A DNA stretch of 64,000 nucleotides from Pseudotabrizicola sp. (GTDB taxonomy: Bacteria; Pseudomonadota; Alphaproteobacteria; Rhodobacterales; Rhodobacteraceae): contig NZ_JAUSNR010000010.1 in assembly GCF_030656345.1 (NCBI RefSeq), positions 186,001-250,000 on the forward strand. Reading direction: 5' to 3'. Numbering within the stretch: position 1 is the stretch's first letter; each line of letters starts with the position of its first letter. A program made the translations under genes and the position numbers. Of the stretch, positions 1-64,000 are shown in pieces. Below the pieces are notes generated by a model, which saw only the letters and a program-made list of their open reading frames with translations, had not been told where the DNA came from and did not search any database.

Positions 1-1
1 G

Positions 2-538
2 GCCAGCATCACCGGTGAGATCGTGTTGAAGGATGTTGAGGTCGGCGAAGACGCCCTGCTGCCGCATGTCGAAGGGCTGAAAGGCCCGTTCGGCTGTCTC
101 AACCGGGCGCGCTATGGCATTGCCTGGGGGGTGATGGGGTCGGCCGAGTTCTGTATGCACGCCGCCCGTAACTATGGGCTGGACCGCAAGCAGTTCGGCA
201 AGCCGCTGGCGCAGACCCAGCTGTTCCAGCTGAAGCTGGCCAATATGATGACCGAGATCAGCCTTGGCCTGCAGGGCTGTCTGCAGGTGGGTCGGCTGAT
301 GGATCAGGCCAACGCCGCGCCCGAGATGATTTCGATCATCAAGCGCAACAATTGCGGCAAGGCGCTCGATGCCGCCCGCTGGGCACGTGACATGCATGGC
401 GGCAATGGCATTCAGGAAGATTATCAGATCATGCGCCATATGGTGAACCTAGAAACGGTAAACACCTATGAAGGCACCCATGACGTGCATGCCCTGATCC
501 TGGGCCGCGCCATCACCGGATTGCAGGCGTTTTTCTGA
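2..538 (+). CDS. gcdH: Glutaryl-CoA dehydrogenase, C-terminal part (5' truncated by window)
   Basis: The reading frame is open from base 2 and runs to a TGA at 536-538, so the gene begins before the window. The protein is the C-terminal acyl-CoA dehydrogenase domain: segments such as [29 protein letters not shown] and [16 protein letters not shown], followed by DMHGGNGI and [18 protein letters not shown], are typical of glutaryl-CoA dehydrogenase. This FAD enzyme oxidatively decarboxylates glutaryl-CoA to crotonyl-CoA in lysine and tryptophan breakdown. An internal GTG at 23 is not the real start. The family call is firm; the substrate is inferred from overall similarity. Confidence 0.9.
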
Positions 539-917
539 CCCCGGCCACACAGATCGCGGCCGCCGTTCTTCGGCGTCTGCGACCGCAAAATCAATAGAAG
601 TTTCGACGTTAGCCGAAGCTTAAGAGACCCCGGCGCATCCTGTACCGACAAAAGATGTGCACGCCCGGCCATGCAGGGTGGCTCGGTGCGGAGGGGACGG
701 ATGACGCGGACAAACCTGTCAGGCTGGCTTGCGCAGAACCGCAAACGGGGTGTTGGACGGCCTGATGTGACCGTTGGCCTGCGCTCTGCGCCCCGCCCCC
801 GCGTCGGGTCTGGCAAGGCCGGGAATATGAGTATTTTTGTCAAGATGAAGGCAAAGGGCTTTCGCCGCTGTCCGGGTTTTCTTTGCGCAACAGGCAACCG
901 TTCCCGAAGCGCCATCC
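539..917. other. Intergenic region, 379 bp, between gcdH and cheB
   Basis: No convincing gene is seen; short frames here have no recognisable protein features. A weak 5-bp hairpin (CGCCG-TTCTT-CGGCG, 561-575) follows gcdH but lacks a T-tract. A dispersed repeat lies at 829-849. The cheB-cheD promoter must be in this interval, but no clear -35/-10 pair stands out. Confidence 0.6.
829..849 (+). repeat. Dispersed intergenic repeat GAGTATTTTTGYCAAGATGA, copy 1
   Basis: The 21-bp stretch matches, with one mismatch, the reverse complement of 9414-9434. Shorter relatives with CAAATACTC occur near 26391 and 59750. All are in gaps between genes. I recall this kind of element as frequent in Rhodobacteraceae intergenic DNA; its role is unknown to me. 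Confidence 0.6.
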
Positions 918-1556
918 ATGCCACCTGACCGGCTGAAAACCGCAGAGGCCGCGGCCCTCGACGGCCCGGGCCGCATCATTGTCATCGGCGCATCCACCGG
1001 CGGCGTCGAAGCGCTGTATACCTTGCTTGCAAGTTTCCCCGCGGATTGCCCCCCCACGCTTGTGGTGCAGCATATGCGCCCCGGCTATGTCGAAGGATTT
1101 GTCGCCGGGCTGAACCGGGTCTGCGCTGCCGAGGTGGTTCAGGCGCAGGACCGGCAGCTGCTGCGTCCGGGGCAGGTTCACGTCGCGCCGGCGGGCAGCC
1201 TGCATCTGTGTCTTGTCGCCAACCCTGTCCTGTCGATCCGGCTGACAGAGGCCCCGCCGGTACATGGCCACCGCCCGGCGGTCGACCCGCTGTTTTTGTC
1301 CGCCGCCCGGCTGCGCCCCGCCCCGGTCGCCGCCTTGCTGACCGGAATGGGACGCGACGGCGCAGAAGGTCTGCTGCAGATCCGTCTGGCCGGGGGGCAT
1401 ACCATTGCGCAGGATCAGGCAAGCTCTGTCGTTTACGGAATGCCGGGTGCCGCGCGCGACCTTGGGGCGGCCGATCAGATTCTGCCGCTTTCGTCCATCG
1501 CCGCCGCCTTGCTGCGGCTGGCCGGCCCACAGATTTCAGACAGGCGGATCAGCTGA
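918..1556 (+). CDS. cheB: Chemotaxis protein-glutamate methylesterase, stand-alone catalytic domain
   Basis: The 212-aa protein is only the CheB methylesterase domain. The catalytic triad is visible as Ser26 in GASTGG, His52 in VVQHM and Asp147 in GMGRDGAEG. It removes methyl groups from (or deamidates) receptor glutamates. A normal CheB has an N-terminal receiver domain of about 120 residues that gates activity; it is absent here, and the region upstream does not encode one. The stop codon overlaps the start of cheD (TGATG, 1554-1558), so the two are translationally coupled. The start is the first ATG that keeps the domain whole; the RBS is weak. Confidence 0.9.
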
Positions 1557-2071
1557 TGCAAAGCGGCGAACGGCTTCGAATTGTGATTCAGGGCGAGTAT
1601 ATCATCTCGTCCGATCCGCAGGATGTACTGTCCACCATTCTGGGGTCCTGTGTCGCCGCGTTTCTGCGCGATCCGGTGGCGGGTGTGGGCGGGTTGAACC
1701 ATTTTCTATTGCCCGGAAATGACCCGAATGACCGCAATGCGATGAAATACGGGCTGAATGCCATGGAATTGCTGATCAACAGCCTGATCAGCAGCGGCGC
1801 ACGGCGGGACCGGCTTGAAGGCAAGCTGTTCGGCGGCGGGCGTATGGTCCCCGGCCTGACCGATATCGGCGCTGCCAACGGGCGCTTTGCCGAAGAATTC
1901 CTGCGGCGTGAAGGCATCCGCTACCTCGGCGGCAGTCTGGGTGGCGATCACGGGCGCAAGATCCGGGTCTGGCCGGTTTCGGGTCAGGTTCAGCAGATGA
2001 AGATGCCGACCACTGCGGTGAAGGAAGTGGTGGTCGCACCGCCGCCACGCACCGAAATCGTGCTGTTCTGA
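1556..2071 (+). CDS. cheD: Chemoreceptor glutamine deamidase CheD
   Basis: The 171-aa protein has the CheD signature with the catalytic Cys32 ([10 protein letters not shown]) and His49 ([12 protein letters not shown]), and the conserved KLFGGG and LGGDHGRKI segments. CheD deamidates receptor glutamines and in some bacteria binds CheC. The start is the ATG overlapping the cheB stop; a longer frame from 1046 is only the shadow of cheB. The C-terminus ends RTEIVLF, which resembles the C-terminus QPQIVLF of the small protein encoded convergently at 2110-2514. Confidence 0.93.
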
Positions 2072-2074
2072 AAA

Positions 2075-2098
2075 CCGGCATCCATAGGTGGATGCCGG
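2075..2098 (-). terminator. Rho-independent terminator between converging che units
   Basis: A perfect 9-bp stem (CCGGCATCC / GGATGCCGG) with loop ATAGGT sits between the cheD stop (2071) and the stop of the minus-strand che operon (2110). On the minus strand it is followed by TTTT (2074-2071), so it mainly serves the minus-strand operon. On the plus strand it follows cheD directly and could act in both directions. Confidence 0.8.
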
Positions 2099-2109
2099 CT
2101 GTCAGACGG

Positions 2110-2514
2110 TCAGAACAGGACAATCTGGGGCTGGACCGCCGGCTGCTGCTTGTCGCGCAAGGCCTGAGTCAGGCTTTGCAGGCGCGGAAGCTCCACCAGC
2201 ACATCGATATGGGGATCAGGGTCGTCCGGCAGGCGTGACGCCAGCCCGATCAGGATATCGGACAAACCTGTCAGCTCCTGGATCATCAGATCCAGAGACT
2301 GCAGGCGCGACCTGCTCAAACTGTTCAGATCGGCCAGAGCAGCGCCATCCTGCCGGTCAATCCCCAGCATGACAGCTTCGACCTCCCGCAGATTTTGCGT
2401 GATGCGCAGCAGATGCTTTCCACTGCGCAGCACCGCGAGCCGACCGCTCAACGCAGGGCTCTCACCGACAAAGACCGGATTGATCTCTGGCGCAATGCCA
2501 GTACGGTCAGACAT
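2110..2514 (-). CDS. Small helical protein of the che operon with a CheZ-like motif
   Basis: The 134-aa protein is the last gene of the minus-strand che operon; its ATG overlaps the TGA of the preceding cheY-type gene (2512-2516), which fixes the start. I do not recognise a named family with certainty. A predicted helix carries QELTGLSDIL (residues 79-88), resembling the CheZ phosphatase helix DLTGQ. The catalytic Asp is replaced by Glu81 and the catalytic Gln by Leu84. The C-terminus (QPQIVLF) ends in hydrophobic plus Phe, like the CheY-binding tail of CheZ. It may be a degenerate CheZ or a CheY-binding scaffold; this is inference. Confidence 0.6.
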   Translation of the reverse strand: MSDRTGIAPEINPVFVGESPALSGRLAVLRSGKHLLRITQNLREVEAVMLGIDRQDGAALADLNSLSRSRLQSLDLMIQELTGLSDILIGLASRLPDDPDPHIDVLVELPRLQSLTQALRDKQQPAVQPQIVLF

Positions 2515-2897
2515 CAAAGCGGGCCCACAACCTTTTCGATGCAATCCCGCATCCCCTCACGGGTGAAGGGTTTTGTGATCATATTGTTCATCCCAAGCGC
2601 ACGGCCCTTGGCCACGACCGTGGCATCGGCCCGGCCGGTCACCAGAATAAAGCCAAGCCGCTCTAGCCCCCGGGTGCGCCGGATGCCCTCCAGCAAGCCC
2701 AAGCCGTCCAGCCCCGGCATGTGATAATCGGAAATGACCAGATGAACCGGCTTTTGCACCAAAGAGCGCAACGCTTCATCCCCGTCAGCGCAGGTGCGAT
2801 ACCCCTCCAGCTGCATCCAGTCCAGCGCTTGCGTAATCAGACCGCGGCTGACTGCCGTGTCATCAACCACCATCACTTTCAGATCTTCCCGCTTCAT
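2514..2897 (-). CDS. CheY-type response regulator (single receiver domain), second copy
   Basis: The 127-aa protein is a lone receiver domain: acidic pair Asp12-Asp13, phospho-acceptor Asp57 in ISDYHMPGLDG, Thr in ILVTGRA and Lys in MITKPF. It is probably phosphorylated by CheA encoded upstream in the same operon. Thirty-six bases separate it from cheR, and it is coupled to the downstream CheZ-like gene. It differs clearly from the first cheY of this operon, so one may drive output and the other act as a phosphate sink; the sequence does not say which. Confidence 0.9.
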   Translation of the reverse strand: MKREDLKVMVVDDTAVSRGLITQALDWMQLEGYRTCADGDEALRSLVQKPVHLVISDYHMPGLDGLGLLEGIRRTRGLERLGFILVTGRADATVVAKGRALGMNNMITKPFTREGMRDCIEKVVGPL

Positions 2898-2933
2898 TTC
2901 AGCCCCCTTGTCAGGTCAATTCAGTGCCGCTGT

Positions 2934-3779
2934 TCAGCGGCGGCGATACGTTGTCATGCCATCGGTCGTGAACTCCGACAGGGCGGGACCGGTGATGCGT
3001 TCGGAATGCCCGATCATCAGGTACCCCCCGGGCGCCAGCAGATCAGCAAAGCGCTGCCACAGCCGTTCCTGTGTTGCCTTGTTGAAGTAGATCACAACAT
3101 TGCGGCAAAAGATGACCTGAAACGGCCCCTTTATTGGCCATTTATCTTGTAAATTCAATGAATTACAGTAGACAAGCCGGCGCACCCGTTCACTGACGCG
3201 CACCTCGTCCCCGGTGATGGGATGGTCAAACAGGCGACGCGACTGATCTGCTGACAGACCCTGTGCAGACTCGCTGCCATACACCGCGCGCCGGGTTTTC
3301 TCGATCATCGCCTGGTCAATATCTGTGGCCAGAATGCGCACATCATAGTTTTGCACCTCCGGACAGGCCGCAAGGACCGTTGCCGCGATGCTGTAAGGCT
3401 CTTCACCGCTGGAACAGCCAGCGGACCAGATCCGCACCCGCGCGCCAGACTTTGCCTTGGCAATCAGCGGCGGCAGAATGGTGGAGCTCAGCGACTCAAA
3501 ATGATGATGCTCGCGGAAGAACGAGGTGACATTGGTGGTCACAGCCGAAATCAGCGCCTGACGTTCCGCCTCATTGCCATCGGCAGAGATAAAATCGGCA
3601 TAGGTGGCGAAATCCGGCAGGTTCAGGGCACGCAAGCGCTTTATCAGACGCGAATGGACCAAAGGGCGCTTTGCATCGGCCAGAACAATGCCGGCAAGCC
3701 CATGCACAATCTGGGCAATGCGGGAAAAATCCTGATCCCCCAGTTGAATATCTGCGTCAGAATGCAACGCGGTGCCCAT
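2934..3779 (-). CDS. cheR: Chemotaxis receptor methyltransferase CheR
   Basis: CheR uses S-adenosylmethionine to methylate receptor glutamates. The 281-aa protein shows the N-terminal helical domain, then TTNVTSFFRE (81-90), the SAM-binding RIWSAGCSSGEEPYS (116-130), and CRNVVIYFN near the C-terminus. I chose the ATG at 3779, four bases after the cheW stop with an AGGGG just upstream, rather than the longer frame from 3827 that overlaps cheW. No C-terminal TPR extension is present. Confidence 0.93.
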   Translation of the reverse strand: MGTALHSDADIQLGDQDFSRIAQIVHGLAGIVLADAKRPLVHSRLIKRLRALNLPDFATYADFISADGNEAERQALISAVTTNVTSFFREHHHFESLSSTILPPLIAKAKSGARVRIWSAGCSSGEEPYSIAATVLAACPEVQNYDVRILATDIDQAMIEKTRRAVYGSESAQGLSADQSRRLFDHPITGDEVRVSERVRRLVYCNSLNLQDKWPIKGPFQVIFCRNVVIYFNKATQERLWQRFADLLAPGGYLMIGHSERITGPALSEFTTDGMTTYRRR

Positions 3780-3783
3780 CCCC

Positions 3784-4251
3784 TCAGGCCGCCGCGTCAT
3801 CGCTCGGGGGCAGCAGCTGCGCGACATCCAGCAGCCGGATCAACCGGCTGTCCTGCACCACCACGCCGCGCAGCATGCTGCGTGTCGCTTCCGACGCCAG
3901 ATCGGGCGTTGGCTGAATGCCGGAGGCGGGGACACCCAGAATATCCGTCACCGCCTCGACCAGCAGACCGACGATCCTGTTCTGAATCGCGGCGACGATG
4001 ATGACATTGCGGTCCTTGTCCTCAATCGGCTCCAGTCCAAGCCGGCGCGCCAGATCAAGGATCGGCACCACCGCCCCGCGCAGGTTGATCACGCCCTGCA
4101 CATAGCTTGGCGCGTGTGGCAGCAAGGCCGGGCGGCTCCACCCGCGGATCTCACGGACGGACAGGATGTCGATACAGAAATCCTGCCCGGCGGTCCGAAA
4201 GGCAACCAGTTCTCTGATATCGGGATCGGTGGCGAAACCGGATGAGCGCAT
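3784..4251 (-). CDS. cheW: Chemotaxis coupling protein CheW
   Basis: The 155-aa protein is one CheW domain (LVAFRTAGQDFCIDI, YVQGVINLRGAVVPILDLA, NRIVGLLVEAVTDIL), the adaptor linking receptors to CheA. The gene lies 4 bp after cheA and 4 bp before cheR. The N-terminal extension of about 12 residues is short and ordinary. Confidence 0.95.
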   Translation of the reverse strand: MRSSGFATDPDIRELVAFRTAGQDFCIDILSVREIRGWSRPALLPHAPSYVQGVINLRGAVVPILDLARRLGLEPIEDKDRNVIIVAAIQNRIVGLLVEAVTDILGVPASGIQPTPDLASEATRSMLRGVVVQDSRLIRLLDVAQLLPPSDDAAA

Positions 4252-4255
4252 GATC

Positions 4256-6382
4256 TTATTCCGCTGCTAGGAAAACGTTGGGACGCGACGCATTCGGGCC
4301 GATGGCCGCAAGATCGGCCGGGTCAAGGATCAGGGCGACAGACCCGTCGCCAAGAACAGTGGCCGCCGCGATGCCGGGGATCTGGCCATAATTGGCCTCC
4401 AGTCCTTTGATCACCACCTGCCGTTGATCGCGGATGCCATCGACCATCAAGGCAATCGCCCCGTCGTCCCCGCGTTCAACCACAACGACAATCTCCCCTT
4501 CGCCCGGTTTGAGCATGCTGCGAAAGCCAAGGGCGGCACCGACATCGATCAGCGGCAGGCAGCGGCCGCGCACGTCAAGGACAGAGTCGGATTTGCCCAG
4601 ATTGTGGCGCATCGACAGGTCGGGGCGCAGGGTTTCGATGATGGTCGAGACCGGCAACACCAATGTTTGCCCGGCGGCTTCGAACACCATGCCATCCAGC
4701 ACGGCAAGCGTCAGCGGCAGGCTGATGGTCAATGTGGTGCCCTGGCCGCGGACCGATGCAATTGCCACCCGCCCGCCAAGACCGGCAATCTCGGACCGGA
4801 CCACATCCATGCCGACCCCGCGCCCGGACAGGGCAGACACTTCGGTCGCGGTCGAAAAACCGGGAAGGAACAGCAGGGCATCAATCTCTTGCGGCGAGAG
4901 TTCGGCATTGGGCGGGACCAGCCCCTTATCTATGGCGATCTGGCGCACCTTGTCGCGGTCAATGCCCGCGCCATCATCCTGCACCGTAATGACAATCCGC
5001 CCGGACCTGTGCGCGGCAGACAGTTTGACCACGCCTTCGGTCGGCTTGCCGATTTCATCCCGGCGGCTGGGCTTTTCCAGACCGTGATCGACAGAATTGC
5101 GGATCATATGGGTCAGTGGATCGGCCAGCCGTTCGATGATCGTCTTGTCAACTTCGGTGTTTTCGCCTTCGGTCACCAGGCGCGCGGATTTTCCGGCTGC
5201 CATCGATGCTTCGCGCACGATCCGGTGCATCCGGTCAAACAGTGGCTTTACCGGCTGGGCGCGGATCGCCATGACCGATTCCTGAATCTGGCGCGACAGT
5301 TGGCGCAGCTGATCCAGGCTGCGGTCCACTTCGACAGAGCCGAAGCCGGGGGATTGTTCGATGGCTTCCGTCAGCATGGCCTGATGGATCACCAGCTCGC
5401 CCAGAATATCGACCAGCCGGTCGACGCGGTCAATGTCGACGCGGATGGTCGGCCGTGGCCCGGTTGAGGGGCTTTGTGCGGCAGATCCGGTCTGCACGGC
5501 GACCGCCGGCGGCGGGTCCGGCGGCTTTGCTGCGGCAACCGGCGTTGGCGGCGCTTTCGCCGGTTCGGCCACCGCCGCAACGGGGGCGGGGGCCGGTGCA
5601 GGCTCTGGCGCGGCGGCGTCCGGCAGCGCGTCCGCCTCTGCTTCAAGGCTCAGATCACAATTGCCTTCGATAAAATCGAAGACTGACAGGATCTGTCTGT
5701 CGGACCGTTCGGTGTGCAAGGTCACCGTCCAGCCCAGATAGGATTGGCCGGGGTCAAAGCCGCCCGGCGCGGGCAAGGCGGTTTCATCCAGATCGACCTC
5801 AACCTCATCGGTGCTGCACAGATCGCGCAGCAAAAGGGCCGGATCATGGCCCGAGGCAAAGGCCCCGGAATGCGGGCGGAACCGCACTGTGACCTTGCGC
5901 AGCAGGCTGGTCAGCGGCAGGGCCGACAGATCCATCGCAAACGGACCATCCAGCGCAAGGGGCTCAAAAACAAAGGCCTCTTCCTCTTTGTGGCCGCCCA
6001 TGCCCGCCTGCGCTTCCAGCGCCAGAATAATGCGCTGATCCTGCTCGGGATCGGTTTCTGTTCCCTTGCGGGACGCCCCGATCATATCGGCCAGATGGTC
6101 GCTGGCATGCAGCAAGGCCCCCAGCAGGGCAGGTTCCGGCTGCAACTGACCGCCACGCAGGGCATCGAGCACGGTTTCGAACCGATGCGCAAAATTCACC
6201 AGCGGCTTGAGGTCAAAGGCCCCGGCCCCGCCCTTGATCGAATGCACCGCCCGGAACACCGCGTTGACGGTGTCCGCCTCCTGGGCGCCGGTCTGAATGG
6301 CGCGCAACCCCTCTTCAAGGGCGGAAAGCAATTCTTCCGCCTCGACAAAGAAGATATCCTTCAGATCAATTGCACCCGCCAT
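4256..6382 (-). CDS. cheA: Chemotaxis sensor histidine kinase CheA
   Basis: The 708-aa protein has the CheA order: HPt domain with phospho-acceptor His47 (AVHSIKGGAGAF), a P2-like region, an Ala/Pro-rich linker (about 265-320), a dimerisation helix pair, the ATPase domain with N-box LTHMIRNSVDHGLE, G-boxes DDGAGID and GRGVGMDVV, and a C-terminal CheW-like domain. It autophosphorylates and passes phosphate to the CheY proteins. I start it at the ATG at 6382, seven bases after the cheY stop with GAGGG upstream; the in-frame extension to 6466 reads back through cheY and has no family similarity. Confidence 0.95.
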   Translation of the reverse strand: MAGAIDLKDIFFVEAEELLSALEEGLRAIQTGAQEADTVNAVFRAVHSIKGGAGAFDLKPLVNFAHRFETVLDALRGGQLQPEPALLGALLHASDHLADMIGASRKGTETDPEQDQRIILALEAQAGMGGHKEEEAFVFEPLALDGPFAMDLSALPLTSLLRKVTVRFRPHSGAFASGHDPALLLRDLCSTDEVEVDLDETALPAPGGFDPGQSYLGWTVTLHTERSDRQILSVFDFIEGNCDLSLEAEADALPDAAAPEPAPAPAPVAAVAEPAKAPPTPVAAAKPPDPPPAVAVQTGSAAQSPSTGPRPTIRVDIDRVDRLVDILGELVIHQAMLTEAIEQSPGFGSVEVDRSLDQLRQLSRQIQESVMAIRAQPVKPLFDRMHRIVREASMAAGKSARLVTEGENTEVDKTIIERLADPLTHMIRNSVDHGLEKPSRRDEIGKPTEGVVKLSAAHRSGRIVITVQDDGAGIDRDKVRQIAIDKGLVPPNAELSPQEIDALLFLPGFSTATEVSALSGRGVGMDVVRSEIAGLGGRVAIASVRGQGTTLTISLPLTLAVLDGMVFEAAGQTLVLPVSTIIETLRPDLSMRHNLGKSDSVLDVRGRCLPLIDVGAALGFRSMLKPGEGEIVVVVERGDDGAIALMVDGIRDQRQVVIKGLEANYGQIPGIAAATVLGDGSVALILDPADLAAIGPNASRPNVFLAAE

Positions 6383-6389
6383 TTTACCC

Positions 6390-6758
6390 TCACACAGCCG
6401 CGACGCGGCGGATCGTTGATACCAGCGACTGCTCGTCAAATGGCTTGGTGATCCAGCCGGTTGCACCGGCCTGACGGGCGCGCTCTTTCAGCGTTGTCGC
6501 GCTTTCCGTGGTCAGCACCAGGATCGGCACGCGTGGGGCGATATCGCCCTTGCGCACCGCCTCGATCAGACCGAACCCGTCCATATTGGGCATGTTCAGA
6601 TCTGTCAGGATCAGATCGGGCGCGACATCCGGCAACTGGTTCAGCCCATCAATGCCGTCTTCCGCCAGCACCACGTCAAAACCGGCCTCCGTCAGGGTTT
6701 GCCGCAGCATCTCGCGCATGGTGAGAGAGTCATCAATCGCAAGAATGCGCAGGCTCAT
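6390..6758 (-). CDS. cheY: CheY-type response regulator (first copy)
   Basis: The 122-aa single receiver has Asp9-Asp10, phospho-acceptor Asp53 in LTDLNMPNMDG, LTTES and ITKPF. DLNMPNMDG, TTES and the KPF segment are those of canonical chemotaxis CheY. Its ATG overlaps the stop of the STAS gene (6755-6758), which decides the start. It is the second gene of the che operon, directly ahead of cheA. Confidence 0.92.
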   Translation of the reverse strand: MSLRILAIDDSLTMREMLRQTLTEAGFDVVLAEDGIDGLNQLPDVAPDLILTDLNMPNMDGFGLIEAVRKGDIAPRVPILVLTTESATTLKERARQAGATGWITKPFDEQSLVSTIRRVAAV

Positions 6759-7039
6759 GCCATATCCTCCGTGATCAGGGAAAGCGCGCCCATGACACGC
6801 AAAGAGTCGCGGCATTCGGGTGAAGCCGCTGTTAGGGTAAGAACACCGCCATCCCGCGCGGCGCGCTGTCGGGCGACAAGCAGCACCTGCACGGCGGCCG
6901 CACTCAGATGCCGGACGGCCGAGGCATCAATGGTGATATCGGGTTTGGCCCCCACCGCTTCGGACCTGCTTTCGAGGTCGTACCACAGCGCCTGTGCCGA
7001 ATCCGGCGTAACCCTTGCGACAAGTTCGATCGTGCGCAT
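6755..7039 (-). CDS. STAS-domain protein heading the che operon
   Basis: The 94-aa protein resembles anti-sigma-factor antagonist/STAS domains: ITIDASAVRHLSAAAVQVLLVARQ corresponds to the conserved helix after the loop that normally carries the phosphorylatable Ser. Here DASAVRHLSAA provides serines. Such proteins open some alphaproteobacterial che operons. I chose the ATG at 7039, preceded by AGGGAAAG, instead of the longer frame from 7081. It is translationally coupled to cheY. Its partner is not known from the sequence. Confidence 0.75.
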   Translation of the reverse strand: MRTIELVARVTPDSAQALWYDLESRSEAVGAKPDITIDASAVRHLSAAAVQVLLVARQRAARDGGVLTLTAASPECRDSLRVMGALSLITEDMA

Positions 7040-7186
7040 CTTTCCCTGACCCTCTGCCCCGCGAAAGAGGGGCGGCTGCATCCCTCTGCAAACCCAGAGG
7101 TAGCGCCCAAAGACTAAAGGATCGGTTTACCTGCGCCGCAATTCGCACGGCATTTTAGTCGCTTCCGACCTAACCGGCGGTGCCGG

Positions 7187-8464
7187 TCAGGCTGCCCCGC
7201 CATGGCGTCGCCGCACCTGTTCCGGCCGCTCGGGCAGTGCCAACCGCGTGTCGTTGCGCTGTTTTTGCGCCACGATCCGGCCTTTGGACACCACGGCCAG
7301 ACGGTCAGGCCGCAAGCGCAGCGCCTCGACCGGGGACCCGGCGTCCAGCACCACCAGCGAGGCCAGACCGCCCGGCACCAGCCCGTAATCGTGCAGCCCC
7401 ATGATGCTGGCATTGTCCTGCGTCACCATGCGGAAACAGCGCGCCATCTCTTCCGGGTGGGTCATCTGCGCCACGTGCAGGCCCATGAAGGCCACATCCA
7501 GCATGTCTGCCGTGCCCAGACTGTACCACGGGTCCAGCACACAATCCTGCCCCCAGCCCACCGTGACGCCCGCCGCCTGCAATTCGCGCACCCGGGTCAG
7601 GCCGCGCCGCTTGGGATAGCTGTCGTGCCGGCCCTGCAGGGTGATGTTGATCAGCGGATTGGGAATCGCCGTCATGCCGCTTTCGGCAATCAGCGGAATC
7701 AGCTTGGACACGTAGTAGTTGTCCATCGAATGCATGGATGTCAAATGCGACCCCGCCGCCCGCGCGCCCAACCCGTGCCGCACCACCTCACGCGCCATGG
7801 TCTCGACATGGCGGCTTTGCGGATCATCGGTCTCATCGCAATGGACATCCCACATCAGCCCGCGCTCGGCCGCGATACGGGCCAGATCGCACAAGGACTC
7901 GGCCCCCTCCTCCATCGTGCGCTCAAAGTGCGGGATGCCGCCCACCACGCCAACCCCCATATCCAGCGCGCGCAGGACGTTCTGCCGCCCCGTAGGGCTG
8001 CGATAAAGGCCGTCCTGCGGGAAGGCCACCAGTTGCAGGTCCAGATAGGGGGCAACCGTTCGCTGCACCTCCAGCATCGCCGTGACCCCGCGCAGATGGT
8101 CGGGCGTGGTGTCCACATGTGTGCGGATCGCCAGCAAACCCATGCTGACCGCCCAGTCACAATAGCGCAGGGCGCGCGCCACCATGTCGTCCACCGATGC
8201 CTGCTCGCGCAACTCGCCCCAAAGGCTAATGCCTTCCAGCAGCGTGCCCGAGGCATTCACCCGTGGCAGGCCATAGGACAACACCGCATCCATATGGAAA
8301 TGCGGATCGACAAAGGGCGGGCTGACCAGATCGCCGGTGGCATCAATGACCGCCCCCGCCTCGGCCTCGATCCGCCCCACCTCGATGATGCGGTCGCCCC
8401 GGATGCCGATATCGGCCACCCTTCCATCGGGCAGAGTGCCGCCCTTGACGATCAGATCAAACAT
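7187..8464 (-). CDS. codA: Cytosine deaminase-like amidohydrolase
   Basis: The 425-aa amidohydrolase matches CodA: metal ligands in PHFHMDAV, the VHCDETDDPQSRH segment (E. coli CodA His214 and Glu217), SHLTSMHS (His246), and GQDCVLDPWYSLGTADML with the catalytic Asp. It would deaminate cytosine or a related pyrimidine in the cytoplasm. The start is the ATG at 8464, overlapping the permease stop (ATGA); a GTG one codon earlier is possible. Being last in an ABC uptake operon, it probably acts on the imported compound. An isocytosine- or creatinine-type substrate cannot be excluded. Confidence 0.85.
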   Translation of the reverse strand: MFDLIVKGGTLPDGRVADIGIRGDRIIEVGRIEAEAGAVIDATGDLVSPPFVDPHFHMDAVLSYGLPRVNASGTLLEGISLWGELREQASVDDMVARALRYCDWAVSMGLLAIRTHVDTTPDHLRGVTAMLEVQRTVAPYLDLQLVAFPQDGLYRSPTGRQNVLRALDMGVGVVGGIPHFERTMEEGAESLCDLARIAAERGLMWDVHCDETDDPQSRHVETMAREVVRHGLGARAAGSHLTSMHSMDNYYVSKLIPLIAESGMTAIPNPLINITLQGRHDSYPKRRGLTRVRELQAAGVTVGWGQDCVLDPWYSLGTADMLDVAFMGLHVAQMTHPEEMARCFRMVTQDNASIMGLHDYGLVPGGLASLVVLDAGSPVEALRLRPDRLAVVSKGRIVAQKQRNDTRLALPERPEQVRRRHGGAA

Positions 8465-9402
8465 CACCGCTCCCCCTTGGTATAAGGCACCATCAGCGCC
8501 GCTGGCACCTGCGCGCGGCGCGACATTGCCACCAGCGCCAGAATGGAAAACACATATGGCAGCATCAGGAACAGCTGATACGGCACCACCGCGCCGATTG
8601 GCGTCTGCTGCAACCGGATCTGCAGAGCATCAAACCCGGCAAACAGCAATGCCCCCAGCACCGCCTTGCCCGGCCGCCACGCCCCAAATACCACCAACGC
8701 AATGCAGATCCAGCCGCGTCCGTTGACCATCTCAAAGAAAAACGATGAAAACGCCGACAGGGTCAGAAAACTTCCCCCCACCGCCATCAGCCCCGATCCC
8801 ACCATCACCGCGCCGATCCGCACGCCCGTCACCGACACGCCCTGCGCCTCCAGCGCCGCCGGGTTCTCGCCCGCCGCCCGCAGCGCCAGCCCCAAAGGTG
8901 TCCGGTACAGCACAAAGGCCACCAGCCCGGCACAGGCAAAGGCTGCGTAGGTCAGCGGCGTCTGCGCAAACAGCGCCGGACCCAGCAGTGGAATGTCCGA
9001 CAACACCGGCACCTCCCACGCCTGAAACGGCGTGATCTTCGGCGGGCTTGTCACCTGCGGCAAAGCCAGCCGATAGGCGAAATAGGCGGTTGCCGTCGCC
9101 AGCATCGTCACCCCCAGCCCCACTACATGCTGGCTCAGGCCAAACGGCACCACCAGCACCCCGTGCAACAGCCCGAACAACGCCCCTGCCCCGAAAGCCA
9201 CCGCCACCCCGCCCCACAGCGGCAGGCCCAGATAGACCGCCATCCACCCGGCAAAGGCCCCGATCACCATGATCCCCTCGATCCCAAGGTTCAACACCCC
9301 GGCCCGCTCACAGATCAGCTCGCCCATGGTGGCGAAAATCAGCGGTGACGCGATGCGCAACACTGCCGCCCAGAAACTGGCCGAGATCAGGATTTCAATC
9401 AC
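8464..9402 (-). CDS. ABC transporter permease, nucleoside/simple-sugar type (second permease)
   Basis: The 312-aa membrane protein belongs to the BPD_transp_2 permease family used with BMP-type binding proteins (NupQ/YufQ-like). The N-terminal FATMGELICERAGVLNLGIEGIMVIGAF is the family signature, followed by alternating hydrophobic segments. The start codon is GTG with a weak GGGGCAACAG upstream. It pairs with the other permease at 9490-10533 and the double ATPase. Confidence 0.9.
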   Translation of the reverse strand: MIEILISASFWAAVLRIASPLIFATMGELICERAGVLNLGIEGIMVIGAFAGWMAVYLGLPLWGGVAVAFGAGALFGLLHGVLVVPFGLSQHVVGLGVTMLATATAYFAYRLALPQVTSPPKITPFQAWEVPVLSDIPLLGPALFAQTPLTYAAFACAGLVAFVLYRTPLGLALRAAGENPAALEAQGVSVTGVRIGAVMVGSGLMAVGGSFLTLSAFSSFFFEMVNGRGWICIALVVFGAWRPGKAVLGALLFAGFDALQIRLQQTPIGAVVPYQLFLMLPYVFSILALVAMSRRAQVPAALMVPYTKGER

Positions 9403-9413
9403 CTGTTGCCCCG

Positions 9414-9464
9414 TTCATCTTGGCAAAAATACTCCGCGGGGGTCCGGGGGCGCGAAGCCCCCGG
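9414..9464. repeat. Intergenic repeat (copy 2) with adjacent GC-rich hairpin inside the transporter operon
   Basis: Bases 9414-9434 are a near-perfect inverted copy of the repeat at 829-849. Ten bases later comes an 8-bp stem (CCGGGGGC / GCCCCCGG, 9444-9451 and 9457-9464) with loop GCGAA. The pair fills the 87-bp gap between two permease genes that otherwise belong to one tightly packed operon. There is no T-tract, so it is more like a REP-type insertion than a terminator. Confidence 0.6.
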
Positions 9465-9489
9465 CGGTCGGCCCAAAGCACACCATCCG

Positions 9490-10533
9490 TCATCCACGCA
9501 CGACCCTCACCTTGGTCAAGGCAATCGCCAACACCATGAACAACAGCGCCACCGCCAGCAGCATATCGGCGATATAGGTCGGCACCCCGGCGCTCCGGCT
9601 CATGGCATCGGCCCCGACAAACACCCCGGCCACGAACAACGCGGTCACCACCACGCCCAGCGGGTGCAGCAGCGCCAGCATGGCGACGATAATCCCGGTG
9701 TAGCCAAACCCCGGCGACAGGTCCAAAGACAGGTGCCCCTTGGCCCCCGCCACCTCGGACCAGCCCGCCAATGCCGCCAGCCCGCCCGACAGCAGCGCGG
9801 TTTTCACCAGCACCGCATTCACCGGCATGCCCGCAAAACGCGCGGCGCGGATATTGGCCCCCACCGCCCGCATCTCGAACCCCAGCGTGGTGCGGGTCTG
9901 GATCACCCAGACGATCCCCGCCGCAATCAGCGCCAGTCCAAAGCCCCAGTGCAGGCGCAAGCCATCAACAATGCGCGGCAGGCGGGCCTCAGCGATCAGC
10001 GCCGAAGATTTTGGCCAGCCCATGCCCATCGGGTCTTTCATCGGGCCTTCCAGCAGATAGCTGACAAACAGCGCCATGATGAAATTGAGCAGGAGGGTGG
10101 TCACCACCTCATCCACCCCTAACCGGACCTTCAAAAGCACCGGCACCAGCAGCAGCATCGCCCCCGCCAGCAGCGCCACCACGGCACTGACCGGCAGCAC
10201 AAAGGGCGCGCCCAAGGCACCCGTCCCCAGCAGCACCGCGATGATGGCGCCCGCATACAGCTGCGCCTCGGCCCCGATGTTCCACAGCCTTGCCCGGAAC
10301 GCCACCGCGACCGCCAGCCCGGTAAAGATCAGCGGTGTGGCGCGGTTCAGCGTCTCCAGCACCGCCAGCCGCGACCCCAGCGCCCCCGTCAGGATCTGGC
10401 CCAGAACCGCAAAGGGATCGGCCCCGGCCAACAGCGCCAGAGCCATGGCGACCAGCACCGTGGCCCCAAGGGCCAGTGCGGGCAGCCCCAGCTGGCGCAG
10501 CAGGGTCGGGTTGGCAACAGGTTCAAGCCGCAT
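9490..10533 (-). CDS. ABC transporter permease, nucleoside/simple-sugar type (first permease)
   Basis: The 347-aa protein is the larger permease of the pair (NupP/YufP-like). It shows about eight or more membrane segments and family motifs such as RATPLIFTGLAVAVAFRARLWNIGAEAQLYAGA and VGANIRAARFAGMPV. I start it at the ATG at 10533, which overlaps the ATPase 3' end by 11 bp; the frame extension to 10578 lies fully inside the ATPase gene. Confidence 0.9.
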   Translation of the reverse strand: MRLEPVANPTLLRQLGLPALALGATVLVAMALALLAGADPFAVLGQILTGALGSRLAVLETLNRATPLIFTGLAVAVAFRARLWNIGAEAQLYAGAIIAVLLGTGALGAPFVLPVSAVVALLAGAMLLLVPVLLKVRLGVDEVVTTLLLNFIMALFVSYLLEGPMKDPMGMGWPKSSALIAEARLPRIVDGLRLHWGFGLALIAAGIVWVIQTRTTLGFEMRAVGANIRAARFAGMPVNAVLVKTALLSGGLAALAGWSEVAGAKGHLSLDLSPGFGYTGIIVAMLALLHPLGVVVTALFVAGVFVGADAMSRSAGVPTYIADMLLAVALLFMVLAIALTKVRVVRG

Positions 10534-12052
10534 CGCCAAGCCCCTGCCCGAAGCCATGCCCCGCCATCCACAACCCAAGCTCGCCCTGCGTCAGCGCGCC
10601 GCGCGGGAAAGCAGGCGACAGCCGCCCCTCGCTGATCACATGAATCACGTCTGACAGACCCATCACCTCATCCAGATCTTCGGAGATCAGCAGCACCGCC
10701 GCCCCCGCATCGCGCGCCGCGACCAGCCGCCCGTGCACATAGGCAATCGCCCCCACATCCAACCCCCGCACCGGCTGATTGGCGATCAATATACCGGGGT
10801 GTTCTTCCATCACCCGGCCAAGGATCAGCTTTTGCATGTTCCCGCCCGACAGCAGCCTGATCCGCGCCTCCGGCCCCGGGCAACGCACATCGTAGCCTGC
10901 GATCAGGCTCTCGGTGTGCCGCCGCACGGCGGCCCAGTCGACAAATCCGGCGCGGGAAAACCGGGTGGCATAGGTTTCCAGCACCGCGTTCTCTGCCAGC
11001 GTGAAATCGGCCACCGTTCCGGTCTTGTGACGGTCTTCGGGAATGCGGCCCACCCCGGCCCCGATAGCCGCGCGCGGCGACCAGTGCGGCACGGCTGCGC
11101 CATCCACCAGCATCTCCCCCGCCTCTGGCCCCAGCGCGCCGCCGATCAGATCGGCCAGTGCCGCCTGCCCGTTGCCCGACACGCCCGCCAGCCCGGTGAT
11201 CGTGCCCGCGCGCAACGCCAGCGTGACCTCGCGCAGCGCCCCCGCCCGCACATTGCGCAGCGACAGCCGCACCGGGCCGGGCACGCCCGGGGCGACCGTG
11301 GCCTCGGCCATCTCGGCCCCCACCATCATCGCGGCAAGCGCGCGCCGGTCAGTGTCCCGTGTCGCCACCTGCCCCACCACGCGGCCATGGCGCAGCACGA
11401 CGCAGGTGTCGGAATGGCCCATCACCTCATGCAGCTTGTGGCTGATGAAAATCACCGACAGCCCGCGCGCAGTAGCCAGCCGCAGGGTCTGGAACAGGGC
11501 CTCGGCTTCTTGCGGGGTCAGGACCGCTGTCGGCTCGTCGAGGATCAGAATACGCGCGTCACGGTACAGCGCCTTGAGGATTTCCACCCGCTGCCGCTCG
11601 CCCACCGACAGGTCGGCCACGCGGGCGTGCGGGTCCACCGCCAACCCGAAATCAAGGCTCAGCGCCTGCACCTTTGCAAGTGCCGCCGCCCGCCCCCGGC
11701 CCAGTGACCAAACGCTTTCCGTCCCCAGAGTGATGTTTTCCAGCACCGTCAGCTGATCGGCCAGCGTGAAATGCTGATGCACCATGCCGATGCCCGCCGC
11801 CAAGGCGGCCTTCGGCTGCCCGGCGGGCAAGGGCTGGCCAAAGGCGGTCACCGTGCCTTCATCCGCCAGATAATGCCCGAACAGAATGTTCATCAGCGTG
11901 GTCTTGCCCGCGCCGTTTTCGCCCAACAGCGCCAGCACCTCACCCCTGTGCAGGGTCAGGCTGATGGCGTCATTCGCCACCAGCCTGCCAAACCGTTTGG
12001 TAATCCGGTCGAGGCGGAGGACACCCTCCGCCTCAGCGCTGTCAAAGCTCAC
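10523..12052 (-). CDS. ABC transporter ATP-binding protein with two ATPase domains (nucleoside type)
   Basis: The 509-aa protein carries two ABC domains in tandem. The first has Walker A LLGENGAGKTTLMN, signature LSVGERQRVEI and Walker B ILILDEPTAVL. The second has a degenerate Walker A (GVSGNGQAALADLI) and LLSGGNMQKLILGR, the usual pattern of sugar/nucleoside importer ATPases. The GTG start overlaps the stop of the binding-protein gene by 4 bp (GTGA). Confidence 0.92.
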   Translation of the reverse strand: MSFDSAEAEGVLRLDRITKRFGRLVANDAISLTLHRGEVLALLGENGAGKTTLMNILFGHYLADEGTVTAFGQPLPAGQPKAALAAGIGMVHQHFTLADQLTVLENITLGTESVWSLGRGRAAALAKVQALSLDFGLAVDPHARVADLSVGERQRVEILKALYRDARILILDEPTAVLTPQEAEALFQTLRLATARGLSVIFISHKLHEVMGHSDTCVVLRHGRVVGQVATRDTDRRALAAMMVGAEMAEATVAPGVPGPVRLSLRNVRAGALREVTLALRAGTITGLAGVSGNGQAALADLIGGALGPEAGEMLVDGAAVPHWSPRAAIGAGVGRIPEDRHKTGTVADFTLAENAVLETYATRFSRAGFVDWAAVRRHTESLIAGYDVRCPGPEARIRLLSGGNMQKLILGRVMEEHPGILIANQPVRGLDVGAIAYVHGRLVAARDAGAAVLLISEDLDEVMGLSDVIHVISEGRLSPAFPRGALTQGELGLWMAGHGFGQGLGDAA

Positions 12053-13068
12053 GATGATTTCGGCTCACTGTCGTCAATTTCGACGCTAAAGCTGCCATCC
12101 ATGATCGCCGCCTGCCGGGCCGCGACCAGTTCCATCGCCGCCGCAGGCACCTTGCCCTCGAACGTGCCAAGCGGTGCCAGCGAACAGCCCCCCGCCTGCA
12201 TATAGCTGTAAACGCCGTAATTCTCGGCGGCAAAATTGCCAGCCGTCACCGCAGCCACCGCCGCCTCAAACGTCGGCTCAAAGTGCCACAGCGCAGAGGC
12301 GACCACCGTTTCAGGATAATCGGCCTGGGTGTCGATCACGTTGCCAATCGCCAGCACGCCGCGTTCCATCGCCGCATCGGCCACGCCAAAGCGTTCTGCG
12401 TACAGCAGATCCGCCCCGGCCTCGATCATCGCAAAGGCCGTTTCCTTGGCTTTCGGCGGGTCGAACCATGACCCGATGAACGTCACCTGAAACGACGCAT
12501 CGGGGCGGGTTTCGCGCACACCGGCCATGAAGGCGTGCATCAGCCGGTTGACCTCGGGGATCGGAAAGCCGCCGACCAGACCGATATTGCCCGATGTGGT
12601 CATTGCCCCCGCGATGATGCCCGACAGATAGCTTGCATCCTGAATATAGTTGTCAAACACCGCCAGATTGGGGTTCGCCGCCGCATCCGGCATAAAGGAC
12701 GATCCCATCAGGAACGCCACCTCGGGATATTCCGCCGCCACTTCGCGCGCTTCGGCCTCGACCCCGAAAATCTCGCCCACGATCAGCTGAACACCGCTCT
12801 CGGCATATTCGCGCATGACGCGCGGGTAATCGGTGTTGGCCACATTTTCGGTGTAGGTATACTCAACCACGCCCGCCGCTTTTGCGGCCTCGGCGGCCTG
12901 ATGGATGCGCCCGGCCCATTGCTGTTCGACCGGCACCGTGTAGATGCCTGCCACCTTCAGCGGCCCCTCGGCCAGAACCGCGCGCGGCAGGAACGCCGCG
13001 CCAAGGCCAAGCACGCCGCCGCCAAGGATCATTCCGCGCCGTGAGACGCCCCGTTTCATCCCGATCAT
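12049..13068 (-). CDS. BMP-family substrate-binding lipoprotein-like protein for nucleosides or bases
   Basis: The 339-aa protein is a periplasmic binding protein of the PnrA/BMP family: LKVAGIYTVPVEQQWAGRIHQAA, then GEIFG and YLSGIIAGAMT. The N-terminus has SRRGMILGGGVLGLGAAFLPRAVLA, a signal with a twin-arginine-like motif, and no lipobox Cys. I place the start at ATG 13068, preceded by GGGGTGATAAG; the longer frame to 13224 enters the neighbouring gene's region. First gene of the transport operon ending in codA, so the ligand is likely a nucleobase or nucleoside; this is inference. Confidence 0.88.
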   Translation of the reverse strand: MIGMKRGVSRRGMILGGGVLGLGAAFLPRAVLAEGPLKVAGIYTVPVEQQWAGRIHQAAEAAKAAGVVEYTYTENVANTDYPRVMREYAESGVQLIVGEIFGVEAEAREVAAEYPEVAFLMGSSFMPDAAANPNLAVFDNYIQDASYLSGIIAGAMTTSGNIGLVGGFPIPEVNRLMHAFMAGVRETRPDASFQVTFIGSWFDPPKAKETAFAMIEAGADLLYAERFGVADAAMERGVLAIGNVIDTQADYPETVVASALWHFEPTFEAAVAAVTAGNFAAENYGVYSYMQAGGCSLAPLGTFEGKVPAAAMELVAARQAAIMDGSFSVEIDDSEPKSS

Positions 13069-13186
13069 TCTTATCACCCCCTGTTTTCGTTGTTGTTTGA
13101 CCATACGGTAAAACCCAACGCCGATTCGCCACAAGCAATCGTTCGCGCCCCCGTCAGCGCCGAAGAAACGGGCAAAGCGGCCCATG

Positions 13187-16100
13187 TCAGCGCAAAGATG
13201 CCGAATTTCCGGGCGGGTTTGCAACAGGCTTTCGCGTCAGGTCAATCGCGCGCGCCAACGCGTGAAGCGAGATCGGCTTGGTCACCACATCGGCAAAACC
13301 GGCGGCGCGGTAATCAGCCACGTTCTGCGCCATCGCATGGGCGGTGACCGCCAGCACTGGCGGCAGGCCCGCCGCGCCGGCCTTGTCGCGCAGCTCGGTC
13401 AGCGCGGTCAGCCCGTCCTTGCGCGGCATCGAAATGTCCAGCAGCACCACATCGAACTGGCCGGGGGCCCAGGCCTCTACCGCCTCGTCCCCGTCGCACA
13501 CCAGCGTCACCGTGATGCCCAGCCGGTTCAGCATGGCGCGCATGATCAGCCGGTTGGTGGAATTGTCTTCGGCCAGCAGAACGCGCAGGCCGGCCACATC
13601 CGGCAGATCCGGCAAGTCAGGCGATTGCGGCGCGTTGTCGATCTGCGGCATCGGCACGGTCAGCGTCACCGTTGTGCCCCTGCCAGAGGCGCTGACCAAC
13701 GCAACCTCGCCCTTCATCAGGCTCATCAGCCGCCGCACGATGGGCAGGCCCAGCCCGGTGCCCCCAAAGCGCCGGGTGATCGATTCATCGCCTTGGGTAA
13801 ACTCATCAAAGACAATCGCCGTCTGATCATCGCTCATCCCGATGCCGGTGTCTGACACGACGATGCGCAGCTTGTCATCATCCCCGGTCACTTCTTCAAT
13901 CATGACCGTGACTGAACCGGATTCCGTAAACTTGATCGCGTTGCCTACAAGATTGTGCAGAACCTGCAACAGCCGCGTTGCATCGCCCATCCGCATCTTG
14001 CCGGTGCCCGACCCCAGGCTGACCTTCAGATCAATCCCTTTGCCACGCGCCGACATCCCATGCATCAGCTCGATCCGTTTTGCCAGATCGCGCAGCGACA
14101 GCGGGGCCAGATCAAGCATCAGCTTGCCGCTTTCGATCTTTGCCAGATCCAGAATGTCATTCACCACCGACAGCAGGTGAACCCCGGATTCGCGGATCGC
14201 ATCCAGCATCGCCCCTTGCTTGGGGTCGCTCACCCCTTCGGCCAGCAGCTCTGCCATGCCCAGAACGCCGTTCAGTGGCGTGCGCAACTCATGGCTCATA
14301 TTGGCCAGAAACTGCGATTTGGCGCGGCTGGCCTCTTCCGCCCGGTGGATTGCCGCGCGCAGATTGTCCTCGGCCTGCGCGGCGGCGGTCACATCGGTGA
14401 TGGTGCACACCACCCGTGCCGCGATTCCGGCCTCAGGCAGGACAGCCGCGTTCATCGACAGCACCTTGATCCGCCCGTCCGCCATGTGCACGCGCAGCCG
14501 CAGATCGCGGATCACCTCACCCGTTTTCAGCGCAAGCTGGCAGGCCATGCGCGAAAACGGCAACGCCTCGCCAGCGGCATCATGCAGATGCAACCGAACC
14601 GGGTCACAGATCTGATTCAGCAGCGCCTCATCGGGCTGTTCCAGAATGCGCTGCACTTCGCGGTTGAAAAACACGATCCGCGATGTTTCATCCACCGCCA
14701 GAATACCGAACCCCGAGGTTTCCATCAGCGTCGACAGAAAGTCGCGCTCGGCCTCCAGATCGACCTCCAGCCGCTTGCGCTCGCTGATATCCAGATGCAC
14801 GCCGGAGGTGGCGGTTGGCTTTCCATCGGCACCCCATGCGGTGATCTGCCCGCGAGAGGCGACCCAGACCCAGTGGCCATCTTTGTGGCGCAGCCGAAAC
14901 GCGTCGTCGAACCGGATCGTGCCTTTTGCAAACCGTGAATCCTGGGTGCCGTTCAGATTGGCCCAGTCGTCCGGATGCAACAGGCTTTGCCAGACCGCAT
15001 CGGTCACCGGGCCAAGCTCTTCCAGCGTGTAGCCCAGCATCGCGGCCCAAAGTTCGTTTACATGGCACAGACCTGCCGTCATGTCATGGTGCCAGGTGCC
15101 GACCTCCGCCCCTTCGATGATCTGCTCCATCCGCTGCTCAGCGGCCTTGAGCGCCGAGACATCGACATGCACCCCGGACATGCATACCGGAATGCCATTC
15201 TGATCACGCTTCGAGACATGACCGCGCGACTGCACCCAGACCCAATGCCCCGCCCGGTGCCGCAGCCGGAACGCCAGATCAAAGCGGTCGGTCTCTCCCT
15301 GTCGCACGCGGCAAACCATCGACAGGGTCGGCCCTGCATCATCGGGGTGCAGCAGGCTTTGCCACGTCGTCATGGTGATCGGTGCCATCTCGGCGCAGGT
15401 CCAGCCCAGCATTTCCGCCCAGCGTTCGTTGACCCGGTTTTCGCCGGTCACAAAGTCAGATTCCCAGGTCCCGGCCTGCGAGCCCTCAATCACCTGTGAC
15501 AGACGCCGCTGATTTTCGCGCTCGGCCGTGATGTCGATCCGCAGACCGACCCGCCCGCCCGAGGGCGTTCTGCGGTCGACGACGCGTATCGATTTACCGT
15601 TCAGCAGATCGACCGTGGCATCATAGACCGCATCGTGACGGACAGCCAGAACCTCGCCGATGAACGCTTCCTCGCGCCCCTTTGCCTCGGGCCACCAGCC
15701 GATGTCCACGCCAGCCCGCAGAATGTCCTCATAGCGGACACCAGGGGCCATCAATCCGGCCATTTCGAGATAAAGCGCTGACATCTGCGAATTGACCATG
15801 ACAACACGGTCTTCGGCATCCAGCAGCATGAACCCGTGCGGAAGCGCCTGCACGGCGGTGTGCAGCTCTTCGCGCGCGCGCACCGCCTCATCGCGTACGG
15901 CCTGCACCTCTGCCAGATGCGCCTGCAACTCGCTGACATCCTCAATTAACAGCCAGACGACCTTCTTGTGGCAGCCCGTACCCAGCATCAGGCCGCGCAG
16001 AACCGCCGGGAAGTCTGAACCGTCTGGGCGCATGAACTGCTGGTCAATCGGGCCGAACTGCCCGCCCTCTTCCAGTTGTGCGACGGCGGCGGTGATGATG

Positions 16101-16678
16101 GACTCGTGATCTTGATGCACCAGCGAGCGGATCGTGGCGCCGATCAGATCGCCACGGGTCCAGTTGCCAAAGCCGGCAAAGGCGGCGTTGACCTCCATGA
16201 TCCTGCCGGTGGGATAGTCGATCAGCACAACGCCGACCGGCGACAGATCAAACATGCTGCGCAGCAGCCGGTCCCGCCGGGCAAGCTTGTTCGCGGCGCG
16301 CTGTTCCGCCATCTGCCGTTCGGCCCCGGCCTTGCCCGCCCGGTGCAGGGCCGACAGCGCGCGCAGAACTGCGCCAAGCCCTTGGCGCAAGGCCGCAGGC
16401 AGCGCATCGGACACCCCGTCCAGCGCTGCGCCGCCGTGCACAATCCGGCCCGGCGCAAGATCGGTGCCCTGACCGGATATCCAGACCTTGTTCACAATCG
16501 TCAGCCGCAGCGGGCAGCGCAAGGCCCCCGAAAGCCGGACCATGGCATGCTGGATCGCTGCTTCGGCGGGGTCCATCCCAAGGCCCAGAACGCTGGCTTC
16601 GGCCAGATCGGCCACAACGTCAGACACCACCAGAAGCACTGCTTCGGTGGTGTTTCCGGCCAGACCCGTTCCATCCAT
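13187..16678 (-). CDS. PAS-rich hybrid sensor histidine kinase with C-terminal receiver domain
   Basis: About 1163 aa. A non-catalytic N-terminus is followed by several PAS/PAC units: SPVGVVLIDYPTGRI, a PAS around QALPHGFMLLDAEDRV, two closely similar PAS-PAC copies (WQSLLHPDD...HWVWVQSRG and WQSLLHPDD...HWVWVASRG), and one more near GFGILAVDETSRI. Then come the phosphorylated His in SHELRTPLNGVLGMAEL, N-box NLVGNAIKFTESG, G-boxes DTGIGM and GGTGLGLPI, and a receiver with Asp in LLDISMPRKDG. No membrane segment is seen, so it is probably cytoplasmic. The start is uncertain; frames open to 16750. No dedicated output regulator is adjacent. Confidence 0.85.
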   Translation of the reverse strand: MDGTGLAGNTTEAVLLVVSDVVADLAEASVLGLGMDPAEAAIQHAMVRLSGALRCPLRLTIVNKVWISGQGTDLAPGRIVHGGAALDGVSDALPAALRQGLGAVLRALSALHRAGKAGAERQMAEQRAANKLARRDRLLRSMFDLSPVGVVLIDYPTGRIMEVNAAFAGFGNWTRGDLIGATIRSLVHQDHESIITAAVAQLEEGGQFGPIDQQFMRPDGSDFPAVLRGLMLGTGCHKKVVWLLIEDVSELQAHLAEVQAVRDEAVRAREELHTAVQALPHGFMLLDAEDRVVMVNSQMSALYLEMAGLMAPGVRYEDILRAGVDIGWWPEAKGREEAFIGEVLAVRHDAVYDATVDLLNGKSIRVVDRRTPSGGRVGLRIDITAERENQRRLSQVIEGSQAGTWESDFVTGENRVNERWAEMLGWTCAEMAPITMTTWQSLLHPDDAGPTLSMVCRVRQGETDRFDLAFRLRHRAGHWVWVQSRGHVSKRDQNGIPVCMSGVHVDVSALKAAEQRMEQIIEGAEVGTWHHDMTAGLCHVNELWAAMLGYTLEELGPVTDAVWQSLLHPDDWANLNGTQDSRFAKGTIRFDDAFRLRHKDGHWVWVASRGQITAWGADGKPTATSGVHLDISERKRLEVDLEAERDFLSTLMETSGFGILAVDETSRIVFFNREVQRILEQPDEALLNQICDPVRLHLHDAAGEALPFSRMACQLALKTGEVIRDLRLRVHMADGRIKVLSMNAAVLPEAGIAARVVCTITDVTAAAQAEDNLRAAIHRAEEASRAKSQFLANMSHELRTPLNGVLGMAELLAEGVSDPKQGAMLDAIRESGVHLLSVVNDILDLAKIESGKLMLDLAPLSLRDLAKRIELMHGMSARGKGIDLKVSLGSGTGKMRMGDATRLLQVLHNLVGNAIKFTESGSVTVMIEEVTGDDDKLRIVVSDTGIGMSDDQTAIVFDEFTQGDESITRRFGGTGLGLPIVRRLMSLMKGEVALVSASGRGTTVTLTVPMPQIDNAPQSPDLPDLPDVAGLRVLLAEDNSTNRLIMRAMLNRLGITVTLVCDGDEAVEAWAPGQFDVVLLDISMPRKDGLTALTELRDKAGAAGLPPVLAVTAHAMAQNVADYRAAGFADVVTKPISLHALARAIDLTRKPVANPPGNSASLR

Positions 16679-16755
16679 AGCGTTCAGAGTGCGTCCTCCA
16701 TCAGAACTCACCGACGGCGGCAGCATGATCCAGCAGCCGCGACCGTGCAAGGGGC

Positions 16756-17625
16756 TTAGCGTTTGCCGTAATACAGGCCAACAACATGTTCGGCCTCGGC
16801 GAAAAACAGCCAGCGTTGGGCAAAGGCCCCCAGCAGATGCAGCGGCACCGCCACATAGGGGCCAAAGCGCCCCGGCAGCAGCAGCATCGCGAGGAACGGC
16901 AGAGCCACAGCCAGTATCAGCGCCAGCGCGCGCAGCTTGGGCACATGGCGGCGGCCCACCACATAGATCATCTCATGCAGCAGGTAGTTGCCTGCGGTAT
17001 GCGCGGGTTCAAACACGCTCAGCCGGCCACGCCCGCCCAAGCCCGTTGCAGTGCCCAGCGTGCTGCCGGCACGTGAAAATGCGCCATCCCCCACCCGCCA
17101 GTGCAGCACCATCAGGACACCCAGCACCGGCAAGGCGACCAGCGAAGCACCCTTCAACCCCGCCAGCAGGCAGCCTCCGGCAGCGGCAAAGGCCAGATAC
17201 AGCGCCGGAACCCCCCAATGATGCCAGCGCGGCACCGCGCGGATCTGGGCATAGATCATGCCGGTGGCCACGACACTTGCCACCGCAAGCGCCGCCCCCA
17301 GCCAGCCCACGCCGCGCGGCAGACCAAGGCCCAGCCAGTCCGACAGCGCCACCGGCGCAAGCACCAGCAGCGCCAGCACCGCCCCCCACGCCTCACGGCT
17401 CAGCCAGCTGGACCGCCACTGGGTAAAGGCCAGCAAGCCACGTTTCGGGTTGCCAAGGTGAAAGGCCGATGCCGCAAGCCCCACCGTGGCCAGCAGATAG
17501 CCGATAAACCAATGCCAGAACGCGGCAACGCCGCTGTAATCATGAACAGTGGCCAGAACCGCAAGATAGCCAAAACCCATGCCCGACAGCACTGTGAAGA
17601 TGATAACCGAAGATGCGGGATTCAT
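16756..17625 (-). CDS. soeC: Sulfite dehydrogenase membrane anchor SoeC
   Basis: The 289-aa integral membrane protein has about eight hydrophobic segments and DmsC/NrfD-type features (MNPASSVIIFTVLSGMGFGYL, LLAFTQWRSSWLSREAWGAVLA, RHVPKLRALALI). It anchors SoeAB at the inner face of the membrane and passes electrons to quinone. Its ATG begins immediately after the soeB stop. It ends the six-gene xsc-tauE-ackA-soeABC run. Confidence 0.9.
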   Translation of the reverse strand: MNPASSVIIFTVLSGMGFGYLAVLATVHDYSGVAAFWHWFIGYLLATVGLAASAFHLGNPKRGLLAFTQWRSSWLSREAWGAVLALLVLAPVALSDWLGLGLPRGVGWLGAALAVASVVATGMIYAQIRAVPRWHHWGVPALYLAFAAAGGCLLAGLKGASLVALPVLGVLMVLHWRVGDGAFSRAGSTLGTATGLGGRGRLSVFEPAHTAGNYLLHEMIYVVGRRHVPKLRALALILAVALPFLAMLLLPGRFGPYVAVPLHLLGAFAQRWLFFAEAEHVVGLYYGKR

Positions 17626-18363
17626 TCAGATTTTCCCCAAAACCCGGTCCAGCCACCCGGCAAAGCCGGTGGCCTGGATGTCCAGCAGCGGGGCCAGCAG
17701 GCTGGCCTGATCGGGCCGGTCCCTCTTGCGCGGTGGCAGATATTTGTTGACAGGCCGGGTGCCCTGTTCCGGCATCAGATCATAGCCGCCGCGCGCCGCC
17801 ACCAACTGGCTGACCTTGCTGTCAGGGTCTGCCAGATCGCCGAAATGCCGCGCCCCGGTCGGGCAGGTGCGCACACAGGCGGGTTCGCGGTCCTCTTCGG
17901 GCAGGTTCTCGTTGTAGATACGGTCGACACACAGGGTGCATTTCTTCATCACCCCGGCATCGGCATCCATTTCCCGCGCGCCATAAGGGCAGGCCCATGC
18001 ACACAGCCCGCAGCCGATGCAGGCGTCTTCATTCACCAGCACGATCCCGTCTTCCACCCGCTTGTAGCTGGCACCCGTCGGGCAGACGGTAACACATGGC
18101 GCATCGGTGCAATGCAGGCAGGATCGCGGGAAGTTCACGATCATCGGGGCGGCGTCGGCTGGCTGCACCTGATAGCTGTGCACCCGGTTGAGGAACGTTC
18201 CGGAAGGGTCTGATCCATAAGGGTTTTGATCGGAAAGCGGCTCACCGTAGCCCTGATCGTTCCACCCTTTGCAGGCGGTCACACAGGCCTGACAGCCGAC
18301 GCAGGTGTCAAGGTCGATCACCAGCCCCAGCGCTTTGTCGGTTTTTCCCGGCAGACAGGTCAT
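17626..18363 (-). CDS. soeB: Sulfite dehydrogenase iron-sulfur subunit SoeB
   Basis: The 245-aa protein carries four cysteine clusters for [4Fe-4S] centres: DTCVGCQACVTACKGWN, SCLHCTDAPCVTVCP, DACIGCGLCAWACP, and KKCTLC with a later CVRTCPTGARHF. This is the DmsB-type electron wire between SoeA and SoeC. The ATG overlaps the soeA TGA by 4 bp. No export signal is present, consistent with a cytoplasmic complex. Confidence 0.93.
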   Translation of the reverse strand: MTCLPGKTDKALGLVIDLDTCVGCQACVTACKGWNDQGYGEPLSDQNPYGSDPSGTFLNRVHSYQVQPADAAPMIVNFPRSCLHCTDAPCVTVCPTGASYKRVEDGIVLVNEDACIGCGLCAWACPYGAREMDADAGVMKKCTLCVDRIYNENLPEEDREPACVRTCPTGARHFGDLADPDSKVSQLVAARGGYDLMPEQGTRPVNKYLPPRKRDRPDQASLLAPLLDIQATGFAGWLDRVLGKI

Positions 18364-21143
18364 CGCTTGCCCCCTTCCGGCACCACGGGCGTCAGCGCAG
18401 CGAAAGCGGGCAGGCTTGCGCCATCCGGCGGGGCCTCGGCCCGTTCAATCCGCACCCGCAGATCGAACCATGCCGCCTGCCCCGTCACCGGGTCGGAATT
18501 GGAATAGCGCATGCCATCGCCTTTGGTGGGCAACAGCTCGGATATCAGATGGTTCAGCAGAAAACCCTCCTTCGCCTCTGGCGCATCCTTGCTGAGCGCC
18601 CAGGCCCCTTTGCGCTTGCCGATCGCATTCCACGTCCAGACCGTGTTTTCGTTCAGTGCTGCCATATGCACCACCGGCACCGTGATCTGCCCGGTGGGAG
18701 AGGTGACGCGTGCCCAGTCACCTTCGGCAAACCCGTGCTTCAGCCAGAGTTTTGTCGGCACAAACAACGGGCTATGCCCCCTGATCTGCCGCAGCCAGGC
18801 GTTCTGGCTGCCCCAGGAATGATACATATCCATCGGGCGCTGCGTCAGGGCGTGCACGTCAAACCCGAACGGCCCGGCCGCATCACCAAAGGGCTCATAC
18901 CAGACCGGCAGCGGGTCCATCGCCAGCTTGAGACGGTCGCGCAGATGGTCAGGCGGCTGCACCGGGCCGTGGCCTTCGGCCGCCAGCTGAAAGCGGCGCA
19001 TCGGTTCGGACCAGATGTTGAACAGGTAGGGCTGCGGCGTGTCAAACAGCCCGACCTGCACCGCCCAGTCCTGATAGGCCATGTTCCACGGCTTGAAGAA
19101 ACTGGCCTCTGCCGGCACATGGGCCTGATAAAACCCGCCGTTTTCGATGTAGCGCGCCATCTGGTCGGGGTTGGGCGCGCCGCGCCCCTCCCCATCGCCA
19201 TTGCCGCGAAAGCCCATCAGCGGCCCCACACCGGGGCGGCGCTGGTGGGTGACGATGTAATCGGCGTAATCCCTGAACTTCGGCGTGCCATCCTCGGCGA
19301 CCATCCCCGGCAGGCCCAGCCGTGCCCCCAGATCCAGCAGCACCGACTGAAAACCGCGCACATCGCGGTCCGGTTCCACCACCGGCCAGCGGATCGCATC
19401 GCCCGCCGCATCCGGCTCGCTCACCGGACGGTCGAGCATCGAGATGCAGTCGTGCCGTTCCAGATAGGTGGTGTCGGGCAGGATCAGGTCGGCATAGGCC
19501 ACCATTTCCGACGCATAGGCATCGGAATAGATGATGCGCGGAATGGTATAGCTGCCATCCGCCTCTTGCGCGGTCAGCATCTCCATCACCTGCGCGGTGT
19601 TCATGGAAGAATTCCACGCCATATTCGCCATATACAAAAACAGCGTATCAATGCGGTACGGGTCGCCCGCATGGGCATTGGGGATGACCATATGCATCAG
19701 CCCATGCGCGGAAAACGGATTTTCCCATGAAAACGCCTTGTCGATCCGCGCCGGGCTGCCATCGGGCAGCAGCGCCAGTTGCTCCGGCCCGCGCACATAA
19801 CCCAGATGCGGGCCAGACAGCGGTTTACCGGGTACAGTCATGAAATGCGGGGTCGGATGCGCCTCCATCGGTTTGGGATAAGGCGGCTTCATCCGCCAGC
19901 TGCCCGGGGTTTCCACCGCGCCCAGCACGATTTGCAGCAGATGCAGCGCGCGCCCGGTCTGAAAGCCGTTGGAATGGGCCGAGATGCCGCGCATCGCGTG
20001 AAAGCTGACCGGGCGGCCAATCATCGTGTCATGTGCGTCGCCACGGAAATCGACCCAAGGCTGCGCGATTTCAATGGCCTGATTGAAGGCCACATCGGCC
20101 AGTTCCGCCGCCAGTTGCCGGATGCGCAAAGCGCTTACCCCGCAGCGCGCCTCGACCGCTTCGGGCGCATAGGCGGGCGACAGGTAGCGTTCCGCCATAT
20201 GCTGGAACACCGTGCGATGCCCCTGCCAGACCGCGCCCAGATCGGGCTGCACGCCCTTGGCCTCCCACGGGGCGGGCATGCCGGTGCGGCGGTCGATCAC
20301 AAAGGGCTGCGCTTCGGCATTGCGCACGAACAGCCCCTTTTCCGGGCCATCCGTTTCGTTGATCAGGTAGGCCGCGTTGGTAAACCGCGCCAGATAGTCC
20401 AGATCGACCTTGCCCGCCTGCAGCAGGCAATGGATCAGCGACAGGATCAGCAACCCGTCGGTGCCCGGCGTGATCCCGATCCAGTCATCGGCCACCGCAT
20501 TATAGCCGGTGCGGATCGGGTTGACCCCGATCACCCGCGCGCCGCGATCCTTCATCTTGCCGATGCCGATCTTGATCGGGTTGCTGTCATGGTCTTCCGC
20601 CACGCCGAACAGCACGAACAGCTTGCTCCGCTCCCAATCGGGTGCGCCGAATTCCCAGAACGCGCCGCCAAGGGTGTAAATCCCCGCTGCCGCCATATTG
20701 ACCGAACAGAACCCGCCATGCGCCGCGTAGTTCGGCGTGCCAAAAGCCTGCGCCCACCAGCCGGTGAAAGACTGCGACTGATCGCGCCCGGTGAAGAACG
20801 CAAGCTTTTCCGGCGCGGTTTCCCGCAAGGGGCGCATCCAGTCCACCGCGGTTTGCAACGCCTCGTCCCAGCTGATCGGCTCAAACGCGCCCGACCCACG
20901 CGGCCCGACCCGGCGCAAAGGGGTGCGCAGCCTGCTGGGCGCTGTCACCTGCATGATGCCGGACGCCCCCTTGGCACACAGAACGCCCTTGTTGATCGGA
21001 TGGTCGCGGTTGCCTTCGATATAGCTGACCTTACCGCTGGTCAGATGCACGTTGATGCCGCAGCGGCAGGCGCACATGTAGCAGGTGGTTTTGCGAACCT
21101 CGTCAGAGACATGCGGCGATGTGTTCAAACGCGGTTGGTTCAT
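18360..21143 (-). CDS. soeA: Sulfite dehydrogenase molybdopterin subunit SoeA
   Basis: The 927-aa molybdopterin oxidoreductase has an N-terminal [4Fe-4S] motif (CYMCACRC, then VLCAKG), SFTGWWAQAFGTPNYAAHGGFC, LFVLFGVAEDHDSNP, and a C-terminal MoCo-binding domain. The N-terminus lacks a twin-arginine signal, as in the cytoplasm-facing SoeABC described in Allochromatium and in the Roseobacter group. Its place straight after ackA in the taurine operon argues for sulfite as substrate, oxidised to sulfate; thiosulfate or polysulfide chemistry is the family alternative. The start overlaps the ackA stop (ATGA) with GAGGGG upstream. Confidence 0.9.
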   Translation of the reverse strand: MNQPRLNTSPHVSDEVRKTTCYMCACRCGINVHLTSGKVSYIEGNRDHPINKGVLCAKGASGIMQVTAPSRLRTPLRRVGPRGSGAFEPISWDEALQTAVDWMRPLRETAPEKLAFFTGRDQSQSFTGWWAQAFGTPNYAAHGGFCSVNMAAAGIYTLGGAFWEFGAPDWERSKLFVLFGVAEDHDSNPIKIGIGKMKDRGARVIGVNPIRTGYNAVADDWIGITPGTDGLLILSLIHCLLQAGKVDLDYLARFTNAAYLINETDGPEKGLFVRNAEAQPFVIDRRTGMPAPWEAKGVQPDLGAVWQGHRTVFQHMAERYLSPAYAPEAVEARCGVSALRIRQLAAELADVAFNQAIEIAQPWVDFRGDAHDTMIGRPVSFHAMRGISAHSNGFQTGRALHLLQIVLGAVETPGSWRMKPPYPKPMEAHPTPHFMTVPGKPLSGPHLGYVRGPEQLALLPDGSPARIDKAFSWENPFSAHGLMHMVIPNAHAGDPYRIDTLFLYMANMAWNSSMNTAQVMEMLTAQEADGSYTIPRIIYSDAYASEMVAYADLILPDTTYLERHDCISMLDRPVSEPDAAGDAIRWPVVEPDRDVRGFQSVLLDLGARLGLPGMVAEDGTPKFRDYADYIVTHQRRPGVGPLMGFRGNGDGEGRGAPNPDQMARYIENGGFYQAHVPAEASFFKPWNMAYQDWAVQVGLFDTPQPYLFNIWSEPMRRFQLAAEGHGPVQPPDHLRDRLKLAMDPLPVWYEPFGDAAGPFGFDVHALTQRPMDMYHSWGSQNAWLRQIRGHSPLFVPTKLWLKHGFAEGDWARVTSPTGQITVPVVHMAALNENTVWTWNAIGKRKGAWALSKDAPEAKEGFLLNHLISELLPTKGDGMRYSNSDPVTGQAAWFDLRVRIERAEAPPDGASLPAFAALTPVVPEGGKR

Positions 21144-22237
21144 CGCAGCCCCTCTTCATGGTCGATCACGGCGCGCGCCTCGATGGCAATCTGGCGTTCT
21201 TCATCGGCAGGAACGGTCCAGATCGCGACGGAAGATGTCGCCGCATGCAGGGCGCGGTCGCCGCGCGCATTGGCATCACCGTCAAGGACCGGCCCCAGAA
21301 ACGCAAGCCGGTTCACAATTTTGGAACGGATGATACCGTCATTCTCACCAATCCCCCCGGTAAAGGTGATGGCATCCAGGCCCCCCAGAGCGGCGCACAG
21401 CGAGGCCCCATGCCGCGCGGCCCAGTAGCAGAAATGATCGATGGCAAAAGCCGCCTCCGGCGTGCCCGCGCCATGCAGCGCGCGCATGTCATTGCTGCCG
21501 CCGAGCGCCTTCAGACCTGACGCACGATTCAGCATCTGCTCCGTCGCATCGGCCCCGTGCCGCGCCACCAGATCCATCACCACCGCCGGATCAAGCCCCC
21601 CGGGCCGTGTGCCCATCGTCAGCCCGTCCAGCGGCGAAAACCCCATGCTCGACGCGACCGACCGCCCGTCAAGGATGGCGCAGGCAGAGGCACCATTGCC
21701 CAAATGGAACGAAAGCATCCGCTTTGGCAGGCCAGAACCCGGCATTTCTTGCACTTTTCGAACAATTGCGGCGTAGGACAGGCCATGGAAGCCATAGCGC
21801 CGCAACCCCCGCGCCCGCTCGGCCAATGGCAGGGCATATGCCGTCGCCACCTCCGGGTTCGTCGCGTGAAACGCGGTGTCAAAGGCCGCATATTGCGGCA
21901 TCGCCGGCCAGAGCCGCGCCACTGCGCGGATGCCCGCCAGGGCGGGCGGGTTGTGCAGCGGGGCCAGCCCGGCGCAAGCCTCAATCTCCGCCTCAACCCC
22001 GCGCGTGATCCGGCAGGTCTGCGTCAGCCCTGCCCCGCCATGCACCACCCGGTGCGCCGCCGCCCGCACCTGCGCCACTGGCAGCGCCAGCCGCAGCAGC
22101 CCCAGATCAAGCGCCGCCGCATGATCCACCGGCCCGCCACTGCCGATGTTTTCCACCTGCGCCTGCGCGCACAGCTCTGCCCCGTCAAACACCGCCAGTT
22201 TGACCGAGGACGAGCCTGAATTGACCACCAGAAGCAT
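21140..22237 (-). CDS. ackA: Acetate kinase
   Basis: The 365-aa protein shows acetate kinase signatures: MLLVVNSGSSSVKLAVFD at the N-terminus, YGFHGLSYA, HLGNGASACAI and FTGGIGENDG. It converts the acetyl phosphate released by Xsc to acetate plus ATP. The start is the ATG at 22237, which overlaps the stop of the TSUP gene; the longer frame to 22348 lies inside that gene. At 365 aa it is somewhat shorter than the E. coli enzyme (about 400). Known taurine loci often carry pta at this position instead. Confidence 0.92.
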   Translation of the reverse strand: MLLVVNSGSSSVKLAVFDGAELCAQAQVENIGSGGPVDHAAALDLGLLRLALPVAQVRAAAHRVVHGGAGLTQTCRITRGVEAEIEACAGLAPLHNPPALAGIRAVARLWPAMPQYAAFDTAFHATNPEVATAYALPLAERARGLRRYGFHGLSYAAIVRKVQEMPGSGLPKRMLSFHLGNGASACAILDGRSVASSMGFSPLDGLTMGTRPGGLDPAVVMDLVARHGADATEQMLNRASGLKALGGSNDMRALHGAGTPEAAFAIDHFCYWAARHGASLCAALGGLDAITFTGGIGENDGIIRSKIVNRLAFLGPVLDGDANARGDRALHAATSSVAIWTVPADEERQIAIEARAVIDHEEGLR

Positions 22238-22977
22238 CACATCACCGATTTCAAAAGCCCGGCCAGCGAAAGCCCCGCCAGCAGCAGGATGGCAAAGCGC
22301 CGGAAATCCTGCGGGCTGGTGCTGGCAAACCGCCGCCCGCCAAGCCATAACCCGATCAGCATAAAGGGCAATCCGAAAGCGGTCGCGATGAAACTGTCAC
22401 GGGTGATCTGCCCGGCCTGCCACAGCACCGGCAGCGACCACAGATCCAGCGCGGTGAAATAGGCAATCACGGTGGCGCGGAACACCACCGGGGCCAGTCC
22501 TTCGGCCGTAAAGAACACCGCCACCGGCAGCCCGCCCACGGCCATGCCATTGGCAAGGCCCGACACCGCCCCCACACCCACATGCGCAGCGTGCCCCTGC
22601 CGCCCGATCCGCCAGCCCGCCAGCATCACCCCGCACATAATCAGCACAAACACCGACAGCACCGCCCGGCCCAGATCGGCCCCGGCCCATTGCACTGCCG
22701 CCACGCCCACAGGCACGCCGACCAGACAGCCCGCAAACAGTCCGCCGACCCGACGCCAGTCGATATGCGCCCAGATCCCGCGCGCCTGCCCGGCGGTCAT
22801 GAAGATATCGGCCAGAATGACCACTGGCACAAACGGCAACGGGTCGGTCACCAGTGCGGCAAACAGCATCACCAGAGCCGCGAAGCCAAAGCCGGAATAG
22901 CCGCGCACATAGCCCGCCACCACCATGCCAGCGGCGACCAGCGCCGCCTCGGCCCCGGTCAGGCCAAAGGGGATCAT
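22237..22977 (-). CDS. tauE: TSUP-family sulfite/organosulfonate exporter (TauE/SafE type)
   Basis: The 246-aa membrane protein has about eight hydrophobic helices and the TSUP features GYVRGYSGFGFAALVMLFAALV and GVGAVSGLANGMAVGGLPVAVFF. Family members associated with xsc export sulfite (TauE/TauZ, CuyZ). It is coupled at both ends: ATG overlapping the xsc TGA, TGA overlapping the ackA ATG. The gene lets the cell expel sulfite as an alternative to SoeABC oxidation; transport of sulfoacetate or taurine-derived intermediates remains possible. Confidence 0.8.
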   Translation of the reverse strand: MIPFGLTGAEAALVAAGMVVAGYVRGYSGFGFAALVMLFAALVTDPLPFVPVVILADIFMTAGQARGIWAHIDWRRVGGLFAGCLVGVPVGVAAVQWAGADLGRAVLSVFVLIMCGVMLAGWRIGRQGHAAHVGVGAVSGLANGMAVGGLPVAVFFTAEGLAPVVFRATVIAYFTALDLWSLPVLWQAGQITRDSFIATAFGLPFMLIGLWLGGRRFASTSPQDFRRFAILLLAGLSLAGLLKSVM

Positions 22978-24746
22978 ACCGCCTGCGGCCGCATGTCAGC
23001 CTTGGAAATCCCCGCCACCTCGACCGGCTTTTTCATCGCGTCGCGGCGGAACGGCTCGCCCAGTTCCTGATTGATCATTGCTTCGATCAGCGTTGTCTTG
23101 CCCGCCTTCTGATCCGCCAAAGCCTGCGTCAGCGCGTCACGCAATTCTTCCATCGTGCGCGCCTGCACCCCCTGCAAACCGCAAGCCCGCGCGATTCCAG
23201 CGTAGGACACGCCTTCATCCAGCTCGGTCCCCACGAAGTTATCGTCATACCACAGGGTAGAGTTGCGCTTTTCCGCGCCCCATTGGTAGTTTCGGAACAC
23301 CACCATCGTCACCGCGGGCCATTCGGGGCGCCCGATGGCGGTCAGTTCCGTCACCGCAATGCCAAACGCCCCATCACCGGAAAAGCCGACCACCGGCACA
23401 TCGGGGCAGGCAATCTTGGCCCCGACGATTGCAGGCAGGCCGTAGCCGCAGGGGCCGAACAGCCCCGGTGCCAGATACTTCCGCCCCTGCTCAAAGGTTG
23501 GATAGGCATTGCCGATCGCGCAATTGTTACCGATGTCGGAAGAGATGATCGCCTCACGCGGCAGCGCCGACTGAATCGCGCGCCACGCCATGCGCGGGCT
23601 CATCCAGTCTGGCTTGGCCGCGCGCGCGCGCTGATTCCATGAGGTGCCCGGATCATCTTCTTCATGATCCATCGATGATAGAGCCTGCGCCCAAGCCGAT
23701 TTCACCTGTGCGATTTTGGATTTGCGTTCGTTACGCGCATGGTCACCTGCGGTGATGGCCAATTGCGCCAAAACCGCTTCGGCGACCTTTTTCGAGTCGC
23801 CGACAATGCCCACCGTTACCTGTTTCGTCAGCCCGATCCGATCCGGGTTGATGTCGACTTGGATGATTTTGGCCGCACGGGGCCAATAGTCCAGCGCGTA
23901 GCCCGGAAGCGTTGAAAACGGGTTCAGCCGGGTACCCAAACACAATACCACATCTGCCTCAGAAATCAACTCCATTGCCGCTTTTGATCCATTATAGCCC
24001 AAAGGCCCGGCAAACAGCGGATGCGAGCCGGGAAAGGCATCATTGTGCTGATAGCCGACGCAAACCGGCGCATCCAGCCGTTCGGCCAGCGCCATGCTGG
24101 CGGCAATGGCCCCGCCCAGTACCACACCGGCCCCGTTCAGGATCACCGGGAACTTCGCCTCGGACAGCAGCGCCGCCGCCTGCGCTATCGCCGTCTCTCC
24201 TCCCGATGGCCGCTCGAATTCCACCACGGCAGGCAACTCGATATCAATCACCTGAGTCCAGAAATCGCGTGGCATATTGATCTGCGCCGGGGCCGATTGC
24301 CGCTTGGCCTGCAGGATGCAGCGGTTCAGCACCTCGGCCACGCGGGAGGGATCGCGCACCTCTTCCTGATAGCAGACCATATCCTTGAAAAGCGCCATCT
24401 GCTCGACTTCCTGAAACCCGCCCATGCCGATGGTCTTGTTCGCGGCCTGTGGCGTCACCAGCAGCAAGGGCGTGTGGTTCCAGTAAGCAGTTTTCACGGC
24501 GGTGACAAAATTGGTGATCCCCGGCCCGTTCTGGGCGATCATCATGCTCATCTTGCCGCAGGCCCGGGTATAACCATCGGCCATCATCCCGCCGCTGCCC
24601 TCATGCGCGCAATCCCAGAACGTGATGCCCGCGCGCGGGAACAGGTCGGAAATCGGCATGAAGGCCGAACCGATGATGCCAAAGGCATGTTCGATGCCAT
24701 GCCGCTGCAGGGTTTTCACAAAGGCTTCTTCGGTGGTCATGCGCAT
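22974..24746 (-). CDS. xsc: Sulfoacetaldehyde acetyltransferase
   Basis: The 590-aa thiamine diphosphate enzyme cleaves sulfoacetaldehyde with phosphate to acetyl phosphate and sulfite. It shows the Xsc N-terminus MTTEEAFVKTLQRHGIEHAFGIIGSAF, AHEGSGGMMADGYTRA with the ThDP-activating Glu, and the ThDP motif GDGAFGIAVTELT...NYQWGAEKRNSTLWYDDN. Length and motifs fit Xsc rather than acetolactate synthase. AGGAG lies eight bases before ATG 24746. It is the first gene of the xsc-tauE-ackA-soeABC unit and has TauR-type direct repeats about 60-90 bp upstream. Confidence 0.96.
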   Translation of the reverse strand: MRMTTEEAFVKTLQRHGIEHAFGIIGSAFMPISDLFPRAGITFWDCAHEGSGGMMADGYTRACGKMSMMIAQNGPGITNFVTAVKTAYWNHTPLLLVTPQAANKTIGMGGFQEVEQMALFKDMVCYQEEVRDPSRVAEVLNRCILQAKRQSAPAQINMPRDFWTQVIDIELPAVVEFERPSGGETAIAQAAALLSEAKFPVILNGAGVVLGGAIAASMALAERLDAPVCVGYQHNDAFPGSHPLFAGPLGYNGSKAAMELISEADVVLCLGTRLNPFSTLPGYALDYWPRAAKIIQVDINPDRIGLTKQVTVGIVGDSKKVAEAVLAQLAITAGDHARNERKSKIAQVKSAWAQALSSMDHEEDDPGTSWNQRARAAKPDWMSPRMAWRAIQSALPREAIISSDIGNNCAIGNAYPTFEQGRKYLAPGLFGPCGYGLPAIVGAKIACPDVPVVGFSGDGAFGIAVTELTAIGRPEWPAVTMVVFRNYQWGAEKRNSTLWYDDNFVGTELDEGVSYAGIARACGLQGVQARTMEELRDALTQALADQKAGKTTLIEAMINQELGEPFRRDAMKKPVEVAGISKADMRPQAV

Positions 24747-24804
24747 CGGTCAGGCTCCTGCAAGGGGATCTTTGCCCCACTCTAGCGGCGGCACCAGACC
24801 GGGC

Positions 24805-24837
24805 TTAGGGCCAGAGCCTTCGCGCGGTTAAGTCCAG
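24805..24837 (-). promoter_or_regulatory. TauR-type direct-repeat operator upstream of xsc
   Basis: Read on the minus strand, CTGGACTTAA (24837-24828) and CTGGCCCTAA (24814-24805) form direct repeats with a 23-bp period, 59-91 bp before the xsc start and just past the tauR stop. The same half-site recurs between tpa and tauA and at the tauR start. From memory, CTGGAC-type direct repeats are the reported TauR site in Rhodobacter capsulatus. Confidence 0.75.
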
Positions 24838-24846
24838 ACCGCAGGC

Positions 24847-26310
24847 CTACCGCATCCGGGCCAAGGCCTGCGCAATCCGGCCAATGCCTTCGGGAATGCG
24901 CGACGGCGCAATGGACGAATAGGCCAGCCGGTAATGCTGGCGACTGGTGCGGTCCGGGTGAAAAAACGCCCGCCCCGGCTCGATCAGCACGCCCTCGCTG
25001 CGCAGCGCTGCTGCCAGCACTTCGGTATCCACCCCGTCCGCCGCCCGCATCCAGATGCTGGACCCGCCAAAGCCGCCCTGCCCGGCCACGCTCAGCCCCT
25101 GCTCGGCCAACGCCTCCTCCATCACCTGCCGCCTGCGCCGGAACGCCACCCGCATCCGGTTGATCAGCGCTTCATAGTGCCCGTCGGCCAGGAAATAGGC
25201 CACCGTGCGCTGGATATGCCCCGGCGGATGGCGCAGCACCATGGCCCGCAACGCCCGCGCCTCGGCAATGAACGAAGGTGAGGCCACCAGATAGCCCAAC
25301 CGCAGCCCCGGAAAAATCGACTTGGAAAACGAGCCAGCATAGATCACCCGCCCCTCGCGGTCCAAAGACTTCAGCGCCGGAGCCACGGGTTTGAGGTAGG
25401 ACATCTCAAATTCATAATCATCCTCGACAATCACGAACCCCTGCCGTGACGCCGCCTCCAGCAAAGCCACCCGCCGTGCCACCGGCATGGTCGCATTGGT
25501 CGGGCATTGATGCGAGGCGGTGGTGAACACCACATCCACGCCGCCGGGCACCCGTTCGGGCGGCAAGCCGCCCTCATCCACATCCACCGCCAGAACGTCC
25601 GTCCCCGAAGGCTCCAGAATGGCACGCAGGCCCGGATAGCCCGGGTTCTCCATCACCGCCCGCTTGCCCGGCCCCAGCAGCACCTGCGCCGCGATCCACA
25701 GCGCGTTCTGCGCGCCCATGGTCAGCAAAACCTCATCGGCCCGCGCCGCGATGCCCCGGCGCGGCAGAATGCTGCGCAACACATGCTCGATCAGCATCGG
25801 ATCATCGCGTTCATAGTAGTCCGAGGTCAGCGCCGCAAAATCGCGCCGCCCCAAGGCCCGCAACGCACAGGCGCGCCAGTTCTGATGGTCAAACAGCGCA
25901 GGGTCGGCCTGACCGTAAATGAAGGGAAACGGATATCGCTCCCAATCCTCGGGCTTGGCCAGCCGCACCAGCTTCGAATAGCGCGCCCCGGTCAGGGCGG
26001 CAAAATCCACGCCCTCATCCCGCGCAGGGGCCGATGGGAACTCCGGCGCGCGCGGGGCGGTGTCCGATACGAAATACCCCGACCTCCCGCGCGCCGACAG
26101 ATAGTCCGACGACACCAGATCGGCATAGGCAAGCGTCACCGTAATCCGGCTGACCCCCAGATGCTGCGCCAACCCGCGTGACGATGGCATCTTGTCGCCG
26201 GGCCGCAACCGCCCCGCCAGCACTCCCTGCACCACCATCGATCGGATGCGGCTTTGCAGGGTGCCAGCCGTGCCCGGCGGCAAAAAGAACGCTTCGGCGG
26301 GAATGGGCAT
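24847..26310 (-). CDS. tauR: MocR-type (GntR + aminotransferase-fold) taurine regulator TauR
   Basis: The 487-aa protein has an N-terminal winged helix (GRLRPGDKMPSSRGLAQHLGVSRITV, about 31-56) and a C-terminal PLP-binding aminotransferase-like domain with YAGSFSKSIFPGLRLGYL, where Lys is the PLP site. MocR-family TauR activates taurine genes in related bacteria. It sits between tpa and xsc on the same strand, each gene with its own control region. An inverted repeat of the proposed TauR half-site lies directly upstream of its start, suggesting autoregulation. Confidence 0.92.
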   Translation of the reverse strand: MPIPAEAFFLPPGTAGTLQSRIRSMVVQGVLAGRLRPGDKMPSSRGLAQHLGVSRITVTLAYADLVSSDYLSARGRSGYFVSDTAPRAPEFPSAPARDEGVDFAALTGARYSKLVRLAKPEDWERYPFPFIYGQADPALFDHQNWRACALRALGRRDFAALTSDYYERDDPMLIEHVLRSILPRRGIAARADEVLLTMGAQNALWIAAQVLLGPGKRAVMENPGYPGLRAILEPSGTDVLAVDVDEGGLPPERVPGGVDVVFTTASHQCPTNATMPVARRVALLEAASRQGFVIVEDDYEFEMSYLKPVAPALKSLDREGRVIYAGSFSKSIFPGLRLGYLVASPSFIAEARALRAMVLRHPPGHIQRTVAYFLADGHYEALINRMRVAFRRRRQVMEEALAEQGLSVAGQGGFGGSSIWMRAADGVDTEVLAAALRSEGVLIEPGRAFFHPDRTSRQHYRLAYSSIAPSRIPEGIGRIAQALARMR

Positions 26311-26313
26311 GAT

Positions 26314-26338
26314 CTGGCCTTATCAACGATAAGACCAG
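26314..26338 (-). promoter_or_regulatory. Inverted-repeat operator at the tauR start (probable autoregulation)
   Basis: CTGGCCTTATC (26314-26324) and GATAAGACCAG (26328-26338) are inverted repeats with one mismatch and a 3-base spacer. Each arm contains the WTARGNCCAG half-site seen as direct repeats at the xsc and tpa/tauA promoters. It ends 3 bp before the tauR ATG, so binding would block transcription or ribosome access. The short leader also hints that tauR mRNA may be nearly leaderless. Confidence 0.65.
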
Positions 26339-26455
26339 AAACCGCGCCCCCGCCCAAAGGTCAAGCCCGCCACCGCATTTGCAGCTTTCACAAATACTCC
26401 CGCGCGGAGCGCAGACCGGAGGAGGAGCGGCACGCGACGACGACACAAAAACAAT

Positions 26456-26484
26456 ATCCTCTGCCCCTCTTCGGGGCAGAGGAT
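26456..26484 (-). terminator. Rho-independent terminator of tpa
   Basis: A perfect 12-bp stem (ATCCTCTGCCCC / GGGGCAGAGGAT) with a 5-base loop lies 20 bp beyond the tpa stop. On the minus strand it is followed by ATTGTTTTTG. This separates tpa from tauR transcriptionally. Confidence 0.9.
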
Positions 26485-26503
26485 TCAATTTCTTTACAAC
26501 GCC

Positions 26504-27880
26504 TCAGCCGCACACCCGCGTCAGGGCCTGATCAATCGCATCGGTGATCTGGTCGATATCATCCGGCGTGGCGATCAGCGCGGGCGACAGGCACAGCGTG
26601 TTGTTCAGCCCCGGAACCGAGCGGTTTGTGGCCCCGATGATCACCCCTTGCGCCATGCAATCGGCCACGATCCCCTGCACGCGTTTTTCATCCAGCGGCT
26701 CTTTGCTGCCCCGGTCCGCCACCAGTTCCGCGCCGCAGAACAGCCCCTTGCCGCGCACGTCGCCGATCACCGCATGCATGTCCATCAGCGCGTGCAGATT
26801 GCCCATCAACCGCGCGCCCATCGCGGTGGTGTTGTCCAGCAAACCCTCATCCTCGATGATCCGCATGTTTTCCAGCGCCGCTGCGGGCCCGGCGGTGCAG
26901 CCGCCAAAGGTGCTGATATCACGGAAATAGCTCATCGTGTCGGTGGGGTCGTCCTTGAACATCTCGAACACCGCCTCCGTCGTCACCGTGCAGGAAATCG
27001 CGGCGTAGCCCGAGGCGACGCCTTTGGCCATCGTCACGAAATCCGGGCGGATGCCGTAGTGCTGATAGCCGAACCACGTCCCGGTGCGGCCCACACCACA
27101 GACCACCTCGTCTATATGAAGCAAGATATCATACTTTGCGCAAATGGCCTGCACCTTCTCCCAATAGCCCGCCGGGGGCACAATCACGCCGCCCCCCGCT
27201 GTCACAGGTTCCAGCACCAGACAACCCACGGTGTCGGGGCCTTCGCGCAGGATCACCTCTTCAATGGCCTGCGCCGCCCGCTCACCGTAGTTCGCAACAT
27301 CCCACTGCGCCCGGTATTCCAGACAATGCGGCACCATCACAAACCCGTCCGGATACGGCCCGTATTGCGCCGCCCGCTGCGCCTGGCCCGATGTGGCCAG
27401 CGTGCCGATGGTGGTGCCGTGGTAATCGCGCTCGCGGTACAGGATCTTCCACTTCTTCCCGCCATGATGCTTGTGCGCGATCTGGCGCACCATCTTGTAG
27501 ACCTTCTCATTCGCCTCGGACCCCGAGTTCGAATAATAGACGCGGGCGAGCCCCGGCATCTTTTCGATCAATCTTTGGGCAAAGCGCGCGCCGGGCACTG
27601 ACCCTGCCGCCCCGGCGAAGTAGTTCATCTTGATCAGCTGATCACGCACCGCATTGGCGATGCTCTCGCGGCCGTAGCCTACGTTCACGGTCCAGACCCC
27701 GCCCGACACCGCATCCAGATGCTCTTTGCCCCGCGCATCCCAGACCCGCATCCCCTTGCCTTCGATGATCACGCGCGGATCAACCGTCTCATAGGCTTTG
27801 TGCTGGCTCAGATGGTGCCAGACATGGGCGCGGTCAGCCTCGACCACCGCGGAGATATCGTTGCTGCTGTAGCCGTCCAT
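26504..27880 (-). CDS. tpa: Taurine-pyruvate aminotransferase
   Basis: The 458-aa class III aminotransferase transfers the amino group of taurine to pyruvate, giving sulfoacetaldehyde and alanine. It shows YYSNSGSEANEKVYKMVRQIAHKHHG, RDYHGTTIGTLATSG, LLHIDEVVCGVGRTG and MAKGVASGYAAIS with the PLP lysine. The N-terminus MDGYSSNDISAVVEADRAHVWHHLSQH fits Tpa, and AGAAAGG lies eight bases before ATG 27880; the frame extension to 28036 is untranslated. It is divergent from tauABC and ends at a strong terminator. Confidence 0.94.
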   Translation of the reverse strand: MDGYSSNDISAVVEADRAHVWHHLSQHKAYETVDPRVIIEGKGMRVWDARGKEHLDAVSGGVWTVNVGYGRESIANAVRDQLIKMNYFAGAAGSVPGARFAQRLIEKMPGLARVYYSNSGSEANEKVYKMVRQIAHKHHGGKKWKILYRERDYHGTTIGTLATSGQAQRAAQYGPYPDGFVMVPHCLEYRAQWDVANYGERAAQAIEEVILREGPDTVGCLVLEPVTAGGGVIVPPAGYWEKVQAICAKYDILLHIDEVVCGVGRTGTWFGYQHYGIRPDFVTMAKGVASGYAAISCTVTTEAVFEMFKDDPTDTMSYFRDISTFGGCTAGPAAALENMRIIEDEGLLDNTTAMGARLMGNLHALMDMHAVIGDVRGKGLFCGAELVADRGSKEPLDEKRVQGIVADCMAQGVIIGATNRSVPGLNNTLCLSPALIATPDDIDQITDAIDQALTRVCG

Positions 27881-27967
27881 GGGCTGAACCTTTCTGTGAT
27901 CATTGCCGGGCCGTGTCAGAGTCTGAGCGGCCTTTGCGCCAGCATCCGCCTTTGCAGCAGGCAATCG

Positions 27968-27999
27968 TAGGGCCAGACCACCTGCCCCGATAGGGCCAG
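27968..27999. promoter_or_regulatory. TauR-type direct-repeat operator between tpa and tauA
   Basis: TAGGGCCAG occurs at 27968-27976 and again at 27991-27999, a 23-bp period identical to that upstream of xsc. The tpa start (27880) and tauA start (28185) diverge from this 304-bp region, so one operator could serve both promoters. No other clear element was identified in the rest of the gap. Confidence 0.75.
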
Positions 28000-28184
28000 T
28001 TACAAAATCATTTTGCGCCAAGCCAAAGCAGGGCAAAGATCAGGCAGGCGATGACTTGGGTTGCGTGGAAGCGCCGCTTCCGATTTCCTGAAACCGGGTC
28101 AAGCCGCTGGACAGATACAAACCCGCCCCGACCAATGAGGGCAAGACAAACAAGAGCAATAACCCCAACATGGAGAAACCAAGA

Positions 28185-29198
28185 ATGACATTCCGCAAGA
28201 CATTCAAAAGCGCTGCGACAAGCGCTGCCGCGACTTTGGCCCTGTTGGCAGGCACCACCAGCGCCATGGCGCTGGACGAGGTGACGGTGGCCTATTTCAT
28301 GGAATGGCCGATGCCGTTCCAATACGCCAAGGTGCAAGGCACCTACGATGCCGAAATGGGCGTCAAGGTGAACTGGGTTGCGTTCGACACCGGCACCGCC
28401 ATGTCGGCGGCAATGGCGGCAGGCGATGTGCATTTCTCGGTAAGCCAGGGCGTGCCGCCCTTCGTGGTCGCCTCCAGCGCCGGGCAGGATCTGCAGATCC
28501 TCGATGTGGCGGTGTCCTATGCCGACAATGACAACTGCGTCGTCCAGAACGCGCTGGAAATCGACAAGGACAACGCCGGTGATCTGGCGGGCAAAAAGGT
28601 GGCCGTGCCACTGGGCACCGCTGCGCATTACGGGTTCCTGAAACAGATGGACCATTTCGGTGTCGATCTGGCCAGCCTTGAGATCATCGACATGGCCCCG
28701 CCGGATGGGGCTGCCGCCTTTACCCAAGGCTCGGTCGACATGTTCTGCGGTTGGGGCGGCAGCCTGCGCCGCGCGAAAGAGGCAGGCAATGTCCTGCTGA
28801 CCGGGGCGGAAAAAGAGGCACTTGGCATTCTGGTCTTTGACGTGACCTCGGCCCCCGCCGGATTTGTCGCGGAAAACCCTGATCTGGTGGCGAAGTTCCT
28901 GAAAGTCACGGCTGATGCCAACGCCATGTGGGCCGACCCTGCCAATCAGGCCACCATGCTGCCGGTGATCGCGGGCGATTCCGGCATGGACGAACAGGCC
29001 ACGGCGGAAACCATCGCCACCTTTGTGTTCCCCAGTGTCGAAGACCAGCTGTCGGCCAAATGGCTGGGCGGCGGCGCGCAGGAATTCATGCAAGGGGTGG
29101 CCGAGGTGTTTGTCGGCGCAGGCTCGATCCCGGCGGCGCTGCCAAGCTATGATACCACCGTCAACATCGCGCCACTGACCGCCGCAAACGGCATGTAA
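28185..29198 (+). CDS. tauA: Taurine ABC transporter substrate-binding protein
   Basis: The 337-aa periplasmic protein has a Sec signal peptide (FKSAATSAAATLALLAGTTSAMA, cut before LDEVTV) and an SsuA/TauA-type binding fold: FMEWPMPFQYAK, FSVSQGVPPFV, DMAPPDGAAAFTQGSVD. I use ATG 28185 with GGAG nine bases upstream, rather than the ATG at 28170. It starts the tauABC operon, divergent from tpa. Confidence 0.92.
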   Translation: MTFRKTFKSAATSAAATLALLAGTTSAMALDEVTVAYFMEWPMPFQYAKVQGTYDAEMGVKVNWVAFDTGTAMSAAMAAGDVHFSVSQGVPPFVVASSAGQDLQILDVAVSYADNDNCVVQNALEIDKDNAGDLAGKKVAVPLGTAAHYGFLKQMDHFGVDLASLEIIDMAPPDGAAAFTQGSVDMFCGWGGSLRRAKEAGNVLLTGAEKEALGILVFDVTSAPAGFVAENPDLVAKFLKVTADANAMWADPANQATMLPVIAGDSGMDEQATAETIATFVFPSVEDQLSAKWLGGGAQEFMQGVAEVFVGAGSIPAALPSYDTTVNIAPLTAANGM

Positions 29199-29248
29199 GA
29201 CCATCGGGCGGCCCGCAACGGGCCGCCCATCATTCCCCCGGAGGGCCT

Positions 29249-30055
29249 ATGTCCGGACTGATCATCGACAATATCTCGATGCGCTTTGACCTGCCCAATG
29301 GCGCGGCAGTGCAGGCCTTGCAGAACGTCTCGCTGGAGCTGAAACAGGGCGAGCTTCTCTCGGTGCTCGGCCCGTCGGGCTGCGGCAAGACCACGCTTTT
29401 GAACATCCTTGCAGGCTTTCTGGCCCCGACCGAAGGCCAGATCGTGCTGGGCGGCAAACGGGTGACCGGCCCCGGCCCCGAACGCGGCATGGTGTTTCAG
29501 CAAGGTGCCTTGTTCGAATGGATGAACGTGCGCCAGAACATCGACTTTGGCCCGCGCATGAAGGGCATGCCAAAGGCGGAACGTGACCAGATCACCGATC
29601 ATCTGCTGGACACCGTGGGCCTGCATGATTTCGGCGAAAAGGCGGTGTATGAATTGTCGGGCGGGATGCAGCAGCGCGTGGCGCTGGCCCGCTGCCTGGC
29701 CAATGACCCCGATGTGATTCTGATGGATGAACCCTTGGGCGCGCTGGACGCGCTGACGCGGGAAAAGATGCAGGGGCTGGTGCTGAAGCTGTGGAAGGAA
29801 ACCGGCAAGACCGTGGTCCTGATCACCCATTCGGTGGAAGAGGCGCTGCTGCTGGGCGAACGCCTGCTGGTGATGGCCCCGCGCCCGGGCCGGATCTTTC
29901 GCGAATACAACCTGCCCTTTGCCGAACGTGGCGTGAACATGGACCTGCGCGAGGTCAAGAAATCGAGCGGCTTTGCGGAAACGCGAGAGGAAATCCTGTC
30001 GATGATCTGGGGCATGGAAGAGGAAATCATGGGCAAGAAAGACGGTGCCGCATGA
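29249..30055 (+). CDS. tauB: Taurine ABC transporter ATP-binding protein
   Basis: The 268-aa ATPase has Walker A GPSGCGKTTLLN, Q-loop VFQQGALFEWM, signature LSGGMQQRVALAR and Walker B VILMDEPLGALD, as in nitrate/sulfonate/taurine importers. GGAGG lies six bases before the ATG. Its stop overlaps the tauC start (ATGATG). Confidence 0.94.
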   Translation: MSGLIIDNISMRFDLPNGAAVQALQNVSLELKQGELLSVLGPSGCGKTTLLNILAGFLAPTEGQIVLGGKRVTGPGPERGMVFQQGALFEWMNVRQNIDFGPRMKGMPKAERDQITDHLLDTVGLHDFGEKAVYELSGGMQQRVALARCLANDPDVILMDEPLGALDALTREKMQGLVLKLWKETGKTVVLITHSVEEALLLGERLLVMAPRPGRIFREYNLPFAERGVNMDLREVKKSSGFAETREEILSMIWGMEEEIMGKKDGAA

Positions 30056-31302
30056 TGGTTCTGGTGTTTTATGTCACGATCTTCGTGGTCTCGATGCTGG
30101 TCTGGGGCCGGATCAAGGCGCATCGCGGACGGCATGACTTTACCTCGCTCAAAACCGTGACCTTCGGCGATGAATCCGCCATCCAGCCTGACCGGGTGGC
30201 CAGCGTGATTTCGGTGCTGTCGGTGTTTCTGATCTGGGGGGCGTTTACCGGATCGAGCATCGTGCCGCTGCATGTGCCGGGGCCGTTTGTGGGTGAGGCC
30301 GGGTTCACCTACACCGCCCGCGCCCCGGATGGGGCCGAGGCGCAGGCCGAGGTGCGGATCACGGTGCATGAGGCGGGGGTGACCCCGGTGGCGCCGTCGG
30401 TGCCGCAGGCCAGCGGCTTTGCCCAAGGCGATGTGGCGGTGGTGCAGGCCTGGCGGTCGGTGCTGCTGCGCCCGGTGGAAAATGACGGTGAGGGGGCCGT
30501 GGTGGTGGCGATCAACGGCCAGCCCATTGCGGTTGATGACCGTGTGAACGTGACCGGCGGCACGGTCACGCTGACCCCGCGCGGGTCGCTCAACTTTCAG
30601 GCCGCGAAGGGCATGCAGATGGAGCCGATCTGGCTGCCCTCGCCCGAGGCGGTGGTGGCGCGCTTTGTGGAGATCTCGACCAACGGCTATCAGAACACTT
30701 CGCTCTGGGGGCATCTGGGGGCGTCGCTGGCGCGGGTGATGGCGGGGTTTGTGCTGGGGTCGCTCATTGGCATTCCGTTGGGCTATGCAATGGGGTTGTC
30801 GGGCTGGTTCCGCGGCTGGTTCGACCCGATTGTCGAATTCATGCGCCCCGTGCCGCCGCTGGCACTGATCCCGCTTGTGATCATCTGGTTCGGGATATGG
30901 GAGACCGGCAAGGTGGTGCTGCTGTTCCTCGCTGCCCTCTGGATCATGACCATCGCCGCGCGGTCCGGCGTGTCGGGGGTGAAGCTGTCAAAGATCCACG
31001 CGGCCTATTCGCTGGGGGCCAGCAAGCCGCAGATCCTGCGCCATGTGATCATCCCCAACTCGCTGCCAGACATTTTCACCGGCGCGCGGGTGGCGATGGG
31101 GGTGTGCTGGGGCACCGTGGTCGCGGCGGAACTGGTGGCGGCGCAGAAAGGGGCCGGGATGATGATCATCGCGGCGTCAAAATTCCAGCTGACCGATATT
31201 GTGGTGATGGGCATCATCCTGATCGGGATCATCGGCTATGGCATCGACATTCTGATGCGGATGGCTGAGAAAAAGCTGGTGCCTTGGAAGGGGCGCGGGT
31301 GA
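30052..31302 (+). CDS. tauC: Taurine ABC transporter permease with an inserted periplasmic beta domain
   Basis: At 416 aa it is about 140 residues longer than E. coli TauC. Residues 190-416 are the normal permease core (WLPSPEAVVARF, ASLARVMAGFVLGSLIGIPLGYAMGL, RPVPPLALIPLVIIWFGIWETGK, SLGASKPQILRHVIIPNSLPDIFTGARV). Ahead of it are two hydrophobic segments (about 4-20 and 47-67), and between the second and the core lies an insert of about 115 residues (75-190). The insert contains GFTYTARAPDG and PIAVDDRVNVTGGTVTLTPRG, which look like cadherin/Ig-like repeat strands. The core predicts taurine uptake; the insert's role is unknown. Confidence 0.9.
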   Translation: MMVLVFYVTIFVVSMLVWGRIKAHRGRHDFTSLKTVTFGDESAIQPDRVASVISVLSVFLIWGAFTGSSIVPLHVPGPFVGEAGFTYTARAPDGAEAQAEVRITVHEAGVTPVAPSVPQASGFAQGDVAVVQAWRSVLLRPVENDGEGAVVVAINGQPIAVDDRVNVTGGTVTLTPRGSLNFQAAKGMQMEPIWLPSPEAVVARFVEISTNGYQNTSLWGHLGASLARVMAGFVLGSLIGIPLGYAMGLSGWFRGWFDPIVEFMRPVPPLALIPLVIIWFGIWETGKVVLLFLAALWIMTIAARSGVSGVKLSKIHAAYSLGASKPQILRHVIIPNSLPDIFTGARVAMGVCWGTVVAAELVAAQKGAGMMIIAASKFQLTDIVVMGIILIGIIGYGIDILMRMAEKKLVPWKGRG

Positions 31303-31486
31303 ATCTTCGCCCTTTGGAACAGGGGTGTGGGTTGTTTGGTTTCAACGGGTTGGGTTTTTGAAGTGAATTGGTTGTTAAGAAAGTGAGGGGCTCCGCAGCT
31401 TGTTCAAAGCAGCGGATTGAGGCGGATTTTCTGAAGGTGAAACGACATGGCAAGGATAGGATTGGTCGCGTTGCGAGACGGACCCC

Positions 31487-32158
31487 TCAAGGCAGAATAT
31501 TGCTGGGAACCACCTCGCCCATATCAGGACGCGTCATTACGGTGGATCGGCGAGTCTCCATTTTTTCCCACCACCGCATCAGCGCAAAGTGACCGTCCAT
31601 GAGCTGCGCCCCCGCCTGAACCATCCGGAAGTACGCAATCATCGGAACAAGATAGAAATCCGCCAGACTGCAAGAGAGGCCGTTGAGAATTGTGCCCTCA
31701 TCCGCAATCTCGTCAAGCGCATGCAGAACTGGAATGCTCTCTCTTAGCCCGGTTTGCACTGCATCTGTGTCACCTCGCTCACCCTCAAGAGGGAGAAACA
31801 CTGCATTAGAAAACACATTCCTGATCAGTGCATTATACCCATAGGAATCTATGATGCCTATCACCTGCTGCATTCTGCCAACTGCAACATGCGCCGCAGG
31901 GGTCAGGGGCAGGTCTGGAAATTCCAGATCCAGATAACGCAGGATCGCAGCCGTCTCATAAAATTTGCAGCCATCATGAATGAGGATCGGGACGCGCCGA
32001 AACGGATGCAGTGTCAGCAGACTTTCCGAAGCGGAGTGATCGAAGGGATCCGCCTCAGAGTAAGTGAAATCCAGACCCTTTTCGATAAGCACGAGCTTTA
32101 CAATCCGTGTGTAGACACTGAATCTGTAGCCAATGAGCGTGATCTTGCGAGACTCCAT
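31487..32158 (-). CDS. Glutathione S-transferase family protein
   Basis: The 223-aa protein has the thioredoxin-fold N-domain of GSTs (ITLIGYRFSVYTRIVKLVLIEKGLDFTY, HPFRRVPILIHDGCKFYETAAILRYLD, the cis-Pro and Glu-Thr glutathione contacts) and a helical C-domain with GLSCSLADFYLVPMIAY. The substrate is not predictable. The gene and its flanks are visibly AT-richer than their neighbours, with codons rarely used elsewhere in the window, which suggests acquisition by transfer. No strong RBS is seen before ATG 32158. Confidence 0.88.
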   Translation of the reverse strand: MESRKITLIGYRFSVYTRIVKLVLIEKGLDFTYSEADPFDHSASESLLTLHPFRRVPILIHDGCKFYETAAILRYLDLEFPDLPLTPAAHVAVGRMQQVIGIIDSYGYNALIRNVFSNAVFLPLEGERGDTDAVQTGLRESIPVLHALDEIADEGTILNGLSCSLADFYLVPMIAYFRMVQAGAQLMDGHFALMRWWEKMETRRSTVMTRPDMGEVVPSNILP

Positions 32159-32215
32159 TATGCAAGAAGGCCATAACAGTGAACACCTTTCAAGGTCCGC
32201 AACAGACTCACCCCC

Positions 32216-32554
32216 TCACCGCCCCACCATCCAGTTCACCCACTCCGCCAGCCGTGAGGGCGGCCCTCCCCGGGCCTCGGCGCGGTCGGCCAGTGCATAG
32301 GCCGCATATGTGCCGTGCAGGCCAAGCCAACGGAGGGGTTCGGGTTCCCATCTGCGAGGGGTCCGGTTGACCCATGGCAAGCGGGTGAGCGGATCGTCGG
32401 TGCCGAGGGTGAGGGCGGCGTGGGTGCGGCCCGCGAGGTTGGCGGTGGCGGTGCCGACCGATATAAACGTCGGTAGCAACGGCCACCCCAGCGCGGTGCT
32501 GCGAAGCCGGTCAGGGCAATCCGGTGCCCGCCCCACTAAGGACGTTTCCGGCAA
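32216..32554 (-). pseudogene. C-terminal remnant of an FAD-dependent oxidoreductase gene
   Basis: The frame ends in a tail (VGTATANLAGRTHAALTLG, DPLTRLPWVNRTPRRWEPEPLRWLG, ADRAEARGGPPSRLAEWVNWMVGR) that I recognise from the C-termini of DadA-like FAD oxidoreductases in alphaproteobacteria. Only about 80 residues are left; the preceding part has no FAD-binding fold and the frame simply stops. It is best read as a decayed gene fragment. The family name comes from memory of the tail motif. Confidence 0.5.
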
Positions 32555-32575
32555 AACACCGTTGCCAAATCGGGG

Positions 32576-32606
32576 ACTTGCCCCCGCTGGCTGCTTTGGG
32601 GCAAGT
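32576..32606 (+). other. Stem-loop upstream of the flippase-NRPS operon
   Basis: A perfect 9-bp stem (ACTTGCCCC / GGGGCAAGT) with a 13-base loop lies 68 bp before the flippase start. No T-tract follows, so it is not a standard terminator. It could be a leader structure or the scar of decay next to the oxidoreductase remnant. Confidence 0.35.
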
Positions 32607-32674
32607 TAACGAAGTTGAACGTGGTTGCCGGGGGGCAGGCCGCTGCAAGACAATTGTTCAAGGTTTGCAGGTTG

Positions 32675-34051
32675 ATGATCCCGGTAATGACACGTTTGCG
32701 TGGCGACGCGCTTTTGGCGCGGGTGATGCGCAGTTCTGCGTGGACCGCACTGGGCTACGGAGCCAGTCAGGTGTTGCGGCTGGCGTCGAACCTGATTCTG
32801 ACCAAGCTGTTGTTTCCCGAAGCCTTTGGCCTGATGGCGCTGGTGTCGGTGTTCATCGTCGGGCTGACGATGTTTTCCGATATGGGGACCGAGCCTGCGA
32901 TCCTGCAACACCGGCGCGGTGATGAGGCGGCGTTTCTGAACACGGCCTTTACCATTCAGGTCACGCGCGGCGCGGTGCTGTGGCTGGCCTCGGCGGCGAT
33001 TGCCTGGCCTGCGGCGCTGTTCTACGGCCAGCCGCTGCTGGCGATGATCCTGCCGGTGGCGGGGTTTTCGCTGTTTCTGCACGGGCTGGAACCTGCGCGG
33101 GTGCATACCGCCGGGCGGCATCTGCGGCTGGGGCGGCTGACGGCGCTGGATCTGATCTCGCAGGCGGTGGGGATTGCCAGCATGGTGCTGCTGGCCTGGG
33201 CCACGCAATCGGTCTGGGCGCTGGTGGCGGGGTGGATCGTGTCGTCTGGCACCCGGCTGGCGCTGGTCAGTTTTGCGCAGCCCGGGCCGCGCAGCCGGCT
33301 GGGCTGGGAGCCTGCGGCGGCCCGCGATCTGCTGCATTTCGGGGCCTGGCTGTTTTTGTCCACCGCCTGTGGCTTTCTGGTGGCGCAGGGCGACAAGGCT
33401 ATTCTGGGCAAATACCTGACGCTGGAGCAGCTGGGGCTGTATAACATCGGGTTTTTTCTGGCCTCGTTTCCGATGCTGCTGGGTCAGGCGATTGTGGGCC
33501 GCATCCTGATTCCGCTGTACCGCGAACGGCCGCCGGGGGCGTCGGCCTCAAATTTCGGGCGGTTGCGGCAGATGCGCTTTGCGCTGACCGGGGTGATCTT
33601 TGCGCTGCTGACGGTGATGGCCTTTGCGGGCGAGGGCATTGTCGATCTGATGTATGACCCGCGCTATTCCCCGGCGGGGGCCATTCTGGTGCTGATCGCG
33701 GTGGTGCAGATCCCGTCGGTGATCGGGATGACCTATGATCAGGCGGCGTTGGCGGCGGGGGACAGCCGGAGCTTTTTCCTGCTGACCGCGGCGCGGGCGC
33801 TGGGGCTGGTGTGCGGGCTGATCATCGGGGCGGAATATCTGGGGTTGGTGGGCGCGCTGGTCGGGCAGGCCATGGCGGCGATTGCGGTCTATCCGCTGCT
33901 GATCTGGCTGGCGCGGCGGCACGGGGCCTGGGACCCGCTGCATGACCTGAGCTTTGCCGCTCTGGGCGTGCTGATCGCGATGGGGGCGCTGTATGTGGAC
34001 AGCGGTGCGATCACCGAGCTGTCGACCCTGTTTGCACGGAGCGCGCCATGA
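32675..34051 (+). CDS. Wzx/MOP-type oligosaccharide flippase
   Basis: The 458-aa membrane protein has about 12 hydrophobic segments and the features of lipopolysaccharide/exopolysaccharide flippases (SSAWTALGYGASQVLRLASNLILTKLLFPEAFGLMALV, DMGTEPAILQHRRGDEAFLNT-like, GDKAILGKYLTLEQLGLYNIGFFLA). Such proteins move lipid-linked sugars across the inner membrane. I chose ATG 32675; a TTG frame opens at 32615 and ATG 32687 is also possible. The stop overlaps the start of the synthetase gene (ATGA), so the two proteins are made together. Confidence 0.85.
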   Translation: MIPVMTRLRGDALLARVMRSSAWTALGYGASQVLRLASNLILTKLLFPEAFGLMALVSVFIVGLTMFSDMGTEPAILQHRRGDEAAFLNTAFTIQVTRGAVLWLASAAIAWPAALFYGQPLLAMILPVAGFSLFLHGLEPARVHTAGRHLRLGRLTALDLISQAVGIASMVLLAWATQSVWALVAGWIVSSGTRLALVSFAQPGPRSRLGWEPAAARDLLHFGAWLFLSTACGFLVAQGDKAILGKYLTLEQLGLYNIGFFLASFPMLLGQAIVGRILIPLYRERPPGASASNFGRLRQMRFALTGVIFALLTVMAFAGEGIVDLMYDPRYSPAGAILVLIAVVQIPSVIGMTYDQAALAAGDSRSFFLLTAARALGLVCGLIIGAEYLGLVGALVGQAMAAIAVYPLLIWLARRHGAWDPLHDLSFAALGVLIAMGALYVDSGAITELSTLFARSAP

Positions 34052-37000
34052 CCCTGCACAGCCAGCGCAAACCCGAACAGGATGCGGCTTTGGTCGAACA
34101 TGCGCTGACCCCGCTGCAGCTGGGGATGGTGTACGAAAGCGTGCTGGCCGGGCGGCCTTGGGTCAATCTGGAGCAGATCGTCGTGCATCTGGACGACGAG
34201 CTGGTCACGGAAGACGCCCTGCGTCTGGCCTGGGCGCAGGTGGCCGCGCGGCATGAGGCGTTGCGGCTGTCTGTGCTGTGGCGCAAGCGGGTGGCCCCGG
34301 TGCAGGTGCTGCGCGACCGGGTTGAGGTGGCGCTGACGGTCGAGGACTGGTCCGCCCTGCCGCCCCGGCGTCTGGCGGGGATGCTCGACCAGTTTCTGGA
34401 GGCCGACCGCGAACAGGGCGTCGATCTGGAGGCGGCCCCGGCCTGGCGGGTGCTGCTGGCGCATCTGGGCCCGCGCCGGTCGGTGATGGTCTGGACCGTG
34501 CATCACGCGATGATCGACGGGCGCAGCATGGCCATCGTGCTGGACGAGGTGTTTGCCGCGCTGAGGGGCCGCGCCCTGCCCCCGGCCCCGGACGCCGGGT
34601 TTCTGGCCTATGCGACGGGCCTTGCCGCACAGGATACCGCCGCGTCAGAGGCATTCTTTGGCGGCTATCTGGCTGATTTTGATCAGCCCAACCCGCTGAC
34701 CGATGTGTCGGACGACAGCGGCATGACGCGCAAGCGCGTGCTGGAGCGGCGGCTGGACACCGCTCTGACACAAGCGCTAAGCGCGCGGGCCGGGGCGGCG
34801 GGGGCGACGCTGGCCACGATGGTGCAGGGGGCATGGGGCATGGTGGTGGCGCGCTGGACCGGGCGCAGCACGGCGGTATTCGGGGCCACCCGGTCGGGCC
34901 GCCAGATCGTGCCCGGCACCACGCGCACGGTTGGCTGCCTGATCAACACCCTGCCGGTGAAGGTGCAGATCAGCCCGCCGCGCCCGACCGACGCGTTTCT
35001 GGCAGAGCTGCGCCGCGACGCGCTGGTGCTGCGCGACCACGAACACGCGGCGCTGACCGACATCCGCCGCTGGTGCGGCCTACCCGGCACCGAAGCGCTG
35101 TTCGATTCCATGGTGATGTTCGAGCGCGCCTCGCTGAATGAAACCATGCGAGGTCTGGGGCCGGACTGGGCAAGCCGCCGGGTAGAGCTGCGCGAGGAAG
35201 GGGCCATGCCGCTGACGCTGGCGGCTTACGGCGATGCCGGGCTGCTGCTGATGCTGGAACATGACCCGGTGGCGGTGCCCGCGCCCAAGGCGCAGGCCAT
35301 GCTGGACCATATGGCCGACCTGCTGGCCGCGCTGGCCGCAGCCGGGGCTGCAACCCCGCTGACCGATCTGAACATGCTGTCGCCTCCGGAACAGGCGGCG
35401 CTGATCGCGCTGGCGCAACCTGACCGGATGCTGACCCCCGCCGACCCCTGCGTGGCGCTGCGCTTTTCCGAAATGGCACGGCAGCGCGGCAATGCGCTGG
35501 CGCTGCGCATGGTTGGCCGACACAATATTCTGGATTATCTGGCGCTGGACGCGCGGGCCGAAGAACTGGCCGGGCGGCTGGTGCAGGCCGGGGCCGGGCC
35601 GGGGCAGATCGTGGCGATCTGTCTGCCGCGCGGACCAGAATTCATCGTTGCCATGCTGGGCATCCTGCGGGCGGGCGCAGCCTTTTTGCCGCTGGACCCG
35701 ACCTATCCCGAAGCGTTGCGCGCCCATATGCTGACAGACAGCGGCACAACGCTGATGATCGCGCCCACCGACGGGGATGCGGCGGCGTTCCCCGCTGTGC
35801 GGGTCCTGTCGCCCGGTGCAGGTGCCGTGCGGGTGCCGGTGCCTGATTTCCGGCCGCCCGACCCGGACCGGCTGGCCTATGTGATCTATACTTCCGGCTC
35901 GACCGGGGTGCCCAAGGGGGTCAAGGTGCCGATGCGGGCGCTGTCGGCCCATGCCAGTGCCATGATCGCCGCCTTCGGGCTGACCCAATCGGACCGGGTG
36001 CTGCAATTTGCCAGCCTGTCGTTTGACGTGTCGATTGAAGAGATCATTCCCACCCTGCTGGCCGGGGCCAAGCTGGTCTTGCGCTCTGAGGCCATGGCGG
36101 GGTCGGTGGGGCTGTTTCTGGACGAGGTGCAACGCAGCGACATCACCGTGCTGAACCTGCCCACCGCCTTTTGGCATGTGCTGGTGGACGAGATGGCACG
36201 CGATGGCTTGCGGCTGCCGCCGACGGTGCGGCTGGTGATCGTGGGCGGCGAACAGATCAGCCCGCGCGCGCTGGCGACCTGGCAGCGGATCGCACCCGGT
36301 GTGCGCTGGATGAACGGCTACGGGCCGACCGAGACAACCATCACCTGCACGCTGTTTGAACCAAAGCCGCTGCCGAAAACCGGTGCAAAGCTGGTGCCGC
36401 CGTCGGCAACGGCACACGAGGATATTCCCATTGGCCGCCCGACCGCACATGCGCGGGCCTATGTGCTGGCCCCCGACGGCTCTTTCGCGCCGCCCGGCGC
36501 GCCGGGCGCGCTGTGGATCGGCGGGCCAGCGGTCAGCGATGGCTATATCGGGCACGCGGCGCAGACGGCCGAGGCGTTTGGCCCCGACCGCTTTGTGGGC
36601 ACCGGGCGGATTTACCGCACCGGCGATATGGCGCGCTGGCGGCCTGACGGCGGGCTGGCGTTTCTGGGACGGCGTGACCGGCAGGTCAAGCTGCGCGGTT
36701 TCCGCATCGACCTGCGCCACGTCGAACGCGCGCTGGAGCGTGAGACCGGGGTGGGCCGGGCGCTGGCGCATGTGCTGAACGCAGGCACCCCGGCGGCGCG
36801 GCTGGTGGTCTGGGTGGCGGGTGCCGACGGGCAGCCCCTGCCCGATGCCGTGGCGCTGCGGGCTGCGGTGGCCGAACAGCTGCCGCCGCATATGGTGCCC
36901 GCGATTGTGCCGGTGTCGCACTTTCCGCGCACGCCCGGCGGCAAGGTCGACATCAGCGCCCTGCCGGTGCCGGACGTGGCGGTGAGCGCCGGTGTGGCGG

Positions 37001-38019
37001 CAAGCGACGATCCGGTGGTGCAACAGATCGCCGGTCTGATGGCGCAGACGCTGGGGCTGGCGGCAGTGGGGCCGGACGATGATTTTCACGATCTGGGCGG
37101 GCATTCGCTGCTGGCGGTACAGCTGATCGGGCGGATCGAGGCGGCACTGGGCCACCGGCTGGGCGTGGCCGATCTGCACCGCCGCCCGACGCCGCGCGCG
37201 CTGGCCCGCGCGCTGGCGGCGGCGCAATCGGGGCCGCGCTATCTGATCCCGATCCAGCCACGCGGCAGCCAGCCGCCGCTGTTCGGCGTGCATGTGCTGG
37301 GCCGCAATGAGGAACATTTCCGCCCGCTGGCCGAGGCGCTGGGGCCGGATCAGCCGGTGTTCGGTCTGACGGTGGGCCTGCTGGCGCAAGATACACCGAT
37401 TGGCGTGCAGGACACTGCCCGCGCCTATGCCGATGAAATCATGCAGAACTTCCCGCATGGGCCGATCAGTCTGGCAGCGGTGTCGCTGGCCAGCTATGTC
37501 GCCTTTGATCTGGCGCAGCAGCTGATCCGCGCCGGGCGCGAGGTGCGGGTGATCGCCATGTTCGACAGCGCCGGTCCCGGCGGGCGGACGCGGCTTTCGG
37601 GCCGGGCCCGGGTGGGTGTGCATCTGCGCCAGCTGGTGCGGCGCGGGCCGTCGCATCTGGCGGGCATTGTCACCAACCGCTGGGCGGATGTGGTCTACCG
37701 CGCCAAGAAGCTGCGGATGCGGCTGCAGGCCGGGGGCGCGCCGATGACGGTGGACAGGTTCATGGTGGCGGCGGAACAGGCGGTGCAGGAGTATGAGGTC
37801 AAGCCGATCTATCGCCCGCTGACGATCTTCCGCGCCGAGGCGAATATCTTCGACAGCCCCGAAAGCACGCAGGACGGGCTGGGCTGGGCCCCGGTTGCTG
37901 CGTCGGGGTTCGAGGTGATCGACGTGCCGGGCGATCACCTGTCGATCCTGCAACCGCCGAATGTGGCGGTGCTGGCGCATCACCTGTCACGGCTGATGGC
38001 GGATCTGCCCGAAGCGTGA
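34048..38019 (+). CDS. Single-module nonribosomal peptide synthetase (C-A-T-TE)
   Basis: The 1323-aa protein has a condensation domain (HHAMIDG at about 150-156), an adenylation domain (YTSGSTGVPKG, NGYGPTETT, YRTGDMARW, GRRDRQVKLRGFRID, and PRTPGGKVD with the catalytic Lys), a thiolation domain (DDFHDLGGHSLLAVQL, phosphopantetheinyl Ser), and a thioesterase with Ser1146 (AAVSLAS), FDSAGPGG and GDHLSIL. It would activate one amino acid, join it to an acceptor or donor at the condensation domain, and release the product. No other synthetase, phosphopantetheinyl transferase or MbtH is nearby. The substrate code could not be read reliably. Confidence 0.93.
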   Translation: MTLHSQRKPEQDAALVEHALTPLQLGMVYESVLAGRPWVNLEQIVVHLDDELVTEDALRLAWAQVAARHEALRLSVLWRKRVAPVQVLRDRVEVALTVEDWSALPPRRLAGMLDQFLEADREQGVDLEAAPAWRVLLAHLGPRRSVMVWTVHHAMIDGRSMAIVLDEVFAALRGRALPPAPDAGFLAYATGLAAQDTAASEAFFGGYLADFDQPNPLTDVSDDSGMTRKRVLERRLDTALTQALSARAGAAGATLATMVQGAWGMVVARWTGRSTAVFGATRSGRQIVPGTTRTVGCLINTLPVKVQISPPRPTDAFLAELRRDALVLRDHEHAALTDIRRWCGLPGTEALFDSMVMFERASLNETMRGLGPDWASRRVELREEGAMPLTLAAYGDAGLLLMLEHDPVAVPAPKAQAMLDHMADLLAALAAAGAATPLTDLNMLSPPEQAALIALAQPDRMLTPADPCVALRFSEMARQRGNALALRMVGRHNILDYLALDARAEELAGRLVQAGAGPGQIVAICLPRGPEFIVAMLGILRAGAAFLPLDPTYPEALRAHMLTDSGTTLMIAPTDGDAAAFPAVRVLSPGAGAVRVPVPDFRPPDPDRLAYVIYTSGSTGVPKGVKVPMRALSAHASAMIAAFGLTQSDRVLQFASLSFDVSIEEIIPTLLAGAKLVLRSEAMAGSVGLFLDEVQRSDITVLNLPTAFWHVLVDEMARDGLRLPPTVRLVIVGGEQISPRALATWQRIAPGVRWMNGYGPTETTITCTLFEPKPLPKTGAKLVPPSATAHEDIPIGRPTAHARAYVLAPDGSFAPPGAPGALWIGGPAVSDGYIGHAAQTAEAFGPDRFVGTGRIYRTGDMARWRPDGGLAFLGRRDRQVKLRGFRIDLRHVERALERETGVGRALAHVLNAGTPAARLVVWVAGADGQPLPDAVALRAAVAEQLPPHMVPAIVPVSHFPRTPGGKVDISALPVPDVAVSAGVAASDDPVVQQIAGLMAQTLGLAAVGPDDDFHDLGGHSLLAVQLIGRIEAALGHRLGVADLHRRPTPRALARALAAAQSGPRYLIPIQPRGSQPPLFGVHVLGRNEEHFRPLAEALGPDQPVFGLTVGLLAQDTPIGVQDTARAYADEIMQNFPHGPISLAAVSLASYVAFDLAQQLIRAGREVRVIAMFDSAGPGGRTRLSGRARVGVHLRQLVRRGPSHLAGIVTNRWADVVYRAKKLRMRLQAGGAPMTVDRFMVAAEQAVQEYEVKPIYRPLTIFRAEANIFDSPESTQDGLGWAPVAASGFEVIDVPGDHLSILQPPNVAVLAHHLSRLMADLPEA

Positions 38020-38049
38020 CACTCTGCACAGGCAATGTTGGGGGATGCG

Positions 38050-39084
38050 ATGACGGTGGAACCATTCGGGCAGGTTGACGGGGTTGAGGTCGGGTCGGTG
38101 ATGCTGGGCCGCGCGGGCGGCGTGCAGGCGCGGGTCTGCGCTTACGGCGCGCGGCTGACAGAGCTGTGGGTGCCGGACCGGGCCGGGGTCTGCGCCGACA
38201 TTGTGCTGGGGCACGGCGATGTGGCGGGCTACGCGGCGACCAAGGCGTTTCTGGGCGCGACCTGTGGGCGGTATGCCAACCGCATCGCGGACGGGCGCTT
38301 TGTGCTGGACGGGCGGGTGGTGGATCTGGACCAGAATGAGGGGGTCAAGCATCTGCATGGCGGGCGGGCCGGGTTTGACCGCAAGACGTGGGACTTTGCT
38401 GACTTATCAGAGCGGTCGGTGACACTGACGGCGGTGTCGGCGGATGGCGAGATGGGCTATCCGGGGCGGCTGTCGATGCAGGTGCGCTACTGGCTGGATG
38501 AGGCCGACCGGCTGTGGATCGCGATGGAGGCGCAGACTGATGCAGCCACCGTGGTGAACATGGTGAACCACAGTTATTTCAACATGGTGGGGTCGGGGTC
38601 GGTGATGGGGCAAGATCTGCGATTGGGGGCCACGCATTTCACCCCGGTTGATGCCGATCTGATTCCCACGGGCGAGGTGCTGGCGGTGGCGGGCACCGCG
38701 TTTGATTTCACCGCGCGGCGCGAGATCGGGGCGGCTTTGCCATCAGATACGGGGTTTGACCACAACTGGTGCCTGACCGGGCCGCTGGAGCCGAAATGGG
38801 GCGAGGCGCTGCGGTTTTGTGCCGAGGCGGTGGATGCAGGCTCGGGGCGGCGGATGGAGGTCTGGACCAATGAGCCGGGGGTGCAGTTCTATACCGGGGC
38901 CTTTCTGGCGGGTGGGCTGCCGGGCAAGGATGGTGCCCCGATTGCGCCGTTCAGCGGCTTTACGCTGGAAACCCAGCGCTTTCCCGACAGCCCGAACCGG
39001 CCGCAGTTTCCCTCGGCCCGGCTGGAGCCGGGGCAAACGTACCGGCACCTGATGGCGTTTGAGTTTACGCCGCAGCCGGGCTGA
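38050..39084 (+). CDS. galM: Aldose 1-epimerase
   Basis: The 344-aa protein has the GalM fold signatures: GATCGRYANRIADGRF, LHGGRAGFDRKTWD with one catalytic His, VVNMVNHSYFNMVG with the other, and LETQRFPDSPNRPQFP carrying the catalytic Glu. It interconverts alpha and beta anomers of sugars. I use ATG 38050, preceded by GGGGGA, instead of ATG 38035. It follows the synthetase gene by 30 bp on the same strand and is likely co-transcribed. Confidence 0.88.
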   Translation: MTVEPFGQVDGVEVGSVMLGRAGGVQARVCAYGARLTELWVPDRAGVCADIVLGHGDVAGYAATKAFLGATCGRYANRIADGRFVLDGRVVDLDQNEGVKHLHGGRAGFDRKTWDFADLSERSVTLTAVSADGEMGYPGRLSMQVRYWLDEADRLWIAMEAQTDAATVVNMVNHSYFNMVGSGSVMGQDLRLGATHFTPVDADLIPTGEVLAVAGTAFDFTARREIGAALPSDTGFDHNWCLTGPLEPKWGEALRFCAEAVDAGSGRRMEVWTNEPGVQFYTGAFLAGGLPGKDGAPIAPFSGFTLETQRFPDSPNRPQFPSARLEPGQTYRHLMAFEFTPQPG

Positions 39085-39095
39085 GCGGGGGCAAT

Positions 39096-39117
39096 GGCGG
39101 GGTGAACCCCGCCCTAC
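39096..39117. repeat. REP-like palindromic repeat, copy 1
   Basis: A 22-bp unit made of GGCGGGGT-GA-ACCCCGCC followed by CTAC, just after galM. An identical copy is at 39249-39270. The arms form an 8-bp stem. I recall this element as very common in Rhodobacteraceae genomes. Confidence 0.8.
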
Positions 39118-39188
39118 CCCGGAGTGGCCGCACCCGGGTGCAGCGGCGTATGTTTCGCGTCTGGCGCGGGTATGGTTTGCGTATGGCT

Positions 39189-39202
39189 AACGTCATGACG
39201 TT
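39189..39202. other. Perfect 14-bp palindrome in the galM-pta gap
   Basis: AACGTCATGACGTT is a perfect palindrome lying between the two REP-like copies. A second, CACCCGGGTG, lies at 39131-39140. Both converging genes end here, so a regulatory role is not obvious. Confidence 0.4.
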
Positions 39203-39248
39203 GGTGCGCAGGTCACAAGGCGATCGCGCCGCACCACGCGCCGGGCAA

Positions 39249-39270
39249 GGCGGGGTGAACCCCGCCCTAC
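39249..39270. repeat. REP-like palindromic repeat, copy 2, overlapping the pta stop codon
   Basis: Identical to 39096-39117 in the same orientation. Its last bases (CTA at 39267-39269) supply the TAG stop codon of the minus-strand phosphate acetyltransferase gene, so the repeat has moved into, or defined, the gene's 3' end. Confidence 0.8.
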
Positions 39271-40646
39271 GCCTTGCCCGCAAAATGGTGCAGGGCGGCC
39301 ACGGCGCAGGAGGCCAGCCGCGCCACCGGGCTGTCGGAGCGCGAATTCAGGATGACCGGCACTTTTGCCCCAAGCACCAGCCCGGCCCCTTCGGCATGGC
39401 TGATATAGGCCAGCTGTTTGGCCAGCATATTGCCCGAGTCGATGCCCGGCACCACCAATATATTGGCGCGGCCCGCCACACCGCCGGTCAGCCCTTTGGT
39501 GCGGGCGGCGGCCATGTCGACGGCGTTGTCCATCGCCAGCGGGCCTTCGACCTGACCGCCCTTGATCTGGCCACGCTCGGCCATTTTGGACAGCAGGGCC
39601 GCGTCGATGGACGACTGGATCGCCGGGTTGACGGTTTCCACCGCTGACAGAACGCCGACACGCGGGTCCATGCCCAAAGACAGGGCGAGGTTGATGGCGT
39701 TCTGGATGATATCAACCTTGGTCATCAGGTCGGGGGCGATGTTGATGGCGGCGTCGGTAACCATGACGGGTTCGGGCAGGCCGGGCACGTCCATCAGGAA
39801 CACATGGGTGAACTTGCGCCCGACCCGCAGGCCCCGGTCACGGTCCACCATCGGGCGCAGCAGGTCATCGGTGTGCAGATGCCCCTTCATCACCGCCAGC
39901 GCGCGGCCTTCGTGCACCAGCTGGCAGGCCATGGCGGCGGCGGCGACATCGTCGCCGGGCACGTCGATGATTTCCATGCCGCTCAGGTCGGCACGAAGCG
40001 CGCGTGCGGCGGCGTGGATGGCGTCGGCATGGCCGATCAGGATCGGGGTGATGATGCTTTGCGTGGCGGCCAGCAACGCACCGCCCAGCGAATTGGCATC
40101 ATCGGGGCAGACCACGGCGGTGGGCAGCGCGGGCAAGGGCCTTGCCCGGTCGATCAGCGCGTCGAAATGGCGGTGGCGCTGCACGATCAGGCCGGGGATG
40201 TGCAGATCGTCACGGTCAAACCGGATCTGCGGGGCCAGCACAGTTGCCTCGCCGGTCAGGATCAGCGCGGCATCGGCGGGGCGGGTGACTTCGGTTTTCA
40301 GCCGCACGGTGCCATCCGGATGCTTGTCCAGCACGGTGACCTGACACAGCAGATCATCGCCCGCATGGGCCACGGCGTGGAAGGTCAGGGTCTGGTGCTG
40401 CAACCGTGTGCCCGGGCCCGGCAGATGGGTGCCAAGGACGGCAGAAACAAGTGAGGCAATGAACATGCCCGCCGCCATCTGTTCCGGCTTGCCATCGCCA
40501 TCCAGATCGCCGTTTGGCAGGTTCATCGGGTTGTAATTGCCCGAAGAGGCCGCAAAGACATACAGATCATCGGGCGTGATCAGGCGGCGCAGCTGCGCGC
40601 ATTCGCCGGGGCGCAGTTCGTCAAAGGTACGGTTGACCAGACGCAT
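39267..40646 (-). CDS. MaoC domain-phosphate acetyl/butyryltransferase fusion
   Basis: The 459-aa protein joins an N-terminal MaoC-like hot-dog domain (about 1-140; FAASSGNYNPMNLP, MAAGMFIASLVSAVLGTHLPGPGT) to a C-terminal phosphate acetyl/butyryl transferase domain (about 165-459; KGHLHTDDLLRP, VMVTDAAINIAPDL, DPRVGVLSAVETVNP). Annotated homologues are called bifunctional enoyl-CoA hydratase/phosphate acetyltransferase. It could turn acetyl phosphate from Xsc into acetyl-CoA, as no other pta is seen in the window; that link is inference. The stop lies inside a REP-like repeat. Confidence 0.87.
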   Translation of the reverse strand: MRLVNRTFDELRPGECAQLRRLITPDDLYVFAASSGNYNPMNLPNGDLDGDGKPEQMAAGMFIASLVSAVLGTHLPGPGTRLQHQTLTFHAVAHAGDDLLCQVTVLDKHPDGTVRLKTEVTRPADAALILTGEATVLAPQIRFDRDDLHIPGLIVQRHRHFDALIDRARPLPALPTAVVCPDDANSLGGALLAATQSIITPILIGHADAIHAAARALRADLSGMEIIDVPGDDVAAAAMACQLVHEGRALAVMKGHLHTDDLLRPMVDRDRGLRVGRKFTHVFLMDVPGLPEPVMVTDAAINIAPDLMTKVDIIQNAINLALSLGMDPRVGVLSAVETVNPAIQSSIDAALLSKMAERGQIKGGQVEGPLAMDNAVDMAAARTKGLTGGVAGRANILVVPGIDSGNMLAKQLAYISHAEGAGLVLGAKVPVILNSRSDSPVARLASCAVAALHHFAGKA

Positions 40647-40712
40647 CGGGGGCTCCTTACCGGGGTGACTGGCGCATGCCTGACACCGCTTGCGCCCGTC
40701 GGCAAGTGAAAT

Positions 40713-40742
40713 GCCCCCCGCAGGCGGATGCCTGCGGGGGGC
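40713..40742 (-). terminator. Terminator hairpin downstream of katG
   Basis: A perfect 13-bp stem (GCCCCCCGCAGGC / GCCTGCGGGGGGC) with loop GGAT lies 26 bp past the katG stop. On the minus strand the run ATTTC follows, a weak T-tract. It separates katG from the MaoC-Pta gene. Confidence 0.75.
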
Positions 40743-40767
40743 CAGTGATAAGCTGCCTGTTTTCAGA

Positions 40768-43032
<2,265 letters not shown>

Positions 43033-43051
43033 CTAACATAACGGTTCCATA

Positions 43052-43073
43052 ATAAGAATTTGCATTTTCTAAT
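43052..43073. promoter_or_regulatory. Candidate OxyR operator in the katG-oxyR gap
   Basis: ATAAGAA and TTCTAAT form an imperfect inverted repeat with an 8-base spacer inside a strikingly AT-rich stretch (about 43030-43090) of an otherwise GC-rich genome. Its place 20 bp before oxyR and between divergent genes fits a LysR-type site. The exact OxyR consensus was not matched. Confidence 0.45.
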
Positions 43074-43093
43074 CATGCCTATATGTTTTTCTT

Positions 43094-43996
43094 ATGAAAG
43101 CCCTGTCGATGAAACATCTGCGTTATTTCGAGGCCCTGTCGCAGCACGGCCATTTCGGACGCGCGGCCGAGGCCTGCGCCATCTCGCAGCCCGCCCTGTC
43201 GATCCAGATGAAAGAGCTGGAGGATATACTGGGCGCGCCGCTGATCGAACGTGGCGCGCGCCAGATCAGCCTGACGCCGTTGGGCGCTGAATTTGCGCTG
43301 CGGGTGCGCGCGATCTTGCAGGCGGTGGAGGAACTGGGCGATCTGGCGCGCGCGTCCTTTGGCCCGCTGACCGGGCGGCTGCGGATCGGGGTCATCCCGA
43401 CGGTGGCCCCTTATCTTTTGCCCCGCATCATGAAGGACCTGACCGCGCGCTACCCCCAGCTTGACCTGCGCCCGCGTGAGGCGATCACCCAGCGGCTGGT
43501 CGAAGACCTGACCGAGGGGCGGCTGGATGCGGCGCTGGTGGCGCTGCCGGTGTCGGAACCGGGGCTGACGGAATACCCGCTGTTTGAAGAAGAGTTCATT
43601 CTGGTCCGCCCGCGAAGTGATGCCGATAAACCCGTGCCCAACCCGGAAACCCTGCGCGAGATGCGGTTGTTGCTGCTGGAGGAAGGGCATTGCTTTCGCG
43701 AACAGGCAATTTCGTTCTGCAAGCTGGGGTCGGCGCTGCCGCGTGATCTGATGGAGGGCAGTTCGCTGACCACATTGGTGCAGATGGTGGGCGCGGGCAT
43801 TGGCGTCACGCTGATCCCGCAGATGGCGGTGGGGATTGAAACCCGGTCGGCGGCGGTATCAGTCGCGCGTCTGCCCGCGCCGCGCCCGTCGCGCATGATT
43901 GGTCTGGTCTGGCGCAAGACCAACCCGCTGGGCAGCCAGTTGGCGCAGATTGCCGAGCTGATCCGCACCAGCGGCACCACGGTTGGGGCGGAATGA
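43094..43996 (+). CDS. oxyR: LysR-family peroxide regulator OxyR
   Basis: The 300-aa regulator has the N-terminal LysR helix-turn-helix (MKHLRYFEALSQHGHFGRAAEACAISQPALS) and an effector domain with both OxyR redox cysteines in LLLEEGHCFREQAISFC, matching Cys199 and Cys208 of E. coli. Oxidation to a disulfide would switch on katG. The start may be ATG 43094 or 43109; neither has a clear RBS. Confidence 0.93.
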   Translation: MKALSMKHLRYFEALSQHGHFGRAAEACAISQPALSIQMKELEDILGAPLIERGARQISLTPLGAEFALRVRAILQAVEELGDLARASFGPLTGRLRIGVIPTVAPYLLPRIMKDLTARYPQLDLRPREAITQRLVEDLTEGRLDAALVALPVSEPGLTEYPLFEEEFILVRPRSDADKPVPNPETLREMRLLLLEEGHCFREQAISFCKLGSALPRDLMEGSSLTTLVQMVGAGIGVTLIPQMAVGIETRSAAVSVARLPAPRPSRMIGLVWRKTNPLGSQLAQIAELIRTSGTTVGAE

Positions 43997-44097
43997 CGGC
44001 GCACCCGACGCGCAGGCTTTGCGTCAGGCCATGGCGTGATGCTGCTGCGCAGGGTTACGGCCCGTGCCACCAGCCCTGATGCGCTATGCCGTGGGGG

Positions 44098-45003
44098 TCA
44101 GCGCTGGAAGGTCATCGGCAGGGTAAAGGAATAGCTGGCATCGGTCAGCCCTGCCGGGGCGGCGGGGTAGCGGGCTGACTGCACCGCCCGCACCGCCGCC
44201 TGATCAAGGGCGGCATTGCCAGACGATTTCGCGATGGCCACCCCGGCCAGCTGGCCGGACCGGCTGACGGTCAGCCGCACGGTGACGGTGCCAGCGGCCC
44301 CACGGGCGGCGGCGGGATAGGCTTTGCGCCGTTCGATCCGGCTGCGGATCGAGGCCCCCCAACCGGCCTTGAGGTCGTTTTGCTGCGCGGCAGAGCGGGT
44401 GGCGGCCTGTGCGCTGCCGCTGTCACCGGCCTGCGCCCCGCCGCCGCTGCCTGCGGCGCGTTGCGCGGCCTGACCGGCAGAGGGGGTCTGCGGGGCAGGC
44501 TTTGCCGCTGCTTTCGGGGCCTCGGGGGGGTTGGGCCTGGCCAGATCGGCCGGGCGGGGTTTGGGCCGCTGTTCGGGTTCCGGTTCGGGTTCCGGCACCG
44601 GGTCTGGCTCTGGCTCTGGCAGGGGCTCCGGTTCGGGCGGTGGGGGGGGCGGCAGGCTGATATCAGCGTTCAGCGGGACCTCGGCCATGGGCGGCAGGGC
44701 CATGGCATCAGGGGCGGGCATCAGGGGCGGCGGCGGTTCGGTCACCGGGGTCAGCGGCGGCGGCGTCTCGGGCTGTACGGGCGGGGTCAACTCGGCCACG
44801 GGTTCCGCCTCCGGCGTGGGCGGGCGGTCCCATTCGGTGATCAGCTCGGCCAGCACCGCATCGGCGGCCTGCAGCGACACCAGATCGGTGCCCCCTGCCC
44901 CGGCAGACATCGCCCCTGCCTGCGGCGTGCGGATGGCAAAGACCGCGACATGCAGGCCAAGCGCGATGGCGATGGCCAGACCGGCGTGCAGACGCGCGCT
45001 CAT
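44098..45003 (-). CDS. tonB: TonB-family energy transducer
   Basis: The 301-aa protein has an N-terminal membrane anchor (LHAGLAIAIALGLHVAVFAI), a long Pro/Glu-rich spacer (about 70-170) that spans the periplasm, and a C-terminal TonB domain (YPAAARGAAGTVTVRLTVSRSGQLAGVAIAKSSGNAALDQAAVRAVQ). The ATG at 45003 overlaps the stop of the second exbD. It transmits the energy of the ExbBD motor to outer-membrane receptors, none of which is encoded in the window. Confidence 0.88.
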   Translation of the reverse strand: MSARLHAGLAIAIALGLHVAVFAIRTPQAGAMSAGAGGTDLVSLQAADAVLAELITEWDRPPTPEAEPVAELTPPVQPETPPPLTPVTEPPPPLMPAPDAMALPPMAEVPLNADISLPPPPPPEPEPLPEPEPDPVPEPEPEPEQRPKPRPADLARPNPPEAPKAAAKPAPQTPSAGQAAQRAAGSGGGAQAGDSGSAQAATRSAAQQNDLKAGWGASIRSRIERRKAYPAAARGAAGTVTVRLTVSRSGQLAGVAIAKSSGNAALDQAAVRAVQSARYPAAPAGLTDASYSFTLPMTFQR

Positions 45004-45422
45004 GGGGTGGCCCCCGGCTGGGCCACCAGCTCGATCTGCGCAAAGCCAAGCGGCGACAGACGCGGCAAGATCTGCGCCAGACGCGCGGCTGGCAGGGCGG
45101 TATCGGCGCGTAAGGTCAGGCGGGGCGGTTCCGCATCGCAATCGGTGGCGGTGCAATGGTCGGTGCGGGCGGCCTCAATCGCGGCAAGCGCCGGGTCGTC
45201 CAGCAGGTCGCGGTAGCCAAGCTGGCCGTCGGCGCTGATGAACAGGGTGAAATCGCCCTGTGCCTCGGCCTCGGCCAAGGCTTCGGGCGGGGTGACGGTG
45301 AAGGGTTCAGGCGGGGTCAGCCGCGCGGAGATCAGGAAAAAGATCAGCAGCAGGAAGACCACATTGATCATCGGCAGCAGGTTTTCCTGCGCGGGGCGGC
45401 GGGGGGGTGGCGAGAAATCCAT
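45000..45422 (-). CDS. exbD: ExbD/TolR-type biopolymer transport protein (second copy)
   Basis: The 140-aa protein has a short cytoplasmic N-terminus, a single membrane segment (MINVVFLLLIFFLIS) and a periplasmic domain. The charged Asp expected in that helix (typical PMIDVVFLLLVFF) is replaced by Asn (PMINVVFLLLIFF), which is notable because that Asp is the proton-carrying residue in the ExbD/TolR/MotB family. It lies between the first exbD and tonB, 4 bp from the former. Confidence 0.85.
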   Translation of the reverse strand: MDFSPPPRRPAQENLLPMINVVFLLLIFFLISARLTPPEPFTVTPPEALAEAEAQGDFTLFISADGQLGYRDLLDDPALAAIEAARTDHCTATDCDAEPPRLTLRADTALPAARLAQILPRLSPLGFAQIELVAQPGATP

Positions 45423-45426
45423 GGCG

Positions 45427-45804
45427 CTATTCCACCAGAACCAGCCGGGTAAAGCCCGCGCCGGTCAGCCGGTCCATCACCGCGACCAGCGCCTGCAGAT
45501 CGGCCCCGTCGCCCGCGCGCAGGATGATGGCATCGCCGGGGGTTTCGGTCAGCACGCGCAGCGCTTCGGCCAGCGCATCGGGCGCGATGTCGATGCCGTT
45601 GAGCCGCAGGCTGTCGCCTGACAGGTCGACCAGCCGCGGCGGGCCGGAATAGGCGGTGCCGCCGCCTGCGACCGACAAAGGCAGTGCCCGGTCAGACCCG
45701 AAGCGCGAGGCGAGCATGAAGAACACCAGCAGCAGAAAGACCACGTCGATCATCGGCGTCAGGTTGGGCCGCCTGCGCGGACGGTCTGTCGCAAACGAGA
45801 TCAT
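45427..45804 (-). CDS. exbD: ExbD/TolR-type biopolymer transport protein (first copy)
   Basis: The 125-aa protein has RPNLTPMIDVVFLLLVFFMLAS, the classic ExbD membrane helix with its proton-carrying Asp, and a periplasmic domain with LRLNGIDI and ILRAGDGADLQALVAVMDRL. Its ATG overlaps the exbB stop by 4 bp. With exbB it forms the proton-driven motor. Confidence 0.9.
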   Translation of the reverse strand: MISFATDRPRRRPNLTPMIDVVFLLLVFFMLASRFGSDRALPLSVAGGGTAYSGPPRLVDLSGDSLRLNGIDIAPDALAEALRVLTETPGDAIILRAGDGADLQALVAVMDRLTGAGFTRLVLVE

Positions 45805-46529
45805 TCGGCGGCGCGGGTGACAGAAATCGGGCTGGCAGCATTGGGGGCGGCATTACCCGGCGCCACGCGCGCGCCATGCAGGATGCGGGTCGCCGAATCC
45901 TCCATATCATGGCGCAAGCCGTCGACCACGCTTTCAAACCATGTCAGCGCGACCGAGGCCGGGATCGCCACGGCCATGCCTGCGGCTGTGGTCAGAAGCG
46001 CCTCCCATATCCCACCGGCAAGGGCGGCGGGGTCGGCGCGCGACCCGGCCTCTTGCAATGCCTGAAAGGCGGCGATCATGCCGGTGACGGTGCCCAGAAG
46101 GCCCAGCAGCGGGCCGATGGTCGCGGCCAGTTCCAGCCCGCGCAGGCCGGTGCGGGCGCGTGACAACAGGCCACGGGCGACGCGGGCGGTCTCCGCCTCG
46201 GCCCCGGTCTGGTCCAGCCCGGGGTTCATCGCGGCCTGCATCGCGGCCAGCGCCAGACGGGCGCGCAACGACCCGCGCTTGTGCAGGGCCGCCATCGCGG
46301 CATCGGTCTGGCCCGCCGCCCAAAGGTCCAGCGCGCGGGCGGTGTGGCGGCCACCCGACCATGCGCCGAACGTAAGCAGGCGCATCACCTTCCACAGGAT
46401 CAGCGCAATGGTCAGCACGGACAGCACCGCAATGGCCCACATCGCCGGGCCGCCCATGGCGACAAACCCGAGCATCTCGGCGAAGCTGTCAGAAAAGGAT
46501 GCGGCAAGGGTGGCGGTCTGGTTTTCCAT
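45801..46529 (-). CDS. exbB: ExbB/TolQ/MotA-family proton channel protein
   Basis: The 242-aa protein has three membrane segments: about 25-45 (GPAMWAIAVLSVLTIALILWKV) and two in the C-terminal half (LELAATIGPLLGLLGTVTGMI and LLTTAAGMAVAIPASVALTWF), with the family GxxxGL and Thr features. It heads the exbB-exbD-exbD-tonB operon. The last ~30 residues extend beyond the usual end and are cytoplasmic. Confidence 0.9.
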   Translation of the reverse strand: MENQTATLAASFSDSFAEMLGFVAMGGPAMWAIAVLSVLTIALILWKVMRLLTFGAWSGGRHTARALDLWAAGQTDAAMAALHKRGSLRARLALAAMQAAMNPGLDQTGAEAETARVARGLLSRARTGLRGLELAATIGPLLGLLGTVTGMIAAFQALQEAGSRADPAALAGGIWEALLTTAAGMAVAIPASVALTWFESVVDGLRHDMEDSATRILHGARVAPGNAAPNAASPISVTRAAE

Positions 46530-46679
46530 GGCGTCTCACTTGGTCTGGTTAAGACGGATCTGGGTGTGAGGTATGCCTGCCCGGTCTGCGCCCTGTCATC
46601 GGTCATTCCGTCGGCGGATTCAACCGGGTTTTTGCCTTGCGCCGCTGCCCGCCCCATCCGGGGCAGGCAGACGCTGGCA

Positions 46680-48236
46680 TCAGAAGTCGGTCGGCGCGCC
46701 GCCCTCTTGCTTGCGGCGGGCGACGAAACGGGTCAGTTCTTCGCGGGCGGTGTCATCCATTTCCGGCGGCTCGAATTCGGCCAGGATCTGTTTGTAGATC
46801 CGGTGGGCACGTTCCGGGGTCCAGTGGGCGCCATCGGCCTGCCACGCCTCATAATTGCGCCAGTCGCTGGCGAAGGGGGCGTAGAACGCGGTCTGATAGC
46901 GGTCTTGCGTGTGCTGGCAGCCGAAGTAATGGCCGCCTGCCCCGACCTCGCGGATGGCATCTAGGGCGATATCGGCGTCGGTGGTGGCGAAGGTGGCTTC
47001 CTCGAAATAGCGCTGGATCATCTGCAGCACTTCGCAATCCATCACGAATTTCTCGGGCGATGCGATCAGCCCGCCCTCCAGCCAGCCTGCCGCGTGATAG
47101 ACAAGGTTGGTGCGCGACTGCACCGCGGCCCAGAGGCTGTTCGAGGTTTCCCACATCGACTGGCCATCGGGCACATTGGCCGCACAGACGCCGGATGAGC
47201 GCAGCGGCAAGCCGTAGAACCGTACCAGCTGGCCGGTCATCTGCGTTGCGCGCATGTATTCGGGCGTACCAAAGGCGGGGGCGCCCGATTTCATGTCGAC
47301 GTTGCTGGTGAAGGTGCCGATGGCGACCGGGCAGCCGGGGTTGATGTATTGCAGTAGGGCAATGGCGGCGAGCGCCTCGGCAAGGCTCAGCGCCACCGCG
47401 CCCGCCATGGTGACCGGGGCCATCGCCCCCGCCAGCGTGAACGGTGTCACGATCACCGGCTGGCCACGCCGTGCCATGCGCATGGCACCGTCGAGCATGG
47501 GGTAGTCATGCTTCAGCGGGCTGACCGAGTTGATATTGGTGAACATGCGCGGGCTGGCGTCAAACTCTGCCTGCGTGAGACCGCCAGCGATGCGCACCAT
47601 TTCCATCACATCCTCGACCCGTTCCGCCCCCAGCGAATAGGCGTGGACCACCTTGTCGGTCAGGGTCAGCTGGTCGTAGAGACAATCGAGATGGCGCACG
47701 CCTGCGTGCACATCGACCGGCTCCACCGGATAGCCGCCGTTCAGGTGGATGCAGTTGAAATACTGGGTCAGTTTGGTGAATTCCCGGAAGGTCGCCATAT
47801 CGCCCGAGCGTTTGCCACGTTCCAGATCCCAGGCGTTGGGCGGTGAGGAAACGTTGCCGAACAGCATATGCTTGCCGCCCATGATCACCCGGCGGCCCGG
47901 ATTGCGCGGGGTGATGGTGAAGCTGTCCGGTGCATGGGCCAGCATTTCCATCACGAACGACTCATCCATGCGGACATTGGTGCCGGTGACGATGCAACCT
48001 GCGCTGCGCAAAATCTCTGCCGCTTCGGGGTTCAGAAATTCGATGCCGATGTCGGACAGGATGGTCATGGCCCCCCGATGCACGCGCTGGACACCATCTG
48101 CATCCAGCGGTTCGGTCGGGCGGTCGGGGTTGACCGGGATGCGCCATGGCATCTGGTCGATCACGGCTGACCCTGCGCGGGCCTTGTTGCCCGCCCGGCC
48201 CCCGGCCCGGCGTTTGCGATCCTGAACGTCAATCAT
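46680..48236 (-). CDS. MttB-superfamily (trimethylamine methyltransferase-like) protein
   Basis: The 518-aa protein belongs to the MttB family: DADGVQRVHRGAMTILSDIGIEFLNPEAAEILRSAGC, GNVSSPPNAWDLERGKRSGDMATFREFTKLTQ, and a TIM-barrel with AIGTFTSNVDMKSGAPAFGTPEY. No in-frame UAG interrupts it, so it is of the non-pyrrolysine type, whose studied members demethylate glycine betaine or similar quaternary amines onto a corrinoid protein. No corrinoid protein or activator gene is nearby. AGGAGG seven bases before ATG 48236 decides the start over the longer frame to 48422. Confidence 0.88.
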   Translation of the reverse strand: MIDVQDRKRRAGGRAGNKARAGSAVIDQMPWRIPVNPDRPTEPLDADGVQRVHRGAMTILSDIGIEFLNPEAAEILRSAGCIVTGTNVRMDESFVMEMLAHAPDSFTITPRNPGRRVIMGGKHMLFGNVSSPPNAWDLERGKRSGDMATFREFTKLTQYFNCIHLNGGYPVEPVDVHAGVRHLDCLYDQLTLTDKVVHAYSLGAERVEDVMEMVRIAGGLTQAEFDASPRMFTNINSVSPLKHDYPMLDGAMRMARRGQPVIVTPFTLAGAMAPVTMAGAVALSLAEALAAIALLQYINPGCPVAIGTFTSNVDMKSGAPAFGTPEYMRATQMTGQLVRFYGLPLRSSGVCAANVPDGQSMWETSNSLWAAVQSRTNLVYHAAGWLEGGLIASPEKFVMDCEVLQMIQRYFEEATFATTDADIALDAIREVGAGGHYFGCQHTQDRYQTAFYAPFASDWRNYEAWQADGAHWTPERAHRIYKQILAEFEPPEMDDTAREELTRFVARRKQEGGAPTDF

Positions 48237-48330
48237 CCCGCCTCCTTTGGCCCCGACGGGCCGCGTGAGGGCAGGATGAACGAAAGCGCGACCGGGCGCG
48301 CCATACAGCGGCGACGCAAAAGCGTCGTTT

Positions 48331-49023
48331 TCAGGCGGCGTGCCGGGCAAGCCAGCCGGTGAGCGCGCCGATGTCGGGCAAAACCACATCGGCATGCGGG
48401 GCAAGATCGCCTTCGGTGGCAATGCCGGTCAGCACCGCGATGCAGACCATGCCCGCCGCGCGCCCGGCATGCAGGTCGTGCAGGCTGTCGCCGACCATGG
48501 CGATGCGGGCCGGGTTCAGCCCGGTGGCCCGCGCAAAGGCAAGGCACATGCCGGGGCCGGGCTTGGCCCCGTGGCCGGAGTCGTAGCCGGAGATGAAATC
48601 GAACAGATCGGTCAGGTCATGCGCCGCCAGATGGGCCCGGGCGGGGGCCTCGGTATCATTGGTGGCAAGGCCGATGCGCAGGCCACTGGCGCGCAATGCC
48701 TCCAGCAAGGGGCGCAGGGGAACGGCAGGCACCATGACTGTGTGGGCGGCGGCGGCGTTGATCTGCGATTCGATTCCGGCAGGGCTTTGTCCGGGCATGT
48801 GCGGAGCGAGGGCTGCGGCAATTTCGTGCGCCGTGCCCGCAATCACCGGGCTGTCGGGCGCAAAGGTCTGTGCCGCCAGGTCATAGCCGATGGCCCCCCC
48901 CATCGCCGCCGCATGGTCCGCATCGCGGGCCAGTGTGTGCAGCAAGGTTTCGGCCCAGCTGCCCCAGCTGCGGCGGAAATCGAACAATGTGCCGTCCTTG
49001 TCGAAGATCACGCCGTCAATCAT
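48331..49023 (-). CDS. HAD-superfamily phosphatase, phosphoglycolate phosphatase-like
   Basis: The 230-aa protein has HAD motif I FDKDGTLFDF (nucleophile Asp8), motif II LATNDT, the Lys of motif III in GAKPGP and motif IV VGDSLHDLHAGRAAGM. A helical cap between motifs I and II resembles Gph-type phosphatases. The substrate is open. It ends 94 bp before the MttB-family gene on the same strand. A short hairpin CGACGC-AAAA-GCGTCG (48312-48327) follows. Confidence 0.87.
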   Translation of the reverse strand: MIDGVIFDKDGTLFDFRRSWGSWAETLLHTLARDADHAAAMGGAIGYDLAAQTFAPDSPVIAGTAHEIAAALAPHMPGQSPAGIESQINAAAAHTVMVPAVPLRPLLEALRASGLRIGLATNDTEAPARAHLAAHDLTDLFDFISGYDSGHGAKPGPGMCLAFARATGLNPARIAMVGDSLHDLHAGRAAGMVCIAVLTGIATEGDLAPHADVVLPDIGALTGWLARHAA

Positions 49024-49069
49024 GCTGCCCGCCCGTCTGTCATGTCAGTCTGCCCTTGTGCGCCCGCTG

Positions 49070-49351
49070 TCAGGTCCAATGCAACGCCTCTCCGCCCGGC
49101 AGGGCGGCGCGGGCCAGCATCGGCGCGTCATAGCGCAGGCCGGTCGCATCGCAAAACGCCACGATCCACGCGTCATCCATCAACAGAAAGTCGAGGACAG
49201 AACCCAGAAACTCCGGTTCTGTCGCGCGGCTGCGCAGGTCATCGGCGGAAAGCCCGGTCGAGCCCATGAACACCGGCAGCAGGTCTTCGTTGGCAACCAG
49301 CCAGGCAAGCGCCTGAATGGCCAGTGTTTCGGCGGATTCTCGCTTGGTCAA
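49070..49351 (-). CDS. DUF3572-family small protein
   Basis: The 93-aa protein starts (M)TKRESAETLAIQALAWLVANEDLLPVFMGSTGLSADDLR and ends LRYDAPMLARAALPGGEALHWT, a pattern I recognise as DUF3572. Its function is unknown. I use a TTG start at 49351 because the upstream in-frame extension to 49399 runs through a perfect -10 box (TATAAT) and has no family similarity. It is divergent from pleD, an arrangement I recall from related genomes. Confidence 0.75.
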   Translation of the reverse strand: MTKRESAETLAIQALAWLVANEDLLPVFMGSTGLSADDLRSRATEPEFLGSVLDFLLMDDAWIVAFCDATGLRYDAPMLARAALPGGEALHWT

Positions 49352-49388
49352 CCTGATATTCCTGCTGTCATCCGCTAAAGTACCGAGT

Positions 49389-49394
49389 ATTATA
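49389..49394 (-). promoter_or_regulatory. Consensus -10 box upstream of the DUF3572 gene
   Basis: TATAAT on the minus strand lies 38 bp before the proposed TTG start, in an AT-rich 90-bp gap shared with pleD. The matching -35 is poor. Confidence 0.5.
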
Positions 49395-49486
49395 GGCAAA
49401 GTGAACGAAAACCTTTATTCTTTTTTCAAGGAATTCTTAACCAACTGGTAGGATAGATTGACGTCATAACCCATTAGGCGAGCGAC

Positions 49487-50881
49487 ATGGACGGCAGAAT
49501 CCTCATCATTGATGACGTCGCGACAAACAGGATTGTCCTGAAGGTCAAACTTGGCGCGGCGTCCTATCATCCGATCATCGCCTCTGGCGGTGTGGAGGGC
49601 CTGGCGCTGGCGCGCAGATGCCTGCCGGACCTGATTCTGCTGGACCTGATGCTGCCCGATCTGCCGGGCATCGATGTGCTGCGGCAGTTGCGCAACGATC
49701 CGGCCACGCGCGATGTTCCGGTGATTGTGGTGTCTTCCATGACCACGCTGCAGGACCGGCTGGCCGCGCTGGAAGCCGGGGCCGATGATGTTTTCGTAAA
49801 GCCCTATGATGACGATCTGATGATGGCTCGCCTGCGCAATCTGCTGCGCAGCCGTCAGGATCTGGCCGATCTGACAGATGGCCGCGACAGTGGCCTGTTC
49901 GGGATGGCCGAGCCGGAGCCGGAGTTCCGGCATCCCGGTCACGTTGCGCTGGTGACCGAGCGGCCGGAAATGGCCATGAAGCTGCGCCACGATCTGTCGC
50001 CGCTGCTGCGCGACAGAATCTCGGTGCTGACGCATGACACCGTGCTGTCAGACGCCGGTCCGCTGACGCGCGCCCCCGATATCTATGTCATCGACACCGA
50101 TGGCCTGCAGTCCGAGCGTGGGCTGCGCCTGCTGTCTGACCTGCGCAGCCGGGCGGCGACCCGGCATGCCGGGATCTGTCTGATGACCGGATCGGCGGTG
50201 CCGGGCCATACGATCATGGCCTTTGATCTGGGGGCGAACGGCATTCTGACCGCCGGGATGGCGCTGCCGGAAATGGCTTTGCGGCTGCGGGCGGTGCTGC
50301 GCAGCAAGCGCCGGGCCGATCTGCGGCGCGAACAGGTGCAGGACGGGCTGCGCATGGCAATGCTCGATCCGCTGACCGGGTTGTTCAACCGCCGCTATGC
50401 CGCCGCGCGGATGCTGGCGATGGCTGGCCGCAGCCTGTTGGAGGGGCGGCCGCTGGCGGTGATGGTGGTGGATATCGACCGGTTCAAATCGGTGAATGAC
50501 CGTTACGGCCATTCCGTCGGCGATGATGTGCTGATCGAGGTCGCGCACCGGCTGGGCAGCAACCTGCGCGAAGATGATCTGCTGGCGCGGATCGGCGGCG
50601 AGGAATTTCTGATCGCCCTGCCGGTCACAACGATCGATGAGGCGCAGACCGTTGCCCGCCGCCTGTGCCACGAGGTAGAGCGGCGGCCGATTCTGGTGGC
50701 TGGCGGCGCGCTGACAATCACGGTGTCGATCGGGCTTGCGCTGTCGCAGGGTGACCCGGGCGGCAGCCGCAGCGCCGAGGCGGATATGGTTGACGGCCTG
50801 ATCGGTCAGGCGGATCAGGCGCTGCTGGCGTCAAAACGGGCCGGGCGCAATCAGGTGACGCTGGCGCGCAGCGCCGCATAA
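49487..50881 (+). CDS. pleD: PleD-type response regulator diguanylate cyclase
   Basis: The 464-aa protein has a receiver domain (Asp53 in LLDLMLPDLPG, VKPYDDDLM), a second degenerate receiver (about 150-290), and a GGDEF domain with active site RIGGEEF. An inhibitory site REDD lies five residues before GGEEF, indicating feedback control by cyclic di-GMP. It makes c-di-GMP when phosphorylated, often controlling motility or attachment. The kinase partner is not adjacent. The stop codon falls inside a 25-bp tandem duplication. Confidence 0.95.
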   Translation: MDGRILIIDDVATNRIVLKVKLGAASYHPIIASGGVEGLALARRCLPDLILLDLMLPDLPGIDVLRQLRNDPATRDVPVIVVSSMTTLQDRLAALEAGADDVFVKPYDDDLMMARLRNLLRSRQDLADLTDGRDSGLFGMAEPEPEFRHPGHVALVTERPEMAMKLRHDLSPLLRDRISVLTHDTVLSDAGPLTRAPDIYVIDTDGLQSERGLRLLSDLRSRAATRHAGICLMTGSAVPGHTIMAFDLGANGILTAGMALPEMALRLRAVLRSKRRADLRREQVQDGLRMAMLDPLTGLFNRRYAAARMLAMAGRSLLEGRPLAVMVVDIDRFKSVNDRYGHSVGDDVLIEVAHRLGSNLREDDLLARIGGEEFLIALPVTTIDEAQTVARRLCHEVERRPILVAGGALTITVSIGLALSQGDPGGSRSAEADMVDGLIGQADQALLASKRAGRNQVTLARSAA

Positions 50882-50913
50882 GGCGGGCGCGCGCAGCGCC
50901 GCATAAGGCGGGG
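50864..50913 (+). repeat. 25-bp tandem duplication at the pleD 3' end
   Basis: Two copies of a unit starting GCGCGCAGCGCCGCATAAGG lie head to tail with a 25-bp period and one difference at the end. The first copy carries the pleD TAA stop; the second is an untranslated duplicate. It looks like replication slippage. Confidence 0.85.
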
Positions 50914-50932
50914 GCGGGCCGCGACCGGGCGG

Positions 50933-51451
50933 TCAGTTCTTGCGCGGTGTCTCTGGCCGGCCTTTTTTGCCCCCCCGCTCCAGCGCCTGTTCCAGCCGGT
51001 CCAGAAACGCCGCCCGTTCCGGGTCTGACATCTGCAGCACCAGCCCGACGAGCGCGTCACGCCCGGCCTCGGCCCGGGCGGTGACGCGGCTGTTTTGCGA
51101 TTCGACCGCCGCCCGGAAGGCTGCGGCGTCAAACGGCGTGGCGCGCAGCGCGGTCAGCACCGCGTCGAAATCGGCGCGCATCTGGGTCCGCATTTCACGC
51201 AGGCCCGGCCCCTGTTCAGCAAAGCCGCGCAGCATGGCGCGGCGCTGGTCGCGGGTCAGCGCCTCGGTGAACGGGCCGAAGTTCAGGTCGCGCACCGCCG
51301 CCGGGGGCGGGCGGTCGGGATCATGCACGCGCAGGGCCATGCCCGCGACGGTGCCCGCCACCGCAAGGTTCAGCGCCAGCGACACAGCCAGCAGCAGCTT
51401 GAGCCCGCGGCCCGCAGATTTAGGGGGAACGGGGGGCGGCAGGTCGGTCAT
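50933..51451 (-). CDS. Membrane-anchored CpxP/Spy-like metal-resistance protein
   Basis: The 172-aa protein has one N-terminal membrane segment (LKLLLAVSLALNLAVAGTVAGMAL) and a helical periplasmic part (FGPFTEALTRDQRRAMLRGF, AALRATPFDAAAFRAAVESQ, VLQMSDPERAAFLDRLEQALERG) typical of the periplasmic heavy-metal-sensor/Metal_resist family. The start overlaps the stop of the putative anti-sigma gene by 4 bp, placing it in the sigma-factor operon. Zinc-resistance or envelope stress roles are known for the wider family; here it is inference. Confidence 0.75.
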   Translation of the reverse strand: MTDLPPPVPPKSAGRGLKLLLAVSLALNLAVAGTVAGMALRVHDPDRPPPAAVRDLNFGPFTEALTRDQRRAMLRGFAEQGPGLREMRTQMRADFDAVLTALRATPFDAAAFRAAVESQNSRVTARAEAGRDALVGLVLQMSDPERAAFLDRLEQALERGGKKGRPETPRKN

Positions 51452-51816
51452 TGTGACACATCCTCGGTCAATAGCGCGTCAAATCCGGGCAGCAGGTCAA
51501 GGCTTTCGCTGACCCCAAAGCCGATGCTTCCGGCCAGGGTCACCATCGGTTCGGGCTGGACATAGCCGATGACCAGCCCGGCCATGGCGGCAGTGCCGAC
51601 CCCCGCCACCGCCAGTGCGCCGCCAAGGGCGGCGGCCAGCCGGGTCCACAGGCTGGTGCGGGGCGCAATGCGTTGCACGCGGCGGGGTTGCAGCGCAGTT
51701 GCATCGGCCAGCACCCGCGCCATGAAGCCATCGTCCACCGCCAGCGGCTGTGCCCGCGCCTGCGCAAACAGGGCGTCCAGATCGGCTTCGGGTGTCATGT
51801 CAGTCTGCGTCTTCAT
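51448..51816 (-). CDS. Putative anti-sigma factor, single membrane segment
   Basis: The 122-aa protein has a cytoplasmic N-terminus of about 50 residues, one membrane helix (LAAALGGALAVAGVGTAAMAGLVIGYV) and a short periplasmic tail. Position directly after an ECF sigma gene and this topology suggest an anti-sigma factor, but the zinc-binding HxxxCxxC motif is absent, so the role is inferred. The start overlaps the sigma gene by 17 bp; ATG 51798 is an alternative. Confidence 0.6.
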   Translation of the reverse strand: MKTQTDMTPEADLDALFAQARAQPLAVDDGFMARVLADATALQPRRVQRIAPRTSLWTRLAAALGGALAVAGVGTAAMAGLVIGYVQPEPMVTLAGSIGFGVSESLDLLPGFDALLTEDVSQ

Positions 51817-52399
51817 ATCCCAGATCCTCTCGCCGCCCCGCCAACAGGGCGGCCAATGCGCGTTTGCCCCGCGCGGTCAGGCTTTCCACCGCCTCGACCC
51901 CGATCTCCATGATCGTGGCGATCTGCGGATTGGCAAGTCCTTCGATGTGGCGCAGCACCACCGCCTGCCGCTGCCGGTCCGGCAATTGCCCCAGTGCCGC
52001 CTGCAGGGCGGCCATGCGGTCGGCCTCTATCATGCTTTGCACCACCGCAGGCTGATCGCTGGCCGGTTCGGGGGCATCGTCCAGCGGATCGGCCCTGCGG
52101 CGCTTGCGGGCGCGCAGCCGGTCGGTCGCCAGATTGGCCACCACACGGAACATCCAGGTGGTGACCTGCGCCTCGCCCTGCCGCCAGTCGGGGGCGATGC
52201 GCCACAGGCGCAACAGCGCCTCTTGCGCCACATCCTCGGCCTCGGCCCGGTCGGCCAGCATCCGCAGGGCGTGGCCAAAGGCGCGCGGGGCCAGACGCTG
52301 TGTCAGCAGACGTGCGGCACCCGGATCTCCATTCGCATAGAGAACCAGAAGCGCCTCGTCCGAGAGCGGGGCTGCGGTGTCGTCGCGTGGCATGTCCAT
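51800..52399 (-). CDS. ECF-family RNA polymerase sigma factor
   Basis: The 199-aa protein has sigma region 2 (LYANGDPGAARLLTQRLAPRAFGHALRMLADRAEAEDVAQEALLRLW, then TWMFRVVANLATDRLRARKRR) and region 4 (LQAALGQLPDRQRQAVVLRHIEGLANPQIATIMEIGVEAVESLTARGKRALA). It would direct polymerase to a stress regulon. Followed by a putative anti-sigma gene and a Spy-like gene in one operon; an EF-hand gene is 78 bp upstream on the same strand. Confidence 0.92.
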   Translation of the reverse strand: MDMPRDDTAAPLSDEALLVLYANGDPGAARLLTQRLAPRAFGHALRMLADRAEAEDVAQEALLRLWRIAPDWRQGEAQVTTWMFRVVANLATDRLRARKRRRADPLDDAPEPASDQPAVVQSMIEADRMAALQAALGQLPDRQRQAVVLRHIEGLANPQIATIMEIGVEAVESLTARGKRALAALLAGRREDLGYEDAD

Positions 52400-52476
52400 C
52401 CTGTCGCAGGCTTATCGACTTTTGCCCCCCGCCGGAAGGGCCACGCGCAGGCGCGACCCCCCAAGGCAAGGCAGGA

Positions 52477-53037
52477 TCAGTTGTTGCCGCGCGGGCCATG
52501 GTGACCACCCTGCGGACCACGGTGCTTTTTGCCGCCCGGGCCACCGCGCCGTTCGGACATCCGCTCTTTGGCGGCAGCGATTTCGGCTTCGGTGATGGCA
52601 CCGTCACCATCGGCGTCCAGCATCTCGAACATCCGGGCGGGCATCGGGCGCACCGACATTTCGGCGGCGGACAGCTTGCCGTCGCCATCGGTGTCCTGAC
52701 GTTCGATCATCCGGGCGGCGTGTTCGTTGGCGCGGATCGTGGCAGCACGGATGTGCATGGCCGCGATTTCTTCGGCGCTGAGCAGGCCATCGCCATCGGT
52801 GTCGATGGCGGCGACTTGTGCCGCGCGGAAGGCGTTGATTTCCTCTTGCGTCACCTTGCCATCGCCATCGGCATCCATCGCGGCAAAATCCATCTGACCC
52901 ATGCCGCCCATCGGGCCGCCCATCGGGCCCATCGGGCCGCCCATGCGCTCGCTGCGGTCGGCCATCGCGGCTCCGGCGGTCAGGGCAACGGCCAGCACCA
53001 CCAGCGAGGCACCCACGAATTTGTTTTTGTCGATCAT
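52477..53037 (-). CDS. Secreted EF-hand calcium-binding protein
   Basis: The 186-aa protein has a signal peptide (FVGASLVVLAVALTAGAAMA), a Gly/Met-rich segment, and four EF-hand loops: DADGDGKVTQEE, DTDGDGLLSAEE, DTDGDGKLSAAE and DADGDGAITEAE. The C-terminus is Gly/His/Lys-rich. It should bind calcium in the periplasm or outside. Its partner is unknown; closeness to the sigma-factor operon suggests shared control. Confidence 0.88.
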   Translation of the reverse strand: MIDKNKFVGASLVVLAVALTAGAAMADRSERMGGPMGPMGGPMGGMGQMDFAAMDADGDGKVTQEEINAFRAAQVAAIDTDGDGLLSAEEIAAMHIRAATIRANEHAARMIERQDTDGDGKLSAAEMSVRPMPARMFEMLDADGDGAITEAEIAAAKERMSERRGGPGGKKHRGPQGGHHGPRGNN

Positions 53038-53256
53038 TGGTCACATCCTTTTTTCAGACCGGCCCGCTGTTCTGCCCGGGGCCTTGTGACTGTGAAACGC
53101 CGGGGCTTGCCGCTTCCGTCGCAGAATGTTGCAGGCTTGCGACAAAGCCGCACAACCGGGCGACGGGGCTTTGAGCTGCGGGCGGGGTTGGAGTATCCAT
53201 CAGTGAAAGGGCCTCCACCGCGCGGCCCTGATCCCCATATAAAAAGTCAGACAGCC

Positions 53257-53679
53257 ATGCCGGAGATGACAGCTTGCGCCCCGCCCGACGCCGGAGTGGT
53301 GCCGCACGAAGAACGGGCGCTGCGCCCGGCACTGCTGCGCGGCTGGCGCAGGCGTTGCCCGAACTGCGGCGCGGGCCAGATGCTGCGCGGTTACCTGAAG
53401 GTGCGCGACACCTGCCCGGTTTGCGCTGAGGCGTTTCACCATCACCGCGCTGATGATGGCCCGGCCTATCTGACGATTCTGATCGTGGGGCATCTGATGG
53501 CCCCGCTGATCCTGTATGTGTTCACCGCCTTTCGCCCCGATCCGCTGGTGCTGGCATCGGTGTTTTCGGTCGGCACGGTGGCGCTGTCTTTGTATCTGCT
53601 GCCCCGGCTGAAAGGGGTGATGGTGGCGCTGCAATGGTCACGGCGGATGCATGGCTTTGGGGACGGGCATGATGAGTGA
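53257..53679 (+). CDS. DUF983-family small membrane protein
   Basis: The 140-aa protein has a zinc-ribbon-like CPNCGAGQMLRGYLKVRDTCPVC, followed by FHHHRADDGPAYLTILIVGHLMAPLILYV and a second membrane helix, the DUF983 pattern. Its function is unknown. The start lies at ATG 53257; ATG 53266 with GGAG is possible. A longer frame from 52300 only overlaps the EF-hand gene. It overlaps the NUDIX start, so the two are coupled. Confidence 0.82.
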   Translation: MPEMTACAPPDAGVVPHEERALRPALLRGWRRRCPNCGAGQMLRGYLKVRDTCPVCAEAFHHHRADDGPAYLTILIVGHLMAPLILYVFTAFRPDPLVLASVFSVGTVALSLYLLPRLKGVMVALQWSRRMHGFGDGHDE

Positions 53680-54289
53680 CGCGGCCCCCCTGCCCGCGAT
53701 CCGCGCGGCGGCCACGGTGATCTTGTGGCGCGAAGCCCCATCGGGCACGCAGGTGCTGATGGGGATGCGCGGGGCGGCGGCGGTGTTCATGCCGTCGAAA
53801 TACGTGTTTCCGGGCGGTGCGGTCGATCCGGGCGATGTGGCGGACCCGTTGCCGATGACAAACCAATGCGCTGAACGCTTGCGGGCCATGTGCGGGCCGG
53901 ATGCGCCCTGCCCTTCGGCCCTTGCCGGGGCGGCGGTGCGCGAATTGCGCGAGGAAACCGGGCTGGTGCTGCCGCCTACGGACGCGCCCGCCCTGCGCTT
54001 TGTGTTCCGCGCCATCACCCCGCCGGGGCGGCCCCGCCGGTTTGACGCGCGGTTCTTTCTGGCCGACGCGGCGCATCTGGCCGGATCAGCGGAAGATTTC
54101 AGCGCGGCAGAGGATGAGCTTTCCCACCTGCACTGGATCGGGCTGGCGCAGGCGCGGGCGCTGGACCTGCCCTTCATCACCGAGGTGGTGCTGGCCGAGG
54201 TGACGGCCGCCTTGCGCGGCGCGCCCGATCAGGGCGTGCCTTTCTTTGACAACTCGGGCACCGCACCGGCATTCCGCCGCATCGTATAG
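53669..54289 (+). CDS. NUDIX hydrolase
   Basis: The 206-aa protein has a NUDIX box in AAVRELREETGLVL with an upstream FPGGAVDPGD; the segment between the glycines and REL carries a large insert, as in the NUDT7/NUDT19 group that hydrolyses CoA derivatives. The substrate is not certain. The start (ATGATG, 53669 or 53672) overlaps the DUF983 stop. The last 61 bp are antisense to the 3' end of the desaturase gene. Confidence 0.88.
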   Translation: MMSDAAPLPAIRAAATVILWREAPSGTQVLMGMRGAAAVFMPSKYVFPGGAVDPGDVADPLPMTNQCAERLRAMCGPDAPCPSALAGAAVRELREETGLVLPPTDAPALRFVFRAITPPGRPRRFDARFFLADAAHLAGSAEDFSAAEDELSHLHWIGLAQARALDLPFITEVVLAEVTAALRGAPDQGVPFFDNSGTAPAFRRIV

Positions 54290-55236
54290 GCCGGATCTTC
54301 GGGCATCAGCGGATGCGGCACCGGATCTTTGGCGCGCAGGAAATGGCGGGCAAAGATCTGCGCGTAGGACCGATAGGCATAGCCGTCATTGCGGCGCAGG
54401 TAATGGTCGCGGTTGGCGGCATAGAGCTCAGGCAGCCGGTACCATGGCACCTGCGGGTGCATATGGTGCACGACGTGCAGGTTGTTGTTCAGAAACAGCA
54501 GCGCCAGCGGGCCGCGATCCTCGACAATCACCGTGCGGGCGCGGTGGGCTTCATGCGCGCGGTGTTCCAGAAAGGTGCGGATTTTCAGCAGCGCCGTCGC
54601 GAGGTAGAAGGCGATCAGATAGCCCGCCCAGCCCATCGGAGCCACACTCAGCCACAGCACCAGCAGCGCAAGCCCGCCCAGATGCAGCAGCCAGTCACGC
54701 TGCACCGCGCGGTCACGGCGCAAGAGCCGCGCCTCGGACCGCAGCCACAGCAGGTTGCCCAGCACCGGGCCGATGGTCATCCGCCCCAGCAGCGTGTTGT
54801 TGACCCGCAGCACAGCCTGCAACCAATGCGGCTGCCGGGCCCAGACCGCAGGGTCAAGATAGTTCGATTCCGGGTCATCATAGGGGTCGGTCAGCACCGG
54901 ATCATGATGATGTGCCAGATGCGTGCTGCGAAACCGGCCATAGGGCACCGTGGGGTAAAGGGCGGGAAACACCAGCGCCTCGTTCAGCCAGGCGGTGTGG
55001 AACGGGTGGCCATGCAGCGCCTCATGCTGAAGCGAGCAGTATTGCGCGATGGCCACGGCGGTCACAATCACCCCCAGCACCGGCGACAGCGTGTACAGCA
55101 GGGTGGTGCCACAGGCCCAGAGCGCATAGGTCGCCGCCAGCAGGGCAAGCGTGGGCCATTCGATGGCGGTGCGGGTGCGGTGAGTCGGAACAGGATCGGC
55201 AAGCGCCAAGGGTTTGGTCCATCCATGATAACTCAT
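54229..55236 (-). CDS. Membrane fatty acid desaturase
   Basis: The 335-aa membrane protein has the three histidine boxes of di-iron desaturases: HEALHG, HLAHHH, and HHMHP near the C-terminus, with hydrophobic pairs between. It would introduce a double bond into a fatty acyl chain (or a related carotenoid-type substrate). An inverted repeat ACTCATTTGTGAGT overlaps the start codon. It is divergent from an XRE regulator at 55327, and its 3' end overlaps the NUDIX gene by 61 bp. Confidence 0.87.
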   Translation of the reverse strand: MSYHGWTKPLALADPVPTHRTRTAIEWPTLALLAATYALWACGTTLLYTLSPVLGVIVTAVAIAQYCSLQHEALHGHPFHTAWLNEALVFPALYPTVPYGRFRSTHLAHHHDPVLTDPYDDPESNYLDPAVWARQPHWLQAVLRVNNTLLGRMTIGPVLGNLLWLRSEARLLRRDRAVQRDWLLHLGGLALLVLWLSVAPMGWAGYLIAFYLATALLKIRTFLEHRAHEAHRARTVIVEDRGPLALLFLNNNLHVVHHMHPQVPWYRLPELYAANRDHYLRRNDGYAYRSYAQIFARHFLRAKDPVPHPLMPEDPAYTMRRNAGAVPELSKKGTP

Positions 55237-55326
55237 TTGTGAGTATCACTTGCCAAAGGGGGCGAAAATGCCAAGGATGCGCAACAAAATATCACCTTCG
55301 TTGTGTTTAATCACCAAGGGTTGGAA

Positions 55327-56175
55327 ATGATCGACAAACGCATTCGTGCCGCCCTGTTCCGCACCCGGCTGGCCGAGGCGATGGCCGAACGGGGCATCAC
55401 GCAGGCGGCACTGGCGCGGGCCTGCGGCGTGGACAGGTCCACCATCAGCCAGCTGCTGGTGTCAGACAAGCGGATGCCGAATGCCCAACTGGCCGCCGAT
55501 TGCGCGATGGCGTTGGGCGTGTCTGCCGACTGGCTGCTGGGTCTGTCCGGGCGGCCCGAGCCGATGGCCGACCTGCTGGCCATGCAGCTGACCGAGACGC
55601 AGGCCCCGCGCGCGCTGATCGATGAGGCGATCTTTGGCTGGCATCAGGAGGCGGCGGGCTACAAAATCCGCCATGTGCCCGCGACGCTGCCCGATATGCT
55701 GAAAACGCGCAGCATGGTCGACTGGGAATATGCGCCGCAGCTGGGCCGGTCTGCGGCGCAGGCCATCGGCGCGTTTGAAGACCGGCTCACGTGGATGCGC
55801 GGCGCGCGGTCGGATTATGAAATAGCATTGCCGCAGCACGTGCTTTTGGCGTTTTCCACCGGCACCGGCTATTATTCCGGCCTGCCCGCCGCCCTGCGGC
55901 TGGAGCAGATCGACCGGATGATCGAGCTGACCGAGGCGCTGTATCCGGCGCTGCGGGTCACGCTGTTTGATGCGCGCCGGGTGTTTTCGGCACCGATCAC
56001 CGTGTTCGGGCCGCTGCTGGCGGTGCTGTATCTGGGGCGGCACTATCTGGCCTTCCGAGATTCCGCGCGGGTCGACAGCTTTACCCGGCATTTTGACTGG
56101 CTGGTGCGCGAAGCATCCGTCAGCGCCCGCAACCTGCCCGCACATCTGCGTGAGCTGCGGTCGCGGGTGGCCTAG
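55327..56175 (+). CDS. XRE-family transcriptional regulator
   Basis: The 282-aa protein has an N-terminal Cro/C1-type helix-turn-helix (RLAEAMAERGITQAALARACGVDRSTISQLLVSDKRMPNAQLAADCAMALGVSADWLLG) and a C-terminal domain of about 200 residues that I do not recognise. ATG 55327 follows AAGGGTTGGAA; the frame also opens 24 bp earlier. It is divergent from the desaturase gene and may control it. The stop overlaps the end of the convergent lipocalin-like gene by 4 bp. Confidence 0.83.
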   Translation: MIDKRIRAALFRTRLAEAMAERGITQAALARACGVDRSTISQLLVSDKRMPNAQLAADCAMALGVSADWLLGLSGRPEPMADLLAMQLTETQAPRALIDEAIFGWHQEAAGYKIRHVPATLPDMLKTRSMVDWEYAPQLGRSAAQAIGAFEDRLTWMRGARSDYEIALPQHVLLAFSTGTGYYSGLPAALRLEQIDRMIELTEALYPALRVTLFDARRVFSAPITVFGPLLAVLYLGRHYLAFRDSARVDSFTRHFDWLVREASVSARNLPAHLRELRSRVA

Positions 56176-56702
56176 AAGGCCTGCAAAAACCGCGTGTCAT
56201 AGCCGTTGAAATCAAAGATCTCGCGCGCGGCGCGCAGCCGGTCGGGCGGCAAGGCCCCGCCCCGGTTCAGGATGAACCCGAATGCGCCCGAAGGCGTGCC
56301 GATGGCCAGCGTGCGGTAATCGGTATCGACCCAGATCACCCACCACTCCTGCCCTTCCACCCGGAACCGCCCCGGCCCGGTGCCCGGCATCGGCCCCGAC
56401 AGCCGCACATCCTGCCCCGACAGGCACAGCCGGGCATTGATGGTCAGCGCCCCCGCCCGCCCGCCAATGTCGGCCCCACCGGCAGAGCACCCAACCGTGG
56501 CGGCAAACGCCGCCGATTGCCGCCACTGGCCGACCATCCGGCCCGGGTCGAACTGCGCATTCGACCAGATCGGCGCGCTTGCCGCGCGAAAGGGTGCGGT
56601 CTGTGGCGCGGGTTTGGGGGCACAGGCCACCAGTGCCAGACACAGCAGGCCAGTCGCCAGACGCGGGTTGATCCGGGACAGGCGGCGCGTCAGTTGATGC
56701 AT
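56172..56702 (-). CDS. Lipocalin-like lipoprotein
   Basis: The 176-aa protein has a lipoprotein signal ending in LALVAC and a short beta-rich domain with EGQEWWVIWVDTDYRTLAIGTPSGAFGFILNR, resembling the C-terminal half of bacterial lipocalins (Blc type). GRMVGQWRQSAAF corresponds to the first lipocalin strand. Ligand unknown. The start overlaps the end of the upstream lipoprotein gene by 13 bp. Confidence 0.68.
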   Translation of the reverse strand: MHQLTRRLSRINPRLATGLLCLALVACAPKPAPQTAPFRAASAPIWSNAQFDPGRMVGQWRQSAAFAATVGCSAGGADIGGRAGALTINARLCLSGQDVRLSGPMPGTGPGRFRVEGQEWWVIWVDTDYRTLAIGTPSGAFGFILNRGGALPPDRLRAAREIFDFNGYDTRFLQAF

Positions 56703-57220
56703 TGTGTCAGCATCCTTCCCTGTTCATCCAGAATGGCGTGGCACCCCAGCATCGGCGTGACCGGGGCGCAGGTCCCCGATTGTGACAGGCAATAGCCGGT
56801 GCAATCGGTCGCGGCCTTGCAGGATTTACCGGCATCGCGGGTGGGAGTCTGGCAGAAAGCCGCCGTGCCGCCGCCTGCCGCGCTCCATATCCCGCCGCGC
56901 TTTTCGCAGGCCAGATGGGCTGCGGATTTGACGGCGACCGGGCCAACGGGTTCGGCAATCGGCGCGTTGGCCGCATCAGCAGTGGCGACAGGTGCGTCCG
57001 GCATGGAGTCGGGTACCGGCGACAACGGCACGGCCTCCGCCTCTGCGGCCGCTGGCAGCGGGGCACTGTCCAGCGAGGTCACCACAATCTCGCCCCCGGT
57101 GACCGGGCTTTGCGCCACCGCTGCGTCGCCGCCGCGCTTCACCCCCGGCAGGGCCTGACAGCCCGCCAGCGCCAGCAACACCAGAAGGATAAGAGCGCGC
57201 GGGATCAGGTGCAGACGCAT
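56690..57220 (-). CDS. Small Cys-containing lipoprotein, unrecognised
   Basis: The 176-aa protein has a signal with lipobox LALAGC, an Ala/Pro-rich linker to about residue 95, and a C-terminal domain with eight cysteines (LACEKRGG, FCQT, SCKAATDCTGYCLSQSGTC, LGCHAIL), suggesting disulfide bonds in the periplasm. I do not recognise the family. It is co-transcribed with the lipocalin-like gene. Confidence 0.7.
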   Translation of the reverse strand: MRLHLIPRALILLVLLALAGCQALPGVKRGGDAAVAQSPVTGGEIVVTSLDSAPLPAAAEAEAVPLSPVPDSMPDAPVATADAANAPIAEPVGPVAVKSAAHLACEKRGGIWSAAGGGTAAFCQTPTRDAGKSCKAATDCTGYCLSQSGTCAPVTPMLGCHAILDEQGRMLTQCIN

Positions 57221-57299
57221 GTGGCCCCCGGGGTGGCAAAGCAGCCCACAGATGGCGCTGATGGCTTGTCCGGCATAAGCCCCCCGCCCGGCCCCCCGC

Positions 57300-58343
57300 T
57301 CAATACGGCATCGGGTGCAGGCGGTGGGCGATGGCGATATCCTCCATCACCGCACCAGACAGCGTGATACCGGCCGCACCGATATTGATGGCCAACTGAT
57401 CGACCGAGGTGGCCCCGATGATCGGAATGCAAGGGAAAGGCCGCGACAGGCAAAAGGCGATGGCCATCTGGCAGGGGTCCAGTCCATGGGTGGCGGCAAT
57501 CCCCAGATAGGCGGCCACGGCGGGGAACACCTGCGGCGTGATCCGCCCGCCAAGGTCGCGGGTAAAGCTGCGCCTTGTGCCCACCGGCACCACATCACCA
57601 GCATATTTGCCACTGAGCAACCCCGCCGCCAGCGGCGAAAACGCCAGCAGCGGCATGTTCTCAACCATGCTCAGCTCGCACCAGTCGGTGTCGAACTGGC
57701 GGCACAGCAGCGAGTATTCGTTCTGCACCGAGACCATGCGCGGCAGGTCATGCACCTGCGCCAGATGCAGCCACAGCGCCGCCCCCCAAGTGCTTTCATT
57801 CGACAGCCCGATGGCGCGGATCTTGCCTTGGGCAATCAGATCGGCGGCGGCGCGCAGCACATCGAGCATATCGGCCTCGACCGCCGCGCGGTCGGTCGCG
57901 CGCGGGGCAAAGCGCCAAGACTGGCGAAAATGATAGCTGCCCCGGTTCGGCCAGTGCAGCTGATACAGATCGATGTAATCGGTCTGCAACCGGCGCAAGC
58001 TGTCTTCGACCGCCGCGCGCAAGGACGCCCCGGTGATTGGCGCGCCGTCCCGCACGGCCGCCTGCCCTGCGCCGGTGATCTTGGTCGCGATCTGCACGCC
58101 CGACCGCCCGCCGCGCTGCGCCAGCCAGGTGCCGATGATGGTTTCGGTATCTCCGATGGTTTCCGCCCGCACCGGATTGGTCGGGTACATTTCCGCCGTG
58201 TCCCAGAAGGTCACGCCATGGTCGATCGCCAGATCGGCCTGCATATGGCCTTCGGCCTCAGTGTTCTGGCTGCCCCATGTCATGGTGCCAAGGCACAGCT
58301 TTGACACTTCGATCCCGCTCTGCCCCAGTTGAACCCGTTCCAT
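57300..58343 (-). CDS. Aldo/keto reductase
   Basis: The 347-aa NADPH-dependent reductase has the family catalytic residues: WDTAEMYP (Tyr), IATKITG (Lys), LYQLHWPNRG (His) and the C-terminal cofactor segment IPIIGATSVDQL. Closest in layout to the Tas/YajO-like group. I start it at ATG 58343 with AAAGGGCAGG upstream, nine codons inside the longest frame. Substrate not predictable. Confidence 0.9.
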   Translation of the reverse strand: MERVQLGQSGIEVSKLCLGTMTWGSQNTEAEGHMQADLAIDHGVTFWDTAEMYPTNPVRAETIGDTETIIGTWLAQRGGRSGVQIATKITGAGQAAVRDGAPITGASLRAAVEDSLRRLQTDYIDLYQLHWPNRGSYHFRQSWRFAPRATDRAAVEADMLDVLRAAADLIAQGKIRAIGLSNESTWGAALWLHLAQVHDLPRMVSVQNEYSLLCRQFDTDWCELSMVENMPLLAFSPLAAGLLSGKYAGDVVPVGTRRSFTRDLGGRITPQVFPAVAAYLGIAATHGLDPCQMAIAFCLSRPFPCIPIIGATSVDQLAINIGAAGITLSGAVMEDIAIAHRLHPMPY

Positions 58344-58449
58344 TGCCTGCCCTTTTCGCTCTTTCGTCACTTGGCAGGCAACCTAACCGCCCTGCCCGCC
58401 GTGGCAAGGCCAAGCGTCATCGCCCCCGCGCTTTGCGCGGGTTCCGGGG

Positions 58450-59715
58450 ATGGCACCCCTTTACTCTGCCCGGCAAAGCGTCTTTGCTGCGGCGATGCGC
58501 CTGCTGATCTCCTTTGCCGCCCTGTTCCTGTCGGTCGTGCTGTTGCAGCTGGGCCTTGGCGGGGTCGCCCCTTTGGATGCGATATCGGGCGTGCAGCTGG
58601 GGTTCAGCACGTCGCAGATCGGGCTGTTGGGCTCGGCGCATTTCTTCGGCTTTTTCATCGGCTGCTGGTGGGCCCCGCGCCTGATGGGCAGTGTCGGCCA
58701 TTCGCGCGCATTCGCCGCCTTTACCGCCGCCGGCACGCTGGGGATTCTGGCGCATATGATGCTGGTCGATCCCTATGCCTGGGCCTTGATGCGGCTGACA
58801 TCGGGGCTGGCGGTGGCGGGGTGCTACACGATCATCGAGGCGTGGTTGCAGGCCAAGGTCACCAATGAAACCCGTGGCCGCGCCATGGGCGTTTACCGCG
58901 TGGTCGATATCGTGGGGTCCTTGGGCGCGCAGCTGATGATAGGGGTGCTGGAGCCTGCAAGCTATCTGTCCTACAACATTCTGGCGCTGCTGTGCTGTCT
59001 GGCAATCTTTCCGCTGACGCTCAGCAAGGCCGAAGCACCCGAGATGCCCGACGCCCCCCGCCTGCGCCCGGGGCTGGCGTGGCGGTTGTCACCCTTGGCC
59101 TCGGCGGGCGTGGTGGTGTCGGGGGTGACGGGCGCCGCGTTCCGCATGGTCGGCCCGCTTTATGGCACCGAAGTGGGCTTGCGCGCCGATCAGATCGCGC
59201 TGTTTCTGGCGGCATACGTCTTGGGCGGGGCCTTTGCGCAATACCCCATCGGCTGGCTGGCAGACCGCTATGACCGCCGCTGGGTGCTGATCGGCCTGTC
59301 GGTCGCCGCCGCCGCTGCCTGCGCGGCGACCGTTCTGGCGGCGGGCAATGGCATCGTGGCGATTTTTCTTGCCGTAGGCGCTTTCGGGTTCGTCACCATG
59401 CCGGTCTATTCCGTTTCGACCGCGCACGCCCATGACCACGCCACCCAGATGGAGCGGGTGGAGCTGTCTGCCGCGCTGATGTTTCTCTATGCCGTCGGGG
59501 CCATTGCCAGCCCGCTGATCGCGGCCCTGCTGATCGACCGCTTCGGGCCTCCGGCGATGTTCGCCATGATTGCCGTCGCCAATATCGCCCTGATCCTGTT
59601 CGGTCTGGCGCGGATGCGCGCCCGCCCCGCGCCGGGGGCCCGCACCCCCTATACCTACGAGCCGCGCACCTCTTTCCTGATCGGCAAGCTGCTGCGGGGC
59701 CGCCGCGACCGCTGA
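58450..59715 (+). CDS. MFS transporter, YcaD-like
   Basis: The 421-aa membrane protein has about 12 membrane segments and the MFS layout; GLLGSAHFFGFFIGCWWAPRLMGSVGHSRAF and EAWLQAKVTNETRGRAMGVYRVV resemble the YcaD/YfcJ branch. The cargo is unknown. ATG 58495 is an alternative start that begins directly at the first membrane helix. Neighbours on both sides give no clear substrate hint. Confidence 0.85.
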   Translation: MAPLYSARQSVFAAAMRLLISFAALFLSVVLLQLGLGGVAPLDAISGVQLGFSTSQIGLLGSAHFFGFFIGCWWAPRLMGSVGHSRAFAAFTAAGTLGILAHMMLVDPYAWALMRLTSGLAVAGCYTIIEAWLQAKVTNETRGRAMGVYRVVDIVGSLGAQLMIGVLEPASYLSYNILALLCCLAIFPLTLSKAEAPEMPDAPRLRPGLAWRLSPLASAGVVVSGVTGAAFRMVGPLYGTEVGLRADQIALFLAAYVLGGAFAQYPIGWLADRYDRRWVLIGLSVAAAAACAATVLAAGNGIVAIFLAVGAFGFVTMPVYSVSTAHAHDHATQMERVELSAALMFLYAVGAIASPLIAALLIDRFGPPAMFAMIAVANIALILFGLARMRARPAPGARTPYTYEPRTSFLIGKLLRGRRDR

Positions 59716-59847
59716 CACGGGCGCAGGCCGCCCATGGCTTGCACCTTTTCCAAATACTCAAAATGCTGCCCTCAGCCCCCCGCGCATCCTCTGGCAAGGC
59801 GCTGCTGCTTGCGTTAAACGGGCCGCACCATCAGACAAAGGCGCATC

Positions 59848-61562
<1,715 letters not shown>

Positions 61563-61566
<4 letters not shown>

Positions 61567-62456
61567 CAGCCGCCCCGCCCCCGGTCTGGCAGCTTGTGCT
61601 GGTCCTGTGGGGCACCAAATACCCGGTGGCCGAGGTCAATCACCTGATTGACACCGTCTGCCGGCTGGCCAGTCACGCCCCGCGCGTGGTGCTGATCACC
61701 GACCGGCTGCGCGACGGGTTGCGCGCAGGTGTGGTGCAGCGGCTGATCCCCGACGTCTTCATGGACCCGCGGATGCGCGGCGCGGGCTGCCAGACCAAGT
61801 TGTGCATGTTCGAGGCGGGCGTGGTGCCCGATGATCTGCCAGCGGTGTTCATCGACATCGACACGGTTGTGTTCGGCGATATGACCCGGTTTCTGGCCCT
61901 GCAGACCAATCCCAAGACCGTGGCAATCTTCCAAAGCGCCATTCTGCCCTTTGGTGCCTTGGCCCGCGCGATTTACCGCCTGACCAAAGGCCGCAAATAT
62001 GCGCGCGGCAATTCTTCCATCGTGGTCTATCATCCCGCAGAAACCGCCCATATCGCGGCGCGGTACCGCGATTTGGTGGCAGAGTTGGGATATAACGGCC
62101 TCCGCCCGATGATTGCCGATGAACGCTTCATCAGCTGGTCGCACCAGCCGCATATGCGGGCAATTCCGCGCGATATGGCGGTGAAGCTGCCCACCGAATT
62201 CATGCTGCCATGGCCCTGGCTGATCCACCTGCGGGCGTCTCTGCCATGGGTGCGCCGCCGCTGGGCCGGGCTGATCGCGCTGACCCTTCCGGGCGTGGAG
62301 GTCAAGGGTGAGGCCCTGCTGACCCTGCCCGACGGGGCAGAGGTGGTGGACCGCAAGGGCCGCCGCCTGATCTGGTCCGAAGCCGCCCTCGGGCCGGTCA
62401 AGGCGCGGCTGACCGCCTATTACACGGCACTTCAACACAGCGGGGAAACGCGATGA
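61563..62456 (+). CDS. Putative glycosyltransferase (GT-A type)
   Basis: The 297-aa protein has a GT-A-like first half: [29 protein letters not shown], and a probable metal-binding DxD in [12 protein letters not shown]. The pattern resembles small GT families acting on cell-surface glycans. Donor and acceptor are unknown. It is coupled at both ends, to metG and to the cytidylyltransferase gene, and probably supplies a lipopolysaccharide or capsule step. Confidence 0.7.
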
Positions 62457-63163
62457 TCCTGGGTCATATCGGTGCGCGCAAAGGCTCCAAGGGTGTGCCG
62501 GGCAAGAACTTCCGCACCCTGTGCGGCAAGCCGCTGATCGACTGGTCGCTGGACCAGCTGTTCGCCAACCCGCGCGTCGGCGCAGTGGTGGTCTCGACCG
62601 ACGATCCGGCGATCTATGAACACGCCCGGGCGCGCGGGGCGCTGGACATCGGCTTGCGGCCCGCAGAGCTTGCCACCGACAGCGCGCCGAAATGGGGGGT
62701 CTGGCAACATGCGCTGACGGCGTCAGAGCCGATCTGCGGGCCGGTGTCTGCCTTTCTCGATCTGGACTGCACCTCGCCGCTGCGCATCCCCGAAGACATC
62801 GACGGCGCATTGGACACGTTTGAAGCCGACACCCCGGACATGGTGATGAGCGTGTGCGAGGCGCGCAAGAACCCCTATTTCAATCTGGTCGAACCCGATG
62901 CCACGGGGGCGCTGCAGGTGTCCAAACCCCTGCCCGGCGGGGTCTGGGCGCGGCAGGATGCGCCGGTGGTGTATGAGCATGTCGGCGTGGTCTATGTGGT
63001 GGCCCCCGACTATCTGCGCCGGGCAAAGACCATTTACGAAGGCCGCGTCGTGCCGTTTGTGCTGCCGTCTGAACGCTGCCATGACATTGATACGCCCTAT
63101 GATTTCCGGCTGGTCGAGTTTCTGCTGACCGAACAGCTGAACGCGGGCGTCAGGAAGGTCTGA
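62453..63163 (+). CDS. Acylneuraminate-type cytidylyltransferase
   Basis: The 236-aa protein begins [32 protein letters not shown], the nucleotide-binding signature of CMP-sialate/CMP-nonulosonate synthetases, followed by VVVSTDDPAI and FLDLDCTSPLRIPEDID. It activates a 9-carbon acidic sugar (sialic, legionaminic or pseudaminic acid-type) with CTP; the exact sugar cannot be read. KdsB and NeuA are relatives; the sequence fits the NeuA branch. Its last 14 bp overlap the convergent waaA gene. Confidence 0.85.
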   Translation: MILGHIGARKGSKGVPGKNFRTLCGKPLIDWSLDQLFANPRVGAVVVSTDDPAIYEHARARGALDIGLRPAELATDSAPKWGVWQHALTASEPICGPVSAFLDLDCTSPLRIPEDIDGALDTFEADTPDMVMSVCEARKNPYFNLVEPDATGALQVSKPLPGGVWARQDAPVVYEHVGVVYVVAPDYLRRAKTIYEGRVVPFVLPSERCHDIDTPYDFRLVEFLLTEQLNAGVRKV

Positions 63164-64000
63164 CCTGCGCCAGCAGGCACGGGATGGCGTCCAGCGTCTT
63201 GCGGGTCGCATCGGAATGTGCGGCGGTGAAGGCGGCGATCTTGCCTGCGTCGGTCTGCGGGTTGGCCAGCAGACGGGCGGCCAGTGCAGGTGCATCCGGC
63301 ACAGACACGGCCACGCCTGCGGCCTGCGCCTCGGCAAAAGGGTATTCGATGGTATGGGTATGCGGGCCGGTGATCACCGGCTTGCCCAGCACCAGCGCCT
63401 CGGAAATGTTGTGCGCGCCCTTGGGGTTGAAGCCGCCGCCGACAATCACCTGATCGGCCATGGCCAGATAGGCGTACATTTCCCCCAGCGAGTCGCCGAA
63501 AAGGATGTCGGGGCATTGCGGCGGAACCGGCCACAGCGCCGGATCGAACGGCCCCGGCAGGTCTGACCTGCGGATCAGCGAAAACCCTTCGTTCACAAGG
63601 GCTTCGGCCACGCCCTTAAAGCGCTCTGGCCTGCGTGGGACGTAGACGAACACCGGCATCGGCAACGCCTTTGCGGTATGGTCATCGCGCAGCGCGCGCA
63701 TGGCGTGGATATAGGTTGCATCCTCGCCCTCTATCGCGCTTGCAATCGCGATCACGCGGCGCGCGCCCGCGCCGATCCAGTCCCGCGCCGCCTGCCCTGC
63801 GGCCACCAGTTCGGGCGGCACCGGCTGGTCAAAGCGCAGCTCGCCGGTGACGGCAATGTTGCGCACACCGACAGTGGCAAAGCGCTGCGCCTGAAGGTCG
63901 GATTTGACCAAGGCCCCGGCAAAGCCGCGCATCACCGCTTGCCGGATGCGCAGCCCCTTGCTGTCGCGCGAGAGCGCACGGCTGGGGTATTGCGCGTTGC
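63150..64000 (-). CDS. waaA: 3-deoxy-D-manno-octulosonate (Kdo) transferase, C-terminal part (5' end outside window)
   Basis: The frame is open to the window edge and reads NAQYPSRALSRDS...IRQAVMRGFAGALVKSDLQAQRFATVGVRNIAVTGELRFDQP, then IAIASAIEGED, VPRRPERFKGVAEAL, ILFGDSLGEMYAYLAMADQVIVGGGFNPKGAHNISEAL and ITGPHTHTIEYPF. These are the conserved parts of WaaA/KdtA, the GT-B enzyme that adds Kdo to lipid A at the inner membrane. SAIEGED replaces the usual STHEGEE. An internal GTG at 63935 is not the start. Confidence 0.93.
   Translation of the reverse strand, partial: NAQYPSRALSRDSKGLRIRQAVMRGFAGALVKSDLQAQRFATVGVRNIAVTGELRFDQPVPPELVAAGQAARDWIGAGARRVIAIASAIEGEDATYIHAMRALRDDHTAKALPMPVFVYVPRRPERFKGVAEALVNEGFSLIRRSDLPGPFDPALWPVPPQCPDILFGDSLGEMYAYLAMADQVIVGGGFNPKGAHNISEALVLGKPVITGPHTHTIEYPFAEAQAAGVAVSVPDAPALAARLLANPQTDAGKIAAFTAAHSDATRKTLDAIPCLLAQVRPS

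Follow-up and report, generated by a model that had tools for sequence, protein, structure and literature searches.

An overlapping flippase–synthetase gene pair in Pseudotabrizicola and its candidate role in decorating a matrix exopolysaccharide

The window, a 64,000-nt stretch of DNA from Pseudotabrizicola sp. (Rhodobacteraceae; its genome is called G000 below), carries a Wzx-type flippase gene overlapping the gene of a one-module non-ribosomal peptide synthetase (NRPS). The reading favoured here, at a probability of roughly 0.53 when taken as a whole, is that the flippase serves as the Wzx of an exopolysaccharide (EPS) encoded on another contig, from whose locus it has been displaced, and that the coupled NRPS decorates the lipid-linked repeat unit of this polymer. 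Its first part, the identity of the flippase as the displaced Wzx, is well supported by the architecture and conservation of the pair, the displacement of the flippase and the co-occurrence of the genes concerned, all of which are observed directly in the genomes compared. As to the second part, we infer that the lipid-linked EPS unit receives from the NRPS a decoration that is optional and contains an amino acid; the amino acid, its donor and acceptor and the order of the steps are put forward on the same footing.

The flippase–NRPS gene pair and its surroundings

The features of the window that are relevant to the pair are as follows.

31487–32158, minus strand: glutathione S-transferase (GST)-like gene, outside the system (Pfam)
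32219–32467, minus strand: remnant of a DAO-family oxidoreductase, last 83 residues, outside the system (comparison with locus L021)
32675–34051, plus strand: MOP-superfamily flippase of Wzx/PST type, 458 aa (Pfam, NCBIfam, homologues in EPS loci)
34048–34051, plus strand: ATGA stop/start overlap of flippase and NRPS (sequence)
34048–38019, plus strand: one-module NRPS, C-A-T-TE, 1323 aa (Pfam Condensation, AMP-binding, PP-binding and Thioesterase)
34102–35403, plus strand: condensation domain, aa 19–452, HHxxxDG intact as VHHAMIDG (Pfam and alignment)
35467–36546, plus strand: adenylation domain, Pfam stretch aa 474–833 (Pfam and alignment)
37021–37215, plus strand: thiolation/carrier domain, aa 992–1056, with the GGHS serine (Pfam; serine in 25/25 orthologues)
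37276–37968, plus strand: thioesterase domain, aa 1077–1307, AVSLA replacing GxSxG (Pfam)
38035–39084, plus strand: aldose 1-epimerase, GalM-like, a neighbour in the closest species only (PF01263 Aldose_epim)

Sequence and Pfam matches confirm the Wzx-like flippase and the C-A-T-TE synthetase sharing the ATGA, as described in the first-pass annotation; its wording "translationally fused" is too strong for two overlapping genes that encode two proteins, both with intact reading frames. The same 4-base overlap is found in 12 of 15 pairs, the other three being gapped by 20, 21 and 53 bases. Adjacency in other genomes, on which the earlier account had made the functional link depend, is seen in 13 of the 16 genomes of the genus and in two other genera (G445 and G357), so that a pair specific to Pseudotabrizicola is ruled out. 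In the trees of both proteins the pairing appears at three separate places, and this recurrence in separate lineages is more than would be expected by chance; in the flippase tree 30 rows are called genes and two (G206, G017) are tblastn alignments, and the EPS label of G169 is not borne out by its locus. The estimated contamination of the assembly carrying the window is 7.8%, and four congeners with 0–2% (G009, G011, G014, G001) give the same picture.

The flippase matches PF13440 (Polysacc_synt_3) with 156.8 bits and PF01943 (Polysacc_synt) with 66.5 bits, its best NCBIfam models being PRK10459 MOP flippase and TuaB, both under their cut-offs. It is therefore of the lipid-linked-sugar kind that had been proposed; no Pfam match to the MATE family was obtained at 1e-3, which disposes of a MATE drug pump, and the grouping with such pumps once considered is not seen. 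Flippases of the Wzx/PST branch have about 12–14 transmembrane helices, and a simple hydrophobicity plot of this one gives 15 overlapping peaks. A search of PDB sequences gave no relative at E 0.1. The GC content is 66.1% for the flippase and 69.8% for the NRPS.

The epimerase starts either at 38035, 15 bases past the NRPS stop, or at the in-frame 38050, the 30 bases originally given. It was found beside 7 of 13 NRPS genes of the genus (the locus of G008 stops 0.3 kb past the NRPS and is uninformative) and is absent next to the pairs of G445 and G357; it is thus present as described and lies outside the conserved unit, and was dropped as a core part. On the other side, the decayed oxidoreductase fragment is real: it is the C-terminal end (83 residues) of a DAO-family oxidase and shares 89% identity with residues 377–459 of the intact 459-aa copy in a congener (L021). 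The GST gene is AT-rich, as had been remarked (GC 52.2% vs 65.0% for the window), and occurs in this strain only, none of 23 related loci giving a tblastn match at 1e-6. The description of the place as an accessory site has to be amended, as it is not a random one: of 12 other loci of the genus, 9 have tauABC on the upstream side. Immediately before the flippase, G004, G014 and G008 encode a protein without any Pfam match; NCBIfam gave nothing for the G004 copy at 1e-10, PDB sequences gave nothing for the G014 copy, and the AlphaFold prediction is of poor quality, with a mean pLDDT of 41.

The exopolysaccharide locus and the position of the flippase

A Wzx/Wzy-type EPS locus is present on a separate contig of the same genome (G000:C56, about 277.9–300.6 kb), with genes for GT4, Wzz, a tyrosine-kinase-like protein, GT2s, WecG, a polymerase-like protein, a polyketide synthase (PKS), an NRPS and a phosphopantetheinyl transferase (PPTase). 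The NRPS of this locus is a formyltransferase-A(Gly)-MOX-T protein (FT-A-MOX-T), the PKS has the domains KS-AT-KR-DH-ACP-TE, the PPTase (L116:17080-17709) matches PF17837 and PF01648, and the polymerase-like gene, having no Pfam or NCBIfam match, is so assigned by position only. Seven EPS loci of 40–55 kb each, drawn from the three paired lineages (G000, G009, G011, G014, G001, G445, G357), were searched with 30 flippase homologues by tblastn at 1e-5, and a flippase was found in none; in these lineages it stands beside the one-module NRPS instead. The gene exoY is present in the loci of G014, G001 and G445 and absent from those of G000, G009, G011 and G357, with other PF02397 genes in the genus, including in G000; this absence counts among the points against the reading as a whole.

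In 15 of 16 flippase loci from other genera (L069–L084), the neighbours are GT4, GT2, SGNH-like, exoY or Wzz genes belonging to the EPS locus. Further loci were taken from 26 genomes in which flippase and EPS-locus NRPS do not lie within 40 kb of each other and the one-module NRPS is absent, 18 of them together with G418 and G169 being examined; in 13 of the 18, chosen for this distance, the flippase is again in a Wzx/Wzy polysaccharide locus. In the 16.7-kb flippase locus of G169 the sole gene of the EPS set is the SGNH-like one. Flippases displaced without the NRPS stand alone in G049, G233 and G055, beside a galE-like gene in G318 and with rml genes in G110, so that displacement only ever with the NRPS is ruled out. 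G011, G005 and G001, each at least 99% complete, have no PF13440 match besides the NRPS-coupled flippase. One or two extra PF13440 genes occur in G000, G002, G004, G006, G009 and G014 (also at least 99% complete), and another Wzx could therefore serve the EPS in these six genomes.

Among 394 genomes the flippase was found in 145 and the EPS-locus NRPS in 140, with both in 131, of which 98 have the two at most 40 kb apart. The one-module NRPS is present in 12 family genomes, every one of which contains the EPS-locus NRPS, while 11 contain the flippase. Conversely, the one-module NRPS is missing at 1e-140 from 128 of the 140 genomes carrying the EPS-locus NRPS, and any decoration would thus be optional at most. 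In G013 (87% complete) the pair is present and the EPS-locus NRPS is unmatched at 1e-100; Wzz and exoY matches were obtained there. In 8 of the 12 genomes a copy of the NRPS stands beside the flippase or glycan genes: it is paired with the flippase in G000, G009, G445 and G357, lies inside the EPS cluster in G181, adjoins EPS-set GT4b and SGNH-like genes in G276 (first copy), adjoins in G413 a GT4 gene 51% identical to that beside the NRPS of G181, and is found among plasmid polysaccharide genes in G130. A link to glycan genes exists, mainly by way of a locus elsewhere in the genome.

The copies in G053, G254, G232 and G402 and the second copy in G276 are apart from EPS-set genes, which weighs against the favoured reading. 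These copies, and the relocation of flippases without the NRPS, speak for an explanation in which the flippase is again the displaced EPS Wzx, while the NRPS has nothing to do with the glycan: its product would be small and free, and the two genes would share only their expression, for example in a surface-attached life stage. That explanation appears unlikely, if worth keeping in mind, as the same two genes became coupled in three lineages, no family genome of the sample has this NRPS without the EPS-locus NRPS, and in G181, G276, G413, G130 and Phaeobacter the one-module enzyme is encoded amid polysaccharide genes.

The one-module NRPS and known systems

Orthologues of the NRPS retain its catalytic residues in 24–25 of 25 cases. 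The intact HHxxxDG motif noticed at first reading is confirmed and is kept in 24/25, G445 having SHxxxDG with the first histidine lost; the thioesterase Ser, Asp and His are each present in 25/25, and a complete GxSxG in 1/25. This lost histidine and the degenerate GxSxG are likewise points that weigh against the favoured reading. The counts of genomes and orthologues with this NRPS leave out two longer NRPSs with partial matches at 38–39% (G317, G372), three distant ones (G023, G061, G087) and a Saccharothrix sequence (L046), and keep that of G413, which is cut by a contig end. The adenylation code, which the first-pass annotation had suggested predicting, reads DVENIGGITK, its last residue being K966, and is conserved as D[VI]EN[IV]G[GS][IV]TK in 25/25 aligned orthologues at an overall identity of 43–86%. 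The nearest code found in print is that of the Ahp module of cyanopeptolin (OciB-A4, DVENAGVVTK; PMC2533009, Table 1), with 7/10 residues identical; that enzyme differs in being a multi-module peptide synthetase, and a glycan link is not mentioned in the consulted parts of that paper. A basic amino acid, considered from an ornithine-type code, was dropped, the Ahp code being closer. No module precedes the condensation domain in cis, as had been stated; the EPS locus, however, encodes an FT-A-MOX-T NRPS as a protein of its own, along with a PKS.

That the enzyme is the final module of a siderophore pathway is very improbable. Its C-A-T-TE layout is that of EntF, and in G013 the NRPS is followed, in the same orientation, by HemS/ChuX, periplasmic-binding and FecCD genes; yet the EntF model gives 276.9 bits, far under its cut-off of 2400, the NRPS is the sole Condensation-domain match of the genome, matches to ornithine/lysine N-hydroxylase are partial and weak, and iron/haem genes adjoin the NRPS in G013 only among the loci scanned for neighbours. 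The PKS, A(Gly)-MOX NRPS and PPTase of the EPS locus, together with a MOX domain family (TIGR04020) named for secondary-metabolite enzymes, would fit a glycosylated or lipid-anchored peptide-polyketide made by the NRPS, FT-A-MOX-T and PKS and translocated by the MOP flippase, with no decoration of EPS. This is improbable given Wzz, the tyrosine-kinase-like protein, WecG, the polymerase-like gene and several glycosyltransferases in that same locus, and given the part that exoYC, from this type of locus, plays in making the matrix EPS of Phaeobacter, according to the sections consulted of PMC10984933.

The latter work (Lipsman et al. 2024, PMC10984933), in the sections consulted, describes in Phaeobacter inhibens DSM 17395 a chromosomal Wzx/Wzy EPS cluster around exoYC, deletion of which lowered both attachment and matrix EPS, and ties EPS of this type in Phaeobacter to attachment and to the aggregation of algae; sugar-modification genes are reported as not detected, and neither NRPS nor polyketide occurs in its main text. 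The exoYC primers of that study map into exoY of L078 and L081. From the same text, the cluster shares exoY, glycosyltransferases and Wzx, Wzy and Wzz functions and is of the same locus type, the difference being that in Pseudotabrizicola the flippase is outside the locus and coupled to the NRPS. Phaeobacter also has an orthologue of the one-module NRPS with the same adenylation code, located on plasmids of 68–70 kb among the 25 matches listed; on pGal_F69 it is near rml, sugar-transferase, YjbF/YjbH, pyruvyl-transferase and GT4 genes. It differs in having no adjoining flippase, its neighbours being amino-acid ABC transporter genes. The one-module NRPS tags Inhi_3983 / PGA2_71p110 / PGA1_c28490, taken from part of PMC4062626, where they are assigned no function, probably denote this plasmid gene, going by replicon size. 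The EPS-locus NRPS of P. inhibens DSM 17395 probably corresponds to PGA1_c05350.

A search of the open-access literature, by titles and abstract openings, gave no link between thiotemplate enzymes and EPS in Rhodobacteraceae. Elsewhere, in the D-alanylation of teichoic acids DltA/DltC activate one amino acid by a thiotemplate for a surface glycan polymer, which resembles what is proposed for this NRPS; the window enzyme differs in being a full C-A-T-TE module and scores 186.5 bits with the DltA model, under the cut-off of 476. Sinorhizobium rkpA, a PKS/FAS-like gene of K-antigen synthesis, is similar in placing a polyketide-type enzyme within a polysaccharide pathway, and to our knowledge NRPS–flippase coupling does not occur in that system.

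A possible route of decoration and its meaning

For the favoured reading, the displaced Wzx with an NRPS decorating its repeat unit, the following course may be envisaged. The flippase would have left the EPS locus and become translationally coupled to the one-module NRPS, which the PPTase of the EPS locus would switch on. A single amino acid, of the type that the code DVENIGGITK selects, would be loaded by the NRPS and joined by its condensation domain to a donor held on a carrier, for which the unlinked FT-A-MOX-T and PKS proteins are a plausible source. The thioesterase would then pass the resulting group to a sugar of the repeat unit on its undecaprenyl carrier, the flippase would turn the decorated unit outward, and translational coupling would match decoration to flipping. 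Of the original suggestion of glycan aminoacylation or decoration, the glycan link stands, and the target to which the NRPS product is attached stays conjectural.

More tentatively, about a third of Rhodobacteraceae genera might make a Wzx/Wzy EPS decorated by PKS and NRPS enzymes, with the one-module NRPS as a movable add-on that alters the decoration and repeatedly captures the flippase by coupling, which would allow decorated units to be flipped during their synthesis. Should this hold, thiotemplate enzymes of the sort commonly assigned to unknown secondary metabolites would instead decorate a matrix polysaccharide, one perhaps widespread in Rhodobacteraceae. The PKS and NRPS genes would then be direct candidates for the modification of an EPS for which sugar-modification genes went undetected, as far as the consulted sections of PMC10984933 go, and the flippase–NRPS pair would offer a simple two-gene test of the decoration reading.

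Conservation of the flippase-NRPS pair

The flippase gene and the gene encoding the one-module NRPS share an ATGA overlap in the window:

32675-34051 (+): flippase, intact ORF, Polysacc_synt_3/Polysacc_synt
34048-38019 (+): NRPS, intact ORF, C-A-T-TE domains

The assignment as a lipid-linked-sugar flippase, proposed by the first-pass annotation, agrees with membership in Polysacc_synt_3/Polysacc_synt, and a Pfam search of this protein gave no match to the MATE family; its top NCBIfam models, MOP flippase and TuaB, both scored far under cut-off. The NRPS holds the sole Condensation-domain match of its genome (G000). An aldose epimerase gene lies 3' of it, and upstream of the pair are what is left of a DAO-family oxidase gene (the C-terminal 83 of 459 residues) and a GST gene with 52.2% GC for which 23 related loci gave no counterpart. 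The tauABC genes of a taurine-type ABC transporter (28170-31302), also located upstream, are kept in 9 of 12 other loci of the genus. By eye, the genes at 44098-46529 resemble a TonB-ExbB-ExbD group in which ExbD would be represented twice.

NRPSs of 52–86% identity occur in Pseudotabrizicola and other Rhodobacteraceae. Of 16 genomes available for the genus, 13 carry the one-module NRPS, and in all 12 loci other than that of the window the flippase lies directly 5' of it on the same strand; the adjacent pair recurs with the same 4-base overlap in two further genera (G445 and G357). The epimerase is present in six of these 12 loci, one of which (G008) stops 0.3 kb beyond the NRPS. The three genomes lacking the NRPS are G003 (99% complete), also without the formyltransferase-containing NRPS of the exopolysaccharide (EPS) locus, and G007 and G010 (82–85% complete), which have this EPS-locus NRPS; G013 (87% complete) has the pair and no EPS-locus NRPS match. 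Among 394 Rhodobacteraceae genomes (one per genus, except one pair), 14 matches were obtained at E ≤ 1e-140, 12 of them one-module orthologues, the two longer NRPSs being left out of the count. In a class-wide sample of 385 genomes there were just two matches at E ≤ 1e-150, the own genome itself and G130, each a member of the Rhodobacteraceae.

Across 15 pairs compared, the 4-base overlap is found in 12, the others having gaps of 20, 21 and 53 bases. Pairs occupy three separate places on both protein trees; well-supported branches of the NRPS tree force at least three changes, a number also reached by one gain and two losses, and the flippase tree is compatible with one origin of pairing. The pair is a real, conserved and partly explained unit. 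In G004, G014 and G008, three members of the genus, the gene immediately 5' of the flippase encodes a conserved protein that matches no family:

L027:13603-15867 (-); L028:13296-15509 (-); L030:5809-7884 (-): protein of 690–750 aa

EPS loci and the position of the flippase

Flippase homologues were detected in 145 of the 394 family genomes at 1e-40. Sixteen of their loci (L069-L084) were read, chosen as best matches plus some NRPS genomes and not drawn at random; in 15 the flippase lies amid GT4, GT2, exoY-type (Bac_transf), Wzz, tyrosine-kinase-like, WecG, SGNH-like or rml genes, and several of these stretches also encode a PKS and a PPTase along with an unusual NRPS. The exception among the 16 is G169. 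The unusual enzyme, the EPS-locus NRPS, consists of formyltransferase, A, luciferase-like MOX (MupA/Atu3671 family) and T domains (FT-A-MOX-T) and occurs in 140 of the 394 genomes. It is found together with the flippase in 131 (Fisher p about 1e-75, uncorrected for relatedness), and in 98 of these the two are at most 40 kb apart. The window's own genome has such a locus on contig C56, at about 277.9–300.6 kb:

C56 EPS locus, gene order: GT4, Wzz, tyrosine-kinase-like, GT2, WecG, polymerase-like, GT4, PKS (KS-AT-KR-DH-ACP-TE), GT2, FT-A-MOX-T NRPS, PPTase

WecG was located by tblastn, and the polymerase-like gene is named from its position alone. Loci combining PKS, FT-A-MOX-T NRPS and PPTase were recorded at G000:C56:277893-300609 (L115, L116) as well as in L072-L084 and L130-L133.

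No flippase was found in any of seven EPS loci of the paired lineages, i.e. the window's genus (G000, G009, G011, G014, G001), G445 and G357, by tblastn with 30 homologues at 1e-5. The central result is that, in the paired lineages with examined EPS loci, the flippase has moved out of this locus to a place beside the NRPS. G011, G005 and G001, with completeness of 99% or more, have no PF13440 match besides the NRPS-coupled flippase, and one or two extra matches exist in G000, G002, G004, G006, G009 and G014, those of the own genome being on C43, adjoining a second, weaker Wzz match, and on C32. In the window's own subclade (G000, G009, G011; L115, L118, L126) and in G357 the EPS locus has no exoY priming-transferase gene, although other PF02397 genes are present in genomes of the genus.

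Against this reading stands that displacement is not confined to genomes with the one-module NRPS: in others that lack it, the flippase likewise lies away from the EPS-locus NRPS. Among 18 such genomes examined, 13 have a split locus in which the flippase adjoins other genes of the EPS set (GT4, GT2, SGNH-like, exoY, Wzz and allied genes), and in three (G049, G233, G055) it stands alone; in G110 the displaced flippase adjoins rml genes. In G318 (L153:9960-12286) the displaced flippase, again of this family, shares 4 bases with an epimerase gene labelled galE-like by eye from its sequence start, a further example of this flippase being coupled to another gene. The one-module NRPS is rare (12/394), yet is coupled to a displaced flippase in three lineages.

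Neighbourhoods of the NRPS and the link to Phaeobacter

The EPS-locus NRPS accompanies the one-module NRPS in all 12 family genomes that have the latter (p about 8e-6 by the hypergeometric test, one genome per genus, relatedness unmodelled), and 11 of the 12 have the flippase (p about 3e-4, likewise unmodelled for relatedness), the one without a flippase match being G413 (77% complete). The NRPS adjoins the flippase in G000, G009, G445 and G357. In G181 it is part of the EPS cluster, where it adjoins the EPS-locus NRPS and is separated from the flippase by 3.6 kb; in G413 it adjoins a GT4 gene 51% identical to that beside the G181 NRPS; the first copy of G276 adjoins a GT4b of the EPS set and two SGNH-like genes; and in G130 it lies amid plasmid polysaccharide genes. 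The stretches read around the NRPS of G053, G254, G232, G402 and the second G276 copy contain no EPS-set genes. Neither G276 copy (L066, L067) is near the flippase. Neighbours vary, from the epimerase in the closest species to an amino-acid ABC transporter in Phaeobacter and iron/haem-type genes in a single member of the genus, G013 (L025:1-2793), where HemS/ChuX, periplasmic-binding and FecCD genes come after the NRPS in the same orientation.

Matches to the window NRPS include 52 plasmid records from Phaeobacter; those among the 25 matches listed are of 68–70 kb. In the one record read, pGal_F69, it adjoins amino-acid ABC transporter genes, flanked on one side by YjbF/YjbH, sugar-transferase, OPX and rml genes and on the other by pyruvyl-transferase and GT4 genes. 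The transporter genes lie directly 3' of the NRPS at L129:17808-20031 (Phaeobacter plasmid) and, by like position, at L059:5304-7527 (G130). The G130 plasmid contig, by which G130 is a Phaeobacter relative, has 80–95% DNA identity to pGal_F69 in aligned pieces.

According to PMC4062626, P. inhibens has three NRPSs, one on 69- and 71-kb plasmids and the DSM 17395 chromosome (PGA1_c28490) and another being PGA1_c05350. The printed tags are at odds with one another: the PKS of DSM 17395 appears as PGA1_c04930, far from PGA1_c05350, although a PKS and an NRPS of strain T5 are separated by two tags. Deletion of chromosomal exoY lowers attachment, galactose-lectin-stained matrix and algal aggregation (PMC10984933); that source reports no sugar-modification genes detected around the clusters, does not contain the words NRPS or polyketide in its main text, and prints two tags for this exoY, PGA1_c05260 (Table 1) and PGA1_c05320 (Methods). 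In G130, exoY and the EPS-locus NRPS are nine genes apart, as are tags c05260 and c05350, and from this gene order PGA1_c05350 would be the EPS-locus NRPS, a mapping of our own. The published exoYC primers map into exoY of L078 (G130) and L081 (G053) with 8/39 mismatches over the same 181-base span, and no better than 12 mismatches were obtained in L079, L077, L072 and L076; the exoYP control primers gave at best 12 mismatches over the six loci tried.

Predicted chemistry and proposed role in the EPS

Alignment to the published GrsA code positions gave DVENIGGITK for the A domain of the window NRPS. The code D[VI]EN[IV]G[GS][IV]TK is kept in all 25 aligned orthologues at overall identities down to 43%, as are the T serine, the TE Ser/Asp/His and the A10 lysine; HHxxxDG is found in 24 (SHxxxDG in G445) and a full GxSxG in the TE of one. 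A literature search did not find the beginning of the exact code DVENIGGITK. The nearest printed code found, with 7/10 residues shared, is DVENAGVVTK of the Ahp module OciB-A4 of cyanopeptolin (PMC2533009, Table 1), and because of this likeness the substrate might tentatively be a five-carbon amino acid, e.g. glutamine or ornithine. The EPS-locus NRPS code, DILQMGMIWK by eye, is identical in 9/10 positions to DILQLGMIWK, printed in PMC12283262 for glycine domains with a MOX insert. Candidate carrier-bound donors for the C domain of the window NRPS may thus be supplied in trans.

The flippase is the Wzx of the EPS with a probability of roughly 0.8, and the NRPS is somewhat more probably than otherwise a decorator of this EPS. 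It would act on the lipid-linked repeat unit ahead of flipping, with substrate, donor and acceptor sugar all putative. The glycan link first suggested for the pair was right in kind, but it depends on the EPS locus on C56, which the window does not contain. This EPS locus with its PKS and NRPS genes outweighs the pair in importance, its NRPS being present in about one third of the sampled Rhodobacteraceae genomes.
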